Below are positions 1 through 64,000 of a DNA stretch of 64,000 bases, piece after piece. The notes below the pieces were generated by a model, which saw nothing but the letters and a program-made list of their open reading frames with translations, searched no databases and was not told where the DNA came from. The stretch comes from Olsenella profusa F0195 (GTDB taxonomy: Bacteria; Actinomycetota; Coriobacteriia; Coriobacteriales; Atopobiaceae): contig NZ_AWEZ01000043.1 in the NCBI RefSeq assembly GCF_000468755.1, positions 1 through 64,000 on the forward strand, given 5' to 3'. The position numbers were made by a program, and so were the translations under genes. Position 1 is the stretch's first letter. Every line of letters starts with the position of its first letter.

Positions 1-2
1 GG

Positions 3-146
3 AATATCACCGATCTCTCGACCTTCACGGCAAACGAGATGCCTCATATCCCCCTCTGTCTTGCCTATGCCCTTGGGATCGCAGTACTCAACATTCTTGT
101 AATTCTCTTATTGAAAAAGAGGTGGCTTGAAAATGGTATTCGATAG
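3..146 (+). CDS. C-terminal end of a membrane protein, probably an ABC-2 type permease (partial)
   Basis: This is an open frame entering from the left edge: 47 codons ending in TAG at 144-146. The last part is one hydrophobic segment (about residues 17-38, with LNILVILLL) followed by a basic tail (KKRW). A final membrane helix with a short basic end is common in ABC-2 exporter permeases. Its stop lies inside the start of the next gene, which suggests one operon. The next gene carries radical SAM and M50-protease parts, so an export permease of a peptide-maturation locus is a reasonable guess. Too little is visible to name a family. Confidence 0.45.
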   Translation, partial: NITDLSTFTANEMPHIPLCLAYALGIAVLNILVILLLKKRWLENGIR

Positions 147-942
147 CGTGGGACTCGTGCTAACCGATGACTGCAACGCACGATGCAAGATGTGTTGCGC
201 TGGTAAGCCGGAGCTTCAGGAGCAACATCACACTCTTACGCATCAAGAACTCACGGCAGTGCTCAGTCAGATAAAAGAGGTAAGGTCGATCACATATGTT
301 GGTATCACAGGTGGTGAGCCAATGATGCATCCAGATCTCGTACAAGCTGTGTGTGACTACGACTTCGGCCGCCCTATGAGAATATCACTCAAAACAAATG
401 GCTTTTGGGGAAGAGACCCAAAAAAAGCAAGCTCGTTTCTTACCAGGAATAGTCAGCGAATCAAATATATATCGTTTAGCTATGACGAATTCCATTGCAA
501 ATACGTCGACCTAAATAGCATCAAAACGCTCATCGATCTCGCTTGGAACAAAGGAATACCCACAGATATCGTAGGATGCTTCCTGAAAGACTCCATGAGT
601 GTTATTTTTCCCACATTCTATGTAGACACATCAGATAGCTATTTACTACCTACCTACAAACGTATGGCCGTATATCTCGCTGGCAATGCTGCTAATGCAG
701 CACTCTTGCTCATAGTTTGCTTGGGAAAGCTCAGACTTGGGGGCGCATCAGATTTTGTTTTGCTCACGATGATTACGAATCTTGCACCAATCATGAAGAG
801 CGACGGTTACTATGCAATAGCTGCAGCAACCAAACGCTACAATCTCTGTCAGGAAACTCCAAGGAGAATCCTTGAAGATTGCATCCGAGGCTTGGCGATC
901 TTGTTGATCTCCTGTGTAGTCCTAAGGCTCCTTATCGGATAG
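133..942 (+). pseudogene. Chimeric ORF: N-terminal half of a radical SAM enzyme joined to the C-terminal half of an M50-type membrane protease
   Basis: The ATG at 133 follows AGAGGTGG by 7 bases; a TTG at 127 is the alternative. The 269-residue product has two unrelated parts. Residues 1 to about 155 are radical SAM: the iron-sulfur motif C14-x3-C18-x2-C21, a GGEP motif near residue 60, and LKTNGFWG. From about residue 158 it changes to a membrane protein with YLAGNAANAALLL and NLAPIMKSDGYYAI. These resemble the downstream half of M50/peptide zinc metalloproteases, where the second motif supplies the late metal-ligand Asp. The HExxH helix of M50 and the second half of the radical SAM protein are both missing. 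Radical SAM plus M50 plus ABC transporter is the composition of epipeptide (Yyd-like) and related RiPP loci. The simplest reading is an in-frame deletion joining two neighbouring genes near base 600. GC is clearly lower than in the rest of the window. Confidence 0.7.
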
Positions 943-971
943 AACCGCATGCTAGATAAGTTACATTCATC

Positions 972-1376
972 TTGATCAACGACCTAACGTACGGGTATAC
1001 GAGTGTACATCTGATGGCATTTTGGACTAGGAATTCAGCTCGATGTGTCATCAGACGACACATCGCCCCTGGTTTTCAGCTATATGCCCAAAACAAGGGC
1101 ACACTTGTGACAGGGCAGACCGTGTCCAAGCCATCCTTCGAAGACTTCAAGCAACAGGTTGCTGCAGGCCGGAACAGCATAGTATCAGCCATTTTCTACG
1201 GAAGCCCCATAGGACACTCGATGTGTGCACAAGGCTATGCAATCGCCACCAAGAAGGCAACCGGCCAAGCCATCAATACCCTTGTAGTCGCTGATGGATG
1301 GTATGATTCAGTAATGTACCTCTCATACGTTCCATCGGACTACAGTACGACCTACGGGGCTTTTGTCTATGCGTAG
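972..1376 (+). pseudogene. Fragment of a C39-like (papain-fold) cysteine peptidase
   Basis: The open frame of 134 codons begins with TTG and has no convincing ribosome site. The C-terminal 90 residues look like the end of a peptidase C39-like domain: a short FEDFKQQVAAGR helix, then GSPIGHSM, whose His would be catalytic, then LVVADGWYDS and YGAFVY at the end. The N-terminal part that should carry the catalytic Cys is absent, and the first 40 residues look out of frame or unrelated. It is probably a remnant of the same AT-richer locus as the upstream chimera. The function of the intact parent is unknown; these peptidases often process peptides or sit on the cell surface. Confidence 0.5.
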
Positions 1377-1773
1377 CGCACTCAAGTGGATCGTGTTGCT
1401 ATCGGTTGCCCTCGCCGCTCTGGGGCTGGTAGCCTACACCCTCTATGAGCAGCCCCCCGACAAAGGGTTGGTGGGAGGCAACGTGTGGGTGCTCTACGAG
1501 TGCAGGGGGACAGTCCTCTCGATCGATCAGGAGAGGGGTCTCGTCACAGTGCACGTGGAAGAGACGAGTATGAGTTCCGAGGAAGACTTCGGGGTGGGTG
1601 ACACCGTACTCTTCGACGTGGCTGCCTGGGGGATAGAGGATAAGCTGGATGACGTGGTAGTCGGCGACACAATCGCGATTGATTTCTTCAGATATAAGGA
1701 TGAGCAGGGAGCCTACCAGGCTAGTAGAATCACCCTCGCTGCACAGGAAGAGGGTGAGGACACCCCGCGCTAA
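1369..1773 (+). CDS. Small membrane-anchored protein of unknown function
   Basis: The ATG at 1369 overlaps the stop of the upstream fragment. The predicted 134-residue protein has one N-terminal hydrophobic segment (about residues 6-25, WIVLLSVALAALGLVAY) with a short basic start, so it is anchored with the rest outside. The outer part is acidic and beta-rich (GTVLSIDQERGLVTVHVEE), an OB-like pattern seen in surface proteins of unknown role. There is one Cys and no lipobox. Its GC content is closer to the chromosome average than that of the preceding fragments, so it may not belong with them. A strong terminator follows at 1814. Confidence 0.5.
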   Translation: MRSALKWIVLLSVALAALGLVAYTLYEQPPDKGLVGGNVWVLYECRGTVLSIDQERGLVTVHVEETSMSSEEDFGVGDTVLFDVAAWGIEDKLDDVVVGDTIAIDFFRYKDEQGAYQASRITLAAQEEGEDTPR

Positions 1774-1813
1774 CTTCCGACCATATCACATCCCACGACG
1801 CCACCCCTAGCCA

Positions 1814-1860
1814 AGCGTGCGTCTCAGCGACAGAACTGGCACTGAGACGCACGCTTTTGT
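1814..1860 (+). terminator. Rho-independent terminator
   Basis: A 14-bp perfect stem (AGCGTGCGTCTCAG at 1814-1827 with its complement at 1842-1855) has a 14-base loop and is followed by TTTTGT. It lies between the plus-strand small gene and the convergent yedF-like gene and terminates the plus-strand unit. Confidence 0.85.
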
Positions 1861-1928
1861 CATACACACGCCCGACCAAGGTAGGGGAGACCGCCGTCTC
1901 GTGAACAACCGATACGATGGTACCGACC

Positions 1929-2534
1929 CTACAGCATGACGACGTTGGTGCGGCTCACGAGGATCTGCGCGATGTTGTACGGCTGGATGATGTCACCGAC
2001 CTCCACCTGCTCCGTCAGGCCATATCCGTCAAGGCTCACGGCCTCGGAGTGGATGTCCGCCCCCAGCGCCTCGATCATCTTGAGCTGGTCGATGATGTCG
2101 CTACCCGTGGTGGTGAGCTTGACACCGCTGTTGACGAAGACGAGCTCCTGTGGTGCCACCTCCTGCAAGGCCATGTCGTAGATGATCTCGCCCATGAGAA
2201 TGCGGCCGAGCTCCTTGTCGCCACAACCGACGGCCTCCGACCCAATGATGACCGTCGGCTGCTGATCGATCACATCCATGAGGGCAACGGCCCGCTCGAT
2301 GGGCTTGTTCGTGACGATGGGCTCCGTGGGGGCAAGCGTGACCACCGTGTAGTCGCCCTCGTCTTCGCGCATGAACTTGCAGTGCTGCTCGTCGGCAAGC
2401 CTCACCAGGCTCTCCACCGCCATGCCATCATTGACGGAGACGGCGAGCGTCTCGCCCTCCCTGAGCTCCGACAGCGCCTCGAGTGCCATGATGACCGGCT
2501 TGGGGTTGAAAAGATCGCGTGCATCGACTTGCAT
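1929..2534 (-). CDS. YedF-like protein (TusA-like plus DsrE-like domains) lacking the usual cysteines
   Basis: The ATG at 2534 is preceded closely by GGAGATGGAGG, so it is preferred over an ATG 16 codons upstream. The 201-residue protein has two domains: a TusA/SirA-like N-terminus (MQVDARDLFNPKPVIMALEA) and a DsrE-like C-terminus (VFVNSGVKLTTTGSDIIDQL), the layout of the selenium-metabolism protein YedF. In TusA domains the core motif is CPxP; here it reads NPKP, so the sulfur-carrying Cys is gone. The DsrE half also lacks the Cys pair often seen near its end. A persulfide-relay role is therefore doubtful. It follows rnfB on the same strand with a 160-base gap, so co-transcription with rnf is possible but not shown. 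Confidence 0.75.
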   Translation of the reverse strand: MQVDARDLFNPKPVIMALEALSELREGETLAVSVNDGMAVESLVRLADEQHCKFMREDEGDYTVVTLAPTEPIVTNKPIERAVALMDVIDQQPTVIIGSEAVGCGDKELGRILMGEIIYDMALQEVAPQELVFVNSGVKLTTTGSDIIDQLKMIEALGADIHSEAVSLDGYGLTEQVEVGDIIQPYNIAQILVSRTNVVML

Positions 2535-2695
2535 GGCTCCTCCATCTCCGGCTTGGATGTGGCCGTTCCCCTCCTCTGACATTCACATGTGACTTGTACC
2601 TTAGTGCAGATGCGGCACAGCCATTGTTAACACTTACGAACGGCCCCGTTTTCGCTGTTTGCGGTCGGCCAGCGGAGCTGCGGGGCACGCGGGAC

Positions 2696-3526
2696 CTAGA
2701 CGAGAGCCCCCTTCTCCCGGCGCGAGAGGTCGATGGGACGGATGGCCTTCGCGGGGCACACCTCGATGCAGCTGCCACAGCCCGTGCAGCATGCGTCGTT
2801 GATCCGGGCGACGTGGTCCATGACCGTGATGCATCCCTCGGGGCAGGCCCCCACGCAGCGTCCGCAGCCGATGCAGGCGTTGGCACAGGCCTCCTGGGCG
2901 CGCTTGCCCATCATGGTGTTGCGGCACAGGACGACGGAGGAACTGTCCGTCTGCGAGCGCTCGTGAATGGCGATGACATGGCGCGGGCATACGTCCACGC
3001 AGATTCCACAGGCCGTGCAGCGCCCGACGTCGATCGCGGCGACGTGGTTCCCGTTGATGCGGATGGCGTCGAAGGGACACGACGCCACGCAGTCGCCGAG
3101 CCCCAGGCAGCCATAGGTGCACGACTCCGTCATGTACCCCATGAGGTCGAAGACGCGGCAGCTGGGGTCGCCCTCGTAGGCCTCCACAGAGCGCAGGCGG
3201 TCGGCGGCGCCGTTGCAGGTGACGACGGCCTTCCTCACCGTGGTGTGACCGGGATCCCTGCCGAGGTAGAGCGCGATGGCGTTGGCCGTGGCCTCCCCTC
3301 CCGGCCCGCAGAGGTCGCAGGGGGCGCCCGCGAGGATGGCGCTGGCGTAGCCCGCACAGCCCGGGTTGCCGCACGAGCCACAGTTAAGGCCGGGCAGCAT
3401 GTCTATGACGTGCCACAGCCGCGAGTCCACCTCCACGGAGAAGAGCCTGGACCCTATCACGAGGATGACGCCGCCCACGAGACCGATGACGACGATGAGG
3501 AGGACGGAGTGGATGATCGTCTGCAT
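2696..3526 (-). CDS. rnfB: Rnf complex subunit B, polyferredoxin
   Basis: This is the membrane-anchored iron-sulfur subunit that passes electrons from ferredoxin into the Rnf complex. The 276-residue protein starts with a transmembrane segment (about residues 5-27). Next comes the Fe-S domain typical of RnfB (CGSCGNPGC near residue 50), then ferredoxin-type clusters: CVASCP, CTACGICVDVCP, CIGCGRCVGACP and CTGCGSCIEVCP. The start has a strong ribosome site (GGGGGAGGGC) just before ATG. It is the last rnf gene, 9 bases after the rnfA stop. All cluster cysteines appear intact, in contrast to rnfA and rnfE upstream. Confidence 0.93.
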   Translation of the reverse strand: MQTIIHSVLLIVVIGLVGGVILVIGSRLFSVEVDSRLWHVIDMLPGLNCGSCGNPGCAGYASAILAGAPCDLCGPGGEATANAIALYLGRDPGHTTVRKAVVTCNGAADRLRSVEAYEGDPSCRVFDLMGYMTESCTYGCLGLGDCVASCPFDAIRINGNHVAAIDVGRCTACGICVDVCPRHVIAIHERSQTDSSSVVLCRNTMMGKRAQEACANACIGCGRCVGACPEGCITVMDHVARINDACCTGCGSCIEVCPAKAIRPIDLSRREKGALV

Positions 3527-3535
3527 GCCCTCCCC

Positions 3536-4126
3536 CTAGACGCCGAAGAGGTTCTCGATGACGCCCGCGAAGCCCATGAAGGCCATCGCCACGATGGCGG
3601 CGGCCATGAGTGTGATGGGCATGCCCTTGAAGGCCTCGGGAGGGTCGGCCTCCTCCACCCGCCGCCGCACGCCACAGAAGAGGACCATGGCAAAGAGGAA
3701 CCCCAGCCCCCCGCCGAGCGCCGCCACGAGCGACTCCAGGTAGGTGTAGCCGTCCTCGATGGCAAGGATGGTGACGCCCAAGACGGCGCAGTTGGTGGTG
3801 ATGAGCGGCAGGTACACACCGAGCGACGTGTAGAGCGGCGGGAACTGCTTGCGGATGGCCATCTCCAGCAGCTGCACGAGGATGGCGATGACGAGGATGA
3901 AGGCGATGGTCTGCAGGTATCCGATGCCCCAGAGGTCCAGGAGCTGCTAGATGGGCCAGGTGACCGACATGGCGACGACCATCACCAGCGTGACGGCCGC
4001 CCCCATGCCCACGGCGGAGTCAAGCCGCTTCGAGACGCCCAGGAAGGGGCACATGCCCATGAACTTCGCGAGCACGAGGTTGTCCGAGAGGATCATGCCG
4101 AAGAGAATCGCCGCGTAGGTCGCCAT
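3536..4126 (-). pseudogene. rnfA: Rnf complex subunit A, interrupted by an in-frame TAG
   Basis: RnfA is an integral membrane subunit of about 190 residues. Reading from ATG 4124-4126, which overlaps the rnfE stop, the frame gives a clear RnfA start (DNLVLAKFMGMCPFLGVSK). It then hits TAG (CTA on plus, 3947-3949) at codon 60, right after SVTWPI. The same frame continues without further break to 3536 with the rest of RnfA (GVYLPLITTNCAVLGVTILA). The full frame is 196 codons, the normal family length. A single C-to-T change (CAG to TAG) would explain it. An internal ATG at 3877 would give only a 113-residue tail. It is either a real nonsense mutation, a sequence error or a suppressed stop. Confidence 0.88.
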
Positions 4127-4623
4127 CAGGCCTCGCCCCCCTCCCCACTTCCGGCGAGCGCTCCCTCGGCCCGCACGAGGGAGGCCCCCACGTCAGGCCC
4201 GACGCACTCGCTGCCAGCCGTCGTGCAGCCCAGGCCGCATGACGCGCAGACCTCCTCCGCCGTGCGGGACGGACGGGCGGCCAGGCCCGCCCGGCGCTGC
4301 CGGGCCTGCTCCAGCCAGATGGAGGCCGCCATCACGACGGAGAGGGTGACGAAGCTCGCGACGATGGTGATGTAGGCCGGCAGGCGCACCGTGGTGGGGA
4401 TCACCCGCCTGAGGAGCGACACCACGACCCCGGAGCACACGAGCACGAAGGTGGTGGCCGCCCCCATGCCGATGCCGTTCGTGACCGCCGTGGTGATGGC
4501 CAGCGTCGAACAGAGCCCGAGCATCTGGCGCAGGACGGGGTTGTCCTTGAGGATCCCCTGGGAGAACACCCCTGACAGGGCCGGTGTCCGCCCGTCTTTG
4601 GCCCCCTCGTTCCTCTCGCTCAT
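4126..4623 (-). CDS. rnfE: Rnf complex subunit E, apparently shortened by an internal deletion
   Basis: RnfE is normally a six-helix membrane protein of about 200-230 residues and a homologue of RnfA. This product is 165 residues. Residues about 28-100 match the first three helices (NPVLRQMLGLCSTLAITT, GMGAATTFVLVCSGVVVSLL, LPAYITIVASFVTLSV). The second half of the usual fold, including the conserved stretch like PLIVVNC before helix 4, is missing. The sequence goes directly to a basic segment (WLEQARQRRAG) and a Cys-rich tail (CASCGLGC). The start overlaps the rnfG stop (ATGA), and AGGAGGTG lies upstream. Its stop overlaps the rnfA start. The loss keeps the frame, so a protein is made, but Rnf function is doubtful. 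Confidence 0.75.
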   Translation of the reverse strand: MSERNEGAKDGRTPALSGVFSQGILKDNPVLRQMLGLCSTLAITTAVTNGIGMGAATTFVLVCSGVVVSLLRRVIPTTVRLPAYITIVASFVTLSVVMAASIWLEQARQRRAGLAARPSRTAEEVCASCGLGCTTAGSECVGPDVGASLVRAEGALAGSGEGGEA

Positions 4624-5183
4624 CCCTGCACCTCCTGGTATGCCTCGATCGCCCGGTTGAACGCCAGGACGTATGCCTTCGAGGAGATAGTCGCCCCACT
4701 GATGGTGTCAACGTCCGCGAGGGCGACCTCCTCGGCGGGACGTCCCACGAACTGGTCGGAGAAGTCGGGCTCTGCGACCCGCTTGCCCAAGCCCGGCGTC
4801 TCCTCGTTGTCCATGGCAACGATGCTCCCGACGCTGCCATCGAGGAAGAAGGAGACGGCGATGGGAAGCTCCCCGCCATAGCCCTGAGCCTCGGCCACCA
4901 CCACATAGCCGATGGGCGCGCCCGTCGCATCGAGCGCGCGCAGCGCCGTGGTGACGCCCTCGACCTCGCAGGGGACCTCCTCGAAGCGCGCAGCGTCGGG
5001 CATGAGAGAGCGGTAGGTGGCCTGGGCGCGCTCCCGCGCCGCATCGGCGATGACAGGGGCCGTCAGGGCATTGACGAGGGCGAGCAGCACGCTCGCCACG
5101 AGACAGATGGCAACGAGCACGAAGACAGGCCGGCCCGCCTTGAGGACGAGGGGGAGGATCGCCCCCTCCCGTGGCCTACTCAT
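4620..5183 (-). CDS. rnfG: Rnf complex subunit G, FMN-carrying
   Basis: RnfG carries a covalently bound FMN outside the membrane. The ATG at 5183 has GGAGG 8 bases upstream, so it is preferred over a GTG three codons earlier; the product is 187 residues. There is one N-terminal membrane helix (about residues 16-38), then an FMN-binding domain with the flavinylation motif DTISGATISS near residue 160, whose second Thr is the attachment residue. ETPGLGKR is also typical. It overlaps rnfD at its start and rnfE at its end, indicating tight translational coupling. The modifying enzyme ApbE is encoded nearby but interrupted. Confidence 0.93.
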   Translation of the reverse strand: MSRPREGAILPLVLKAGRPVFVLVAICLVASVLLALVNALTAPVIADAARERAQATYRSLMPDAARFEEVPCEVEGVTTALRALDATGAPIGYVVVAEAQGYGGELPIAVSFFLDGSVGSIVAMDNEETPGLGKRVAEPDFSDQFVGRPAEEVALADVDTISGATISSKAYVLAFNRAIEAYQEVQG

Positions 5184-6159
5184 GGGTCTCACCTCCCCGG
5201 TCCCGCAGCCGCACGCGCAGGCTGGGCCTGGTGCCGCCGAGGGGCGTGTCCACCGTGAGCTCGTTGATGTAGGGGGCGAGGAGGTTCATGAAGAGGATCG
5301 CGTAGGCGCAGCCCTCGTTCATGTTGCCCCAGAAGCGGATGAGGCAGGTGATGAGGGCGAGGCCGATGGCATAGGCCACCTTGCCCTGGGGCGTGATCGT
5401 GGCAGTGGGATAGTCCGGCGCCATGAAGACGGCGCCCAGCATGAGGCCGCCCGAGAGCACCTGGGCCGGGGCGTCCAACCCCATGAGGGCCGAGAGGACG
5501 AAGACGAGGCCCACGTAGACGACGGGGATATGCCAGATGATGGTGTGGGTGGCCAGGAGGTAGGCGAGTCCCACCAGGATGGCCAGGGCGCTCGTCTCTC
5601 CGAGGGTGCCCATCTCGGTGCCCACGAACATGTCCCAGAGGGGGATCCTGGTCGCCGAGGGGGCGAGCATGGTGGCCGAGCTCACCGCGTCGACGGAGGA
5701 GAGCGTGACGCGCGGGACCACCCAGGTGGTCATGGCCGCGGGGAAGGCTATGGACAGCACGATGCGCCCCATGATGGCTGGGTTGGCGAAGTTGCAGCCG
5801 ATGCCTCCGAAGAGCTCCTTGGTGAGGATGATGGCCACGAAGGCACCGACCACGACCATGTAGGTGGGCATGCCCGCCGGTATGTTGAAGGCCAGAAGGA
5901 CACCCGTGACCGCGGCCGAGAGGTCGCCCACGGTGCTCGGGACCTTCCTGAGACGGCACCACAGCCACTCGAGGAGCACGCACGCGACGACGGAGGTCGC
6001 CGTGACGCGCAGGGCATCGAGGCCGAAGAGGACGAGGGACGCCACGAGGCAGGGTGCCAGGGCGATGAGGACGTTCCGCATGATGGTGCGCGTGGTGACG
6101 GGCGTCACGAGCTGGGGTGCCGGCCCCAGCGAGAGCGTTACGTTGGGTTCCCTCGACAT
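5176..6159 (-). CDS. rnfD: Rnf complex subunit D, membrane FMN subunit
   Basis: RnfD is a multi-helix membrane protein with a covalently linked FMN, thought to take part in ion translocation. The start MSREPNV at 6159 follows GGGAGGGGC and lies one base after the rnfC stop; the product is 327 residues. Motifs include ILTKELFGGIGCNFANPAI and the flavinylation site AVSSATMLAP. The usual form of that site is SGAT; here Gly is replaced by Ser, with the acceptor Thr kept. It ends inside the start of rnfG. The length and helices are normal for the family. Confidence 0.93.
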   Translation of the reverse strand: MSREPNVTLSLGPAPQLVTPVTTRTIMRNVLIALAPCLVASLVLFGLDALRVTATSVVACVLLEWLWCRLRKVPSTVGDLSAAVTGVLLAFNIPAGMPTYMVVVGAFVAIILTKELFGGIGCNFANPAIMGRIVLSIAFPAAMTTWVVPRVTLSSVDAVSSATMLAPSATRIPLWDMFVGTEMGTLGETSALAILVGLAYLLATHTIIWHIPVVYVGLVFVLSALMGLDAPAQVLSGGLMLGAVFMAPDYPTATITPQGKVAYAIGLALITCLIRFWGNMNEGCAYAILFMNLLAPYINELTVDTPLGGTRPSLRVRLRDRGGETHE

Positions 6160-6160
6160 G

Positions 6161-7435
6161 TCAGCCCCTCCCTTCCCTGCGACGCTCCGCCTTGAGCATC
6201 CTGCGGGCGAGCCCCACGGAGGGGGTGAGCGGCTGGTGGGAGGGGCACACATAGGAGCAGGTACCGCACTCCACGCAGAGGTCCACCATGAGGGCGTCGA
6301 GGGCGGCCACGTCCCTGCACCGATAGGCCCGCTGTATCTCCATGGGCGAGAGCATCATGGGGCACGAGTTGATGCAGGTCCCGCAGCGGATGCAGGCGGT
6401 CGTACGGGCGCTCGTGGGCGTGTGGTCGCCGAAGGCCAGAAGGCCGCTCTCCTGGCGCACGATGGGGGCATCGAGGTTCACCTGGGCCTTGCCCATCATG
6501 GGTCCACCGATGATGACCTTCGTGGGCTCGCGTGCGATGCCACAGTGCGCGAGCACCTCGCGGATGGGCGCACCGATGCACACCTCGAGGTTCTGGGGGC
6601 GCGCGACGGCATCGCCCGTCACCGTGATGCGCCTCCGTATGAGGGGCATGCCCGTCTGGAGGAACCCGCCGATGGCCGACATGGTCGTCACGTTGAAGAG
6701 CATGACGCCCACGTCGGTGAGATGGCCACCGCGCGGCACGGCACGGCCCGTGACCGTGCGCACCAGCACGCGACTGGCCCCCTGTGGGTAGCGGGAGGGC
6801 AGCACGTGGACGTCGATCTGGGGCCTGTCCGCGCAGAGCCGCCGCAGGAGCTCGATGGCCTCGGGCTTGTCGTCCTCGATGCAGATGAGCGCGCGGGGAA
6901 CGCCCGAGAGGTCGAGACAGGTCTGGATGCCCAGGAGGATGTCGTGGGGGTGCTCGAGCATCTCGCGAAAGTCGCTCGAGATGAAGGGCTCGCACTCGGC
7001 GGCGTTGACGAGCCAGAGGTCGATGTTGGCGAAGTCGGCGTCCATCTTGAGGGCGGTGGGGAACCCCGCACCGCCCAGGCCGACGATGCCGCTGTGCTTG
7101 AGCGCCTCGACGAGGCTGGCATAGTCCGTCACCTGGGGCCTGCGCACGGACGCATCGACGGTCTGCCCGCCGTCCGGCTCGATCACCACCACCTTGTCCG
7201 CCCTGCCGTTGGCGTAGAAGGCGTCGCGGACCTCCATCACGGTGCCGGAGACCGGCGAGAAGATGTCGGCCGTGGTGCGCGCCTGGGAGTGGCCGACGCG
7301 GGTGCCCACGTCGACGTGCGCCCTGCGCTTGACGAGGGGCTCGCACTGGGAGCCCACATGCTGCTGCATGGGGAGCACGACCGACGAGCGCGCCATCCCA
7401 CCACAGGGGGGGTATCCATCGTGAGGGCAGTCCAT
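6161..7435 (-). CDS. rnfC: Rnf complex subunit C, NADH/FMN and iron-sulfur subunit
   Basis: RnfC is the peripheral subunit that exchanges electrons with NAD. The 424-residue frame from ATG 7435 contains YPPCGG and VVLPMQQHVGSQCEPL (N-terminal barrel), the nucleotide loop GLGGAGFPTALK near residue 130, and two 4Fe-4S motifs near the C-terminus (CIRCGTCINSCP and CVECGTCSYVCP). It is the first gene of the rnf operon. The start is not certain: no good ribosome site precedes ATG 7435, and an ATG at 7396 would drop the YPP part. With start 7435 the gene overlaps the divergent NusG_II gene by 15 bases at the 5' ends. Confidence 0.88.
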   Translation of the reverse strand: MDCPHDGYPPCGGMARSSVVLPMQQHVGSQCEPLVKRRAHVDVGTRVGHSQARTTADIFSPVSGTVMEVRDAFYANGRADKVVVIEPDGGQTVDASVRRPQVTDYASLVEALKHSGIVGLGGAGFPTALKMDADFANIDLWLVNAAECEPFISSDFREMLEHPHDILLGIQTCLDLSGVPRALICIEDDKPEAIELLRRLCADRPQIDVHVLPSRYPQGASRVLVRTVTGRAVPRGGHLTDVGVMLFNVTTMSAIGGFLQTGMPLIRRRITVTGDAVARPQNLEVCIGAPIREVLAHCGIAREPTKVIIGGPMMGKAQVNLDAPIVRQESGLLAFGDHTPTSARTTACIRCGTCINSCPMMLSPMEIQRAYRCRDVAALDALMVDLCVECGTCSYVCPSHQPLTPSVGLARRMLKAERRREGRG

Positions 7436-7885
7436 GTCGTTAGGACCTACTGGGCCACGTTCGTGGTCGGCATCGCCGTGACGGCCCTGCTCGTGGGTTC
7501 CCTCGTCGCGGGGGGCCAGGCTCGCCTCCCCACGGGAAGCGCCCCCGTCGCCGTCGTGCATGATGCGGACGGACACGTCTGGCGGCTCCCCTTGGACACG
7601 CCCACCACGCTGGAGGTCACCTCGTCCCTCGGATCCAATACCATCATGGTCGCAGACGGTGCCGCACGCATGACGGACGCGGACTGCCCCCACGGCTCGT
7701 GCCTGCGACAGACCCCCATCAGCGAGACCGGCCAGCAGCTCATCTGCCTTCCCCACCAGCTGTGGGTCGAGGTCGTGCCCGCGCGAGGCGAGGACACGGC
7801 ACAGGACGGCACGCAGGCCGACGTCGACGCCGTGGGCTGGAAGGACGAGAGACAGGCCTCCGACGTGGATGTGACGGCCCGCTGA
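7421..7885 (+). CDS. NusG domain II (NusG_II) protein, membrane-anchored
   Basis: The GTG at 7421 has AGGGGGG about 8 bases upstream. The 154-residue product has one N-terminal helix (about residues 10-32) and an outside domain of the NusG_II family: WRLPLDTPTT, GSNTIMVADGAARMTDADCP, then CLRQTPISETGQQLICLPHQ. This family is common beside rnf, Gx transporter and apbE genes in anaerobes; its role there is not established. It starts a plus-strand unit divergent from rnf and is followed by the Gx-EcfT gene after one base. The two close Cys and the later Cys may bind metal or form a disulfide; that is inference. Confidence 0.8.
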   Translation: MRAVHVVRTYWATFVVGIAVTALLVGSLVAGGQARLPTGSAPVAVVHDADGHVWRLPLDTPTTLEVTSSLGSNTIMVADGAARMTDADCPHGSCLRQTPISETGQQLICLPHQLWVEVVPARGEDTAQDGTQADVDAVGWKDERQASDVDVTAR

Positions 7886-7886
7886 C

Positions 7887-9098
7887 ATGGGAAGGCACCG
7901 ACAGAGGGAGGTCACGGACCATACGCTTCCCTGGGAGCGCGTGGGTGCCCTCGTCGCCCTCGCGCTCGTCCTGGGGTACCTCGAGTCCTTCGTCCCCCTG
8001 CCCATCCCCGGTGTCAAGCTGGGCCTCGCCAACATCGCCATCCTCGTGGCCCTCTATGAGTTGGGGGCGCGGGCGACCCTGTGCGTGTGCGTGGTGAAGG
8101 TGCTTGCCGTGGGACTCCTCTTTGGCAACCCTCTCATGATTGCCTACTCCGCCCTGGGGTCGCTCCTCGCCCTGGGAGGCATGGCCCCGCTCTCCCGCCT
8201 GCGGACGCTGCATCCCGCCATGACCTCGGTCGTCGGTGGCATCCTCCACGAGCTGGGACAGCTCTGCGTGGCCTGGTGGCTGCTGGGGACGTCCCTCGTG
8301 TGGTATGGTGCACCGCCGCTGTTGGTGGTGGGTGCGCTCACCGGGGGGCTGACGGGCATCCTGGCCGGTTGGGTCCTCGAGGCACTCGGGGACATGACGG
8401 AGCCTGGTGCCAGACCGGCGTCCTCGGCCTTGCGGCCCCCCGAGCGCCATGTCGCCCTGGCGACGGGCGCCGCACCCGCCCGGCATGCGGGCGCACGCCT
8501 CGCCCTGCTTGTCGCCTATGCCGTCGCTCTCGTGCGCCTCGGGTCACTCCCCCTGCTCCTTGCGGCCACCGGCGCCACTCTCGTGGCCTGCCTGGTCGCC
8601 CGCGTACGGCCGCGCCTGGCGGCGCGAGGCCTCGTCCCCCTGCTCCTCCTGGCGTTGCTCACCTCTGCCCTGCAGGTTGCCACGGTGAGCTCCGGCCTGG
8701 TGCTGGCCTCCCTGGGGCCCGTCCTCGTCACGAGCGATGGCCTGGCGCAGGCCGCTGCCATGACGCTGCGCATCCTTGCCATCACGCTCGCGAACGTCGC
8801 ATTCGCCTCGCATGTTGGCCTGGAGGATCTCGTCCCCACCGTGCGGTGGGCCCTCTCACCCCTCGACAGGTTGGGCTTCGATCTCGAGGGGCCGCTCCTG
8901 GCGCTCTCCATCGCCACGGGCCTCGCCCCCCTGCTCGCCGATGATTTGGTCTCCTGCTGTGCCGACCGGGGGGCGCGCATGCTGTCGTGCACGTTCTGGC
9001 AGCGGGAGGTCGCCTCCCGCGTCGCCCGCGCCTACCTGCATGCCAACGGCGCGCCGCCGCTGACGGCCTCGCGTACGGATGGAGGTGCCCTCGGATGA
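7887..9098 (+). CDS. Fusion of a Gx transporter (S-component-like) with an EcfT-like transmembrane protein
   Basis: The 403-residue membrane protein has two recognisable halves. Residues about 18-175 match the Gx transporter family, once called heptaprenyl diphosphate synthase component I: PGVKLGLANIAILVAL, GGILHELGQL and GALTGGLTGILAG. A linker of about 30 residues (176-205) follows. Residues about 206-390 match CbiQ/EcfT-type energy-coupling subunits, with several helices and a charged ADRGARM segment where EcfT carries its ATPase-coupling motif. No ECF ATPase is encoded in the window. Position between NusG_II and apbE suggests a role in flavin supply for flavinylation, as EcfT-like FmnA has in Listeria; that is inference. 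The stop overlaps the apbE start. Confidence 0.75.
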   Translation: MGRHRQREVTDHTLPWERVGALVALALVLGYLESFVPLPIPGVKLGLANIAILVALYELGARATLCVCVVKVLAVGLLFGNPLMIAYSALGSLLALGGMAPLSRLRTLHPAMTSVVGGILHELGQLCVAWWLLGTSLVWYGAPPLLVVGALTGGLTGILAGWVLEALGDMTEPGARPASSALRPPERHVALATGAAPARHAGARLALLVAYAVALVRLGSLPLLLAATGATLVACLVARVRPRLAARGLVPLLLLALLTSALQVATVSSGLVLASLGPVLVTSDGLAQAAAMTLRILAITLANVAFASHVGLEDLVPTVRWALSPLDRLGFDLEGPLLALSIATGLAPLLADDLVSCCADRGARMLSCTFWQREVASRVARAYLHANGAPPLTASRTDGGALG

Positions 9099-10147
9099 CC
9101 AGCCATGACGGCGAGCGTGCCCCGCGCGTCTGCTCCCGACGCGCGTTCCTGCGGTCCCTGGCCCTACTCCCCTTCGCGGCCAGCCTCCCCGCTTGCGCGG
9201 GGGGCCTGGCCACCCCGGGCGCGCCCCAGGAGCTGCAGACCACGACCTTCTGCTTCGATACGGCCTGCACCCTGCGTGGCGTGATGACCCAGGACGTGCT
9301 CGACGGGGTGGTCGAGCTCTGCCGGACCTTCGAGCGGCTCCTCTCGCGTACCATAGACGGGAGTGACGTGGGGCGCATCAACGCCACAGCCGGCACCTCC
9401 GTGGAGGTCGATCCCAGGACGGCGGAGCTCATCCGCCTGGCGCTGGGCTACTGCCGGGAGTCGGACGGACTCTTTGACATCACGATCGGCAGCGTGAGCG
9501 AGCTTTGGGACTTCAAGGGGGGCATCGTGCCGGACCCCGCCCAGATAGAGGCGGCGCTCCCCCACGTGGACTACACCAAGGTCCAGGTGGAGGGGAACCT
9601 GGTGACCCTCCTCGATGCCGACGCCAGGTTGGATCTCGGCGGCATCGCCAAGGGCTACATCGCCGATGCCCTCATCGCACAGCTGCGTGAGGCAGGCGTC
9701 ACGAGCGCCTTCGTGAACCTGGGCGGTAACGTCATGGTCATGGGTGGCAGGCCCGACGGCAGTCCCTGAACGATTGGCGTCCAGGACCCTGCGACAGACG
9801 CCGGCGAGGGGATCGTCGCCGAGGTCTCCCGCAGCGATGCGTCCGTGGTCACGAGTGGCCTCTACGAGCGTTGCTTCGAGCGGGCCGGCATCACCTACTG
9901 GCACATCCTCGACCCCAGGACGGGCTACCCCGTACGCGGTGACGTGGTGGGGGCGACCATCCTCTCCGAGCGCTCCCTCGATGGCGACGGGCTCACCAAG
10001 CCCCTCTTCATGCTCCCCGTACCCGATGCCCTCGCCTACCTCGAGTACCACGGTGTCCAGGGGCTCCTCGTCACCGGCGGGGGCGACATCCGCACGACCG
10101 GGGCGAGCGACTTCGGGCTGGTGGGCAGCCGCACGCGGAACGAGTGA
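9095..10147 (+). pseudogene. apbE: ApbE-type FMN transferase lipoprotein, interrupted by an in-frame TGA
   Basis: ApbE attaches FMN to Thr in proteins such as RnfG and RnfD. The ATG at 9095 has GGAGGTG 7 bases upstream and overlaps the previous stop. The start has a Tat-like RRAFLRSLAL and a lipobox (SLPAC), so a lipoprotein is expected. Family motifs include LDLGGIAKGYIADAL and NLGGNVMVMGG. The frame stops at TGA 9767-9769 after RPDGSP, exactly where the family usually has Trp. It then continues in the same frame with TIGVQDP and HILDPRTGYPV, which contains the conserved HxxDPxTG, to the true end at 10147. One G-to-A change (TGG to TGA) explains it. The truncated product lacks conserved C-terminal residues and is likely inactive. 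Confidence 0.9.
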
Positions 10148-10211
10148 TGACCAGTCGCGAACCTGCGCTAGAATTCCCTTGTATGTGCACCCGACCACGG
10201 TGGGAGGAACC

Positions 10212-11366
10212 ATGGCAGACGGCATGCAGGACCTTGGGATGGAAGCGCCCGAACCACAGCTCGAGTTTGGGGATCTTGCCCCCCAGGCACCCGAGCCCTC
10301 CCCCATCACCGAGCCCGCCCCCACCGACGCGGCTGCGACGCTCACGTCCCAGGAGCGCGAGCAGGTCTCCGCCTTCGTCGAGAAGATCGACGTGAGCGAC
10401 ACCGCGGGCGTCCTCGCCTACGGCGTGGGGTCGCAGCGCAAGGTCTCCGAGTTCTCCGAGCGTGCCCTCTCCGGAGTACGGGGACGCGACCTCGGCGAGG
10501 TGGGTGACGACGTCACCTCCCTCATCGTCACGCTCAAGAACTTCAGTCCCGACCAGGAGGAGGCCAAGGGCATCCGCAGCCTCTTCCGCAAGGCCAAGGG
10601 CAGCCTGGACGCGCTCAAGGCCCGCTACAGCGAGGTGGAGAAGAACGTGCGCGCCATCGCCGAGGTTCTCGAGGGGCACCAACGCACCCTCATCAAGGAC
10701 ATAGCCCTGCTCGACCAGCTCTACGCCCTCAACGAGGCCTACTTCAAGGAGCTCACCATGTACGTGGTGGCCGGCAAGGAGAAGCTGGAGCAGGTGCGCA
10801 CGGGCGAGCTTGCCACCCTGCAGGCCAAGGCTCGGGAGTCGGGGCTCGCCGAGGACGCACAGGCCGCCCGCGATCTCGCCCAGAAGTGCGACCGCTTCGA
10901 GAAGCGCGTCTTCGACCTGGAGCTCACCCGCCAGGTGGCCCTGCAGACGGCCCCGCAGATTCGCCTGGTCCAGAGCTCCGACGCCGTGATGGCCGAGAAG
11001 ATCCAGTCCACCGTGGTCAACACCATCCCGCTCTGGAAGAACCAGATGGTCATCGCCCTGGGCATCGAGCACGCGACGCAGGCGGCCCGCGCGCAGCGCG
11101 AGGTGGCGGACATGACCAACCAGCTCCTCAAGAGGAACGCCGACCAGCTCAAGGTGGCGACAGTGGAGTCTGCCCGCGAGGCCGAGCGCGGCGTGGTGGA
11201 CATCGAGACGCTCCGCCACACCAACGAGCAGCTCATCTCCACGCTCGACGAGGTCGCACGCGTGCAGTCCGAGGGCCGCGAGAGGCGTCGCCAGGCCGAG
11301 GCCGAGCTCACCAAGATCGAGGGCGAGCTCAAGGCGAAGCTGCTGGAGGCGTCGCAGGCCTCCTAG
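10212..11366 (+). CDS. TelA/KlaA-family (toxic anion resistance) protein
   Basis: The ATG at 10212 has GGGAGGAAC just upstream. The 384-residue protein has an acidic, Pro-rich N-terminus (about 1-45) and then a long helical, coiled-coil body with the TelA signature regions (NTIPLWKNQMVIALGIE, ERGVVDIETLRHTNEQLI). No signal peptide or membrane helix is seen, so it is cytosolic. The family was first linked to tellurite resistance but is now seen as a general stress or envelope factor. It is convergent with an XpaC-family gene 19 bases away; TelA and XpaC proteins are often encoded together. Confidence 0.88.
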   Translation: MADGMQDLGMEAPEPQLEFGDLAPQAPEPSPITEPAPTDAAATLTSQEREQVSAFVEKIDVSDTAGVLAYGVGSQRKVSEFSERALSGVRGRDLGEVGDDVTSLIVTLKNFSPDQEEAKGIRSLFRKAKGSLDALKARYSEVEKNVRAIAEVLEGHQRTLIKDIALLDQLYALNEAYFKELTMYVVAGKEKLEQVRTGELATLQAKARESGLAEDAQAARDLAQKCDRFEKRVFDLELTRQVALQTAPQIRLVQSSDAVMAEKIQSTVVNTIPLWKNQMVIALGIEHATQAARAQREVADMTNQLLKRNADQLKVATVESAREAERGVVDIETLRHTNEQLISTLDEVARVQSEGRERRRQAEAELTKIEGELKAKLLEASQAS

Positions 11367-11385
11367 CCCACCACGACCAGGCACC

Positions 11386-12477
11386 CTATGCCCGTATGCC
11401 CCCGTCCTCCGTCAGGCCGTCCTGCGCGAGCATGGTGCTCATGACCTTCAGGTCGCCCTCGAGGTCCCATGCCTGCTGGCGGATGAGCTCCTCCGAGAGC
11501 TTGCTGAGGGCCGCATCGAACTGGGTGAACGCCTGCCGCAGCTCGGCCTTGGTGGCCTCGGACTGGGGGCTCGACGCGCGTCCCTCGATCTCCACGTAGG
11601 CATCCACCAGCTGCGTGGCGGTAGGCAGATAGTATGTGACGGCATGGCGCAGCTGCGGGGCCACCTCAGGGTGGCGCGCGACGAAGTCGGAAAGGTTCGA
11701 GACCTTGGTGGCGACACCGTCGAGCAGGAGGTAGACCTGCCCCTCGCCCAGCCTGGGCACGGCCGCATGCACGCGCGAGACGAAGGCCGAGCAGGCATCC
11801 ATCACCTCGTGGGCCTCCGTTGAGAGCGTCTGTTCCCATGAGGCGCGTTCGGCAGCCTGACGCAGGGAGGCATCGCGAGCCGCACAATCCGCCTCCCACG
11901 GGGCATCTGTCAGATAGAGCGTCTCGGTACCCAAGGGGGTGTCAAGGTGGCCGCGCGGAATGAGCCCACGCTCGATGGCCCCACGGACAAGGGGTCTCAG
12001 GCGCTCGACGGGCGTGGACGTGAGGGTGGCAAGATCCGTGAGGGTGACCATCTGGCGCTCGCCCAAGGCAGCGGCCGCGCGCGAGAGGGCCTTCGTCATG
12101 CGGCGACGCTGCACCCCCTGGCATATGAGCATCACGGCGCCGATGGCAAGGACGATGCTGACGAGCCCGAACACGATCGACAACACCGCACGGCCAAGAG
12201 CCAGAAGGACGATGGCAGGAATCCCCAGAGCGGGAACCAACGTGGACAGCAGCAGGACGCCCGTGACCATCCTCACGACGGCACCGGTGCTCCTGTCGCA
12301 GACGATGTAGGGCGAGGGCGCAGGTCCCATGAGCCCCAGCTGCCGGGCAACCCCACGAGCCGCCTGGCCCAGCGAATGGGCGGTGCCCTCGAAGTCTATC
12401 TTCGAGACCGCCTGGCTCACCTGCCGCACGAGCTCGCTGCCCTGCTGCTGTAGATCGCGCATGTCCTTGTCGCCCAT
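11386..12477 (-). CDS. XpaC-family protein (5-bromo-4-chloroindolyl phosphate hydrolysis)
   Basis: The ATG at 12477 follows CAGGGAGTGACG, a good ribosome site, so the longer in-frame ORF upstream is not used. The 363-residue protein has a cytosolic start, two adjacent membrane segments (about residues 70-115, with VTGVLLLSTLVPALG and SIVFGLVSIVLAIGAV), and a long helical C-terminal domain ending like other XpaC proteins (DLEGDLKVMSTMLAQDGL). XpaC was named for a phosphatase phenotype in Bacillus, but the biochemical role is unclear. It is convergent with the TelA gene, fitting a functional pair. Confidence 0.8.
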   Translation of the reverse strand: MGDKDMRDLQQQGSELVRQVSQAVSKIDFEGTAHSLGQAARGVARQLGLMGPAPSPYIVCDRSTGAVVRMVTGVLLLSTLVPALGIPAIVLLALGRAVLSIVFGLVSIVLAIGAVMLICQGVQRRRMTKALSRAAAALGERQMVTLTDLATLTSTPVERLRPLVRGAIERGLIPRGHLDTPLGTETLYLTDAPWEADCAARDASLRQAAERASWEQTLSTEAHEVMDACSAFVSRVHAAVPRLGEGQVYLLLDGVATKVSNLSDFVARHPEVAPQLRHAVTYYLPTATQLVDAYVEIEGRASSPQSEATKAELRQAFTQFDAALSKLSEELIRQQAWDLEGDLKVMSTMLAQDGLTEDGGIRA

Positions 12478-12647
12478 CGTCACTCCCTGGAAGAGTCCGT
12501 GCACGTCCCCTCGCCTGGCATCTGATTCTAGCAGTAGCGCAGGGCAGGGGCCTTCCCCCACACCCCATGGGAGCGCCTCGCCAGGACGTGCCGCCCACCT
12601 TGCCTTTCGGGGCGGGGCACGGGCGCACGATGGGTGCGATCAGCTCC

Positions 12648-14162
12648 CTACGACCTGAAGTTGGTGCTGGAGTCGGATTCCTTGAGGATGACGTCGTGCG
12701 CGCCACCCTCCACGAGCGAGGTGGCGGAGACGAGCGTGATCTTGGCCTTCTCACGCAGCTCGCAGAGATCAAGCGCGCCGCAGTTGCACATCGTGGAGCG
12801 CACCTTGGTGAGTGACCCCTCCACGTTCTCCTTGAGTGGGCCGGCGTAGGGCACGTAGGAGTCCACGCCTTCCACGAAGGAGAGCCTCTTGTCACCGCCG
12901 AGGTCGTAGCGGGCCCAGTTGCGCGCGCGCGCCGAGCCCTCGCCCCAGTACTCCTTCACGTAGGAGCCATTGACGTTGAGGCGGCGCGTCGGGCTCTCGT
13001 CGAAGCGGGCGAAGTAGCGGCCCAGCATGAGGAAGTCGGCACCCATGGCCAAGGCGAGCGTCATGTGGTAGTCGTACACGATGCCGCCATCAGAGCACAC
13101 GGGCACGTAGACGCCCGCCTCCTCGAAGTACTCGTCGCGAGCGCGGCACACGTCGATGAGCGCCGAGGCCTGACCGCGGCCGATGCCCTTCTGCTCGCGC
13201 GTGATGCAGATGGAACCACCGCCGATGCCCACCTTCACGAAGTCGGCACCCGCCTCCGCCAGGTAGCGGAAGCCCTCGGCATCCACGATGTTGCCCGCGC
13301 CCACCTTGACGGTATTGCCATAGTGCTCACGAATCCAGTCGAGCGTGAGCTTCTCCCATTCGCTGAAGCCCTCGGAGGAGTCGATGCAGAGCACGTCCGC
13401 ACCAGCCTCGACGAGCAGGGGCACGCGCTCGGCATAGTCGCGCGTGTTGATGCCCGCGCCGACGATGTAGCTCTTGTGCTCGTCGAGCAGCTCGTTCGGC
13501 AGGCTCTTGTGCGAGTCGTAGTCCTTGCGGAACACGAGCGACACGAGCCTGCCTTCCCCATCGACGATGGGCAGCTGGTTGAGCTTATGGTCCCAGATGA
13601 TGTCGTTGGCGGCCTTGAGGGTGGTGCCCTCCTGCGCCGTGATGCACTGCTGGGCAGGGGTCATGAACTCGCAGACCCTCTTGCTGGGGTCGTCGCGGGA
13701 GACGCGATAGTCACGACTCGTGACGATGCCGCAGAACAGGCCATGCGCACTGCCGTCCTCCGTGACGGGCATCGTGGAATGGCCCGTGCGATTGCGCAGC
13801 TCGAGCACGTCGGCCAGGGTCATGCTCGGCGTCAGGGTGGAGTCGGAGACCACGAAGCCCGCCTTGTACGACTTGACCTCGCGCACCATCTTGGCCTCCT
13901 GTTCGGGGGCCTGGGACTGGTAGATGAAGGAGATGCCGCCCTCCTGCGCAAGTGCGATGGCAAGGCGCGGACCGGAGACCGCCTGCATGACGGCGGATGT
14001 CAGAGGGATGTTCATGGTGAGGGCAGAGTGCTCGCCACGCCTGAACTTGACGAGCGGCGTCTTGAGCGAGACGCCCTGAGGCACGTTCTCATGTGAGGAA
14101 TAGCCCGGCACCAACAGATACTCGGAAAAGGTGTGGGACTCTCCCTCGAAGAAATGTGCCAT
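12648..14162 (-). CDS. guaB: IMP dehydrogenase
   Basis: It oxidises IMP to XMP with NAD, the committed step to GMP. The start MAHFFEG at 14162 follows a purine-rich AGAGGGAGCG. The 504-residue length is normal. The TIM-barrel start, a pair of CBS domains in the middle (about residues 110-230, with [11 protein letters not shown] and [14 protein letters not shown]), and the catalytic loop [17 protein letters not shown], whose Cys forms the covalent intermediate, are all present. [10 protein letters not shown] and [12 protein letters not shown] are in the mobile flap region. It is transcribed alone or after the glycosyltransferase gene 160 bases upstream; a GC hairpin lies between them. Confidence 0.93.
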
Positions 14163-14286
14163 GGAACGCTCCCTCTGTAGACGCTGATACCCGCAGCCAT
14201 AAACTGTAGGCGATTGTAGCATCACTGGGGCATGCCACGGGAAGCCGCCGTCTCCTCCCCCTGAAGCCCTGCCGCCGCTCACGAGG

Positions 14287-14308
14287 CGAGGCCGCACCGA
14301 CGGCCTCG
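14287..14308 (-). terminator. GC-rich hairpin between the glycosyltransferase gene and guaB
   Basis: An 8-bp perfect stem (CGAGGCCG with CGGCCTCG) encloses a 6-base loop, 15 bases after the glycosyltransferase stop. There is no T-run, so termination would be weak or factor-dependent. Confidence 0.35.
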
Positions 14309-14322
14309 AGGGGGCGCCGACG

Positions 14323-15612
14323 TCAGACGTCCTCACTCATGACATCGTCGAAGTTGACGGCGATGTCATGCTTCGTGGGCACCCACTCGACCTTCTTGAA
14401 CAGGGCCGCAACCGTGATGGGGATGTAGGTCATCATGAAGATCGGGAACGTGAAGAGGTTGGTGACGATGCGCCAGCGCCTCTTGGCGTGGATGTGCTTC
14501 CGCTCGCTCACGGTGGTGATGACCGCCAGGATGAGGAACACGACGTATATGGAGCCAAACGTCATGAGCAGCGACCCGATGCACATGGCGAGTTCGGCAT
14601 TGGTGGCGATGAAGCCATGGCTGAGCGAGCCGATGATGAGGTAGGCGGCGTTGACGAAGAACGAGAGCAGCGTGAGGATCATGCCGGGCGCCACCGTCAT
14701 GAGCATGTCGTACGAGGAGAAGTTCCCCTTGCGGATGCCGTGGAGCAGATTGTGGTTGTATGAGAAGAACACCTGGTAGAAACCCTTGGTCCAGCGCATG
14801 CGCTGCGTCCAGGACGCCTTGAAGGTGACGGGCTGCTCGTCGAAGAACTCCGCCGGGGCGTAGCCGATCTGGATGCCGTGCGAGCAGCAGAACGTGGAGA
14901 ACTGGATGTCCTCCGTGAGGGTATGGAATCGCCATCCGTGCATGCCGCGGATGATGCTCGCCGACACGAGCCATCCCGAGCCGGAGATGGCACAGCTCGT
15001 ACCAAGCATCATGCGGGCGTTGTTGAGGAACTTGGCCTCGCGCAGGAACCATGTCGCATAGGCGGAGCTGATCCAGCTGGAGTCGAAGTTCTTGGAGTTG
15101 CGGTAGCTCGTACACACCAGATAGCCGGCATCGAAGGCCCGGTTCATGATCTCCACGTAGTTGGGCGCGATGATGTTGTCGGCGTCCATGACGAAGAACG
15201 CCTCGTAGCGGTCGCCGTACTCGTTGAGGATGCGGTCGAAGGCATAGTCCAAGACCCAGCTCTTGCCCTTGCGGGCGAGGTCGTTGCGTTCCCAGGTGAT
15301 GGCCCCCGCCTTGCGTGCCTCCTCGGCCGTTGCGTCGGTGCAGGCATCCGCCACCACGAAGCAGTCGGCGAGGCCGTCGTACTTTTGCGTGAGAATGGAA
15401 CGCACGAGGTTGCCAATGACGGGCTCCTCGTTGTGCGCGGCGATCACGAAGGCATAGCTGTGATCCCTCTTCGCCTTGGGCAGCACGACCGTACCGCGCA
15501 CCGACACGCGGATGATGTAGACGAGCTGGTAGAAGTAGGCCAGGGTGAAGAAGAGCCACACGATGCCATTGAAGATGACGATGGGTGTGATGCCGAGCCT
15601 TTGCAAGTCCAC
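14323..15612 (-). CDS. Membrane glycosyltransferase, family 2
   Basis: It starts with GTG at 15612 after AAGGAGTCCTC. The 429-residue protein has an N-terminal helix (about 10-35) and a cytosolic GT2 domain: [30 protein letters not shown] (the DxD sugar-nucleotide site), LTEDIQFS, and QRMRWTKG, the QxxRW motif of processive beta-glycosyltransferases. At least four C-terminal helices follow (from about residue 300). This layout is shared with hyaluronan, cellulose and poly-N-acetylglucosamine synthases. The polymer made cannot be predicted. No partner genes for a polysaccharide are nearby. Confidence 0.85.
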
Positions 15613-15632
15613 GAGGACTCCTTCCCTGCCGA

Positions 15633-16664
15633 CTACGCCGTGGGGCCATCGACGCCAAGCTGTGGACAGATGCGTACGCCCGCCTCGGTACGTCCCATGG
15701 AGCTGTCTCCAAGCCCCTTCAGTATATCGAGTAGGTCAGGGGGGAGCACGTCAGCCCGCACGATCGGCTCGCCGGTGGCGGGATGGTCGAAGGCGATGCG
15801 CCACGAGTGCAGGAACTGTCGGACGAGCCCACGGTTGCGCCGGGCGTCCCCGCGCCCATAGGGCTGGTCGCCCACCACCTGGTGGCCGATGTGGCGCATG
15901 TGCACACGAATCTGGTGCGTGCGTCCGGTGTAGAGGTGGCATTCGAGCAGGCTGTACCCCTCATCATAGCGGCCTGCCTCAAAGCGCTCCAGCGTGGTGA
16001 ACGTGGTGATGGCCTCGCGCGCCAAGGGGTCGTCGGAGACGGTCATGCGCAGGCGGTCGCGCGGGGAGCGGGCGATGCCCGTGGTGATGGTCCCCTGGTC
16101 CGGTGCCACATAGCCATGCACCAGCACCACGTAGCGCCGGTCGAGCACGCGCAGGCGGATGAGATCCTGCAGCGCGCGCTGCATCTCGTCGTCCTTGGCC
16201 GCCACCATGAGGCCCGAGGTGTCCCGGTCGAGCCGATGCACGATGCCCGGTCGGTCGTCTCCCTGGAGGGTGCCCAGATGGTCGTAGCCACAGTGCGCGA
16301 CGAGGGCGTTGGCCAGCGTGTCATCCACATGGCCGGGGCTGGGATGGCACACGAGCCCCGCCTGCTTGGAAAGCACGATGAGGCGATCGTCCTCATAGCG
16401 GATGTCCAGGGGGATCGCATGGTTGGGGACGAGGGCGCCAGGTGCCGCAGGCTCTGGCTCCTCGATGCTCGCACGTATGCGATCGCCGAGAACGACGCGC
16501 TCGGACTTTGACGTGGCGTCCGTGCCGTTGATGGTGACGGCACCCGCCTCCACCAGCCGGGTACAGGCAGAGCGCGAGGGCATGCCCTCCTGGGCGGCAA
16601 GGAAGGCGTCGAGGCGCGACCCCTCCCCCTCGGGTCCTACAAGAAGCTCAAGGATACGCGTCAC
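15633..16664 (-). CDS. rluD: Large-subunit rRNA pseudouridine synthase, RluD type
   Basis: It converts uridines of 23S rRNA to pseudouridine. GTG 16664 overlaps the lspA stop (GTGA) and has GGAGGGGC upstream; the product is 343 residues. An S4 RNA-binding domain (about 15-75, with RLDAFLAAQEG and GAVTINGTDA) precedes the catalytic domain with HRLDRDTSGLMV, where the second Asp is catalytic, and HLYTGRTHQIRVHMRH. The lspA-rluD order is conserved in many Gram-positive genomes. The exact site (RluD against related RluC) is not proven by sequence alone. Confidence 0.9.
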   Translation of the reverse strand: MTRILELLVGPEGEGSRLDAFLAAQEGMPSRSACTRLVEAGAVTINGTDATSKSERVVLGDRIRASIEEPEPAAPGALVPNHAIPLDIRYEDDRLIVLSKQAGLVCHPSPGHVDDTLANALVAHCGYDHLGTLQGDDRPGIVHRLDRDTSGLMVAAKDDEMQRALQDLIRLRVLDRRYVVLVHGYVAPDQGTITTGIARSPRDRLRMTVSDDPLAREAITTFTTLERFEAGRYDEGYSLLECHLYTGRTHQIRVHMRHIGHQVVGDQPYGRGDARRNRGLVRQFLHSWRIAFDHPATGEPIVRADVLPPDLLDILKGLGDSSMGRTEAGVRICPQLGVDGPTA

Positions 16665-17167
16665 GATGCCGTGCCCCTCCGGGTGGGCGCCCCCTTGAGC
16701 TGATGGCGGGCATCCCACATGAGCCAGACGACGAAGGCCACGACGATGCCCACGGTCACGAAGCAGTCGGCCACATTGAAGATGGGAAAGCTGACGAAGT
16801 CGAGGGACAGGAAGTCCGTCACGAACCCCTGGCCGAGGCGGTCGATCATGTTGCCGATGCCCCCGCCCACGATGCAGCCCAAGGGCACGACGAGCGTGAG
16901 CGGCAGCCAGCGGCGCCACACGATGACGGTACAGATGATAGTGACCACCAGCGCCACCGCCACGAACACCAGGCCGGCGCCCTCCCCCATGCTGAAGGCC
17001 GCCCCGGTGTTGCGCACGTGGACGAGGCCAAGCAGATGCGGTATGAGGCCCGTGTGACGTCCGAGCGGCAGGTTGTCGCGCACCCAGGCCTTTGAGAGCT
17101 GGTCGAGCGCCACCGCCAGGACGGCAGCGAGCCCGAAGCCACGCATGCGCATGGGCCGCGACGCCAT
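16661..17167 (-). CDS. lspA: Lipoprotein signal peptidase
   Basis: This membrane aspartyl protease removes signal peptides from prolipoproteins. The ATG at 17167 has AGAGG 5 bases upstream. The 168-residue product has four helices and both catalytic Asp motifs: VGGGIGNMIDRL and FNVADCFVTVG. DQLSKAWV and RNTGAAFS are also family hallmarks. It overlaps rluD at its end. Substrates in this window would include ApbE and the sugar-binding protein. Confidence 0.93.
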   Translation of the reverse strand: MASRPMRMRGFGLAAVLAVALDQLSKAWVRDNLPLGRHTGLIPHLLGLVHVRNTGAAFSMGEGAGLVFVAVALVVTIICTVIVWRRWLPLTLVVPLGCIVGGGIGNMIDRLGQGFVTDFLSLDFVSFPIFNVADCFVTVGIVVAFVVWLMWDARHQLKGAPTRRGTAS

Positions 17168-17206
17168 AGTACCTCTGCTCGTTCCCAACTCGCCTCCCTC
17201 ACGGAG

Positions 17207-17238
17207 GGGAACCGTCCCGCGCAGGCGGGACGGTTCCC
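17207..17238 (-). terminator. GC-rich hairpin between ileS and lspA
   Basis: A 14-bp perfect stem (GGGAACCGTCCCGC with its complement) has a 4-base loop and sits 40 bases after the ileS stop. There is no T-run on either strand, so it may be a weak terminator or an mRNA-stabilising end. Confidence 0.5.
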
Positions 17239-17277
17239 ATAGCTCGCAGGTACCAGGCTACTACAGACGGGCGTTCC

Positions 17278-20085
17278 CTACAGGCTCTCCACCACATCGT
17301 GGCAGCGCGCACACAGGCCATCTGCGCCCAGCTTGCGCCAGTTCCAGCAGCGTGGGCACTTGTCGCCCTCGGCGGGCAGCACCTCACAGGCAAGCTCGTC
17401 GCCCTCGTGCGCGCAGACGTCGGAACACACGAAGGCCTCCGCCAGGTCGGGCGCCCCCCCGCCGGTCAGCAGCGCAAACGCCCCATGCGGCAGCGTCAGC
17501 TCCGCGTGCGTCGCCTGGGTGGTCTTCTCCGTGACCACACCGTTCGCGAGGGCCGCGTCGTAGGCCTTGGTGAAGGCGGAGCGCGCCTCGCCAAGCGCCC
17601 TGTAGGTAGCCAGAAGCGGCTCGTATCCCTCGGGAGCCAAGGGTGCCTCGAACCAGTCGAGCAGGGCCGCATGGGTCTGGCCGTCTCGCAGGGACCGTGG
17701 CAGGTAGGCCATGACCTCGTCGCAGGTGTAGGCCAAGATGGGCTGGAAGTCGTGCACCAGCATCTTGAGGATGTAAGACCAGGCGGTCTGCACGCTCCTG
17801 CGCGCCGTGGAGCCCTTGCCCTCGCAGTAGGCACGGTCCTTGGTGGCATTGAGGTAGTCGTTGGAGAGCTCGGTGATGATGTAGTCGTACAGCGTGCGGT
17901 ACACCACGTTGAAGCGGTAACCCTCATAGGCACGGCTCACCTCGTCGTGCACCTGGCTCATGCGGGCCACGGCCAGCCGGTCGAGTGGCTCGAGCTCGCC
18001 TGCGGGCAGGCCATCGGTGGCGAGGTCGAACTCGCCCTCCAGTTCACCCAAGAGGAAGCGGAAGGTGTTGCGGATCTTGCGATAGGCATCGCCCACATGG
18101 GCGAGGATGTCCTCGTCACAGGGGACGTCAGTGGAGGTGTCCACCGAGGCCACCCACAGGCGCAGGATGTCGGCACCGCGTTCGGCACAGACCTCGTTGG
18201 GATCGATGACGTTGCCGAGCGACTTGGACATCTTGCGACCCTTGCCGTCGAGCGTGAAGCCCTGGGACACCACGGACCTGTAGGGGGCGACGCCATAGGC
18301 GCCCACGGACGTCATAAGGGCGCTCATGAACCAGCCGCGGTGCTGGTCGGACCCCTCAAGGTACATGTCAGCTGGGAACTTGAGGTAGTCGCGATGCCTG
18401 CACACGGCGGTATGTGAGACGCCGGAGTCCCACCACACGTCCAGGATGTCGCCGTTGGCCTTGAGGTTGTGGCTGCCGCAGGAGGGGCACACACAGGCGT
18501 CGCCCAGGTAGCTGGCGGGATCGTCCGTGAACCACGCATCGGAACCCTTCTGCCGGAAGAGCTCGATGACCTTGTCGAGCGTCTCGTCGCTCATGACCGT
18601 CCCACCGCAGTCCTGGCAGGTGTAGGCCGGGATGGGCACGCCCCAGTTGCGCTGGCGCGAGATGCACCAGTCAGGGCGCTGCTCGACCATGGAGCCGATG
18701 CGCTTGATGGCGTGGGCGGGATAGAAGTCCACGTGCGCGAGGGCCTCGAGCGCCTGCCGCCTGAGCCCCGTCCTGTCCATGGAGACGAACCACTGGTTCG
18801 TGGCGCGGAAGATGACGGGGTTCTTGCACCGCCAGCAGTGCGGATAGCTGTGCGTGATGTCCTCGTACAGGATGAGCGTGCCGCGCTCCCGGAGCCACTC
18901 GATGATCTCGGGGTTGGCCTCGCTGACCTCCATGCCACCCCAGGGACCACCTGTGCCGATGCCCTCGCCCCGGTAGAAGCGGCCGTCATCGTCCACGGGC
19001 ATGATCACGGGGATGTCGAACCTCATGCCGGCGATGTAGTCATCCACGCCGTGGCCAGGGGCGCTGTGCACGATGCCGGTGCCATCGTCGAGCGTGACGT
19101 AGTCCGCATAGATGAACTCGCCCGTCTCGCCCGCATCGCCGAAGATGGGCTGCCGGTAGCGATTGTGCGCCAGCTCGGCGCCGCTCGTGCGCCAGATGGC
19201 ACCGCTGGCGTCTCGGGCCAGCTCGTAGCGCTCGTAGCCAAACTTGGCACAGCACGTCTCCACAAGCGCCTCGGCCATGATCTCCGCACGGCCGTCGACG
19301 ACGACGGCCACATAGTCCGCCTCGGGATGCAGGATGACGGCATCGTCGGCGGGCAGGGTCCACGGCGTGGTGGTCCAGATGTCCACCCAGAGCCTACCCT
19401 TGAAGGCCTCGAGGCCCTCGGGTACGGTGGCCATCTCGAAGCGGACGAAGATGGCGGGGCTGACCTCGTCGGCGTACTCGATCTCCGCCTCGGAGAGCGC
19501 CGTATGGCAGTGGCTGCACCAGTGCACGGGCTTGCGACCGCGGTAGATGGCGCCCCTGTCGAAGATGGCCTTGAAGATCTCGATGTCGGTGGCGTCGTAG
19601 TCGTGCGTGTAGGTGAGGTAGGGATTGTCCCACTCGCCCAGCACGCCCAGGCGCTTGAAGCCCGAGCGCTGCGTGTCCACCTGCTCGACGGCCACCCTGT
19701 TGCAGATCTCGCGAATCTTGACGGTGGGGAGCTGATTGAACCTCTCGGTGCCCAGATCCTCCTCCACCTTGTGCTCGATGGGCTGGCCATGGCAGTCCCA
19801 GCCGGGCACGTAGGGCGTCTGGAAGCCACGCATGGACCAGTAGCGGTTGATGATGTCCTTGGAGATCTTGTTCTGAGCATGCCCCAGATGGATGGGGCCA
19901 TTGGCGTACGGGGGGCCGTCGTGCAGCACGAACCTCTCGTGCCCCTCGTTCTTGGCGAGCATCTGCTCGTAGACGTGGTTCTCCTCCCACTGGGCGAGGC
20001 GCTTGGGCTCGTTGGCCGCAAGGTTCGCCCGCATGGGGAACTTCGTCCTGGGGAGATTCGTCGTGTCCTTATACCTGTTCGCCAC
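17278..20085 (-). CDS. ileS: Isoleucyl-tRNA synthetase
   Basis: It charges tRNA-Ile. The GTG at 20085 (product MANRYKDTTN) has AAAGGA upstream and gives the family's usual length of 935 residues. Class I signatures are present: GPIHLGHAQNKI (HIGH type) near residue 65 and GRKMSKSLGN (KMSKS) near 620. The editing domain lies between, and a zinc finger closes the C-terminus (CPRCWNWRKLGADGLCARC). It is regulated by the T-box leader just upstream, whose specifier reads ATC for isoleucine. Confidence 0.96.
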   Translation of the reverse strand: MANRYKDTTNLPRTKFPMRANLAANEPKRLAQWEENHVYEQMLAKNEGHERFVLHDGPPYANGPIHLGHAQNKISKDIINRYWSMRGFQTPYVPGWDCHGQPIEHKVEEDLGTERFNQLPTVKIREICNRVAVEQVDTQRSGFKRLGVLGEWDNPYLTYTHDYDATDIEIFKAIFDRGAIYRGRKPVHWCSHCHTALSEAEIEYADEVSPAIFVRFEMATVPEGLEAFKGRLWVDIWTTTPWTLPADDAVILHPEADYVAVVVDGRAEIMAEALVETCCAKFGYERYELARDASGAIWRTSGAELAHNRYRQPIFGDAGETGEFIYADYVTLDDGTGIVHSAPGHGVDDYIAGMRFDIPVIMPVDDDGRFYRGEGIGTGGPWGGMEVSEANPEIIEWLRERGTLILYEDITHSYPHCWRCKNPVIFRATNQWFVSMDRTGLRRQALEALAHVDFYPAHAIKRIGSMVEQRPDWCISRQRNWGVPIPAYTCQDCGGTVMSDETLDKVIELFRQKGSDAWFTDDPASYLGDACVCPSCGSHNLKANGDILDVWWDSGVSHTAVCRHRDYLKFPADMYLEGSDQHRGWFMSALMTSVGAYGVAPYRSVVSQGFTLDGKGRKMSKSLGNVIDPNEVCAERGADILRLWVASVDTSTDVPCDEDILAHVGDAYRKIRNTFRFLLGELEGEFDLATDGLPAGELEPLDRLAVARMSQVHDEVSRAYEGYRFNVVYRTLYDYIITELSNDYLNATKDRAYCEGKGSTARRSVQTAWSYILKMLVHDFQPILAYTCDEVMAYLPRSLRDGQTHAALLDWFEAPLAPEGYEPLLATYRALGEARSAFTKAYDAALANGVVTEKTTQATHAELTLPHGAFALLTGGGAPDLAEAFVCSDVCAHEGDELACEVLPAEGDKCPRCWNWRKLGADGLCARCHDVVESL

Positions 20086-20109
20086 GCGTTCCCGTCCTTT
20101 CATGGGCAC

Positions 20110-20366
20110 AAAAACATGCGCCCGTCCCTCTCTGCTGGGACGAAGCGCACGGTTGCATGCTTCGCTTGTGACCACCCAGCACGCGGCCAAGGCCGCAACT
20201 CGGCTGGCCTGTCTCGGCGGCCACTCCGGCGACGCCTACTTGCGCGCGAGGCGCTTTGGGGTCGCGGCTCTGGGGTGATCTTCGCCCGGACGCGCCTGCG
20301 GTCTCTCAGCCTTCCCGCTCTCTGTGAGGCGTGCTCCCCGAGGTACTCTCCCCTTCCTCGCTTCGA
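20110..20366 (-). promoter_or_regulatory. T-box riboswitch leader of ileS, isoleucine specifier
   Basis: The leader reads, in order on the minus strand: the stem I bulge GAGAGTACCTC, then AGAGAGCGGGAAGGCTGAGA (the conserved AGAGAGC/GCTG region), then CGAAGATCACC, where ATC at 20279-20277 is the Ile specifier. Nearer the gene is TGGGTGGTCACAAGCG at about 20178-20163, the T-box core that binds the tRNA CCA end. A hairpin GTCCCAGCAGAGAGGGAC follows, with a T-rich stretch, about 25 bases before the start codon. Uncharged tRNA-Ile should raise ileS expression. Actinobacterial ileS T-boxes often act on translation; the T-stretch here leaves transcription control possible. Confidence 0.88.
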
Positions 20367-20372
20367 GTTGGC

Positions 20373-20381
20373 ATCATAGCA
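20373..20381 (-). promoter_or_regulatory. Extended -10 promoter of ileS
   Basis: TGCTATGAT on the minus strand is an extended -10 element placed directly before the T-box leader, so transcription would begin near 20366. No clear -35 box is seen. Confidence 0.55.
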
Positions 20382-20422
20382 CGCGCGTCGAGGCCCGGTG
20401 CGCGCGCCCCCAATTGTTCACA

Positions 20423-20458
20423 CACGGCCCCCACGGAGGACGCTCCGTGGGGGCCGTG
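20423..20458 (-). terminator. Hairpin downstream of the Pro-rich membrane protein gene
   Basis: A 16-bp perfect stem (CACGGCCCCCACGGAG with its complement) has a 4-base loop, 30 bases after the stop at 20489. The following minus-strand bases are only weakly T-rich, but the stem is very strong and separates this gene from ileS. Confidence 0.7.
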
Positions 20459-20488
20459 GCACCGTCGTGTGGCAGCGGACAAGGACGA

Positions 20489-21565
20489 CTAGATGCGCTT
20501 GGTCATCGTAATGCTCGAGAGGGCATAGCTGTTGCTGTCATAGAAGCCAAGGTTGAGGCTCGTGGTGTGGTCGCGGGAGTCAAAGGTCATGGTCTGGTAG
20601 TTACCGCTGTTGGACTCGTTCGAGGGGGCATCCGAGATGGCCGCCTTGGCATCGTCGTAGCCCGTCTGCCCCAGGGTGACGCCGCCCGCGATGATGACCG
20701 TCGGCGCCTTCTTCGCGCTGGCGCTGTACGTCACGCTGAAGGCCGAGAGCTTGCAGTCCTTGATGTCCATCTGGTCCTCGCTGTCGTTCGTGACGGCGAT
20801 TCCGATGTAGAGGTAGCCGTAGTCGTCGTGCTTGAGGGTGATACCCGTCAGCGTCTGGTCGGGGTTGACGACATAGCCGTCGTCATAGCTGGCGTTCTCG
20901 AACTCCCAGCCCGCCTGGCTCATGAGATCGCCCAGCGTGGACTCGCCGAGCCTGAACTTGTGGTCGTCGATGGAGAATTCGCAGTCCTGCCAATCGGAGG
21001 ACACCTCGCCCGTGAGCTCGGTGCCCGTGGAGCCGCTGTCGGAGTTCCTCTTCGAGTTCGTCTTGCCCTTGGTCGAGCTGTCGCTGGAGGGGATGTTCTC
21101 CTGGCGCACATAGCCAAACTCGCTCTTGAGGTCGCTATCGCTCAGGTTGCGGATGCGACCGTTCTCCCTCGAGGCGCCCACGTAGCCTCCCACGACCAGG
21201 CAGACGATGGCGACGACGACAGCCACGATGATGAGGATGGTCTGCTTGGAAAGCGGCTTCTTGGGCGTGGCCGCCTCCGTCGGCCCCACGGGGCCACCTG
21301 GGGCCGCACCAGGCTGTGCGCCTGCGGTCGGCGGGTACGGCGCAGGGGCTGCAGCGCCTCCCTGCGCCCCGGCGGGCACCGCCGTCGACGGCTGCCCCGG
21401 CGCTGCCGTCGGGCCCTGCGCCGCCGGCTGCTGGGGCGCTCCCGGCGGCACCGGTGCCCCCGCCTGGGGGACGCCCCGTGGGGCCTGGGGTGGTTGAGGT
21501 TGGCGCTGCTGGGGCTGGGATACGCCGCCAGGTGCTCCTGGGGTCTGAGGGGTCTCGTCTGCCAT
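20489..21565 (-). CDS. Membrane-anchored protein with Pro/Gln/Ala-rich cytosolic tail, unknown function
   Basis: MADETPQTPG at 21565 has AAGGAGGATTC directly upstream. The 358-residue protein has a low-complexity N-terminus (about residues 1-100, rich in Pro, Gln, Ala, Gly), one membrane helix (about 105-130, ILIIVAVVVAIVCLVVGGYV), a Ser/Asp/Lys-rich linker, and an extracellular beta-rich domain from about residue 190 to the end. The outer domain has regular strands (TGITLKHDDYGYLYIGIAV, SAFSVTYSA) like immunoglobulin-type DUF4352 folds, but no motif names it. It is a single gene, divergent from ftsH. It may sense or bind the cell wall; that is a guess. Confidence 0.7.
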   Translation of the reverse strand: MADETPQTPGAPGGVSQPQQRQPQPPQAPRGVPQAGAPVPPGAPQQPAAQGPTAAPGQPSTAVPAGAQGGAAAPAPYPPTAGAQPGAAPGGPVGPTEAATPKKPLSKQTILIIVAVVVAIVCLVVGGYVGASRENGRIRNLSDSDLKSEFGYVRQENIPSSDSSTKGKTNSKRNSDSGSTGTELTGEVSSDWQDCEFSIDDHKFRLGESTLGDLMSQAGWEFENASYDDGYVVNPDQTLTGITLKHDDYGYLYIGIAVTNDSEDQMDIKDCKLSAFSVTYSASAKKAPTVIIAGGVTLGQTGYDDAKAAISDAPSNESNSGNYQTMTFDSRDHTTSLNLGFYDSNSYALSSITMTKRI

Positions 21566-21772
21566 GAATCCTCCTTGCGTTGGGTAACAAGAATATTGGG
21601 ACGTGTCCACATTCTAATACAAATGAGGCACCCTGTGGAAAACGTGGTGGACGGTGATGATAGAAGACGCGTGACTCCGATTCATCATGTAAAGAATCGT
21701 TCTAGGTGGGGTATCTTAGTGGCATTGCAGCGTGGCGGGTGTCGTCACGTCGACAGAAGAGGAGCCTCCGTC

Positions 21773-23671
21773 ATGGAGATGGATAACCGCAAGAAGCACC
21801 AATCGATGATCATGTACGTCATCATTGCCATCGTCACTCTCATCGCCCTGCGTGCCTATGCCTACCCAAGCATCATGGCAACGCAGATCAAGGACGTGAG
21901 CTACAGCCAGCTGGTGGACGACATCAACAACAACAGGGTCAGGCAGGTGCACCTGGACACCAGCAACAGCCAGCTCACCTACACCACGGGAGAGGGGGCG
22001 GATTCGCAGGAGTTCCGCACCACCGCCTGGCCCAACGATACCGACCTGGTGAGGAGGCTCGAGGCCCACAACGTCGAGATGAACGCCGAGATTCCCGATC
22101 AGAGCTCCAACTTGTGGCTCTACCTGCTCATCAACCTCCTGCCCCTCATCCTCATCTTCGGTGGCGGCTGGCTGCTCAATCGCAGGCTCAAGAAGGCCAT
22201 GGGCGATGACACCCCCTCCATGAACTTTGGTGGTGGCCTGGGCTTCGGCTCGGGCGGCCTGGGACGCTCCGGCGCCAAGGAGGTCAAGGGCGAGGAGACC
22301 GGCATCACGTTCAGTGATGTGGCAGGCCAGGATGAGGCCAAGGAGTCGCTCGAGGAGATCGTGAGCTTCCTCGAGCATCCCGACAAGTACAATGCCATCG
22401 GCGCCCGCTGTCCCAGGGGAGCCCTGCTCGTAGGTCCCCCGGGCACGGGCAAGACCCTCATGGCCAAGGCCGTCGCCGGCGAGGCCAAGGTCCCCTTCTT
22501 CTCCATCTCGGGCTCCGAGTTCGTGGAGATGTTCGTGGGCCGTGGTGCCGCCAAGGTGCGCGACCTCTTCAAGCAGGCCAAGGAGAAGGCCCCCTGCATC
22601 GTGTTCATCGACGAGATAGACACCGTCGGCAAGAGGCGCGACACGGGCCTCAACACCAACGACGAGCGCGAGCAGACCTTAAACCAGCTGCTCGCCGAGA
22701 TGGACGGCTTTGACAACCACAAGGGCATCGTGGTTTTGGCCGCCACGAACCGGCCCGACTCCCTCGACCCGGCACTCCTGCGTCCCGGCCGCTTCGACCG
22801 TCGCATCCCCGTGGAGCTTCCCGACCTCGCAGGTCGTGAGGCCATTCTCAAGCTGCACGCGAACGATGTGAGGATGGAGCCCGGCGTGGACTTTGGCGTC
22901 GTCGCCCGCCAGACCCCTGGTGCCTCAGGCGCCGACCTCGCCAACATGATAAACGAGGCGGCCCTACGCGCCGTGCGCATGGGGCGTGCCTGTGTGACCC
23001 AAACGGACATCGAGGAGTCCGTGGATGTGGTCATCGCCGGCGAAAAGAAGAAGTCCGCCGTGCTCTCCGAGCACGAGAAGGAGGTCGTGGCCTACCACGA
23101 GACCGGCCACGCCATCGTCGCCGCCGTGCAGGACGGCCACATGCCCGTCTCCAAGATCACGATCGTGCCGCGTACCTCGGGAGCCCTGGGCTTCACCATG
23201 CAGACCGAGGAGAGCGAGCGCTACCTCACCACGCGCGAGGAGTACAAGCAGCAGATTGCGGTGCTCTGCGGCGGACGGGCGGCAGAGGAGCTCATATTCG
23301 GCCAGATAACCTCCGGCGCCGCCAACGACATCGAGAAGGCGACCAAGATCGCCCATGCCATGGTCACCCAGCTGGGCATGTCCGAGAAGTACGGCATGAT
23401 GGCGCTGGGCGAGCAGCGCAACCGCTACCTGGGCGGCGACACCGAACTCACCTGCTCCGAGGGCACCGCGCGCGATGTGGACGAGGAAGTCAAGGCGCTT
23501 GTGGAGGAGGGCCATGAGACGGCCCTCAGGACGCTGCGCGACAACCGCTTCAAGCTGCACGAGATCGCCCACTACCTCCAGAAGAAGGAGACCATAACGG
23601 GCGAGGAGTTCATGCGCATCCTCAAGCGCGACGATGGATTTGCGCCCGTCATCCCCGCACCCGCCACCTAG
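21773..23671 (+). CDS. ftsH: ATP-dependent zinc metalloprotease FtsH
   Basis: This membrane AAA+ protease degrades misfolded and regulatory proteins. The ATG at 21773 follows GAGGAGCC. The 632-residue protein has two helices (about 12-32 and 120-140), Walker A GPPGTGKT, Walker B IVFIDEID, the pore loop FVGRG, the arginine finger region RPGRFDRR, and the zinc site HETGH near residue 443. The pore-adjacent residues ([11 protein letters not shown]) differ slightly from the more common GVGASRVRDLF. The C-terminus is shorter than in Escherichia coli but usual for this group. A GC hairpin follows the stop. Confidence 0.95.
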
Positions 23672-23706
23672 CGCCGGTGCCCATGACCCGGCACGGGCAC
23701 CGGCGC
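23671..23706. terminator. Hairpin between convergent ftsH and the SpoU methylase gene
   Basis: A 12-bp perfect stem (GCGCCGGTGCCC with its complement at 23695-23706) begins at the last base of the ftsH stop. There is no T-run, and it could serve both directions. Confidence 0.55.
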
Positions 23707-23736
23707 AGCATCATGGCTGTGGCCCCCTGTGCTCAC

Positions 23737-24567
23737 TCACCGGACATCCCCGCGCGCGAAGAGCTCCCACAGTGCCACGGCGGACGAGGCAGCGACGTTG
23801 AGGGAGTCCACGCCATGCGCCATGGGTATCGCCACAGGGCAGTCGCAGGCGGCCAGAGCCTTCGCCGAGAGGCCCCACCCCTCGCCACCGAAAAGCAGCG
23901 CAAGCCGCTCATGCCTCTTGAGCGTGGGGTCATCGAGCTTGAGCGCCCCGTCCACGAGGGCCATGCCAGCACGCAGGTAACCCCACTGCCCGAGGGCGTC
24001 CAGTGCGACCGCGGGCCATGGCGTCGGCGCAACACACCATGGAACCTGAAAGACCGTTCCCATGGAAACGCGGATGGACCTGCGATTGAGGGGGTCCGCG
24101 CACATCGGTGCCAGCACCACGCCATCGGCACCCAGGGCGGACGCGGAGCGGAACAGGGCCCCAACGTTGGTGACGTCCGTGAGCGCCTCAAGCACCACGA
24201 GACGGCGCGCGCCAGGGGCAAGCTGCCAGAAGTCATGCGGACGGGAGCGCTGGGCCTCGGCAAAGTACCCGCGGGACACACGGAAGCCCGAGATGGCGCT
24301 CAGCGTCGCACGGTTGGCCACATAGACGGGCGTCCCGTCCGTGGCAAGCACGGGGATACGCTCGAGCAGCGTCTCGAGGTGGCGCTCGTCCACCAACACG
24401 GAGCGCAGGACGACGCCCTGTCCCACCGCGGCCTCTATGACATTGAGGCTCTCAAGGATCATGGTCGCGGCAGGGGGATCGCCCAAGCAGCGCAGCTTGC
24501 GATCGCTGAAGGCATCGTAATGGGCAACGCGCTCGTCGCTTGCACGTTCGATACGTGAAATTGCCAT
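23737..24567 (-). CDS. SpoU-family RNA 2'-O-methyltransferase
   Basis: It starts with MAISRIE at 24567 after AAGGGGGTG; the product is 276 residues. It has the SPOUT knotted fold motifs: LVVLEALTDVTNVGALFRSA (motif 1), LALLFGGEGWGLS (motif 2) and VAIPMAHGVDSLNVAASSAV (motif 3), the last two binding AdoMet. The N-terminal part (about 1-100) is a substrate-binding domain. Motif 1 usually reads DPxNxG; here it is DVTNVG. The target RNA (rRNA or tRNA) cannot be told. It is convergent with ftsH and divergent from the L,D-transpeptidase gene. Confidence 0.85.
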   Translation of the reverse strand: MAISRIERASDERVAHYDAFSDRKLRCLGDPPAATMILESLNVIEAAVGQGVVLRSVLVDERHLETLLERIPVLATDGTPVYVANRATLSAISGFRVSRGYFAEAQRSRPHDFWQLAPGARRLVVLEALTDVTNVGALFRSASALGADGVVLAPMCADPLNRRSIRVSMGTVFQVPWCVAPTPWPAVALDALGQWGYLRAGMALVDGALKLDDPTLKRHERLALLFGGEGWGLSAKALAACDCPVAIPMAHGVDSLNVAASSAVALWELFARGDVR

Positions 24568-24668
24568 AAAACACCCCCTTGACACCGTCACAGACGGCTT
24601 ACTGGCTAAAATAATAAGCTACTGAAACAGGGCATAACAAAAGCTTGAGAGTGAATGGGGACAGACCC

Positions 24669-26225
24669 TTGGCTGACACACCACAACACGACGACCTGCA
24701 GCAGCCATTCGATGTCATCGGACGGACCGAGACTGTCAGGCATGGTGCTGCACATTTCCGTACCCCCACCGAGTCCGCAGAGACGCCTCCCATCGATCCG
24801 GAGGGCAAGGGGGAAAAGCGCCATCGCACCGCCAAGGGGTGGGCCATCGCGCTCGGCATCATCGCCGCCCTCTATCTTGTGGGTGTTGCGGTATGGTCGA
24901 ACATCTATCTGCCTGGAACCACCATAAACGGCCGCGACGTGTCCCTCAGGACGCCTGCCGCCGTCTCACAGGAGTACAACACCAGCAGCGCAGGCTATAC
25001 CCTCACCGTCTCGGGGGATGGCGTTGCCATGAGCATCAAGAGGGCGGACATCAACCTCGTCTATAGCTATGACGATTCGCTCAAGGCGGCACTCGCCCAA
25101 CGCTCCGCCTGGGCGTGGCCCGTGAGCATCTTTCAGCCCGAGGACCTCGAGGCAGACTACGCGCCCACCTTTGATGCGGACATGCTCAAGAGCGCCATCG
25201 CCTCGGCGGTGGCGGGCGTCAACGCCAATGCCACCCAGCCCAAGAGTGCAACGCTCGCCTATGATTCCGGCTCGCAGACCTACCAGATCCAGGCGGAGCA
25301 GTATGGGACCGCCGTTGACCCCGATGCCGTCTTCGCTGAGATCTCCTCTGCCCTGTCCGGCTATGCCGAGACGCTCGAGCTGGGTCAGGAGTCCCTTGTC
25401 AAGCCCGCCATCGTCTCGGGTGACGAGGTCCTCACGAATGCCCAGCAGACGGCGAACGGCATGCTCGCAGCCACCCAGACCCTCACCACCAACGGATCGA
25501 CGGTCGATACCGTTGGCCCCGACCTCATCTCCCAGTGGATCGACTTTGCCAACGACATGACCCCCTCCCTCAATGACACCAAGGTTGCCAACTGGGCACA
25601 GAACGACTTCTCCAAGAAGGAGGACAGCGTGGGCGCAAGTCGTACGTACACCACCCCCTATGGCAAGCAGGTCTCGGTCAGCGGTGGCACCTATGGCTGG
25701 AACGTCAACGGCAACGAGCTGGCCTCGAGCATCTCCGCCAACATCAAGGCGGGCACGGCGGCATCGATAGACATCCCCTGGAAACAGACGGCGTCCACGG
25801 TCAACCCCGGCGGCGCCGACTGGGGCAAGCGCTATATCGACGTCGACCTCGCCGAGCAGCACGCCCGCATGTACGACGAGTCGGGCAGCCTCGTGTGGGA
25901 GACGGACATCGTCTCGGGCAACTCCACCAGGGGCCATGGGACCCCCGAGGGCGTCTACTTCATCAACAACAAGGCCATGAACCAGACGCTCATCGGCCTG
26001 GATGAGAATCACGATGGCGACCCGGATTACAAGACCCCCGTCACCTATTGGCTGCCCTTCGTGGACAACCTGGTGGCCTTCCACGACGCGTGGTGGCGCG
26101 GCAGGTTCGGCGGCTCCATCTATCAGTCCAACGGAAGCCACGGCTGCATCAACCTTCCCTCCGAGAAGGCCAAAGCCCTCTACGGCCTCGCGCAGGTGGG
26201 TGATGTCGTGGTGGTGCACAAGTAG
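24669..26225 (+). CDS. L,D-transpeptidase (YkuD) with peptidoglycan-binding domain
   Basis: It cross-links peptidoglycan or anchors proteins to it outside the cell. The start is uncertain: TTG 24669 (product MADTPQHDD) has GGGGA 7 bases upstream; GTG 24651 and TTG 24645 lack a site. Counting from 24669, residues 1-55 are cytosolic, one helix follows (about 58-80, WAIALGIIAALYLVGVAVW), then two repeated PG_binding_4-type modules (about 85-390), and the YkuD catalytic domain (about 390-518) with HGTPEG and the active site SHGCINLP. All catalytic residues are intact. An AT-rich stretch with TTGACA and TAAAAT lies upstream, but the spacing is longer than optimal. Confidence 0.88.
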   Translation: MADTPQHDDLQQPFDVIGRTETVRHGAAHFRTPTESAETPPIDPEGKGEKRHRTAKGWAIALGIIAALYLVGVAVWSNIYLPGTTINGRDVSLRTPAAVSQEYNTSSAGYTLTVSGDGVAMSIKRADINLVYSYDDSLKAALAQRSAWAWPVSIFQPEDLEADYAPTFDADMLKSAIASAVAGVNANATQPKSATLAYDSGSQTYQIQAEQYGTAVDPDAVFAEISSALSGYAETLELGQESLVKPAIVSGDEVLTNAQQTANGMLAATQTLTTNGSTVDTVGPDLISQWIDFANDMTPSLNDTKVANWAQNDFSKKEDSVGASRTYTTPYGKQVSVSGGTYGWNVNGNELASSISANIKAGTAASIDIPWKQTASTVNPGGADWGKRYIDVDLAEQHARMYDESGSLVWETDIVSGNSTRGHGTPEGVYFINNKAMNQTLIGLDENHDGDPDYKTPVTYWLPFVDNLVAFHDAWWRGRFGGSIYQSNGSHGCINLPSEKAKALYGLAQVGDVVVVHK

Positions 26226-26241
26226 CACGAGGGGCACGGGA

Positions 26242-26274
26242 AGGGTCCTGCGAGACAGCGCCTCGCAGGACCCT
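26242..26274. terminator. Hairpin between convergent L,D-transpeptidase and ffh genes
   Basis: A 13-bp perfect stem (AGGGTCCTGCGAG with its complement) has a 7-base loop, 17 bases after the transpeptidase stop. It has no T-run and may act for both genes. Confidence 0.6.
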
Positions 26275-26302
26275 CTGACCGCATCCCGCCTGCACGCAGT
26301 TG

Positions 26303-27694
26303 CTAGAAGGGCATCCTTCCGCCTGACATGCCCCCGCCCATGCCGAGGTTGCGCATCATGGTGCGCATCTGACGCATGGACTGCTTGGAGGGCGAGCCCA
26401 TCATCTGTCGCATCTTGCCCATCATCTTGTTCATCTCGCCCCACTGCTTGAGGAGCAGGTTGACCTCCTGCACGGTGCGACCGGAGCCCGCCGCAATGCG
26501 GCGACGGCGCTGGCCATTGATCAGCTTGGGCCTGAGGCGCTCCTCCGCCGTCATGGAGCGGATGATGGCCTCGATGCGGCCGAGCTGGGACTCGTCCATG
26601 GTGCCGCCGGCCTGGCGCATGATGCGATCGCCACCAGGCAGCATGCCGACCATCTTCTTGACGCCACCCATCTTGCGCACCTGCTGGAGCTGGGAGAGGT
26701 AGTCGTTCATGTCGAATCCCTCGCGCAGCATGCGCTCGGCGTCGGCGGCCTGCCTCTCGTCGGCCGCCATCTTCTGGGCCTGCTCGATGATGCCATAGAC
26801 ATCACCCATACCCAGGATGCGCTTGGCCATACGGTCGGGATGGAAGGGCTCCAGCGAGTCGGGCTTCTCGCCCATCGAGACGAACTTGATGGGCTTGCCG
26901 GTGACCTTGCGTACGGAAAGCGCGCCGCCACCCCGCGCGTCGCCGTCGAGCTTGGACATGACGACGCCGTCGAAGTCCACCCGCCTGGCGAACTCCGTGA
27001 CCACGTTGACCACGTCCTGGCCGCCCATCGCATCCACGACCATGAGGATCTGATCGGGCTTGACCGCCTGCTTGATGTCGACGGCCTCCCGCATCATCTC
27101 CTCATCCACCTGAAGGCGGCCGGCCGTGTCCACGATCACGATGTCGTTGAGGTGATCGACGGCCTCCTGTATGGCGCCCTGCGCAACCTTGACGGCATCC
27201 GTGCCGTCGCCACGATAGACGGCAACGCCGATCTCGCCGCCAAGCGTGGCGAGCTGGTCGGCGGCGGCGGGACGATGCGTGTCGCAGGCGGCCAGAAGCG
27301 GGCTCCTTCCCTGCTTCTTGAGCAGGTAGGCAAGCTTGGCCGCCGCCGTCGTCTTGCCCGAGCCCTGCAGGCCCACGAGCATGATGACGTTGGGGATGCG
27401 GTTCTGGGCGAGGACGAGGCCGGAATCGCTCGTGCCGAGGAGCTCCGTCAGCTGGTCGAGCACGATGGCGACCACGTTCTGTGCCGGAGAGAGGGAGTCC
27501 AGGACCTCGGCGGTCATGCACCGCTCCTTGCAGGTGGCCACGAACGCCTTGACCACGCGGTAGTTGACGTCCGCCTCAAGCAGGGCCAGGCGGATCTCAC
27601 GCATGGCATGGTTGATGTCGTCCTCCGTGAGGCGCCCCTTGCCCCTGAGGGAATCGAACGTCGCTTGGAGGCGGTCTGAGAGACTGTCGAACAT
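26303..27694 (-). CDS. ffh: Signal recognition particle protein Ffh
   Basis: This GTPase binds signal sequences and 4.5S RNA and targets ribosomes to the membrane. The 463-residue protein has the NG domain with G-motifs GLQGSGKTT (near residue 105), DTHRPAA, DTAGRL and SKLDGDARGG, then the Met-rich M domain (from about 320, ending MGGGMSGGRMPF). It follows ftsY by 3 bases, so the SRP protein and its receptor are co-expressed. No SRP RNA gene was recognised in the window. Confidence 0.95.
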   Translation of the reverse strand: MFDSLSDRLQATFDSLRGKGRLTEDDINHAMREIRLALLEADVNYRVVKAFVATCKERCMTAEVLDSLSPAQNVVAIVLDQLTELLGTSDSGLVLAQNRIPNVIMLVGLQGSGKTTAAAKLAYLLKKQGRSPLLAACDTHRPAAADQLATLGGEIGVAVYRGDGTDAVKVAQGAIQEAVDHLNDIVIVDTAGRLQVDEEMMREAVDIKQAVKPDQILMVVDAMGGQDVVNVVTEFARRVDFDGVVMSKLDGDARGGGALSVRKVTGKPIKFVSMGEKPDSLEPFHPDRMAKRILGMGDVYGIIEQAQKMAADERQAADAERMLREGFDMNDYLSQLQQVRKMGGVKKMVGMLPGGDRIMRQAGGTMDESQLGRIEAIIRSMTAEERLRPKLINGQRRRRIAAGSGRTVQEVNLLLKQWGEMNKMMGKMRQMMGSPSKQSMRQMRTMMRNLGMGGGMSGGRMPF

Positions 27695-27697
27695 GCG

Positions 27698-28603
27698 CTA
27701 CTTCCCTTCGTCCACGCCCACGAGCGCACCGCAGAAGGCGCGCGCATCGAAGGACTGGAGGTCCTCCAGGCCCTCACCCACGCCAATGCGGTAGATGGGC
27801 AGGCCCATGTTGTGTGCGATGGCGACCACGATGCCCCCCTTGGCGGTACCGTCGAGCTTGGTCACGATGAGGCCATCCACATCGAGGGCCCCGTTGAACT
27901 CCTTGGCCTGAGCAAGGCCATTCTGCCCCGTATTGGCATCGATGACCAGCACCACCGAGACCGGCATGGTGGAGCGCCTGCGCGTGACGCCGACCACCTT
28001 GGCAAGCTCGCGCATGAGCTCGGGACTCGTATGCAGGCGCCCCGCCGTATCCACGAGCACGAGGTCCGCACCCTCGCGCTCCGCGCGCTCGCAGGCGTCA
28101 TAGCACACGCTCGCGGGGTCGGCCCCGCGCTCACGGGTGACGACGGGCACGCCGGAGCGCTCCCCCCATACCTCGAGCTGCTCGATCGCCGCAGCGCGGA
28201 AGGTGTCCGCACCCCCGATGAGGCAGCGCTTGCCCTCGCCACGCGCGACATGGGCAAGCTTGCCCACCGTCGTCGTCTTGCCGGCACCATTGATGCCCAC
28301 GAAGAGCACGCAGGAGGGCGTGTCCTCGAAGGGGTCCCGCTCGCAGGCGGGAAAGACCTGTGCCAGGCGCTGCGCCAGGGCGCGCTTGAGCTGTGGTGCC
28401 GTGCGCAGGCTCTCGCGGGCGGCCTGCTCGCGCAGGTCGTTGCCCACCTGGAAGGCAACCTCCGCGCCCATGTCACCCATCACCAGACGATCCTCGAGGT
28501 CCTCCCAGAAGTCCTCGTCGACCTCGCCACCCATATAGAAGATCTCCGAGAGCGCCTCGCGCGAGCGGGAGAGACCCGCCCGCAGCCTGTCACCAAGACC
28601 CAT
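27698..28603 (-). CDS. ftsY: SRP receptor FtsY
   Basis: This receptor GTPase docks the SRP-ribosome complex at the membrane. The 301-residue protein is an NG domain with almost no acidic N-terminal extension, as in many Gram-positive bacteria. G-motifs: GINGAGKTTTVGKLA, DTFRAAAIEQL, DTAGRLHT and TKLDGTAKGG. It overlaps the smc stop by 1 base and leads directly into ffh. Confidence 0.94.
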   Translation of the reverse strand: MGLGDRLRAGLSRSREALSEIFYMGGEVDEDFWEDLEDRLVMGDMGAEVAFQVGNDLREQAARESLRTAPQLKRALAQRLAQVFPACERDPFEDTPSCVLFVGINGAGKTTTVGKLAHVARGEGKRCLIGGADTFRAAAIEQLEVWGERSGVPVVTRERGADPASVCYDACERAEREGADLVLVDTAGRLHTSPELMRELAKVVGVTRRRSTMPVSVVLVIDANTGQNGLAQAKEFNGALDVDGLIVTKLDGTAKGGIVVAIAHNMGLPIYRIGVGEGLEDLQSFDARAFCGALVGVDEGK

Positions 28604-31600
28604 CAGGCATCAACCACCCTTCCCGTCGCGTGATCGAGCCGCTGGCTCACCACGTGGCTTACGCCATCCGCCTGCATGGACACACCATACAGGACATCGG
28701 CCTGCTCCATCGTGCGCCTCTGGTGGGAGATCACGACGAGCTGCGTCGTCTTCTTGAGCTCCTCGATGGCATCGAGGAGCTTGGAGAGGTTGGAGTCGTC
28801 GAGCGCCGCCTCCACCTCATCGAACACGTAGAACGGCACCGTACGTGTCCGATACACGGCAAAGAGCAGGGCAAGCGCCGTCAGCGACTTCTCGCCACCG
28901 CTCATGAGCGTCATCTTCTGGATCCGCTTGCCGCGTGGCTGCGCCTGGATCTCGATGCCCGTCTCGTCGAGGTGGTCGGGGTCAAGGAGCTCGAGACGGG
29001 CGGTACCACCGGGGAACAGGAGCGAGAATATCTCCGAGAAGTTGGCGTTGACCTTGTCGAACACCACCACGAACCGCCTGCGCATCTTGCGCTCGATGGC
29101 CGTGATGATCCTTTTGAGGGAGGCGCGGGCACGCTCGAGGTCCTCCACTTGCCCGCCGATGAAGTCGGCGCGTCGCCTGAGCCGGTCGTACTCGCTCATG
29201 GCCACCTCGTTGACGGGGCCGATGTCGGCGAGCTCCGCCTCCAGGCGCTCCACGTCGCGCACCATGGCGTCACGGTCATCGGGGGCGGGGAGCCCAAGGG
29301 CCTCCTCGAGGATGGCACCCGTGTCGGTGATCTTGGTGATGGCGTTCTCAACCTGCACCTCAAGGCGTCCCTTGGCCACCTTGACCTCGCTCGCCTGGCC
29401 ACGCGCACGCTCCAGCTCCTGGGAGGCGGCATCGACCGCCGCACGGGCGTCGCCGATGGTCCTCTTGAGGGAATCGGAGTCCGCCTCGGCGAGCGACGCA
29501 CGGTCCTTGAGGCGCGCCGCCCATGCCAGTGCCCGCTCGCGCACGCCCTCGTAGCGCCTATGCAGCGGATCGATGCGCAGGCGCAGCACGTCCAGGGGGC
29601 CGGCGGAGCTCACGGCCTCGTCGATGCGACGGTCGGCCTGCTCGAGCTGGCGTGCGAGCTCCTCCTCGCGCCGGACGAGGTGACTCCTGCGCTCCGACAC
29701 GGTGGCCAGCTTGAGCTTGGCGTCCGAGAGCTTGGACTCGAGGGAACCCTCCTCCCGTGACGCCTCAGAGCGCTCGCGGGAGACACGCTCCAGCTCGTCC
29801 GACAACGCCTCCGCCCTGTGCGCCGCCTCGTCGGCCGCAGCCTTGCGCCCCGCAATGTCATGGCGGGCCTGCGCCATCCGCTCCCCTGCGGCAACGCGGC
29901 TGCCCTCCACCTGGGCACGCTCGGACGCCGCCTGGTCTATCTGGGCCCTCAGGCGCGTGACCTCGGACGTCGCCGAGGAGACCTCGCCCGTGAGGCGTGC
30001 CACCTCCCCCTGCGCCCCAGCGTGTGCGTCGCGCGCCTCGGAGAGCTCGCGCTCGCTGCGAGCAAGCTCCTCGCTGGCCGCCCTGAGCGCCGCCTCGAGC
30101 GCGGCCATGCCCTTGGTCATGCGGCGGATGCGACGCTTCCGCTCAAGCATGCCCTGCTCAACGCCGCTTGCGAAGCCCACGCTCGTACGGCCGTCCGGCC
30201 ACACCACCACGCCATCGCGGGTGGCGTAGGTGGCCTGAGGCTCACGGGCATGTGCCGCAAGGGCCTCGCCCACAGTGCCCACCAGGCGCACCCCCGCGAA
30301 GAGCGAGGAGACGAGGCTGTCATCGCCCTCACGGGCGCCCAGGAGCCCCACGAGCGACTCCCCCGCACCCTTGGACCCAGCCGCCCCCATAACCTCCTGG
30401 GAGACGACGGTCGCACGGCCGCGCTCGTGTGAGGACAGCGCGGCGTGAACGAGCGCATGGACGCCCTTCGCAGTGGGAGACACGAGCGCGCCCACATCGG
30501 AGCCAAGAAGCGCCTCGACGGTGGCATCCAGCCCCTCTGGTACGTCGATCAGGTCCGCGACGCGTGCCGAGACCAGCTCGGGGCTATCCTTGGCGAGGCG
30601 CGCCGCCAGCCTGTTGGCACCCTCTGCCTGCTCGTCCATGGCCTTGAGGGCCGAGAGCGTCGCCCGGGCACGCGCGAGCGACTCGCGTGCCGCATCCTGC
30701 CGTGCGCGACATCCCGTCAGCTTCCCCTGCAGGCGTCGTATGCCCTCGTGCGCACGTTCCGCTGACGTCCGTGCGACCTCAAGCTCGCGCCCCAGGCGCT
30801 CGCGATCGGCCGCGCGGGCCTCGAGCGCCTCTCGGGTCGTGCGCTCGCCGTCCTCTATCTGGGCGAGACGGCTCTCGAACATGCGGTCCTCGACCTCGGC
30901 ATTGGAGATCTGGTCCTGGAGCTTGGCATAGGCCAGGGTCTCCTGGTCGGCCGTGCGCTGCAGCCTACGCTGCTCGTCCGTCAGGCGCGAGAGGTGGCCC
31001 CCCAGCGTACGGCGGCGCTCCGTTGCCGCACGGACCTTGGGCTCCAGCTCCTCGACCTGTCGGCGCAGCTCCCCGTCCTCGCCCTTGGCCTCCTCAAGCT
31101 CCGTACCCACGCGTTCGTGCTCCTGCCGTGTGGCGCGACGCGTGCGCTCCATGTTGGAGAGGCTCATCCTGAGGTCCGAGAGGCGGGAGAGCATGTTCTT
31201 GCCCTTCTCCTCCAAGAGGCGCATGTCCGAGTCCATGCGGCCCAGCTGGTCGGAGAGGCGACGGCGCTGCTCGCCGAGATCCCCCACGAAGATGCCCTTC
31301 TCCTCGAGGAGGGCCTGATACCTGTTGAGGTCCGCCGTCCTCTCGTCCAGGCGGAACTGCGCGAGCTCTATGGCGGCGTCGGCCTCGCGTGCGCGCTCCT
31401 CCAGCACGCCGTAGTGCTCCTGGAGGCGACGCAGGTCGTCCACCGCAAGGATGCGTGCGAGCCGATCGAGCTCGTCGGAGACGGCACGCTGGCGCTTGGC
31501 CTTGTCCACCTGGCGCTCCAGGGGCCTCAGCTGGCGGTGTATCTCACGCTCGATGTCCTTGGCGCGCAGGAGGTTGTCATGCATGGCCTTGAGCTTGCGC

Positions 31601-32133
31601 TCGGAGCGCTCCTTGCGGCGGCGGTGCTTGGAGATGCCGGCCGCCTCCTCGATGAGCTCCCGGCGCTCCTCGGGGCGGCTGGCCAGGATGGAGTCGAGCT
31701 TGCCCTGGCTGATGATGGAGTGGGTGTCCTTGCCGAGACCGGAGTCGTGCAGGATGTCCGTGATGTCACGCAGGCGGCTCGGCGAGCCGTTGATGAGGTA
31801 CTCGGACTCGCCCGAGCGATACATCCTGCGCGTGATGGCGATCTCGGCGAAGTCGATGGGAATGATGTGGTCGGCGTTGTCGAGCGTGAGCGTGACCTCG
31901 GCGAGGGCGACGGCAGAGCGGCCCGAGGAGCCCGAGAAGATGACGTCCTCCATGGCCTGTCCGCGCAGCATCTTGGCGCTCTGCTCCCCCAGGACCCACA
32001 GGATAGCATCGGAGATGTTGGACTTGCCCGAGCCGTTGGGGCCCACCACCACGTTGAGGCCGGAATCGAATGACATGACCGTACGATCGGCAAACGACTT
32101 GAAGCCCTTGAGCGTCAGCGACTTGAGATACAA
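28603..32133 (-). CDS. smc: Chromosome segregation protein SMC
   Basis: The SMC ATPase organises chromosomes. At 1176 residues it is full length: Walker A GPNGSGKSN near residue 32, a first coiled coil (about 170-500), the hinge (about 510-660), a second coil (about 660-1010), the signature LMSGGEKSLTALALLFA, and Walker B FYVFDEVEAALDD. It lies between rnc (overlapping its start by 19 bases) and ftsY, the rnc-smc-ftsY-ffh order of many Gram-positive genomes. The ScpA/ScpB partners are not in the window. Confidence 0.96.
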   Translation of the reverse strand: MYLKSLTLKGFKSFADRTVMSFDSGLNVVVGPNGSGKSNISDAILWVLGEQSAKMLRGQAMEDVIFSGSSGRSAVALAEVTLTLDNADHIIPIDFAEIAITRRMYRSGESEYLINGSPSRLRDITDILHDSGLGKDTHSIISQGKLDSILASRPEERRELIEEAAGISKHRRRKERSERKLKAMHDNLLRAKDIEREIHRQLRPLERQVDKAKRQRAVSDELDRLARILAVDDLRRLQEHYGVLEERAREADAAIELAQFRLDERTADLNRYQALLEEKGIFVGDLGEQRRRLSDQLGRMDSDMRLLEEKGKNMLSRLSDLRMSLSNMERTRRATRQEHERVGTELEEAKGEDGELRRQVEELEPKVRAATERRRTLGGHLSRLTDEQRRLQRTADQETLAYAKLQDQISNAEVEDRMFESRLAQIEDGERTTREALEARAADRERLGRELEVARTSAERAHEGIRRLQGKLTGCRARQDAARESLARARATLSALKAMDEQAEGANRLAARLAKDSPELVSARVADLIDVPEGLDATVEALLGSDVGALVSPTAKGVHALVHAALSSHERGRATVVSQEVMGAAGSKGAGESLVGLLGAREGDDSLVSSLFAGVRLVGTVGEALAAHAREPQATYATRDGVVVWPDGRTSVGFASGVEQGMLERKRRIRRMTKGMAALEAALRAASEELARSERELSEARDAHAGAQGEVARLTGEVSSATSEVTRLRAQIDQAASERAQVEGSRVAAGERMAQARHDIAGRKAAADEAAHRAEALSDELERVSRERSEASREEGSLESKLSDAKLKLATVSERRSHLVRREEELARQLEQADRRIDEAVSSAGPLDVLRLRIDPLHRRYEGVRERALAWAARLKDRASLAEADSDSLKRTIGDARAAVDAASQELERARGQASEVKVAKGRLEVQVENAITKITDTGAILEEALGLPAPDDRDAMVRDVERLEAELADIGPVNEVAMSEYDRLRRRADFIGGQVEDLERARASLKRIITAIERKMRRRFVVVFDKVNANFSEIFSLLFPGGTARLELLDPDHLDETGIEIQAQPRGKRIQKMTLMSGGEKSLTALALLFAVYRTRTVPFYVFDEVEAALDDSNLSKLLDAIEELKKTTQLVVISHQRRTMEQADVLYGVSMQADGVSHVVSQRLDHATGRVVDA

Positions 32134-32885
32134 CGCATCCCCCGCATCCTAGCCCGAGACGCGTCCGCGTCAGCGTCCGTGGCTGCCAAGGGCCCCTCGG
32201 CAGCGAGGCGCTCGAGCGCGTCGCACGCGGCCTCGGTTTCGGCCTCCTTCTTGGAGGACCCGGAGCCCCTGCCCATGCGCCTCCCACCCACGAGCACCAC
32301 GGACGTGAACGTGGGGCTGTGCGCCGGACCCTCCTCACCCACCAGGCGATACTCGGGAGCGCAGTGGGCGTCGCGCTGCGTGACCTCCTGCAGGCGCGAC
32401 TTGGGCGAGACGGGGCGCCTGGCCAGCGTGGGGGTGATGCGCGCTGCGAGCGTGCGCATGACGAACCTGTGCGCCGCCTCATAGCCCCCGTCGAGGTAGA
32501 GCGCCCCCACGATGGACTCGTAGACGTTCTCGAGCGCGGAGTGCATCCCACGGGCACCCGTGCCCCGCTCCGACTCGCCCAGGATGATGTGCTCGCCGAT
32601 GCCGAGGTCCTGGGCGGCCTCGCTCAGGGTCTTGCCCGACACGAGCGAGATCTTGAGGCGCGTGAGCTCGCCCTCGTCCATGGTGGGGAAGCGCTCGAAC
32701 ACCTCGGTGGCGATGATGGCCCCGAGGATGGAGTCGCCGAGGAACTCGAGGCGCTCGTAGGAGGCCGAGACGGACCGGCCTTCCACGGCGGAGGGGTGGG
32801 TGAGGGCGTGCTCCAGGAGCTCGCGATTGGAGAACGTATGGCCCACGATCTTCTCTACGGCCGTGATGTGCGCGGCTATCTTCAT
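32115..32885 (-). CDS. rnc: Ribonuclease III
   Basis: It cleaves double-stranded RNA in rRNA maturation and mRNA decay. MKIAAHI at 32885 is preferred because it matches the family start; the longer frame upstream runs into acpP. The 256-residue product has the signature ERLEFLGDSILGAIIATE with catalytic acidic residues, the second acidic cluster ENVYESIVGALYLDGG, and a C-terminal dsRNA-binding domain (about 165-240, GRGSGSSKKEAETEAA). The last 20 residues are an Ala/Asp/Arg-rich extension that overlaps the smc start. Confidence 0.93.
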   Translation of the reverse strand: MKIAAHITAVEKIVGHTFSNRELLEHALTHPSAVEGRSVSASYERLEFLGDSILGAIIATEVFERFPTMDEGELTRLKISLVSGKTLSEAAQDLGIGEHIILGESERGTGARGMHSALENVYESIVGALYLDGGYEAAHRFVMRTLAARITPTLARRPVSPKSRLQEVTQRDAHCAPEYRLVGEEGPAHSPTFTSVVLVGGRRMGRGSGSSKKEAETEAACDALERLAAEGPLAATDADADASRARMRGMRCISSR

Positions 32886-32892
32886 GTATGCC

Positions 32893-33132
32893 CTACCCCT
32901 GTGAACGCTCGATAGCCACGACCGCATCCCCGATGGTGGCGATGCCTGTGAGGTCCCCGTTGCCCAGCCGTGTGCCAAACTCCTCCTCGAAGGTGGTCAC
33001 CAGCTCAAGCAGGTCGAAGGAGTCGGCGCCCAGCTCCTTGAACTCGGTCGCGGTCGTAAGCTCCGAGCGATCGCACTCCAGCTCGTCTGCCACCAGGTCG
33101 AGCACCCTGTCGAGCAGCTCCTCATGGGACAT
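32893..33132 (-). CDS. acpP: Acyl carrier protein
   Basis: It carries growing fatty acids on a phosphopantetheine arm. MSHEELL at 33132 gives 79 residues, the normal size, and GGGAG lies upstream. The attachment Ser is in GADSFDLLEL; the usual form is DSLD, and Phe replaces Leu here. The protein is acidic, as expected. It lies between plsX and rnc, a conserved arrangement. Confidence 0.93.
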   Translation of the reverse strand: MSHEELLDRVLDLVADELECDRSELTTATEFKELGADSFDLLELVTTFEEEFGTRLGNGDLTGIATIGDAVVAIERSQG

Positions 33133-33197
33133 GCACACCATCTCCCATCTCGTCCTCCAGGACAAATCCCATCCCTCTGATTGTAGCAATTGACGCG

Positions 33198-34205
33198 TTA
33201 CGGCTCCGCCTGCACCTCGGCGGCGAGACGCTCCACGAGCTTGGCGGCGCAGGCCCTCTGGGCGGCCAGGACGCCGTTCTTGACGGCCTCGGGGGACGTG
33301 GCGCCATGGCCAATGAGCACGGGCGCCTTGAGGCCCAACAGCATGGCCCCACCATACTGGTCACCCGAGAGCTTGGAGACGAGCCCCTTGAGGCCGGGCT
33401 TGAGCAGCCAGGCGCCTGTGGCGTAGCGCGGGGAGGATGCGGCGATCTCCCTGAGCTGGCTCACGATGAACTTGGCACAGCCCTCCACGGACTTGAGGGC
33501 GATGTTGCCCGAGAAGCCGTCCGTCACGATGACGTCAAAGCGGCCGGCAAGCAGGTCCGTGCCCTCGCAGTTGCCAACGAACCAGCCGGCGTCGCCGGAA
33601 GCGGCGGCGAGCGCCTCGTGCTCGGCAAGGGCGGCCTGGGAGCCCTTGGTCTCCTCTGCACCATTGGAGAGCAGGGCAACCGTGGGGTCGCCCACACCCA
33701 AAACGGTGCGCGCATAGGCACGTCCCATATGGGCAAACTGCACCATCATGTCCGGGCGCACGTCAGCGTTGGCGCCCATGTCCAGAAACACGGTGCTCCT
33801 GCCCATGATGCCCGGCACGGCCGTGGCGATGCACGCACGCTTGACGCCCTTGGTGCGACCGACACCCAGACTGGCCGCAGCAAAGATGGCACCCGTCGAG
33901 CCAGCGGAGAAGAAGCCGTCCGCCTCGCCCGTGCGCACGGCCGCCAGGCCCCGCACGATGCTGGAGTCCCTCTTGGAGCGCACGGCGTTGGTGGGATGCT
34001 CGTCCATGGCGATGACCTCGGTGCTCACCAGCGCACGGGTTCGCTCGTGGTGGGCGCAGAAGGGTACGACCACGTCCTCGTCGCCCACCACCAGAACGCT
34101 CAGATCGTCGCTTTCGGCAAGGGCGGCCTCGATGCCGGCGAGCACCACCTCGGGCCTCTCGTCGCCGCCCATGGCATCGACACAAATGCAACTCATGCGG
34201 ATCAT
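33198..34205 (-). CDS. plsX: Phosphate acyltransferase PlsX
   Basis: PlsX makes acyl-phosphate from acyl-ACP for phospholipid synthesis. Three starts are close: GTG 34211, ATG 34205 and ATG 34196. AGAAGGG placed 5 bases before 34205 favours that one, but the family start (VDAMGGD) fits any. The product is 335 residues, with CVDAMGGDERPEVV, GSTGAIFAAASLGVGR and VTDGFSGNIALKSVEG. It is followed by acpP, its substrate carrier, 65 bases downstream. Confidence 0.93.
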   Translation of the reverse strand: MIRMSCICVDAMGGDERPEVVLAGIEAALAESDDLSVLVVGDEDVVVPFCAHHERTRALVSTEVIAMDEHPTNAVRSKRDSSIVRGLAAVRTGEADGFFSAGSTGAIFAAASLGVGRTKGVKRACIATAVPGIMGRSTVFLDMGANADVRPDMMVQFAHMGRAYARTVLGVGDPTVALLSNGAEETKGSQAALAEHEALAAASGDAGWFVGNCEGTDLLAGRFDVIVTDGFSGNIALKSVEGCAKFIVSQLREIAASSPRYATGAWLLKPGLKGLVSKLSGDQYGGAMLLGLKAPVLIGHGATSPEAVKNGVLAAQRACAAKLVERLAAEVQAEP

Positions 34206-34239
34206 CCCCACCCTTCTGGCTCGAGCCCGGGTCGTCCAA

Positions 34240-34278
34240 ACACAAAGGGAGACCGACCCCCAACGGAGCCGGTCCCCC
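34240..34278 (-). terminator. Terminator after rpmF
   Basis: On the minus strand a 9-base arm GGGGGACCG pairs with CGGTCTCCC (one mismatch) around a 14-base loop, followed by TTTGTGTTT. It lies between rpmF and plsX and would partly uncouple them. Confidence 0.6.
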
Positions 34279-34299
34279 AGGCCTCATGCGCTGTTGGGG

Positions 34300-34479
34300 C
34301 TACTCGGTGACAACGACCTCACGATCCTTGTAATAGCCGCAGCTGGGACACACATGGTGCGGAAGCTTGGGTGCTCCGCACCGGGGGCACACGGAGCGTG
34401 CCGATGCGGCGAGCGTGCCGTTGGCGGAGCGGCGCGTGTGCGTGGCGCCGCGGCCCTTCTTCTGCTTGGGAACTGCCAT
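34300..34479 (-). CDS. rpmF: 50S ribosomal protein L32
   Basis: This is a 59-residue ribosomal protein. It starts MAVPKQKKGRGATHTRRS, the family signature, and carries a complete zinc site (CPRC, then CPSC), so this is the zinc (C+) form. It lies downstream of the DUF177/YceD gene and upstream of plsX, the classic yceD-rpmF-plsX order. An extended -10 element precedes it. Confidence 0.95.
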   Translation of the reverse strand: MAVPKQKKGRGATHTRRSANGTLAASARSVCPRCGAPKLPHHVCPSCGYYKDREVVVTE

Positions 34480-34551
34480 CTTGTACCTCTCTTACCCTCA
34501 TGCACGCCCCTGCGGATACGGGCGATCATTCCATCAAACACACAGGCGATA

Positions 34552-34560
34552 ACTATACCA
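34552..34560 (-). promoter_or_regulatory. Putative -10 promoter element of rpmF
   Basis: TGGTATAGT on the minus strand gives an extended -10 (TATAGT with TG upstream), about 75 bases before the rpmF start. No clear -35 box is seen. Confidence 0.45.
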
Positions 34561-34637
34561 CGCGTCCTGGGTCGGGCCATCGAGACCCCAATCTTCACGC
34601 AAATACACGAGAAGGGAACACGTACGGGCGGCAGGCA

Positions 34638-35213
34638 CTACGTATCCTCCCCCTCCAGCCTGAGGTCCCTGAGCGCCGCAAAGGGGCTCGATTCCATCCG
34701 CTCCCGTTCGCGCCGTGCCTCCACCTGGGCAGCGTGGCTACAATCGGTGTGGTTGAGGTTGGCTCCACAGATGGGACACAGCCCCTTGCAGCCCTCATGA
34801 CACAGCACCACAAAGGGCGTCTCCATGAGGATGGCGGAGGCGAGGGCATCCGTGAGGTCGATGGTATGGTCATCCCCCACCAGGGAGAAGTCCACCTCAT
34901 CCTCGTCATCGCCCAGTTCGACACCATCATCGGGCGCCTTGAAGAGATAGTACTCATCCACCTCGCCCGCGATGTCGAATGACGCCTCGTCCAGGCAGCG
35001 GTCACAGGTGCTCAGCACATGGGCGCACACGATGCCCGTCGCCAGGATGCCATCGCCCGCATTGGTGAGCATGAGGTCGAAGTCGAATCCGTCGGGAAGC
35101 GAGAACTCCTTCTCACCCAACACATAGGCGTGCTCGTCACCGTGCCCCTTAAGGGGCACACAGCCACCTGCGTCGGCGAGACGGTCATCTATGATCGTGA
35201 GAACCTGCCGCAC
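34638..35213 (-). CDS. DUF177 (YceD-like) protein
   Basis: It starts with GTG 35213; 191 residues. The N-terminal part is mixed beta; the centre has CDRCLDEA (about residue 70) and the C-terminal third has CHEGCKGLCPICGANLN, a Cys cluster usual for Gram-positive members and likely zinc-binding. DUF177 proteins are encoded with rpmF across bacteria and, in plants and bacteria, are linked to 23S rRNA accumulation. It follows the coiled-coil gene by 5 bases. Confidence 0.85.
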   Translation of the reverse strand: MRQVLTIIDDRLADAGGCVPLKGHGDEHAYVLGEKEFSLPDGFDFDLMLTNAGDGILATGIVCAHVLSTCDRCLDEASFDIAGEVDEYYLFKAPDDGVELGDDEDEVDFSLVGDDHTIDLTDALASAILMETPFVVLCHEGCKGLCPICGANLNHTDCSHAAQVEARRERERMESSPFAALRDLRLEGEDT

Positions 35214-35218
35214 GCCTG

Positions 35219-35716
35219 CTACCAGGGGACGTTGTTGGAATCGTTGCGGGAGCCAGCGTTCTCGTCGAGCGTCTGGCGCACGCGCGTGACGGAGTTGGTG
35301 AGCGACTTGAGATTGTCCTCCAGGTGAGCGAGCACGGTGTCGGCATATTCCTCCGCGTTATAGCGGGTGTCACGCTCATACTGCTGAGCCTGGTCGCGCA
35401 CGTCATCCGCCTTCTGCTGGGCGAGGCGCACGACCTCCTGATCGCCGGCGAGAATCATGGCCTGCTGCTGGGCGTCGGCAATGATGGAGTCTGCCTGCTG
35501 CTGGGCACGCTCGAGGGTCTCGCCCTCCTCCTTGACGATGCGACGGGCATCGGCGAACTCCTGGGGGAAGCGACTGCGCACCTCATCGAGGATCTCATAG
35601 ATCTCCTGGGCATCGACGATCCGCTTCTGGCCACCGCCGGTCAGGGGGGTCTTGCCTTCACTCACGACCTGTTCGAGCTCATCGAGCAAGCTCTCGATTT
35701 CCTCACCCGGCTGCAT
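35219..35716 (-). CDS. DivIVA-like / ATP synthase b-like coiled-coil protein
   Basis: The 165-residue protein is acidic and almost wholly helical. It has two parts: a short N-terminal helix pair (about 1-55, with IESLLDELEQVVSEGK) and a long coil rich in Gln, Glu and Ala (about 60-150, ERAQQQADSIIADAQQQAMI). No signal, membrane helix or catalytic motif is seen. Similar proteins encoded between coaD and the yceD-rpmF pair in Gram-positives are annotated as DivIVA- or ATPase-related, without proven function. A scaffolding or cell-division role is possible. ATG 35716 follows AAAGGAGCCC. Confidence 0.65.
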   Translation of the reverse strand: MQPGEEIESLLDELEQVVSEGKTPLTGGGQKRIVDAQEIYEILDEVRSRFPQEFADARRIVKEEGETLERAQQQADSIIADAQQQAMILAGDQEVVRLAQQKADDVRDQAQQYERDTRYNAEEYADTVLAHLEDNLKSLTNSVTRVRQTLDENAGSRNDSNNVPW

Positions 35717-35957
35717 GCAGGGCTCCTTTCGTCTTCCAAAGACCCAAGAGTCGTGCCACGCGGCACGGCGGTGCTCATTTCACTGCATTTTAGCAGAATA
35801 GCGTTGAGAGCCCCTCTCCCACCAAGAGCACCCAAAAAGCGCAACTGGATACCTTCCTGACTCGATTTGGCCTTTCCATCATCTTCCTTGACGTACTATA
35901 TGCGTGTTGCAACAAAGGGCCATCGGATAGCAAGGTTCCCAACACGAAGGGACTGCC

Positions 35958-36584
35958 ATGAGTCGCGTACGCAAGAAGGAAGACCTCTTCTACTCCCTGC
36001 TCGAGGACCTCTGCGCCGAGCTCGACCGATCCGGCAAGGCATACCTTGACATATTCGAATCCTACCCCGATGGCGTCGAGAGGATCCGTGCCATGAAGGA
36101 CATCGAGACCGAGTGTGACGACAAGGTGCACAACCTGCTCACCAGGCTCTATGAGTCATTCATCACCCCGTTCGACCGCGAGGACATCAACGAGCTCGCG
36201 CTCAAGATGGATGACGTGGTGGACGGCATGGAGAACATCTCCCGCCGCCTCGAGATCTTCCACGTCGGGTCCATGCGCCCTGAGGCCGTCGAGCTCGCAC
36301 GCCTCACCGACCAGGGCACCACAGAGCTCCGAAAGATGTTCGCGCACCTCTCCAACTTCAAGAGGGATCCCGTCGTGATGGAGCAGACCCACAGGATTCA
36401 CGAGATCGAGGACCAGGCTGACGATGTCTACCACGATGCCATCGCCCGCCTGTACAACGAGAATGACGCCCCCGCCACCCACCTGCTCAAGTGGAACACC
36501 ATATTCAACCACATGGAGGACACCATAGACGCCATCAAGCTCGTGTCCACCATCGTGAGCGATGTGGTGCTGAAAAATGCCTAA
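35958..36584 (+). CDS. DUF47 (PhoU-like) phosphate transport regulator
   Basis: The 208-residue all-helical protein has the PhoU-like signature acidic clusters (DIETECDDKVHNLL, MDDVVDGMENI, IEDQADDVYHDAI). DUF47 proteins are encoded next to PiT phosphate transporters and are thought to regulate them. ATG 35958 follows AAGGGACTGCC. It overlaps the PiT gene by 8 bases, so the two are translated together. AT-rich sequence at 35860-35930 probably holds the promoter. Confidence 0.88.
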   Translation: MSRVRKKEDLFYSLLEDLCAELDRSGKAYLDIFESYPDGVERIRAMKDIETECDDKVHNLLTRLYESFITPFDREDINELALKMDDVVDGMENISRRLEIFHVGSMRPEAVELARLTDQGTTELRKMFAHLSNFKRDPVVMEQTHRIHEIEDQADDVYHDAIARLYNENDAPATHLLKWNTIFNHMEDTIDAIKLVSTIVSDVVLKNA

Positions 36585-37566
36585 CGCACTGCTTATCGGT
36601 GTCGTGCTGACGGCGCTCGTCTTCGAGTTCATCAACGGCTTCCACGACACGGCCAATGCCATCGCGACCACCGTCTACACCAGGGCCCTCACGCCCCGCG
36701 TCGCCATCCTCGCGAGCGCCGCCATGAACTTCCTGGGCGCCCTCACGCACGAGGGTGTGGCCATGACGATCGCACATGGCCTGGTGAACGTGAGCCTCGA
36801 CCTCTCGGTCATTCTTGCCGCACTCATCGGCGCCATCATGTGGGATCTCCTCACCTGGTGGCTCTCCATCCCCTCAAGCTCGAGCCATGCCCTCATCGGC
36901 TCGCTCATCGGCGCGACCATCATCTACACGGGCACCACGGAGCACGTGATGTGGGACGGCGTCCTCGAGAAGGTCGTCATCCCCCTCTTCACCTCGCCCC
37001 TTATCGGTCTGGTGCTGGGATTTTTCCTCATGAAGGTCGTCTTCGAGCTCTTCGCCAACTGGACCTGCCACCATACGACCACGCTCTTCCACCAGCTGCA
37101 GATCGTCTCGAGCCTGTTCATGGCCTTCAGCCATGGTTCCAACGACGCCCAGAAGACGATGGGCATCATCACGATGGCGCTCATCGGCGTGGGCATGCTG
37201 CCCGGGGGAGCCGGTGTGCCCCTGTGGGCAAAGGTGTTCTGCGCGACTACGATGGCCCTGGGCACAGCCATCGGTGGGCGGCGCATCATGAAGACCGTGG
37301 GCAGCGGCGTCACCAGGCTGGAGCCCGTCATGGGCTTTGTCTCTCAGACGTCGAGCGCCATCGCCATCCAGGTCATGACGGCGCTGGCCGCGCCTGTCTC
37401 CACCACGCAGGTGGTGACCACGGCCGTCATGGGCTCGGGTGCGGCGAAGGGCTTCAAGAAGGTCCACTGGGGCCTCGCCAAGAGCATCGTACGGGCGTGG
37501 TTCGTGACGCTTCCCGCCACCATGCTGCTCGGCGCCGCGGTGGCATTCATCGTCCTGCATGCCTAG
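36577..37566 (+). CDS. pit: PiT-family inorganic phosphate transporter
   Basis: This cation-coupled phosphate permease of 329 residues has about ten helices. Both PiT signature repeats are present: VFEFINGFHDTANAIATTVYT at the N-terminus (the motif FxNGFHDTAN), and SSLFMAFSHGSNDAQKTMG (GSNDAQ) in the second half. The overlap with the DUF47 gene supports a two-gene phosphate uptake unit. It interrupts the otherwise minus-strand housekeeping block. Confidence 0.92.
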   Translation: MPNALLIGVVLTALVFEFINGFHDTANAIATTVYTRALTPRVAILASAAMNFLGALTHEGVAMTIAHGLVNVSLDLSVILAALIGAIMWDLLTWWLSIPSSSSHALIGSLIGATIIYTGTTEHVMWDGVLEKVVIPLFTSPLIGLVLGFFLMKVVFELFANWTCHHTTTLFHQLQIVSSLFMAFSHGSNDAQKTMGIITMALIGVGMLPGGAGVPLWAKVFCATTMALGTAIGGRRIMKTVGSGVTRLEPVMGFVSQTSSAIAIQVMTALAAPVSTTQVVTTAVMGSGAAKGFKKVHWGLAKSIVRAWFVTLPATMLLGAAVAFIVLHA

Positions 37567-37616
37567 GACAGACACGATGGATGGGCCCACCACGTTCGTC
37601 CATCCTAGGCCCTGCA

Positions 37617-38129
37617 CTATCTGCCATAGTGTGCCATGAGCGTCTCGCGGACGCAGTCCGTGACGAGGAAGGACACGTCGCCACCCATGGACGCCAGCTC
37701 GCGCACGATGGAGGACGAGACATACCCATATCTCGGGTTGCTCATCACGAAGATGGACTCGATGTCGGGCGCCAGGTGATAGTTGAGGTCGGCCTGCTGA
37801 AGCTCGTACTCGAAGTCGGTCATGGCGCGCAGGCCCTTGACCACGCCGCCCACATCGAGCGTGCGGCACAGGTCCACGAGCAGGCCACCAAAGGGAATCA
37901 CCTGGATGCCGCTCTCGATGCCCACCTCGCGCACGGAGCGACGCACGAGCCCCACCCGCTCGTCGAGCGAGAAGGCCGTACCCGTGCCATGCTTGGCGAC
38001 CGATTCCGCAACGGCAACCGTCACCTTGGGAAACATGCGCCTCGAGCGCGCGATGACATCGAGGTGCCCCAGCGTCACGGGATCAAACGTGCCCGGAACC
38101 ACCACATGACCGATCAGTTCCTCACTCAT
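37617..38129 (-). CDS. coaD: Phosphopantetheine adenylyltransferase
   Basis: It makes dephospho-CoA from phosphopantetheine. MSEELIG at 38129 overlaps the rsmD stop by 8 bases; 170 residues. It has the nucleotidyltransferase site GTFDPVTLGHLDVI and the C-terminal YVSSSIVREL motif that binds ATP. The order rsmD-coaD is widely conserved. Confidence 0.94.
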   Translation of the reverse strand: MSEELIGHVVVPGTFDPVTLGHLDVIARSRRMFPKVTVAVAESVAKHGTGTAFSLDERVGLVRRSVREVGIESGIQVIPFGGLLVDLCRTLDVGGVVKGLRAMTDFEYELQQADLNYHLAPDIESIFVMSNPRYGYVSSSIVRELASMGGDVSFLVTDCVRETLMAHYGR

Positions 38130-38706
38130 GCGCTTCCTTCCTGTGAAACAGCGTGACGGCGGTGATGCCATGCGTCCGTTCCCTCAGCACCGAGAACCCC
38201 GGCAGACTGAGGCCCGGGCGCGTGCCCTCGTGCTCATAGGCCACGAGGGCACGCCCCGTGAGTGCGCCCGCCTGCACGAGATCCCCCACGAGCCGCGAGA
38301 CCACATCCGCATCCACGGCATAGGGCGGATCGAGCACCACAAGCGCAAAGGGACCGCCCTCGATGGGCCCCGACGCCAGTCGTGTGACGTCCGCACAGAC
38401 GATCGTGGCAACGTCGAGCGCACCGAGGGAGCGCGCGTTCGAGCGCACGACGTTGGCCGCCCTGCGATCGCGCTCCACAAAGGTGCAGCGTGCGGCCCCG
38501 CGCGAGAGCAGCTCGAGGCCTACGGCGCCCGAGCCCGCAAAGGCGTCCAGGACTCGCAGGCCCGAGAGGTCGAGTCCACAGGCCGAGAGTACCATGGAGG
38601 CGAGCGACTCGCGCATGCGCTCCGTGGTGGGGCGCGTATGCCTGCCCTCGGGGGCCGCGATGGCCCGACCACGCCATGCGCCCCCCACGATGCGCATCCT
38701 GATCAC
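38122..38706 (-). CDS. rsmD: 16S rRNA (guanine-N2) methyltransferase RsmD
   Basis: It methylates G966 of 16S rRNA. GTG 38706 overlaps the recG stop (GTGA) and has GAGGAGG 10 bases upstream; ATG 38697 is the alternative. The 194-residue protein has the AdoMet site VLDAFAGSGAVGLELLSRG and the catalytic LDPPYAVD (N/DPPY) motif. It lies between recG and coaD, as in many Gram-positives. Confidence 0.93.
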   Translation of the reverse strand: MIRMRIVGGAWRGRAIAAPEGRHTRPTTERMRESLASMVLSACGLDLSGLRVLDAFAGSGAVGLELLSRGAARCTFVERDRRAANVVRSNARSLGALDVATIVCADVTRLASGPIEGGPFALVVLDPPYAVDADVVSRLVGDLVQAGALTGRALVAYEHEGTRPGLSLPGFSVLRERTHGITAVTLFHRKEAHE

Positions 38707-40862
38707 GTCCGCTCGACCTCCTCGAAGTAGGCGCCAAAGCGATCCTGCACCTCAAGGGAGAGGGCCACATGCTCGTCCTCGCGCAGGGTGGGGTCATGCT
38801 CCACGATGGCGGCGGCATCCTCGTGTGCCCAGGCGATGAGGTCGCCATCCTCGGCAAGGTCGGCGATGCGCAGCGAGACGCCGCCACTTTGGCGGTACCC
38901 CAGCACCTCCCCCTCGTGACGGATCTTGAGGTCGAGCTCCGCAAGCTCGAAGCCATCGCTCGTCGCCTCGAGTGCCGCAAGGCGCCTGCGGGCGGGCGTG
39001 TCCCGCCTGGCTGCACAGGAGAGGAACACCCGCCCCGCCTGATCCCCCCTGCCCACGCGGCCGCGCAGCTGGTGCAGGGTGGCCAGGCCAAAGCGATCGG
39101 CGTCGAACACGAGCATGACGGTGGCATTGGGCACGTCCACACCCACTTCGACGACGGTCGTGCAGACCAGCACGTCTATCGCCCCCGCACGGAAGTCGCA
39201 CATGATGGCGTCCTTGTCCGCAGCGGGGAGCCGTCCGTGCAGCAGCCCCACGCACAGGCCCGCAAGCGTACGTCTCAGCTGCCGCTGGGTGGCAACGGCG
39301 GAGTGAAGGGTGCGTGCATGGGAGAGCGACGCATCGGGGACGTCGTCGAGCCCCGTTCCGTCATCGTCGTCATCGACGAGGGGGCAGATCACATAGGCCT
39401 GTCTTCCCTGCTCGTGCGCCTCGCGGATGGCGCCGTAGGCAAGGTCGAGGTTCTCGGGGGCAATGCAGGTGGTGCTCACGCCTGCGCCGGGGTTGGGTCG
39501 GTGCACGATGCGCGAGCAGCTCATGTCGCCATAGAACGTGAGGGCCATCGTGCGCGGGATGGGCGTGGCCGTCATGGCCAAAAGGTCCGCGCCAGCGCCC
39601 TTGTGCCTGAGGGCCGCTCGCTGGTCAACGCCAAAGCGATGCTGCTCGTCGATGACGACGAGGCTCAGGCGCGCAAACGCGAGCGCATCCGAGAGGATCG
39701 CCGTGGTGCCGAAGACGACGCTCGTCCTCCCGGCGGCGATGTCCACCTCGATCCGCGCCCGCTTCCCCTCGGGCGTCGAGCCCGTCACGAGTGCCCAGGT
39801 GACGCCTGCCGCATCCAGCAGGGGGCCGAGACGTTCGGCATACTGTGCCGCCAGCACCGAGGTGGGAGCCATCATGGCAGCTTGGGAGCCGGTGTCGGCC
39901 GCTGCGGCGAGCGCCACGGCGGCCACGGCCGTCTTGCCCGTGCCTACGTCCCCCAAAAGGAGCCGGTTCATGGGGTGGGGAGCCGCCATGTCCGCCAGGA
40001 TCTCGTCTTCCGCCTGGCGCTGCTCGTCCGTGAGCGCGAAGGGCAGGGCGGCGCGCAACGCCCGCACATGAGCGCCATCCGTCACATGGCTCGTCGGCGT
40101 GATGCCACGCTGCTCCAGACTCTGGCGCGTCATGAGCGCCAGCTGCAGGCAGACGAGCTCATCATAGGCGAGGCGACGGCGGGCCTCGTCCTTAAGGGCC
40201 ATGGTCCTGGGAAAATGCACCTCGCGCAGGGCGCGTGCGAGCGTCATGAGGCGGCGGCGCGCCACAAGGCGCGCGGGCAGGACATCGCACACGTCTGCGT
40301 GCTCGGCGACGGCCGCCGAGACGATACGTCGCATCCACGCGGCGCTCACGCCCTCGGTCGTAGGATGCACCGGGAGGATGCGCGCATAGGAGGAGGAATC
40401 GTCCTTCCCACCCAGACACTCCATGAACGGCGCCCTCATCTCCTTGAAGCCATAGGAGAACGTAACCTTGCCCGAGAGCGCAAGGAGGTCCCCCCGCTTA
40501 AGCTGGTCGGCAATCCACGGCTGACGGAAGAAGGTCACCTGCATGACCCCCGTCTGGTCAAGCACGAAGACCTCCACGACCTGCATGCGGGGCCGCGGAC
40601 GCTTGAGCTTGACCCGATCGACCGTGGCGATGATGGTTGCCTTTGATCCCACGTCGGCATGGGCGATGTCCACGACGCTGGAGAAGTCCAGGTAGCGATG
40701 GGGCACGTTGAGCAGCACGTCGCGCACGCGCGTGAGCCCCATGCGCCCAAGCGCCTCCGCGCGCGTGCCGCGCACGTAGCGGAGCATCGACGAGCTCTGT
40801 GCAAGCGAGGTCGTCCGATGCAGGCGCTCGGCGACCTCGGATATGGTTGGCCCCTGCCTCAC
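38703..40862 (-). CDS. recG: ATP-dependent DNA helicase RecG
   Basis: It reverses stalled forks and branch-migrates Holliday junctions. It starts with GTG 40862; 719 residues. An N-terminal wedge/OB domain (about 60-150) is followed by a helicase core with LLLGDVGTGKTAVAAVALA (Walker A), VVIDEQHRFGVDQR (DEQH), MTATPIPRTM, and RGRVGRGDQAGRVFLS (motif VI). The TRG region near the C-terminus is intact. It lies downstream of the fakA-like gene, as in the yloV-recG order of Bacillus. Confidence 0.95.
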   Translation of the reverse strand: MRQGPTISEVAERLHRTTSLAQSSSMLRYVRGTRAEALGRMGLTRVRDVLLNVPHRYLDFSSVVDIAHADVGSKATIIATVDRVKLKRPRPRMQVVEVFVLDQTGVMQVTFFRQPWIADQLKRGDLLALSGKVTFSYGFKEMRAPFMECLGGKDDSSSYARILPVHPTTEGVSAAWMRRIVSAAVAEHADVCDVLPARLVARRRLMTLARALREVHFPRTMALKDEARRRLAYDELVCLQLALMTRQSLEQRGITPTSHVTDGAHVRALRAALPFALTDEQRQAEDEILADMAAPHPMNRLLLGDVGTGKTAVAAVALAAAADTGSQAAMMAPTSVLAAQYAERLGPLLDAAGVTWALVTGSTPEGKRARIEVDIAAGRTSVVFGTTAILSDALAFARLSLVVIDEQHRFGVDQRAALRHKGAGADLLAMTATPIPRTMALTFYGDMSCSRIVHRPNPGAGVSTTCIAPENLDLAYGAIREAHEQGRQAYVICPLVDDDDDGTGLDDVPDASLSHARTLHSAVATQRQLRRTLAGLCVGLLHGRLPAADKDAIMCDFRAGAIDVLVCTTVVEVGVDVPNATVMLVFDADRFGLATLHQLRGRVGRGDQAGRVFLSCAARRDTPARRRLAALEATSDGFELAELDLKIRHEGEVLGYRQSGGVSLRIADLAEDGDLIAWAHEDAAAIVEHDPTLREDEHVALSLEVQDRFGAYFEEVERT

Positions 40863-40879
40863 GGGACGTGCCCACAGAC

Positions 40880-42541
40880 CTACTCGATCGAGAAGACCAC
40901 CGGGTACAGCGGTTGCTCGCCACGGTGGGAGTCGATCTCGAGGTCGGGCTGCGCCTGCTCGATGGCGGCCAACAGAACGGAGAAGGCCTCGTCGCCCATG
41001 TCGGCGCCCGCGAGGATGGTGAGGGTGTCACCCTCCTCGTCATCCTGCATGCGATTGATGAGGTCGAGCGTCACCTGCTGCACGTCGGAGCCGACGACCT
41101 GGATGGCACCACCCTCGATGCCCATGACATCACCGACGTGGATGGGACTGCCGTCGACCGCCGAGGAATCACGCACGGCCGTGGTCACCTCGCCATCGCG
41201 TACCTCCTTGATGGCCTCGCCCATGGCCTCGATGTTGTCCTCCAGGCTCGCCTCCACGTCCGCCGCAAACATGGCGGCAAAGCCCTGGGGCACCGTCTTG
41301 GTGGGAACCACACCCACCCGAACGTCATCACATGCGGAGACGGCGGCCTCTGCCGCCATGCGGATGTTGCCGTTGTCAGGCAACACGATGACGGACCTGG
41401 CATGTGCCCTGTGAACGGCGTCCACGATGTCCGCCGTGGAGGGGTTCATGGTCTGGCCACCGGAGACGATGACGTCGACACCCAGCGACGTGAGGATGTC
41501 CGCCTCGCCGGAACCAGCGGCGACGGCCACGAAGCCCAGCTCCTTCTGGGGCCCATCGGATGCCTTGTCCTCGCGGATGGACTCCGTGCGCTCCTGCGCC
41601 TCGATGTCCATGTTGTGCACGAACACGTTGTAGACCTGGCCATGGTGCAGCATGTGGCGCAGCACGCGGTCGGGGCGGTTGGTGTGCACGTGGCACTTGT
41701 AATCGGGATTGGTGCCCACCAAGAGCTCGCAGTCGCCCATGGTCGTGAAGAACTTGAGGCAAGCCTCCTCGTCAAACTGGGGGCTGTCCGCACGGAAGAG
41801 GAACTCGGTGCAGTAGCGGTACTCCGAACCCTCCCAATCGTCATTGATCTCTATGTCCACCACATCGGCCACATGCGCCTTGGCGCCACCCGCCTCTACG
41901 GTGGTCTTGAAGTCGGTGAGCTCGCCGGACTTGCCCTCGAAGGCGTTCACGAAGGCCTCGATGAAGACCGCCAGGCCATAGGCGCCGGAGTCCACCACGC
42001 CATTCTCCTTGAGGACGGGCAGCAGGTCGGGCGTGCGTGCGACGGACTCGTAGGCCTCCGTCACGATGGCGTCGAGCGCCTCGGCGGGCGTCGCCTTGGC
42101 CTTCTCCATCTGATCGGCACGGGCGGAGACATCCTTGAGCACGGTGAGGATGGTACCCTCGACCGGCTTGCGCACGGCCTTGAAGGCGACCTTCACCCCC
42201 GTGCGCAGCGCAGCGGCGATGTCCGCCGCCGTCGCATCGGGACCCTTTGCGCCTACGAGCCCCTCGGCGATGCCCCGCAGGATCTGGCTCGTGATGACGC
42301 CGGAGTTGCCACGCGCCCCCATGAGCGACCCATGCGTGATGGCCTTGGCCACAGCGGCCATGGATGCGCCCTCGGGAAGGGACTGAATCTCCTTCACCAC
42401 GGTGCCCAGCGTGAGTGACATGTTGGTGCCCGTGTCGCCATCGGGCACGGGAAAGACGTTGAGCTTGTTGATCTCGTCTGCCTTATCGGCCACGACCTGC
42501 GCCGCCGCGGGGAAGCACGCGCGAATGGAGTTAGCAATCAT
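40880..42541 (-). CDS. DAK2/DegV-type kinase, FakA-like (YloV)
   Basis: It is similar to fatty acid kinase FakA, which phosphorylates fatty acids held by FakB. ATG 42541 places the motif NVFPVPDGDTGTNMS 28 residues from the start, as in the family; a TTG at 42586 would add 15 residues. The N-terminal DAK2 kinase domain (about 1-195) has HGSLMGARGNSGVITSQ. A middle domain and a C-terminal FakA-specific domain (about 305-553, GFVAVAAGSGEADIL) follow. No FakB partner is seen in the window. It lies downstream of the Asp23-like gene. Confidence 0.88.
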   Translation of the reverse strand: MIANSIRACFPAAAQVVADKADEINKLNVFPVPDGDTGTNMSLTLGTVVKEIQSLPEGASMAAVAKAITHGSLMGARGNSGVITSQILRGIAEGLVGAKGPDATAADIAAALRTGVKVAFKAVRKPVEGTILTVLKDVSARADQMEKAKATPAEALDAIVTEAYESVARTPDLLPVLKENGVVDSGAYGLAVFIEAFVNAFEGKSGELTDFKTTVEAGGAKAHVADVVDIEINDDWEGSEYRYCTEFLFRADSPQFDEEACLKFFTTMGDCELLVGTNPDYKCHVHTNRPDRVLRHMLHHGQVYNVFVHNMDIEAQERTESIREDKASDGPQKELGFVAVAAGSGEADILTSLGVDVIVSGGQTMNPSTADIVDAVHRAHARSVIVLPDNGNIRMAAEAAVSACDDVRVGVVPTKTVPQGFAAMFAADVEASLEDNIEAMGEAIKEVRDGEVTTAVRDSSAVDGSPIHVGDVMGIEGGAIQVVGSDVQQVTLDLINRMQDDEEGDTLTILAGADMGDEAFSVLLAAIEQAQPDLEIDSHRGEQPLYPVVFSIE

Positions 42542-42618
42542 GATGGGTGAGATCCTCGGTTCCTTGGGGTGGTGTTGCTCGGACAAGGGACGCTCTGTGC
42601 CCCTGCAGAGCCCGTCGG

Positions 42619-42966
42619 CTAGCTAACGGAACGCATGCCCTCGATATGGACACGCACATCGACATCCGTGAGCTCGGCAATTCGTGCAAGCACAAACTGC
42701 ACCGCGCTCACGAGGTTATCCGCCACGGAGGTTATGTTGACGCCAGAGACCACGATGACATGCAGGTCGACCACGACCCTGCCCTCCTGCGTGGAGACGT
42801 CGATGCCCTTGCGCAGGCGATAGGTGGGAAGCAGGCGATAGGCGCCCTCCACCTGATCCCCCAACGCCATGCCCACGACGCCATAGCATTCAAGGGCGGC
42901 GAACCCCACGAGATCGGCAATGACGTCGTTGGATACCTTGAGGCTTCCGGGAATGTCCTGAGCCAT
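42619..42966 (-). CDS. Asp23/Gls24-family protein (YloU-like)
   Basis: MAQDIPG at 42966 has GAGAGGAGAAC upstream; 115 residues. It has the Asp23 fold: KVSNDVIADLVGFAALECYG at the start (family motif for the first helix), then VVDLHVIVVSGVNI and VHIEGMRSV. The family ranges from alkaline-shock proteins to envelope-linked factors. The conserved pair YloU-YloV is divergent from rpmB here, as in Bacillus. Confidence 0.88.
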   Translation of the reverse strand: MAQDIPGSLKVSNDVIADLVGFAALECYGVVGMALGDQVEGAYRLLPTYRLRKGIDVSTQEGRVVVDLHVIVVSGVNITSVADNLVSAVQFVLARIAELTDVDVRVHIEGMRSVS

Positions 42967-43164
42967 ACAGTTCTCCTCTCGCCGGGCTGACAGCGTGCTC
43001 AGCCGGTACATACGCCATGTATCATAGCCCACCAATGTGCAGGGCACGGCGAGAAGAGGTCGACTTTGCCCCTCTCGGACGCCCCGCAGGCCACGCCGCC
43101 CGCCGTCCTACCTACAAAACCAACACACCAACTCGCGTTGCGCATTCGAGGATCCCCCTGGCTG

Positions 43165-43173
43165 TGCTATAGT
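43165..43173 (+). promoter_or_regulatory. Extended -10 promoter of rpmB
   Basis: TGCTATAGT forms an extended -10 element about 55 bases before the rpmB start. It is the same type as the element before ileS (TGCTATGAT). Confidence 0.6.
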
Positions 43174-43228
43174 TGCGCAGCTTTGGAAATTGCGGGCGCC
43201 CCGCGCGTCGCCCTTTGGAGGTCGTAAC

Positions 43229-43429
43229 ATGTCGAAGGTCTGTGATATCTGCGGCAAGCACGCCGTTGCCGGTCGTTCCGTGAGTCACTCCCACCGCACC
43301 GTCAACCGTACGTTCAAGCCTAACATCCAGCGCGTCACCGTGTATGAGAACGGTCGCGTCGTCAAGAGGAACGTCTGCGCCCGCTGCCTCAAGAAGGGCA
43401 CCGTCGCCCGCAGCGCCCAGCAGGCGTAG
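43229..43429 (+). CDS. rpmB: 50S ribosomal protein L28
   Basis: A 66-residue ribosomal protein with TGGAGG upstream. It starts MSKVCDICGKHAVAGRSVSH and has a second pair CARC near residue 50, so it is the zinc (C+) form. NRTFKPNIQRVTV is the conserved core. It is divergent from the Asp23-like gene and followed by a strong terminator. Confidence 0.95.
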   Translation: MSKVCDICGKHAVAGRSVSHSHRTVNRTFKPNIQRVTVYENGRVVKRNVCARCLKKGTVARSAQQA

Positions 43430-43453
43430 GCGTCTTCCCCCATAGCTCGATCG

Positions 43454-43477
43454 GGGGAGCCTTCGGGCTCCCCTTTT
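43454..43477 (+). terminator. Rho-independent terminator after rpmB
   Basis: GGGGAGCC pairs perfectly with GGCTCCCC around a stable TTCG tetraloop, followed by TTTT. It starts 25 bases after the rpmB stop. Confidence 0.9.
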
Positions 43478-43575
43478 GGTGGGTCTGGCGGACCTCATCA
43501 GCTCGCAGGGACGCGAACCGGGGGAGAGCCTGCGGGTTCCATGAGCGTCCACGGCTCTCCCGCATCCGTATGCCG

Positions 43576-44928
43576 CTATGCGAGCAGGAACACCGCCAAC
43601 GTGCCCGCGTGGCACACGACCTCGGCCGCAGCGGAGGTCACGACGTTCGAGACGCCCTCATCGCCCAAAGGCGGCAGCTCCCGCTGGTCAAGCTCCCACT
43701 TGAGCCCCCGCTCCGAGAGCATGCTGTCCGGTTCCAGGGCAATGGCAGAGAGCGTCCTGCCCCGCGCAGTCGCATCCAGCCGCCAGCGGTCGCATCCCCC
43801 CGCACGCAGCACGCGGCACTCGAAGCCATCCTCCACAAGCCTCACGGACGCATGTCTCTCGCGCGCCAGGCAGGCAAGCTGCCCCAGCACGGCCAGGGCG
43901 TGGTCGGGCCGACCCCCCGAGGCACAGGTGAGCGTGAGCATGAGCGCCGTACCCCGTCGTGCGGCCTCGTGACGTGCGCAGTCCAGGGACAGGGCGAGGT
44001 CGGTCGCGTACTTGTCCCTGGGAAACTCGATGATGCGCCGTGCGGCGTTCCGCGCCCACGCACCCGTCTCGGGCGCCACGGAGTCGGCATCGCCACAGAA
44101 CGCATCGGGCGTCCCCCCCGCCGCCCGCAGCGTCTGCGCGCCGCGATCGACGGCGATGACGTAGTCGCTCTCCCCCGCCAGGCGCCGCACGAGCTCGGGG
44201 CTGCTGGGCTGGGGTGACCCATCCACCACCAGCACACGCGTGACGCCCCTTGGCCTGGCAGCGGGCCTCTCGTAGTCCTCGAGCAGCGACAGTGACAGCT
44301 CGCCATACCCATGCACGAGGATGTCCGCAGGGGCGGACGATGCCACCAGGCTGCGGGTGCCGCCGTCGTCGAAGACGCAGACCGTGGGAAGGCCCGCCGC
44401 ATGGGCGGACGCAAGGCCAACCGGCGAGTCCTCAAAGACCCAACTCGCTCCCAGGGGCGTCCCCAGGCGACGGCAGGCCTCGAGGTAGATGTCCGGCTCC
44501 TCCTTGCCCACCCCCACCTCATCGGCACTGATGACGAACTCAAAGAGGTCATCGATGCCCTGGGCCACAAGGGCGGCCGTCACCTCAGGGACGCTTGTGG
44601 CGGATGCGACGCAGAGCCTCACGCCCGCCGCCTCGAGCTCCCGCAGGAAGCGCTCGCACTCCGGATACAGGTGTACGGAGGTGCGGTAGGCATCGCGCAC
44701 GCAGGCGAGCAGCCTCTCCTGCATCACCTCGGCGGAATCGGGCGCCCCGTACACGTCGTGGAAGTGACGGCACATGATCTCCACTGGCTCGGGCTCCGTC
44801 CTGTCAAAGACGGCCTCCTCGTCGGGGACGCCCTCCTGCCGCAGCAGTTCGACGGTGACGTCATGCCACACGTCCATGGAGTCGACGATGGTCCCGTCCA
44901 GATCGAATATCGCACCCTCTATGCGCAC
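43576..44928 (-). CDS. Fusion of a HAD-family phosphatase with thiamine pyrophosphokinase
   Basis: It starts with GTG 44928 after AAGGTGG; 450 residues. Residues 1 to about 215 are a HAD phosphatase of the beta-phosphoglucomutase type: IFDLDGTIVDS (nucleophile Asp), VASATSVPEV, and WVFEDSPVGLASAHAAG with the acidic pair. Residues about 230-450 are thiamine pyrophosphokinase: VIAVDRGAQTL, GTPDAFCGDADSV, DKYATDLALSLD, TCASGGRPDHAL (the family GRxDH). The second half makes thiamine diphosphate from thiamine and ATP. The fused phosphatase may remove phosphate from thiamine monophosphate to feed it, as fused enzymes do in some other organisms; that is inference. No thi genes or thiamine riboswitch are seen nearby. 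Confidence 0.85.
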   Translation of the reverse strand: MRIEGAIFDLDGTIVDSMDVWHDVTVELLRQEGVPDEEAVFDRTEPEPVEIMCRHFHDVYGAPDSAEVMQERLLACVRDAYRTSVHLYPECERFLRELEAAGVRLCVASATSVPEVTAALVAQGIDDLFEFVISADEVGVGKEEPDIYLEACRRLGTPLGASWVFEDSPVGLASAHAAGLPTVCVFDDGGTRSLVASSAPADILVHGYGELSLSLLEDYERPAARPRGVTRVLVVDGSPQPSSPELVRRLAGESDYVIAVDRGAQTLRAAGGTPDAFCGDADSVAPETGAWARNAARRIIEFPRDKYATDLALSLDCARHEAARRGTALMLTLTCASGGRPDHALAVLGQLACLARERHASVRLVEDGFECRVLRAGGCDRWRLDATARGRTLSAIALEPDSMLSERGLKWELDQRELPPLGDEGVSNVVTSAAAEVVCHAGTLAVFLLA

Positions 44929-45072
44929 GGCAGTACCACCTTGACCTCGTCATCTCTCGGACGCCGAATATGATAGCAGCATGGTGGGCGCCATCGACCA
45001 CCCACCCACGAGGCACAACGGGTACAGTGGCTACGGAACAGGCGGATGCGACAGGCAAGGGAGACTGGTTCG

Positions 45073-45255
45073 ATGGCTCTGTACGACTACCGGTGCACGA
45101 CGTGCGGCAAGCGGTTCGAGGTCGAGAGGCCCATGGGCATACATCCCACGGCGACCTGTCCCGACTGCGGGAACGAGGCCGAGCTCACGATCGTGCCCTC
45201 CGACATCGTGCTCTCGGGCCCTGGCTTCTACAACACCGACCAGAAGAGCAAGTGA
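45073..45255 (+). CDS. FmdB-family zinc ribbon protein
   Basis: A 60-residue protein with MALYDYRCTTCGKRFEVERP and CPDCGNEAEL: two CxxC pairs forming a zinc ribbon, the FmdB/CxxC_CxxC_SSSS family. AAGGGAGACTGGTTCG lies just upstream. The name comes from a regulator beside formamide genes; the function of most members is unknown. It is divergent from the HAD-TPK fusion gene. Confidence 0.85.
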   Translation: MALYDYRCTTCGKRFEVERPMGIHPTATCPDCGNEAELTIVPSDIVLSGPGFYNTDQKSK

Positions 45256-45562
45256 CAGGCTGCGCGCAGCCGCACCGGCAGAGCCTCGGCAAGGCACGGC
45301 CACGATCGCATCCCCGGGAGCCCGAGGACGTCGGGCCGAGTCCCCGACGGCGTTGCGCCGGACATGACCGCTCGCCAGCCCATCGTTCCCTTTCACGGGA
45401 AATCCTCTGCCCCACCCTACCGCTCGCGCCGAGCCACAGGACGGTCGCAGGCATCTTTATGGGGGCATAACGAATCAATATTTGTGGGATCGATCGACCA
45501 GGCTGATAGTCATAGGCAATCGGGCGGCACACGGCAGCCGCCTCCCTCGGAAAGGGGTGCAT
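45256..45562. other. Intergenic region between fmdB-like and DASS carrier genes
   Basis: About 307 bases without a gene. A 14-base perfect palindrome (GGCTGCGCGCAGCC) lies 2 bases after the fmdB stop and may end its transcript. The last 90 bases are AT-richer (GCATAACGAATCAATATTTG near 45466-45485) and likely hold the promoter of the malate unit. No RNA gene or conserved frame was recognised. Confidence 0.5.
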
Positions 45563-47008
45563 ATGACTGGTACGGCAGGCAGATGGTCGACGGGCACGGG
45601 ACGCACGGGCCTCATCAAGGGCATCGTGTGCGTCGCCCTTGGTCTCATCCTCTTCTTCCTCCCCGTTCCCGCTGGGGTCGACCCGCGTGGCATGCACATG
45701 CTCGGCATCTTCATCGGGACGATACTGGCGCTCATCCTGCAGCCGTTGCCCACGTCCGCCGTCGCGATCATAGGACTCGCGCTGGCTATGGCGACCGGAT
45801 CGATGAGCACCAAGGAGGCCTTCTCCGGTCTCGGCAGCGGGTCGGTGTGGCTCATCGTCGCCGCATACTTCATCGCCCAGGGCTTCGTCAAGACGGGACT
45901 GGGTCGGCGCATCGCGATCTGGTTCCTCTCCAAGCTCGGGGGATCGTCACTGGGCACGGCCTATGGCCTGGCCGTCACCGACCTCATCCTCTCGCCCGCC
46001 ATGCCCTCGAACACGGCACGCCTGGGGGGTGTGCTCTTCCCCATCATCACCTCCATCGGCAAGCTGCAGGACTCCACACCCGAGGGCGGCGATGCGTCGC
46101 GCAAGCGCATCGGTGCCTATCTGTGCGCGACCGCCAACAACGTCAACGCCGTGACCTCCGCGATGTTCCTCACGGCCATGGCCGGCGGCCCCATCTGCAT
46201 GGGCCTGGCGGCCGAGCAGGGCATCACGCTGGACTGGGTCACCTGGGCGCTCGGCGGGATCGTCCCCGGCCTCGTCGCCCTTGCCCTCCTCCCCCGCGTC
46301 GTGCACGCGATCTTCCCGCCCACCCTCAAGGACACACCCGAGGCACGGCAGAACGCCATCCAGGAGCAGAGGAGCATGGGCAGGATGAGTGTCCAGGAGC
46401 GCATCATGGGAATGACCTTCCTGGCTATGCTCGTGCTCTGGTGCCTGGGCTCCACGCTCGACATGGCTGCCGTCACCGTCGCGTTCCTCGGGGTCTCAAT
46501 CCTGCTCGTGACCCACGTCATCGACTGGAAGGACATGGCCGCCAACAAGTCCGCCTGGCAGACGCTGATCTTCTTCGGCATCCTGATTGGGATGGCATCG
46601 CAGCTCAACACGCTCGGCGTCATCAGTTGGATCGGTGGCTTTCTGGCAGGCGGCATCGAGGGGATGTCGTGGCCCGTCGTTCTCGTCCTGCTCACCATCT
46701 TCTACTTCGTGCTCCACTACCTGTTCGCATCCGAGCTCTCCCAGATCAGCGCCCTCTACACGCTCTTCCTGACCGTGGCCATCGCGGCGGGCGTCCCTTC
46801 CCTGCTGGCCGCCCTCATGCTCGGTGCCGCCTCGGCGCTCATGGGTGCGATGACCCACTACGCCTCCGGACCCGCGGCGCTCATCTTTGGCGCAGGCTAC
46901 CTCACCACCCCCGAGTACTTCAGGATCGGCGCCGTCTGCGGCGTGGTCATGCTTGCGACATGGCTCACCGTGGGTCTCGGCTGGTGGCATATCATTGGCC
47001 TCTGGTAA
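45563..47008 (+). CDS. DASS-family anion:sodium symporter, probable malate/dicarboxylate carrier
   Basis: ATG 45563 follows AAAGGGGTG; 481 residues with about 12 helices. It has the divalent anion:sodium symporter features: SPAMPSNTARLGGVLFPI (the first SNT substrate/Na site) and the second site region AASALMGAMTHYASGPA. The DASS family carries malate, succinate, citrate or sulfate. It is followed after 79 bases by a malolactic/malic enzyme gene, so L-malate is the likely substrate; that is inference from context. Confidence 0.82.
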   Translation: MTGTAGRWSTGTGRTGLIKGIVCVALGLILFFLPVPAGVDPRGMHMLGIFIGTILALILQPLPTSAVAIIGLALAMATGSMSTKEAFSGLGSGSVWLIVAAYFIAQGFVKTGLGRRIAIWFLSKLGGSSLGTAYGLAVTDLILSPAMPSNTARLGGVLFPIITSIGKLQDSTPEGGDASRKRIGAYLCATANNVNAVTSAMFLTAMAGGPICMGLAAEQGITLDWVTWALGGIVPGLVALALLPRVVHAIFPPTLKDTPEARQNAIQEQRSMGRMSVQERIMGMTFLAMLVLWCLGSTLDMAAVTVAFLGVSILLVTHVIDWKDMAANKSAWQTLIFFGILIGMASQLNTLGVISWIGGFLAGGIEGMSWPVVLVLLTIFYFVLHYLFASELSQISALYTLFLTVAIAAGVPSLLAALMLGAASALMGAMTHYASGPAALIFGAGYLTTPEYFRIGAVCGVVMLATWLTVGLGWWHIIGLW

Positions 47009-47087
47009 CCGTCCCGACGGGAGGGCGCTGCCCAAGCACCACGACGTTCGGCTCTCGGCTGCAACACCTAGGGGATAGGAGCATGTC

Positions 47088-48719
47088 ATGACCAAGCAAG
47101 GCTTTGCGGTACTCGACGATTCGCTGCTCAACAAGGGATGCGCCTTCACGCCCGATGAGCGTGAGGAGCTTGGCCTCACGGGGCTTCTGCCCGCGGCCGT
47201 GCTGACCATCGACCAGCAGGAGGCCATGGTGTACGAGCGCTTCCTCGCGCAGCCCACCGACCTCGCACGGCGCATGTACCTCATGAGCGTCCGCGACGAC
47301 AACGCCCGTCTGTTCTTCTACAGCATGTCCAAGCACCTCACCGAGTACATGCCCATCGTCTATGCGCCCACGGTGGCACAGTCCATCGAGGGCTACAGCG
47401 ACCACTACTTCGGCTCGAAGGTCGCCTACATCTCCATCGACCATCCCGAGGAGATCGAGCGGTCCCTGAGGGCCTTCGCAGGGGAGCGCACCGACATCCG
47501 CCTGGTGGTCGCCACCGATGCCGAGGGCATCCTGGGCATCGGCGACTGGGGTGCCAACGGTGCGGAGATTCTGACGGGGAAGCTCGCCGTCTACACAGCG
47601 GCCGCCTCCATAGACCCGGCCCAGATCCTGCCCGTCATGGTGGACGTGGGCACCAACCGCAGGGAGCTGCTCGATGACCCACGCTACATGGGCAACCGGT
47701 TCGAGCGCGTGCGGGGACGGCGCTACGACGACTTCATCCAGCGGTTCGTGGACGTCTCCCTCGGGCTCTACCCCGATGCCCTCATGCACTGGGAAGACTT
47801 CGGCCGCCCCTGCGCGGCACCCATCCTCGAGCGGTACCGCGACAAGATCCTGACCATCAACGACGACATCCAGGGGACGGGCGTCACGGTGCTCGGCGCG
47901 CTCATCGCCGCGACGAAGGTGGCCGCGCGGGAGCTTGCCGACACCAAGGTCGTCACCTTCGGCGCGGGCACCGCCGGCATCGGCATCGACGACCAGATCG
48001 TCGATGGGCTCGTGCATCTCGGTGGCCTGAGCCTCGAGGAGGCCCGCAGCCGCATCTACCTGGTCGACCGCCAGGGACTCATCCTCAAGGGCATGGACGG
48101 CCTCACCGACGGCCAGCGGCTCTATGCGCACGGGGCGTCCGAGTTCCCGCAGGGGCTGGACACCCATGACCTCGCCGCCATCGTGGACGCCATAGCGCCC
48201 ACCGCGCTCATCGGAACCTCCACGGTCCACGGCGCCTTCACCGAACAGGTCTGCAAGAACATGGCGGCGCAGTGTGACCGTCCCCTCATCGCGCCCATCT
48301 CCAACCCCACCAAGCTCGCCGAGGCGACCGCCAAGGACGTCGTCACCTGGACCGCGGGCAGGGCCCTCGTCGTGACGGGCACGCCCTCGGCATCCTTCGA
48401 GTACGGTGGGCAGACCTACCACATCGGCCAGGGCAACAACGCCCTCATGTATCCCGGGCTCTGCCTGGGTGCCCTGATTCCCCGGTCCAGGATCGTGAGC
48501 GACGGCATGCTCCTCGCCGGCGCGTCGGCCCTCGCCGACATGGTCGACCTCGACACCCCTGGCGCGGCAATACTGCCTTCCATGGCCGAGCTTCCCAAGA
48601 TCACGCGCACCGTCGCACGCGCCGTCGCACTCGAGTCCATCGAGGAGGGACTCAACCGCATCGAGGTGGCTGACGTCGACCAGGCCATTGCTGACGCCGC
48701 CTGGGACCCAAGATACTAG
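47088..48719 (+). CDS. mleS: Malolactic enzyme / NAD-dependent malic enzyme
   Basis: It converts L-malate to lactate (malolactic) or pyruvate (malic) with NAD and a divalent metal. The 543-residue protein is closest in form to MleS of lactic acid bacteria: NKGCAFTPDEREELGLTGLL at the start, DAEGILGIGDWG, VDVGTNRREL, LTINDDIQGTG (metal ligands), FGAGTAGIGIDDQIV (NAD site) and NPTKLAEA. The enzyme activity cannot be fixed by sequence alone; malolactic enzymes arose within the malic family. GGGGATAGGAGC lies upstream. Confidence 0.85.
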   Translation: MTKQGFAVLDDSLLNKGCAFTPDEREELGLTGLLPAAVLTIDQQEAMVYERFLAQPTDLARRMYLMSVRDDNARLFFYSMSKHLTEYMPIVYAPTVAQSIEGYSDHYFGSKVAYISIDHPEEIERSLRAFAGERTDIRLVVATDAEGILGIGDWGANGAEILTGKLAVYTAAASIDPAQILPVMVDVGTNRRELLDDPRYMGNRFERVRGRRYDDFIQRFVDVSLGLYPDALMHWEDFGRPCAAPILERYRDKILTINDDIQGTGVTVLGALIAATKVAARELADTKVVTFGAGTAGIGIDDQIVDGLVHLGGLSLEEARSRIYLVDRQGLILKGMDGLTDGQRLYAHGASEFPQGLDTHDLAAIVDAIAPTALIGTSTVHGAFTEQVCKNMAAQCDRPLIAPISNPTKLAEATAKDVVTWTAGRALVVTGTPSASFEYGGQTYHIGQGNNALMYPGLCLGALIPRSRIVSDGMLLAGASALADMVDLDTPGAAILPSMAELPKITRTVARAVALESIEEGLNRIEVADVDQAIADAAWDPRY

Positions 48720-48957
48720 CCCCGGACAGCCTCGAGCCACCCACGTCACCCGTCCTATGCCCCATGCCGCCACGTGGAAGCGTGACGGCATGCCTCTCGA
48801 GGCATCACGGACGACCCGCAGGGCATCTCGCGACCATGGGCGGCACGACATGATGACCGATGGGCGAACGTGCGGTGCATCCCCCCGATTCATGAACACT
48901 CATTAAGTGACGAGGGTCTACCGTTGGGCCATGCAGGCAGGGAGCTGGTGAGAAGCC

Positions 48958-49890
48958 ATGCCGGAAATCGACAACCTGCACGACATCGAGATCTTCTTGG
49001 AGGCAGTGCGCACGGGGAGCTTCACCGAGGCGGCACGGGCCTTTGGTATCTCTCAACCGACCATCTCGCACGCCGTCAAGCGCCTGGAGCGGACGCTGGG
49101 CACCGTGCTCTTCGAACGGCAGTCGTTTGGGACAGGCGGCATCAGGCTGACAAGGTCGGGCCACATCTTCGAGGCGCATGCGGAGAGGATCGTGGAGGAG
49201 CTCCGCAAGGCCCGCAGAACGATCGATGACCTGGAGGGGCGTCGCACCATCTATCTAGGCATACCGCCCATTCTCCTGTCTCGCTTCTACAAGGGTGCCA
49301 TCGTCACGCTGCAGAGGACCTACCACAAGAACAAGTTCGTCGTGCAGTCCCTTGGCTCCTCCCGCACGCTGCACGAGATCTCGCGTCACGCGCTCGATGC
49401 CGGCGTCGTGGCCTGCACCGGCTCGTTTCCCACGATTCCCAACGTCAGGGCCCGCAAGGTGGGTTCGTTTCCCTTCTGATTCGTGACGCCAGCGGGACAC
49501 CCATTCCTCACCGGCAGGCCGATAGAGCCCGCGGCCCTCGAGTGGTTGCCCCAGTTTCCCCTGGTCACCTTCACCAGTGACTACCTCCAGCGCACGACGC
49601 TCGAACGCCTCTTCGACGCGTATGGGCGCGACATCAGAATCGTCGCCGAGATAGACCAGCTGCCGCTGCTCAAGGCACTTGTCGCCGCCGAAGTGGGCAT
49701 CGGCTTCATGTCCACCGTCTCGCTGGGCGACAACGACCACGAGGTGACCATGACACCCATCGTGGGAACGGGCGCCCCCTCCTTCAACGTCTACGCCTTC
49801 CAGGACCTGACGCGCCCCTACTACCGCGACGACGCATGCATCAACGCCATCAGGGAGTTGCTGAGGGAACCGTTACCCAGGGTGGAGTAG
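48958..49890 (+). pseudogene. LysR-family regulator (MleR-like by position), interrupted by an in-frame TGA
   Basis: From ATG 48958 the frame gives a normal LysR helix-turn-helix (IEIFLEAVRTGSFTEAARAF, SQPTISHAVKRLERTLG) and the start of the effector domain. It stops at TGA 49477-49479, codon 174, after KVGSFPF. The same frame continues to 49890 with the rest of the effector domain (VTPAGHPFLTGRPIEP, AEIDQLPLLKALVAAEVGIG). The full frame has 310 codons, the usual LysR length. TGG to TGA or CGA to TGA would each be one G:C to A:T transition. It lies downstream of the malolactic gene on the same strand, so it may have controlled malate use like MleR. The truncated form may bind DNA but not sense ligand. 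Confidence 0.85.
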
Positions 49891-49943
49891 CGCGGACAGT
49901 CGTGCGGCACGGTACGGATACCCGACGTTACAGGGGCTCGGGG

Positions 49944-50240
49944 CTAGGCTGTGCGCACGAGCAGGGAAAGGTAGTGCGCGTCGGGGCCTCCACGCCGCTG
50001 GGCAAGGCAGAGCGAGCCTTCGGTGGAGGCGGCGTCCTCGTCCACCACGGTGTCGAGACGGGGCAGGGGCGCCCTCTCGAAGCCCCTGCCGGCAGCGCTT
50101 GCGAGGAAATGCCTCCGTCCCCAGGGAAGGGGACGCACACAGCAGATCGCACATACGCGCCGCATGGCGCCGCTGCTCTGTCAGGAGCCCGAGGGCGACC
50201 CGCGAGGCGCATCGAGCACCCGTCCTCGCGCCACCCTCCC
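49944..50240 (-). pseudogene. Possible C-terminal remnant of an RsmB-type rRNA methyltransferase
   Basis: No intact gene fits this 385-base gap downstream of fmt. On the minus strand one frame ends at 49944 with coherent protein-like sequence (FLASAAGRGFERAPLPRL, then GGPDAHYLSLLVRTA). This resembles the end of RsmB methyltransferases, which close with a strand like DGFFIARL. Upstream in the same frame a TGA interrupts it near 50185, and VLDAPRG lies before that. In many bacteria rsmB follows def-fmt, so a deleted rsmB is a reasonable reading. The match is by eye and weak. Confidence 0.35.
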
Positions 50241-50275
50241 TGTGCGGGCCTGCCGCCCTGCCCGTGCCGGCCATG

Positions 50276-51187
50276 CTAGAGGGTATCCCAGGACATGGCG
50301 CCCCTCAGACCGGATGCCCAGGCGGAGGCGGCCATCTCGCGCTTGCCGTCGGGCTTCACGCGCGTGAGCTCCAACGCACCGTCCACGCAGCCCAGGTACA
50401 CATGCCCCCCGCGCACGAGCACACGGCCCTCGGCAACGGACGCGTCCGCGACACGCGCATCGAGTGCGCGCAGTCCCCTGCCGCCAACCGAAAGACGCGC
50501 CGGGGCCTCGTCAAGCGATGCCTGGACGCGCCGACGATTCTCCCATGCGCGTGCCGCGGGATCCAGGTGCATCTCCACCTTCTCGATCTTGGGCGCATAG
50601 GTAACCCGCAGGGGATCCTGCTCCACCCACACGGCGGTGCCTGCCGCGATCTCGCCGAGTGCGCCCGCCAGCTCATGGGCTCCCAGCCGCGCCAGTTCGT
50701 CCATGAGCTGGGGGCACGTCTGATCCGTGAGCGCAACGGACGCCTGACGGCAATACGCGCCGGCGTCCAACTCGTGGACGATGCGCATGATGGAGACGCC
50801 CACCCGCTCATCCCCCGCCAGCACGGCACGCAGGATGGGCGCGGCGCCACGCCAGCGCGGCAGGAGTGACCCGTGCACATTCACACAGCCCAGGGGGGCC
50901 ATGTCGAGCAGCTCGTCCGGCAGGATGCAACCGAAGGCCGCAACGGCAAGGGCATCGGGCTGGGCGGCGCGGATCCGGGCGAGCAGCTCTGACGTGATGC
51001 GCTTGGTCTCCACCACGGGAAGGCCAAGTTCGAGCGCCGCCGCCTTGACGGGGGAGGCCACGAGCTTCCTACCGCGTCCTCGCACGGCATCCGGCCTGGT
51101 CAGCACCAGGGTGACCTCGTTGGTGCACGCGAGCTCGCGCAGGGATGGCACGGCGAAGTCGGGAGTTCCCATGAAGACGATGCGCAT
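50276..51187 (-). CDS. fmt: Methionyl-tRNA formyltransferase
   Basis: It formylates initiator Met-tRNA. ATG 51187; 303 residues. Signature sites: VFMGTPDFAVPSL at the start, VAAFGCILPDELLD, NVHGSLLPRWRGAAPI (formyl-folate site with catalytic Asn-His), and the C-terminal OB domain (from about 205). It lies 11 bases after def, the classic def-fmt pair. Confidence 0.94.
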   Translation of the reverse strand: MRIVFMGTPDFAVPSLRELACTNEVTLVLTRPDAVRGRGRKLVASPVKAAALELGLPVVETKRITSELLARIRAAQPDALAVAAFGCILPDELLDMAPLGCVNVHGSLLPRWRGAAPILRAVLAGDERVGVSIMRIVHELDAGAYCRQASVALTDQTCPQLMDELARLGAHELAGALGEIAAGTAVWVEQDPLRVTYAPKIEKVEMHLDPAARAWENRRRVQASLDEAPARLSVGGRGLRALDARVADASVAEGRVLVRGGHVYLGCVDGALELTRVKPDGKREMAASAWASGLRGAMSWDTL

Positions 51188-51198
51188 GACGTTCCCCC

Positions 51199-51747
51199 CT
51201 ATTCTGTCGACGTCTCGCCTGGAAGCGCGCCTGCAGCGACCGCCTCCTGATAGTCACGCAGGGCGGCGATGCGCTTGGCGGGAGACAGATGGTCGACCAT
51301 CGTGATGCCATGCAGGTGGTCGATCTCATGCTGCAGGCACACGGCAAGGAGGTTGTCCTGGGCCTCATAGCGCATGAGGTCGCCATCGAGGTTGCGCGCC
51401 TCCACCACCACGTGGCTGGGACGGCTCACCTCCACACTGATGCCGGGGAACGACAGACAGCCCTCACTCGTGGTGCGTTCGGGACCATCCGCCACGACCA
51501 CCTTGGGATTGACGAGCACATAGGGGTTCTTGGAACCCTCGCCATCAGCATGGTCCACGTCGATGACCACCAGCTGCACCAGTGCACCCACCTGCGGTGC
51601 GGCAAGGCCGCAGCCGTCGGAGGCATACATGTCCTTGAGCATGCGCTTAGCCAGGGCCTTCACACTGCCATCCACCCTCTCGATGGGAGCGCACTCGGTC
51701 ATGAGCCGATCATCCGGCGCACAGACGATATCCTTCATTCCAGACAT
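51199..51747 (-). CDS. def: Peptide deformylase
   Basis: It removes the formyl group from new proteins. ATG 51747 has GAAAGGAAC upstream; 182 residues. All three family motifs are present: GCGLAAPQVG, EGCLSFPG (metal Cys) and LQHEIDHLHG (HExxH). It is paired with fmt. Confidence 0.95.
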   Translation of the reverse strand: MSGMKDIVCAPDDRLMTECAPIERVDGSVKALAKRMLKDMYASDGCGLAAPQVGALVQLVVIDVDHADGEGSKNPYVLVNPKVVVADGPERTTSEGCLSFPGISVEVSRPSHVVVEARNLDGDLMRYEAQDNLLAVCLQHEIDHLHGITMVDHLSPAKRIAALRDYQEAVAAGALPGETSTE

Positions 51748-52123
51748 GGAAAGTTCCTTTCAGGCGAGATGGGCACGCCGTCACGCCATGGCTTGGACAA
51801 CCTTTCCCATACTACCCAACAAGGGCGGGATCCTTCCACCGCATCGCAAGACGACGATTCATGGAAGGGCATGCCAGGCTGCACGTGCGGAGGGCTTCGA
51901 CACCCTGCGGCAGGCCAATGCGGAATGAGATCCCGTGCGCTGACGTGCCGCACAACGCCATGTTTGCGGTGGGGTGACACAATCCTTGTCATTTGCCCGC
52001 CGGACATGCGAAACCTCATGCAACGGAGTGTCCGCCCGTGGCAGAATGCCTCGGTGTGCGAGTCTTCATTCCAGATGCGCCACCCAGACCGTCACGTGGG
52101 CTGCGCTCATCGCCCACGCAGCG
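51748..52123. other. Intergenic region between def and priA
   Basis: About 376 bases between two minus-strand genes. No open frame with coherent protein sequence, RNA gene or strong hairpin was seen. The def promoter is probably in the AT-richer part near 51800-51830 (minus-strand GGGTAGTATGGG). The length is unusual for this compact genome. Confidence 0.4.
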
Positions 52124-54453
<2,330 letters not shown>

Positions 54454-54457
<4 letters not shown>

Positions 54458-55902
54458 GCCAGCAGGTCCCAGAGCGTGATGCGCGTGCCGGGCGCCTCCA
54501 CGTCGACGCCGTATGCAGTTGGGTAGTAGCGCGTGGAGAACGTGAGCTCGCCATCGTTCACGAAGACCTCCACCGAGGAGACGTCACCGACGATGCGAAC
54601 GTTGCGCAGCTCGTCCAGACGCTCGAAGCGCACCTTGCGGCCCGCGCCCACGGATTCCATCGACTCGTCGAGGAAGCGCATCTCGAAGATCCCGCTGCCC
54701 CAGCTGAGCATGAGCTCCCGTCCCACATGGGCGCGCATGACATCGATCCTGCCGGTGAGGCCCTCGACGGTGAGGTCGAACTCCTTGCATCCGTCAACAT
54801 CGAGCTCTTCCTTTGCGCTGCGCTCGTTGGTGCGCAGGGCGTCCAGCTCGCTGACCGGCCTCTGCAGGACGCGTCCATCGAAGGCCGTCACCTCGCGCGC
54901 GATGGTGAAGCAGTGCTGCCAGCCATCCCGCAGGGTGAGGTTGGTGTACTCCTTGGTGTCGGGCATGCCCATCCAGCCGATGAGGATCCTGCGGCCGTCG
55001 GAGGCTTGGAAGGTCTGGGGCGCATAGAAGTCAAATCCCGCGTCCCACAGGGCGAAGGGCGACAGGTAGTTCTCGCCCAGAAGGTCGCCGCGCATCACGA
55101 AGTAGCCGCTCTGATATACGTTGCGATGCTCCCAGTCGCTGCCCCTGAGCCCCTGTGGCGAGATGCTCAGCACCTTGACATGCTCGCTTGCGGTGAGGTC
55201 GCCATCATCGGCAAGCTCGAAGTAGTCGGGGCACTCCCACATGTAGCCAAAGGGATACTCCGTGCTCACGCGGTTGGCAAGGCTCCAGTGCCTGAGGTCG
55301 TCGGAGCGAAACACCAGCACCTCGCCCTTGTCGTCCGTGCGTCGAGCCCCTTGGACCATGAGGTACGTTCCATCCTGGCGCCATACCTTGGGATCGCGCA
55401 CGTGCTCGGTGTCATCCGCGGGATAGTCCGCGTTGGTCATGATGAGGCGCTTGGGCCCAAAGGTACGACCGTCGCGACTCGTCACATAGATGGTGTTGGC
55501 CTCACGCCCGCTGGTCACGTAGTCGTAGTGATCCTCGTCCTCGCGCTTTACGTTGCCCGTATAGAAGATGTGCATCAGGTCGTTCTCGACATAGGCGCAG
55601 CCCGAGTACACACCGGAGACGTCAAAGGGCTGGTCAGGGTAGATGGCCGTGCCCTCATAGGACCAGCGCACGAGGTCCTTGCTCGTGCTGTGGCCCCACA
55701 TCTTGACGCCACCCTCGGGATTGAAGGGCGAGTACTGGAAGTAGGCATGGTAGGTGTCTCCCATCTGGCAGAGGCCATTGGGGTCATTGAGCCAGCCCAC
55801 AGGCGGAACCAGGTGGAAGGATTGGGCATAGTGCCCCGGCGTGGCAAGGCGCTCCATGGCCTGCCGAAGCGCATTCAAGTCTGAGCTCAGTGGATTTCCC
55901 AT
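54454..55902 (-). CDS. Glycoside hydrolase family 32, sucrose-6-phosphate hydrolase / beta-fructosidase
   Basis: It cleaves sucrose, sucrose-6-phosphate or fructo-oligosaccharides. MGNPLSS at 55902 has GGGGGAGGGC upstream; 482 residues. The five-blade propeller has GWLNDPNGLC (nucleophile Asp), VRDPKVW (RDP) and MWECPDYFEL (acid/base Glu), followed by a beta-sandwich domain (from about 330). No signal peptide, so it acts inside the cell on imported sugar. It ends inside the priA start. Upstream, 120 bases away, is the MsmK ATPase gene of the sugar importer. Confidence 0.92.
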
Positions 55903-56024
55903 GATGCCCTCCCCCTTCGCCACCGCCCACCCCGCTGGGCAGGATGGGCGGCAGACGGCACATCGCTCTCACGTCCTATGATGATAGTAGTGCATGCTGG
56001 GGCGGACGCGGATGCCACATCCCG

Positions 56025-57202
<1,178 letters not shown>

Positions 57203-57215
<13 letters not shown>

Positions 57216-58705
57216 GAGCTTCCTTCCTTTCGTCCGTACAGTCGGACCATCTTGGCCATGCGCATGGCCAGCTGGTCCGTGAGTTGCCCCTCCGTGAGGC
57301 GCCATTGCCAGTTTCCACCCACGTACCCCGGCGTGTTCATGCGTGACGCGCTGCCGAGTCCCAGGTAGTCCTGTATCTGTGCCATGAAGAGATCCGCGAC
57401 GCTCGCCATGCCGCCACGTATGACGCCCCAGTTGAAGCCCTCATCACTATTGAGGCCCAGGTAGTCTATGGCCGTCTGGACATCGGCTGGGGCCGCCTCA
57501 TCGCGCCATCCCATGATGGGCGCGTTATCGTGCGTGCCGGTGTAGCACACGCAATGCCGGTCATAGAGGTGCGGAAGGTAGCTCGTGGCCTCGCGGGAAT
57601 CAAAGGCCAGCTCAAGCACCTTCATGCCGGGTAGTCCCGAGTCCTCGAGCAGGCGCGCGACCTCGGGGGTCACATAGCCCAGGTCCTCGGCGATGAATGA
57701 CAGCTGCGGGAAGCTGCCGAGCAGCGCCCCCACGAGCTCCATGCCGGGACCCTTGACCCATCTGCCATGCTTGGCCGTCCGCTCGCCGGCAGGGACAGAC
57801 CAGTAGCTCTCGAATCCGCGGAAGTGGTCGAGGCGCACCATGTCATAGAGCGAGGCTATGCCACCCATCCTGCGCACCCACCAGCCGAAGCCATCGGAGC
57901 GCATGGCATCGTAGTCGTAGAGCGGGTTACCCCACAGCTGCCCATCCGCATTGAAGTAGTCGGGGGGCACTCCCGCCACCCGCGTCGGCAGGTTGTCCTC
58001 GTCCAGCTGAAACCACTGGGGGCCCGCCCAGGCGTCCGCCGAGTCGAGCGCCACATAGATGGGCATGTCACCGATGATGCGCACCCCCCGCCCATGGGCA
58101 TGGGCACGCAGGGCGTCCCACTGTTTGAAGAACAGGTACTGCAGGTAGGTATGGCACCGTATGTCGTCCGCCAGCTCCACGCGATAGCGCGTGAGCGCCT
58201 CGGAGGTGCGCAGGCGCGCCCCCTCGTCGGGCCACTGCGTCCAGGCGGTCATGCCGAAGTGCTGCTTGAGTGCCATGAAGAGCGCGTAGTCATCAAGCCA
58301 GGAGGCGTGCTCCTGGGCAAAGGCGGCCACCTCGGTCTGGTCGCGCCTCCATCCGCGCCGATAGGCCCTGCGCAGAAGCGGGAGGCGCTCCCGAAAGAGC
58401 ACGCCATAGTCCACGCGCTCGGGGTCGCTCCCCCACCCGATGGCCGTGACCTCCTCCTTATCGAGCAGGCCCTCCTCGATGAGCTGGTCAAGGTCGATGA
58501 GGTAGGGGTTGCCCGCAAAGCTGGAGGGGCTCTGGTAGGGCGAGTCGCCATAGCTGGTGGGGCCAACCGGCAGCACCTGCCACCACGACTGTCCCGCCTG
58601 CGCGAGAAAGTTCACGAACGAGCGGGCCGCCGCACCGATCGTGCCGATGCCGTACGGCGATGGCAGCGACGAGATGGCCGCAATGACACCACACGAGCGT
58701 CCCAT
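57203..58705 (-). CDS. malQ: 4-alpha-glucanotransferase
   Basis: It moves glucan chains between maltodextrins (GH77). ATG 58705; 500 residues, the normal length of the bacterial short type. Motifs: LPVGPTSYGDSPYQSPSSFA, MVRLDHFRGFESYWSVP (nucleophile Asp) and FIAEDLGYVTPEV (acid/base Glu region). It lies between the permease and ATPase genes, so imported maltodextrins are a likely substrate. Confidence 0.94.
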
Positions 58706-58708
58706 GGC

Positions 58709-59575
58709 CTATCCCTTCACGGCGCCGGCCGCGACGCCCTTGATGATGTACTTCTGGGCACACAGGTAGAAGACGATGACCGGGACGATTGCCAGAAGGA
58801 CGAGGGCCATCGTGGCGCCGAGGTCGACCGTGCCATAGCTGCCCTTGAGATACTGGATGTGGATGGGGATGGTCCGGTACGTATTGATGTCGAGCACCAG
58901 GTAGGGCAGGAGATAGTCGTTCCACACCCACATGATCTCCAGGATGCCCACGGAGATGAGCGTTGGCCTGAGTATGGGCAGCACCACGGAGAAGAACGTG
59001 CGCAGAGGCCCACACCCATCGATGGCGGCCGCCTCCTCGATCTCGATGGGGATGGTCTTCATGGCGCCGACGAACATGAAGATGGCCAGGCCCGCACCAA
59101 AGCCGAGGTAGACGATGGGAATGGTGTAGGGGGTGTTGAGCTTCAGGGTGTCCGCGGTCTTGGAGAGCGTGAACATGACCATCTGGAACGGCACGACCAT
59201 CGAGAAGATGCACAGGTAGTAGATGACCTTGCAGAACTTGGAGTTGACGCGCGCGACGTACCAGGCGGCCATCGAGCAGAAGAGCAGGATGAGGAAGGTG
59301 GACACGATGGTGATGAGCGCGCTGTAGAAGATGCACATCAGGAAGGGATAGTTGCCAAAGGTCATGCCATTGACAAAGTTGGAGAGGCCCGCGAAGCTCT
59401 CCTCCGTGGGCAGTGCAAAGGTGTCGGTCTTGACGTAGGTGTTGAGCTTGAACGAGTTGATGATGACGGAGACGACGGGCAGCACCCAGATGACGCATAC
59501 GACGGCAAGGATCACCGACAGGATGGTCTGCGTGCGCCGTTCGCCCCCCACGGCCGTCGAGGACGTGGTAGCCAT
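58709..59575 (-). CDS. ABC sugar transporter permease, MalG type
   Basis: The 288-residue inner membrane protein has six helices. It carries the EAA loop EEAAAIDGCGPLRTFFSVVL that docks with the ATPase. It ends 3 bases before malQ and overlaps the MalF-type gene by one base at its start. Sugar specificity is not readable from it. Confidence 0.9.
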   Translation of the reverse strand: MATTSSTAVGGERRTQTILSVILAVVCVIWVLPVVSVIINSFKLNTYVKTDTFALPTEESFAGLSNFVNGMTFGNYPFLMCIFYSALITIVSTFLILLFCSMAAWYVARVNSKFCKVIYYLCIFSMVVPFQMVMFTLSKTADTLKLNTPYTIPIVYLGFGAGLAIFMFVGAMKTIPIEIEEAAAIDGCGPLRTFFSVVLPILRPTLISVGILEIMWVWNDYLLPYLVLDINTYRTIPIHIQYLKGSYGTVDLGATMALVLLAIVPVIVFYLCAQKYIIKGVAAGAVKG

Positions 59576-60450
59576 TACTGCTGCACCTCCCTCTTGCGGG
59601 TGTAGGCGAGCTGCGCCAGGCCCATGGCAGCCACCAGGACGAAGAAGGCGACGGCCTTCGCCTGGGCCACGCCACGGGTCGTCGCGCCCGAGGTGTAGAA
59701 CGTGTTGTAGATGTTGAGGGCCAGCATCTCGGTCGACCTGAAGGGCTGGCCACCCGTGAGCGCGAGGTTCTGGTCAAAGAGCTTGAAGCCGTTGGTGAGC
59801 GACAGGAAGGTGCAGATGGTGATCGAAGGCATCACGTTGGGAATGATGACCTTGAAGAGCGTCTGCATCTTGGTGGCGCCATCGATCTTGGCGGCCTCGA
59901 TCATGTTCTCGGGCACCGCCTGGAGCCCGGCGATGTAGATGATCATCATGTAGCCGATCTGCTGCCAGCACATGAGGATGATGAGTCCCCAGAAGCCATA
60001 GGTCGTGTCCAGCAGGATCGACGTGCCATAGGCCTGCAGGATGCCATCGAAGATCATCGACCAGATGTAGCCCAGCACGATGCCACCGATGAGGTTGGGC
60101 ATGAAGAAGACCGTGCGGAAAAGGTTGGACCCCTTGATGTTCTGGGTGAGGGTGTAGGCCACCGCGAAGGCGATCACGTTGATGACCACGAGGCTGATGA
60201 TGGCCGTCGCGGCCGTGTACCAGAACGAGTACTGGAAGCTGGAGTCCGCAAAGGCCGCGACGTAGTTGGAGAGGCCCACGAACGTCGCATGGCTCGTGGT
60301 CTTGAAGTTGCAGAACGAGAGGTAGATTCCCTGGATGAAGGGCCAGACGAATCCGATGACGAAGGCGATGGTCACGGGCCCCATGAAGAGCCAGCTCCAG
60401 CGCTTGGTCGCACGCATCTGGGAAGTACCTCGCTGTGGTTTGATGTTCAT
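59575..60450 (-). CDS. ABC sugar transporter permease, MalF type
   Basis: A 291-residue permease with six helices and the EAA loop (MIEAAKIDGATKMQTLFKVI). ATG 60450 has GGGAAGCG upstream; an in-frame ATG at 60417 also follows a GAGGT. It is the partner of the MalG-type permease and follows the binding protein gene by about 100 bases. Confidence 0.9.
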   Translation of the reverse strand: MNIKPQRGTSQMRATKRWSWLFMGPVTIAFVIGFVWPFIQGIYLSFCNFKTTSHATFVGLSNYVAAFADSSFQYSFWYTAATAIISLVVINVIAFAVAYTLTQNIKGSNLFRTVFFMPNLIGGIVLGYIWSMIFDGILQAYGTSILLDTTYGFWGLIILMCWQQIGYMMIIYIAGLQAVPENMIEAAKIDGATKMQTLFKVIIPNVMPSITICTFLSLTNGFKLFDQNLALTGGQPFRSTEMLALNIYNTFYTSGATTRGVAQAKAVAFFVLVAAMGLAQLAYTRKREVQQ

Positions 60451-60548
60451 GGCATCGCTTCCCCTTGAGAGAGGGAGGCTGGGATGCCGCCGGCACCCAA
60501 CCTCCCATCGAATCGCTCACGACACAGGACGGTCACGGGAGCCGGGGG

Positions 60549-61877
60549 CTAGCCGTGGGCCTTCTTGTACTGCTCGGCCCAGCCATCGACGAACGCGGTC
60601 CTGACGCCCTCCCACGTGGAGTCGGAGGGGCTGTCGTTGTATGCGTTGAGGGCGGAGACCAGGTTCGAGCGGAACTCGTCCACATTGGGCGTGTAGCTGA
60701 AGTTCCAGGTCATGATGTAGTTGCCCCTGTCCTCGTACGTCTGCTCCTGGGCATAGAAGGGGTCGGCGGACTCGGGGGCGTCCTTGTAGGGCAGGACGCC
60801 AAGCTGATCGACCAGGGTCTGTGCGGCCTCGGAGTCGGAGACGAGCCAGCACATGAAGTCCATCGTAGCCTTCTTGTCCTCGTCGGACGCATTGTCACTG
60901 ATGGCCCAGCAGTTCTCGGTGCCGCAGTTGAGCGCCGCCTTCTCCTCGCCTTCGACGCCACCGTAGTACGGGATGCAGACGGCGTTGGGGACCTTGTCCT
61001 TGATGTCGGCATAGCCGAAGGTTCCCGTGAAGAAGAACGCGGCCTTGCCGTCGGTGAACTGGGTCAGCGGGTCGTGGCCGCCCGTCGCGAGCGAGCTGGG
61101 CTCGACGGTGCTGTTGTTGATGGCAAGGTCGTAGAGGTTCTTGTAGTTGGGAAGATAGGTTCCCTTGATGGTGGACGGAGCCTCCTTCCAGCCACCGTCA
61201 TCCCGCGCCTCGTAGAACAGGGCGAGGTTCGTGAGGTGGCCGGTGACGCGCCAGCTCGAGGAGGAGTCCATGTCGGTGGCGACGAAGGCGTCGAAGCCGT
61301 TGGCCGCGGCCTTCTTGTGCATGTCCTCGACGACCGCCTTCAGGGACGCGAAGTCCTTGATCTCGTCCACCGAGTGTCCGGCCTTCTTGACGAGGTCGGG
61401 ATTGACGACGATGCCGAAGCACTCGTAGCAGTACGGGATGGAGACGAGCTTGCCGGAATCGTCGCTGAGGTTGTAGTCCTCGGTGGACAGCAGCTTGGCG
61501 ATGTCGGTGTCCTTGAGGTCCATCGCGTAGTCGCCCCACTCCCTGACGCCGACGGTGTTGCCGATGACGAAGAGCGTCGGAGCGTCGGACTTGTCCATCT
61601 CGGAGGTGAGCGTCTGCTCGTAGGTGCCCGAGGCCGCCGTGGTGATCTTCACCTTGACGTTGGGGTACTTGTCCATGTACTTCTTCGCCAGGTCCTGGAT
61701 TGCCCCGTCCATCTCGGGCTTGAAGTTGAGCCAGTACACGTTGCCCGAACGATTGGAGTCGTCAGAGGACGAGCCGCCACCGCCCCCATTGCCGCACGCC
61801 GCCAGGCCCGCCGCGGCCACCAAGCCGGCACCGCCCAGAAACGTCCTCCTCGTTACCCGCCCTGCGCTGATGTCCAT
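60549..61877 (-). CDS. ABC sugar-binding lipoprotein, MalE/UgpB type
   Basis: MDISAGRV at 61877 has GGAGAAGG upstream; 442 residues. The export signal has a Tat-like start TRRTFLGGAG and a lipobox LAAC; the mature start is followed by a Gly/Ser linker. The solute-binding family 1 fold is seen in the rest (VREWGDYAMDL, GKAAFFFTGTFGYADI). It sits 53 bases after the lacI stop, upstream of both permeases. The substrate is inferred from neighbours (fructosidase, MalQ, GH13): an oligosaccharide. Confidence 0.9.
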   Translation of the reverse strand: MDISAGRVTRRTFLGGAGLVAAAGLAACGNGGGGGSSSDDSNRSGNVYWLNFKPEMDGAIQDLAKKYMDKYPNVKVKITTAASGTYEQTLTSEMDKSDAPTLFVIGNTVGVREWGDYAMDLKDTDIAKLLSTEDYNLSDDSGKLVSIPYCYECFGIVVNPDLVKKAGHSVDEIKDFASLKAVVEDMHKKAAANGFDAFVATDMDSSSSWRVTGHLTNLALFYEARDDGGWKEAPSTIKGTYLPNYKNLYDLAINNSTVEPSSLATGGHDPLTQFTDGKAAFFFTGTFGYADIKDKVPNAVCIPYYGGVEGEEKAALNCGTENCWAISDNASDEDKKATMDFMCWLVSDSEAAQTLVDQLGVLPYKDAPESADPFYAQEQTYEDRGNYIMTWNFSYTPNVDEFRSNLVSALNAYNDSPSDSTWEGVRTAFVDGWAEQYKKAHG

Positions 61878-61929
61878 GTCCTTCTCCTTCCACGGTTCCT
61901 TATGTCTTTCTGCTCGCATACACACGCCA

Positions 61930-62961
61930 TCAGGGCGTGGATGTGCCAGGGGGGCGCACGAGGGTGCCCCCCGTGCGAAGGTCGGTGGGCAGGCGCACGT
62001 GCCGCGCCTGGCCACGTCCCTCGATCTGGTCGATGAGGATCTGTGCCGCGCGCTCGCCCATCGTCTGGGTGGGCTGCACGAGCGTGGTGAGCGTCGGGAC
62101 GCTGTAGAGCGAGACCTCGAGGCCATCGATGGCCACGAGCGACACGTCTTCGGGAACGCGGCGCCCAGCCTCGGCCAGGGCCTTCATCGAGGCCAGGGCC
62201 ATGGCGTCGGATATGGCAAAGATGGCCGTCACATCGCGGCGACGGCCCACAAGGCCGGCCGTCGCCTCGTAGGCGGAGGCCATGGAGAAGCTCCCCGTCT
62301 CGAGCACGAGTCCCTCGTCCAGTGGGACCTTGGCCTTCCCCAAGGCGCTCCTGAAGCCCTTGTAGCGCAGCTCGCTGATGGACTGGTCGTCCGTGGCCGG
62401 CGTCAGCAGGGCTATCGTACGATGACCCGTATCCAGCAGCAGCTGCGTGGCGCGCTCGGCCTCCGCCACGTCATCGATGGATACGGACGAGTAGGTGCCG
62501 CGGTCGAGGCTCCCGAAACAGTTGGTGAAGGTGCAGCAGGCAAAGGGCACGCCGATGACGGCCCCCGTCGACGCGTCGTAGTCGAAGTGGCCGCCCAGCA
62601 GGATGACGCCCTTGAGACGCTTTGACTTGACGAGCGCGGCTGCCTGCCCCACCTCGTCGGCGTCGTCGGACAGCTGGCACATGACCATGGTATAGCCGGC
62701 GAGCTCGCACACCTCCTCGATGGCACGAACGATAGGCACGTAGAAGGGGTTGTCGGCACCGCGGACGACGACGCCGATGGAATCCCCCTGAGGGTGCACG
62801 AGATCCTGGGCGGCCTTGTTGGGCACGTAGCTGAGTTCGTTGATGGCAACATGCACCCTCCTGCGCACCCGCTCGCTCACGTCGGGGTGATCGTTGATGA
62901 CACGTGACACCGTGCTCACGGACACGCCGCACTGCTGCGCGACATCCCTGATGGTCACCAT
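61930..62961 (-). CDS. LacI-family transcriptional regulator
   Basis: MVTIRDVAQQCGVSVSTVSR at 62961 is a textbook LacI helix-turn-helix, followed by the hinge helix (NKAAQDLVHPQGDSIG) and a periplasmic-binding-like sugar domain; 343 residues. GTGACAGGC lies before the start without a strong ribosome site. It heads the minus-strand sugar unit and is divergent from the GH13 gene. The palindrome at 63096-63123 is its probable operator. It should repress until the sugar binds, or act together with a global signal; this is inference. Confidence 0.93.
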   Translation of the reverse strand: MVTIRDVAQQCGVSVSTVSRVINDHPDVSERVRRRVHVAINELSYVPNKAAQDLVHPQGDSIGVVVRGADNPFYVPIVRAIEEVCELAGYTMVMCQLSDDADEVGQAAALVKSKRLKGVILLGGHFDYDASTGAVIGVPFACCTFTNCFGSLDRGTYSSVSIDDVAEAERATQLLLDTGHRTIALLTPATDDQSISELRYKGFRSALGKAKVPLDEGLVLETGSFSMASAYEATAGLVGRRRDVTAIFAISDAMALASMKALAEAGRRVPEDVSLVAIDGLEVSLYSVPTLTTLVQPTQTMGERAAQILIDQIEGRGQARHVRLPTDLRTGGTLVRPPGTSTP

Positions 62962-63027
62962 GCCTGTCACCCCTTTCGCCTCGACGCCATGCGTGGGGCC
63001 GTATGCGGACACGCACATAGGGCACAT

Positions 63028-63040
63028 CCCTATCATAGGG
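63028..63040. promoter_or_regulatory. Small palindrome near the lacI promoter
   Basis: CCCTATCATAGGG is a perfect 13-base palindrome around a central C, and another ATAGGG half lies at 63017-63022. On the minus strand it contains TATGAT, a good -10 for lacI. It could be a promoter, a second regulator site or both. Confidence 0.4.
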
Positions 63041-63095
63041 CATGGAGCCGCATGGCGCGACGACGCGGCCAACACGGGCCATCCCCCAACGTCTC

Positions 63096-63123
63096 CTGGA
63101 AACGTTACTGGTAACGTTTCCAG
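63096..63123. promoter_or_regulatory. 28-bp palindrome, probable LacI-family operator
   Basis: Two perfect 13-base arms, CTGGAAACGTTAC and its reverse complement GTAACGTTTCCAG, flank a TG spacer. Each arm holds AACGTT, the core of LacI-family operators, so it may be two adjacent sites. It lies 134 bases upstream of lacI and 192 upstream of the divergent GH13 gene, in a 353-base gap that holds no gene. It is well placed to control both directions. Confidence 0.8.
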
Positions 63124-63314
63124 TCCGTAGTTCGCATTTTACGGAGTTCACTTCGGTGTCACGCCAGGATGAGCGCTCGCTCCGTCGAGCGTCACGATTT
63201 CGCCGTCAGACGGTAGTGACGGGAGCGGATGACGCGCTCGTGAGGGCCATCTGGGGCAAGGCCGGAGTAAGCTTGTTGGCACCTACGTTCCTAACCCCCA
63301 CGAAACGGACGCCC

Positions 63315-64000
<686 letters not shown>

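Follow-up and report, generated by a model that had tools for sequence, protein, structure and literature searches.

An EetB-EcfT fusion with a shortened T half beside apbE in Olsenella profusa: a candidate FAD transporter subunit in an apparently decaying, putative Rnf flavinylation cassette

The open reading frame at 7887-9098 (+ strand) of the window, i.e. the whole stretch of 64,000 nucleotides of Olsenella profusa F0195 DNA that was analysed, starts with ATG and encodes a single chain of 403 amino acids, in which an EetB-type S half (residues ~11-173) is tied through a linker (~174-197) to a shortened, EcfT-derived T half (~198-389). In the explanation that we favour and consider likely, the protein is a single-chain FAD transporter subunit serving the flavinylation of Rnf by ApbE, with FAD perhaps moving down-gradient without an ATPase stroke, in a pathway that is decaying in this species. 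The cassette formed by the fusion, the NusG_II protein and ApbE would bring FAD to the outer membrane face, where ApbE would attach FMN to Rnf subunits. FAD as the substrate, export as the direction and Rnf as the client are suggested by homology to EetB together with the genomic context.

The gene is tightly packed between its neighbours. Upstream, a NusG_II domain protein of 154 amino acids (7421-7885; PF07009, E 4.3e-21), which we take from its context to be EetA-like, has its stop codon at 7883-7885, just before the fusion start at 7887, and the stop codon of the fusion (9096-9098) overlaps the ATG of apbE (9095-9097), a gene extending from 9095 to 10147, interrupted by an in-frame TGA at 9767-9769 and matching ApbE in both pieces; the fusion thus stands where the first-pass annotation had placed it, between NusG_II and apbE. 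These three genes lie on the + strand, and the rnf genes are divergent on the – strand in the order C, D, G, E, A, B. Four of them, rnfC (6161-7396, start uncertain), rnfD (5176-6159), rnfG (4620-5192, the sole FMN_bind match in the genome) and rnfB (2696-3526), give profile matches over open frames; rnfE (4126-4623) carries an in-frame deletion with its junction near 4342-4348, and the frame of rnfA (3539-4129) is interrupted by a stop codon at 3947-3949. The nearest intact counterpart (G034) has the identical layout of apbE, fusion, NusG_II and rnfCDGEAB. The observation that no ATPase gene is nearby is borne out in that none adjoins the fusion; elsewhere in the genome EcfA-like pairs, each followed by a T gene, are found on contigs C37 and C45, with scores below the TIGR04520 equivalog cut-off. 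After rnfB, the window also encodes a YedF-like selenium-metabolism protein (1929-2582, – strand; TIGR03527, 126 bits).

That an S-component-like and an EcfT-like domain are joined in one chain, as first noted from the letters, is supported by profile searches in Pfam, where residues 22-160 match PF07456 (E 7.9e-31, 107.5 bits against a cut-off of 30), covering positions 1-144 of the 147 of the profile, and residues 208-335 match CbiQ (PF02361, E 1.3e-5), at 25.4 bits only just over the cut-off of 25; the matches in NCBIfam are all under cut-off. The identical architecture was read in 22 other loci, so the fusion is not an assembly join. By sequence, the closest solved relatives are EcfT chains (E 0.002-0.003), and the match to RibU is not significant (E 6.3). 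Structure prediction of the halves had been proposed earlier; in an AlphaFold2 model built on an alignment of 23 fusions (mean pLDDT 84.4, pTM 0.82), residues 11-173 align to the riboflavin-type S-component RibU (3p5n_A, Z 12.9, 159 residues; 5kbw_B, Z 12.4) and residues 198-389 to EcfT (7nnu_D, Z 13.1, 192 residues, chain residues 18-221 of 261). Both halves were matched by this structural alignment; a Foldseek search with the whole model returned no match at E ≤ 0.001. The predicted fold of the S half is thus shared with RibU, which is in contrast an importer and a separate chain, with 17-19% identity to the S half. Since the model is also matched by S-components for folate, thiamine, pantothenate and biotin, within ~1-2 Z units of RibU, the cargo is not named by the fold alone. 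In 53 EetB-type sequences, fused and separate, 17 positions of the S half are at least 95% conserved.

The architecture and the function of such fusions are already in print, and the substrate has been answered for a homologue, so the earlier view that the substrate of these proteins is not settled is out of date. In Listeria, EetB (PF07456) is reported to bind FAD and to be needed for flavinylation, acting with FmnA and EcfAA′ in the export of FAD for ApbE, a process in which EcfAA′ is required (PMC9973259). The same 2023 paper counts 2,169 genomes in which eetB and apbE occur together and 572 Clostridia genomes in which eetB is accompanied by Rnf genes, and lists three EetB-ECF-T fusions (WP_021725833.1, MBE6480012.1 and MBQ3267887.1), which by its naming alone have the same domain architecture as the fusion described here; one of them may be the window fusion or a near protein. 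The Listeria exporter likewise combines a PF07456 S unit, a T-type partner and an ApbE (FmnB) encoded in the cluster, with flavinylation as the outcome (PMC9973259); it differs in that here S and T form one chain, the T half is without the second anchor region and the last helix, the client would be Rnf instead of PplA, and the cassette is broken in the species. The Discussion of that paper does not settle how an ECF machinery designed for uptake operates in the outward direction, and neither its Results nor its Discussion takes up decay or a truncation of the T part. Literature searches combining the Rnf complex with Coriobacteriia, or the Pfam name of EetB with ApbE, gave no match.

The T half departs from ordinary T subunits at the end that docks the ATPases, a truncation that the first-pass annotation missed. 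Two Arg motifs of T are reported as its contact sites with the ATPases (PMC3246461, PMC10368641), and replacement of either Arg leaves subgroup II transporters inactive (PMC3246461). The 23 fusions were compared with 21 ordinary T subunits, taken from this genome and from relatives (21 of the 23 T loci fetched, excluding L004, on the opposite strand, and L033, which is partial). In all 21 ordinary subunits an Arg, the first X-Arg-X anchor, stands 16 residues past a conserved Pro, and in 20 of the 21 a second Arg follows at 56-58 residues past it. By contrast, the first Arg is found in 4/23 fusions, namely the window (motif A-R-M), L053, L054 and L076, and no fusion has an Arg spaced as in the second anchor; the conserved Pro itself is missing in three. 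The statement that both anchors are missing in all 23 fusions was accordingly rejected, and a gapped alignment puts an Arg at the second anchor in two of them (window and L056). The chain remaining past the Pro measures 28-56 residues in the fusions versus 93-102 in ordinary T subunits, and past the motif-2 column 0-12 versus 36-45; the last membrane helix is absent from the T half of all 23 fusions aligned. In comparison with the solved EcfT/CbiQ chains (7nnu_D, 4rfs_T, 5x3x_q), the fusion shares the fold over residues 198-389, with Arg 295 and the P348 region conserved, but its tail is shorter, as the structural match stops at 221 of 261 in 7nnu_D.

At the other interface, helix 1 of the S half keeps W...G.L.A in 23/23 fusions, a small-xxx-small pattern, and AxxxA is described as the pattern by which S-components bind EcfT (PMC11109136). 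Given this conservation and the loss of the Arg motifs and of the last helix, the S-T contact appears to be kept in the fusions and the T-ATPase contact to be eroding. The nearest unfused relatives (L081 and L082) encode the S protein and a full-length T with both motifs in neighbouring genes, and in the tree, which excluded the short and very long-branched row L047 and in which L080 is unlabelled, a single branch (93/86, not starred) sets the fused rows apart, with these two as their neighbours. This arrangement, together with the single group of fused rows, suggests an order of events in which neighbouring genes were fused and the docking end was subsequently lost. The fusion is a clade-specific variant, with a truncated T half, of a known kind of protein. 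In Bacilli, T genes near EetB keep both motifs in six of twelve regions (L127, L129-L133), L134 (= L115) holds a T fragment only, and no T gene near EetB was found in regions L124, L125, L126 and L128. In L090/L116 and in L135 (= L122), the T gene immediately following EetB is without both X-Arg-X motifs and keeps the last helix; this may be a second instance of erosion of the ATPase anchors.

With the second anchor region and the last helix gone from the T half, and the helix-1 docking pattern retained in the S half, we tentatively propose that FAD follows its own gradient across the S-T pair instead of being moved by the usual ATPase stroke. Against an ATPase-free route stand the requirement for EcfAA′ in Listeria (PMC9973259), the retention of both motifs by T genes near EetB in the six Bacilli regions, and the window fusion itself, which keeps the first-anchor Arg and, in the gapped alignment, the second. 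In its stronger form, which we hold to be doubtful, the Atopobiaceae-type fusion would be an ATPase-free S-T pair, a passive FAD exporter or gate that shed its motor-docking end after fusion, the outward draw on FAD coming from its consumption by ApbE; if true, a transporter descended from the ECF type would here have abandoned its motor. A precedent for ATPase-free transport by an S-component is BtuM, a solitary S-fold transporter without ECF module, although BtuM is reported to import cobalamin and has no T domain (PMC6072759).

Two other ways of powering the S half have to be weighed. It might be driven by the housekeeping ECF module (EcfA-A′-T at C37 or C45), the fused T half being an anchor or a remnant, an alternative that we regard as unlikely but of some weight: the EcfA-like pairs and T genes required are present in the genome, subgroup II ECF modules are reported to be common to many S units (PMC3246461), and six loci in other families of the order have an S gene and no T gene in the stretch fetched. 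The predicted T fold is nevertheless retained across 23 diverse fusions, which is unexpected for a useless remnant, and the T half, being tethered, could act as a competitor in docking. Somewhat less probable in our view is an ATP-driven T-S subunit of the ordinary sort, in which the fusion binds EcfAA′ through altered or partly kept contacts. The first-anchor Arg of the window and three other fusions, the alignable second Arg in two, a profile comparison in which the T half and ordinary T subunits align across 196 columns and the need for EcfAA′ in Listeria (PMC9973259) would all fit such a subunit; it is opposed by the lack of an Arg at the second spacing in every fusion against its presence in 20/21 ordinary T subunits, by the loss of the first Arg in 19/23 fusions and of the last helix, and by the inactivity of subgroup II transporters in which either Arg is replaced (PMC3246461). 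Passive export, a borrowed housekeeping module or coupling of another kind may thus apply. A clade that has S and T joined and its ATPase anchors eroding offers a natural test of the need for a motor in FAD export.

As to the client, the first-pass annotation had proposed delivery of flavin for Rnf and a survey for links with apbE and rnf. The idea is not new (PMC9973259), but the genomic distribution agrees with it. In 60 genomes (own included) searched with the fusion protein, 37 of which form the family group f1, the full fusion was found in 6 and a match to the S half in 6 others, many further matches being to the T half only. RnfD (PF03116) occurs in 10/60 genomes, all of them among the 12 with a fused or separate S protein. 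Within the family, the fusion and RnfD are confined to the identical 6/37 genomes. Since the 37 genomes are related, they do not amount to 37 independent events, and the search could overlook a distant S protein. ApbE was rejected as the tightest partner at this level, as it is found in 11/37 family genomes versus 6/37 for the fusion.

At the level of the locus, alignment A2 comprised the window and 22 of 39 loci, excluding L067, L074 (run of N), L079 (odd 487-aa frame), L070 (near copy), L078 (copy), L080 (cut by the contig end), L081-L082 (separate genes) and L083-L091 (distant, S only). ApbE lies within the locus in 22/22 of these relatives, NusG_II in 21/22 (not seen in L055) and rnf in 1/22, five of the loci being only 4-10 kb long; adjacency to rnf was therefore rejected as a rule, yet the co-occurrence within the family is exact. 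FMN_bind is encoded by one gene in the genome of the window and by one in each of six other fusion genomes, and this single gene is each time RnfG, with other rnf genes around it, so that Rnf is likely the client of the fusion even where rnf lies elsewhere in the genome. Points against the favoured explanation are the CbiQ score barely over cut-off, the presence of rnf beside the fusion in a single relative's locus, and two S-bearing genomes of the 12 (G038 and G046) in which RnfD gave no match. That the cargo is another vitamin or cofactor, the place beside apbE being incidental, would accord with the matches of the model to the other vitamin S-components; it is made very improbable by the tight association with ApbE and Rnf and by the membership of the S half in PF07456, the EetB family, one member of which is reported to bind FAD (PMC9973259). 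In other families of the order (L042-L047), EetB-type S genes are solitary, with ApbE in the same stretch in 5/6, L043 being a 3.3-kb contig; none of the stretches fetched showed a T gene.

The lesions of the cassette, namely the TGA in apbE, the stop in rnfA and the deletion in rnfE, also escaped the first reading. The interrupted apbE is the sole ApbE match in the genome, which holds no intact ApbE, and none of the ApbE matches in the loci of the 22 relatives carries a stop. In rnfE, 303 bp between 7-bp repeats are lost in frame, removing 101 residues; a frameshift was considered for this gene and rejected, the loss being an in-frame deletion. A second genome of the species (G060), assembled as one contig, carries a fusion 97% identical to that of the window, an apbE with a different stop, at codon 45, a frameshifted rnfA and a full-length rnfE. 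The possibility that the TGA of apbE is a recoded residue was rejected, because the second strain has a Trp codon at that place and a separate stop of its own, and rnfA and rnfE are broken too.

The fusion differs between the strains by 15 non-synonymous and 6 synonymous changes, i.e. a dN/dS of 1.08 based on 21 changes only, versus 89:173 and 0.175 for 35 other genes of the window pooled, which lie outside 1900-10200 and were chosen by a simple GC3 rule (Fisher p 0.0015). The frames of rnfB, C, D and G have dN/dS values of 0.14-0.56 and still look constrained, which speaks against the favoured explanation but is as expected if the loss is recent. From these comparisons the pathway looks to be in the course of being dismantled in this species, with a fusion that seems to be without selective constraint between the two strains. 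That ApbE and Rnf are broken differently in two strains in which the fusion is losing constraint argues independently, though modestly, for a role of the fusion in flavinylation of Rnf. That the lesions are sequencing or assembly errors in a working system is the least credible alternative and close to dismissed, since the draft state of the assembly (2.72 Mb, 73 contigs) and the constraint on rnfB, C, D and G are outweighed by the distinct apbE stop and rnfA frameshift of the one-contig second genome, by a loss of 303 bp between repeats and by the finding that, among 44 window frames compared with G060 (picked as open in the window), only apbE has a stop in the aligned part.

Two rearrangements distinguish the strains further. 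The second genome has a 2.2-kb insertion between rnfC and NusG_II (L052, ~7800-10020), absent from the window, at the extreme 5′ end of rnfC or just upstream; it contains a DDE transposase gene (PF01609, E 1.8e-6) and is flanked by the 5 bp CGACC. In the window, the open reading frame at 127-942 is a chimera in which ~820 bp are missing at 601/602 relative to G060; its beginning comes from a radical-SAM-like protein and its end from a multi-helix membrane protein, both families being judged by eye.
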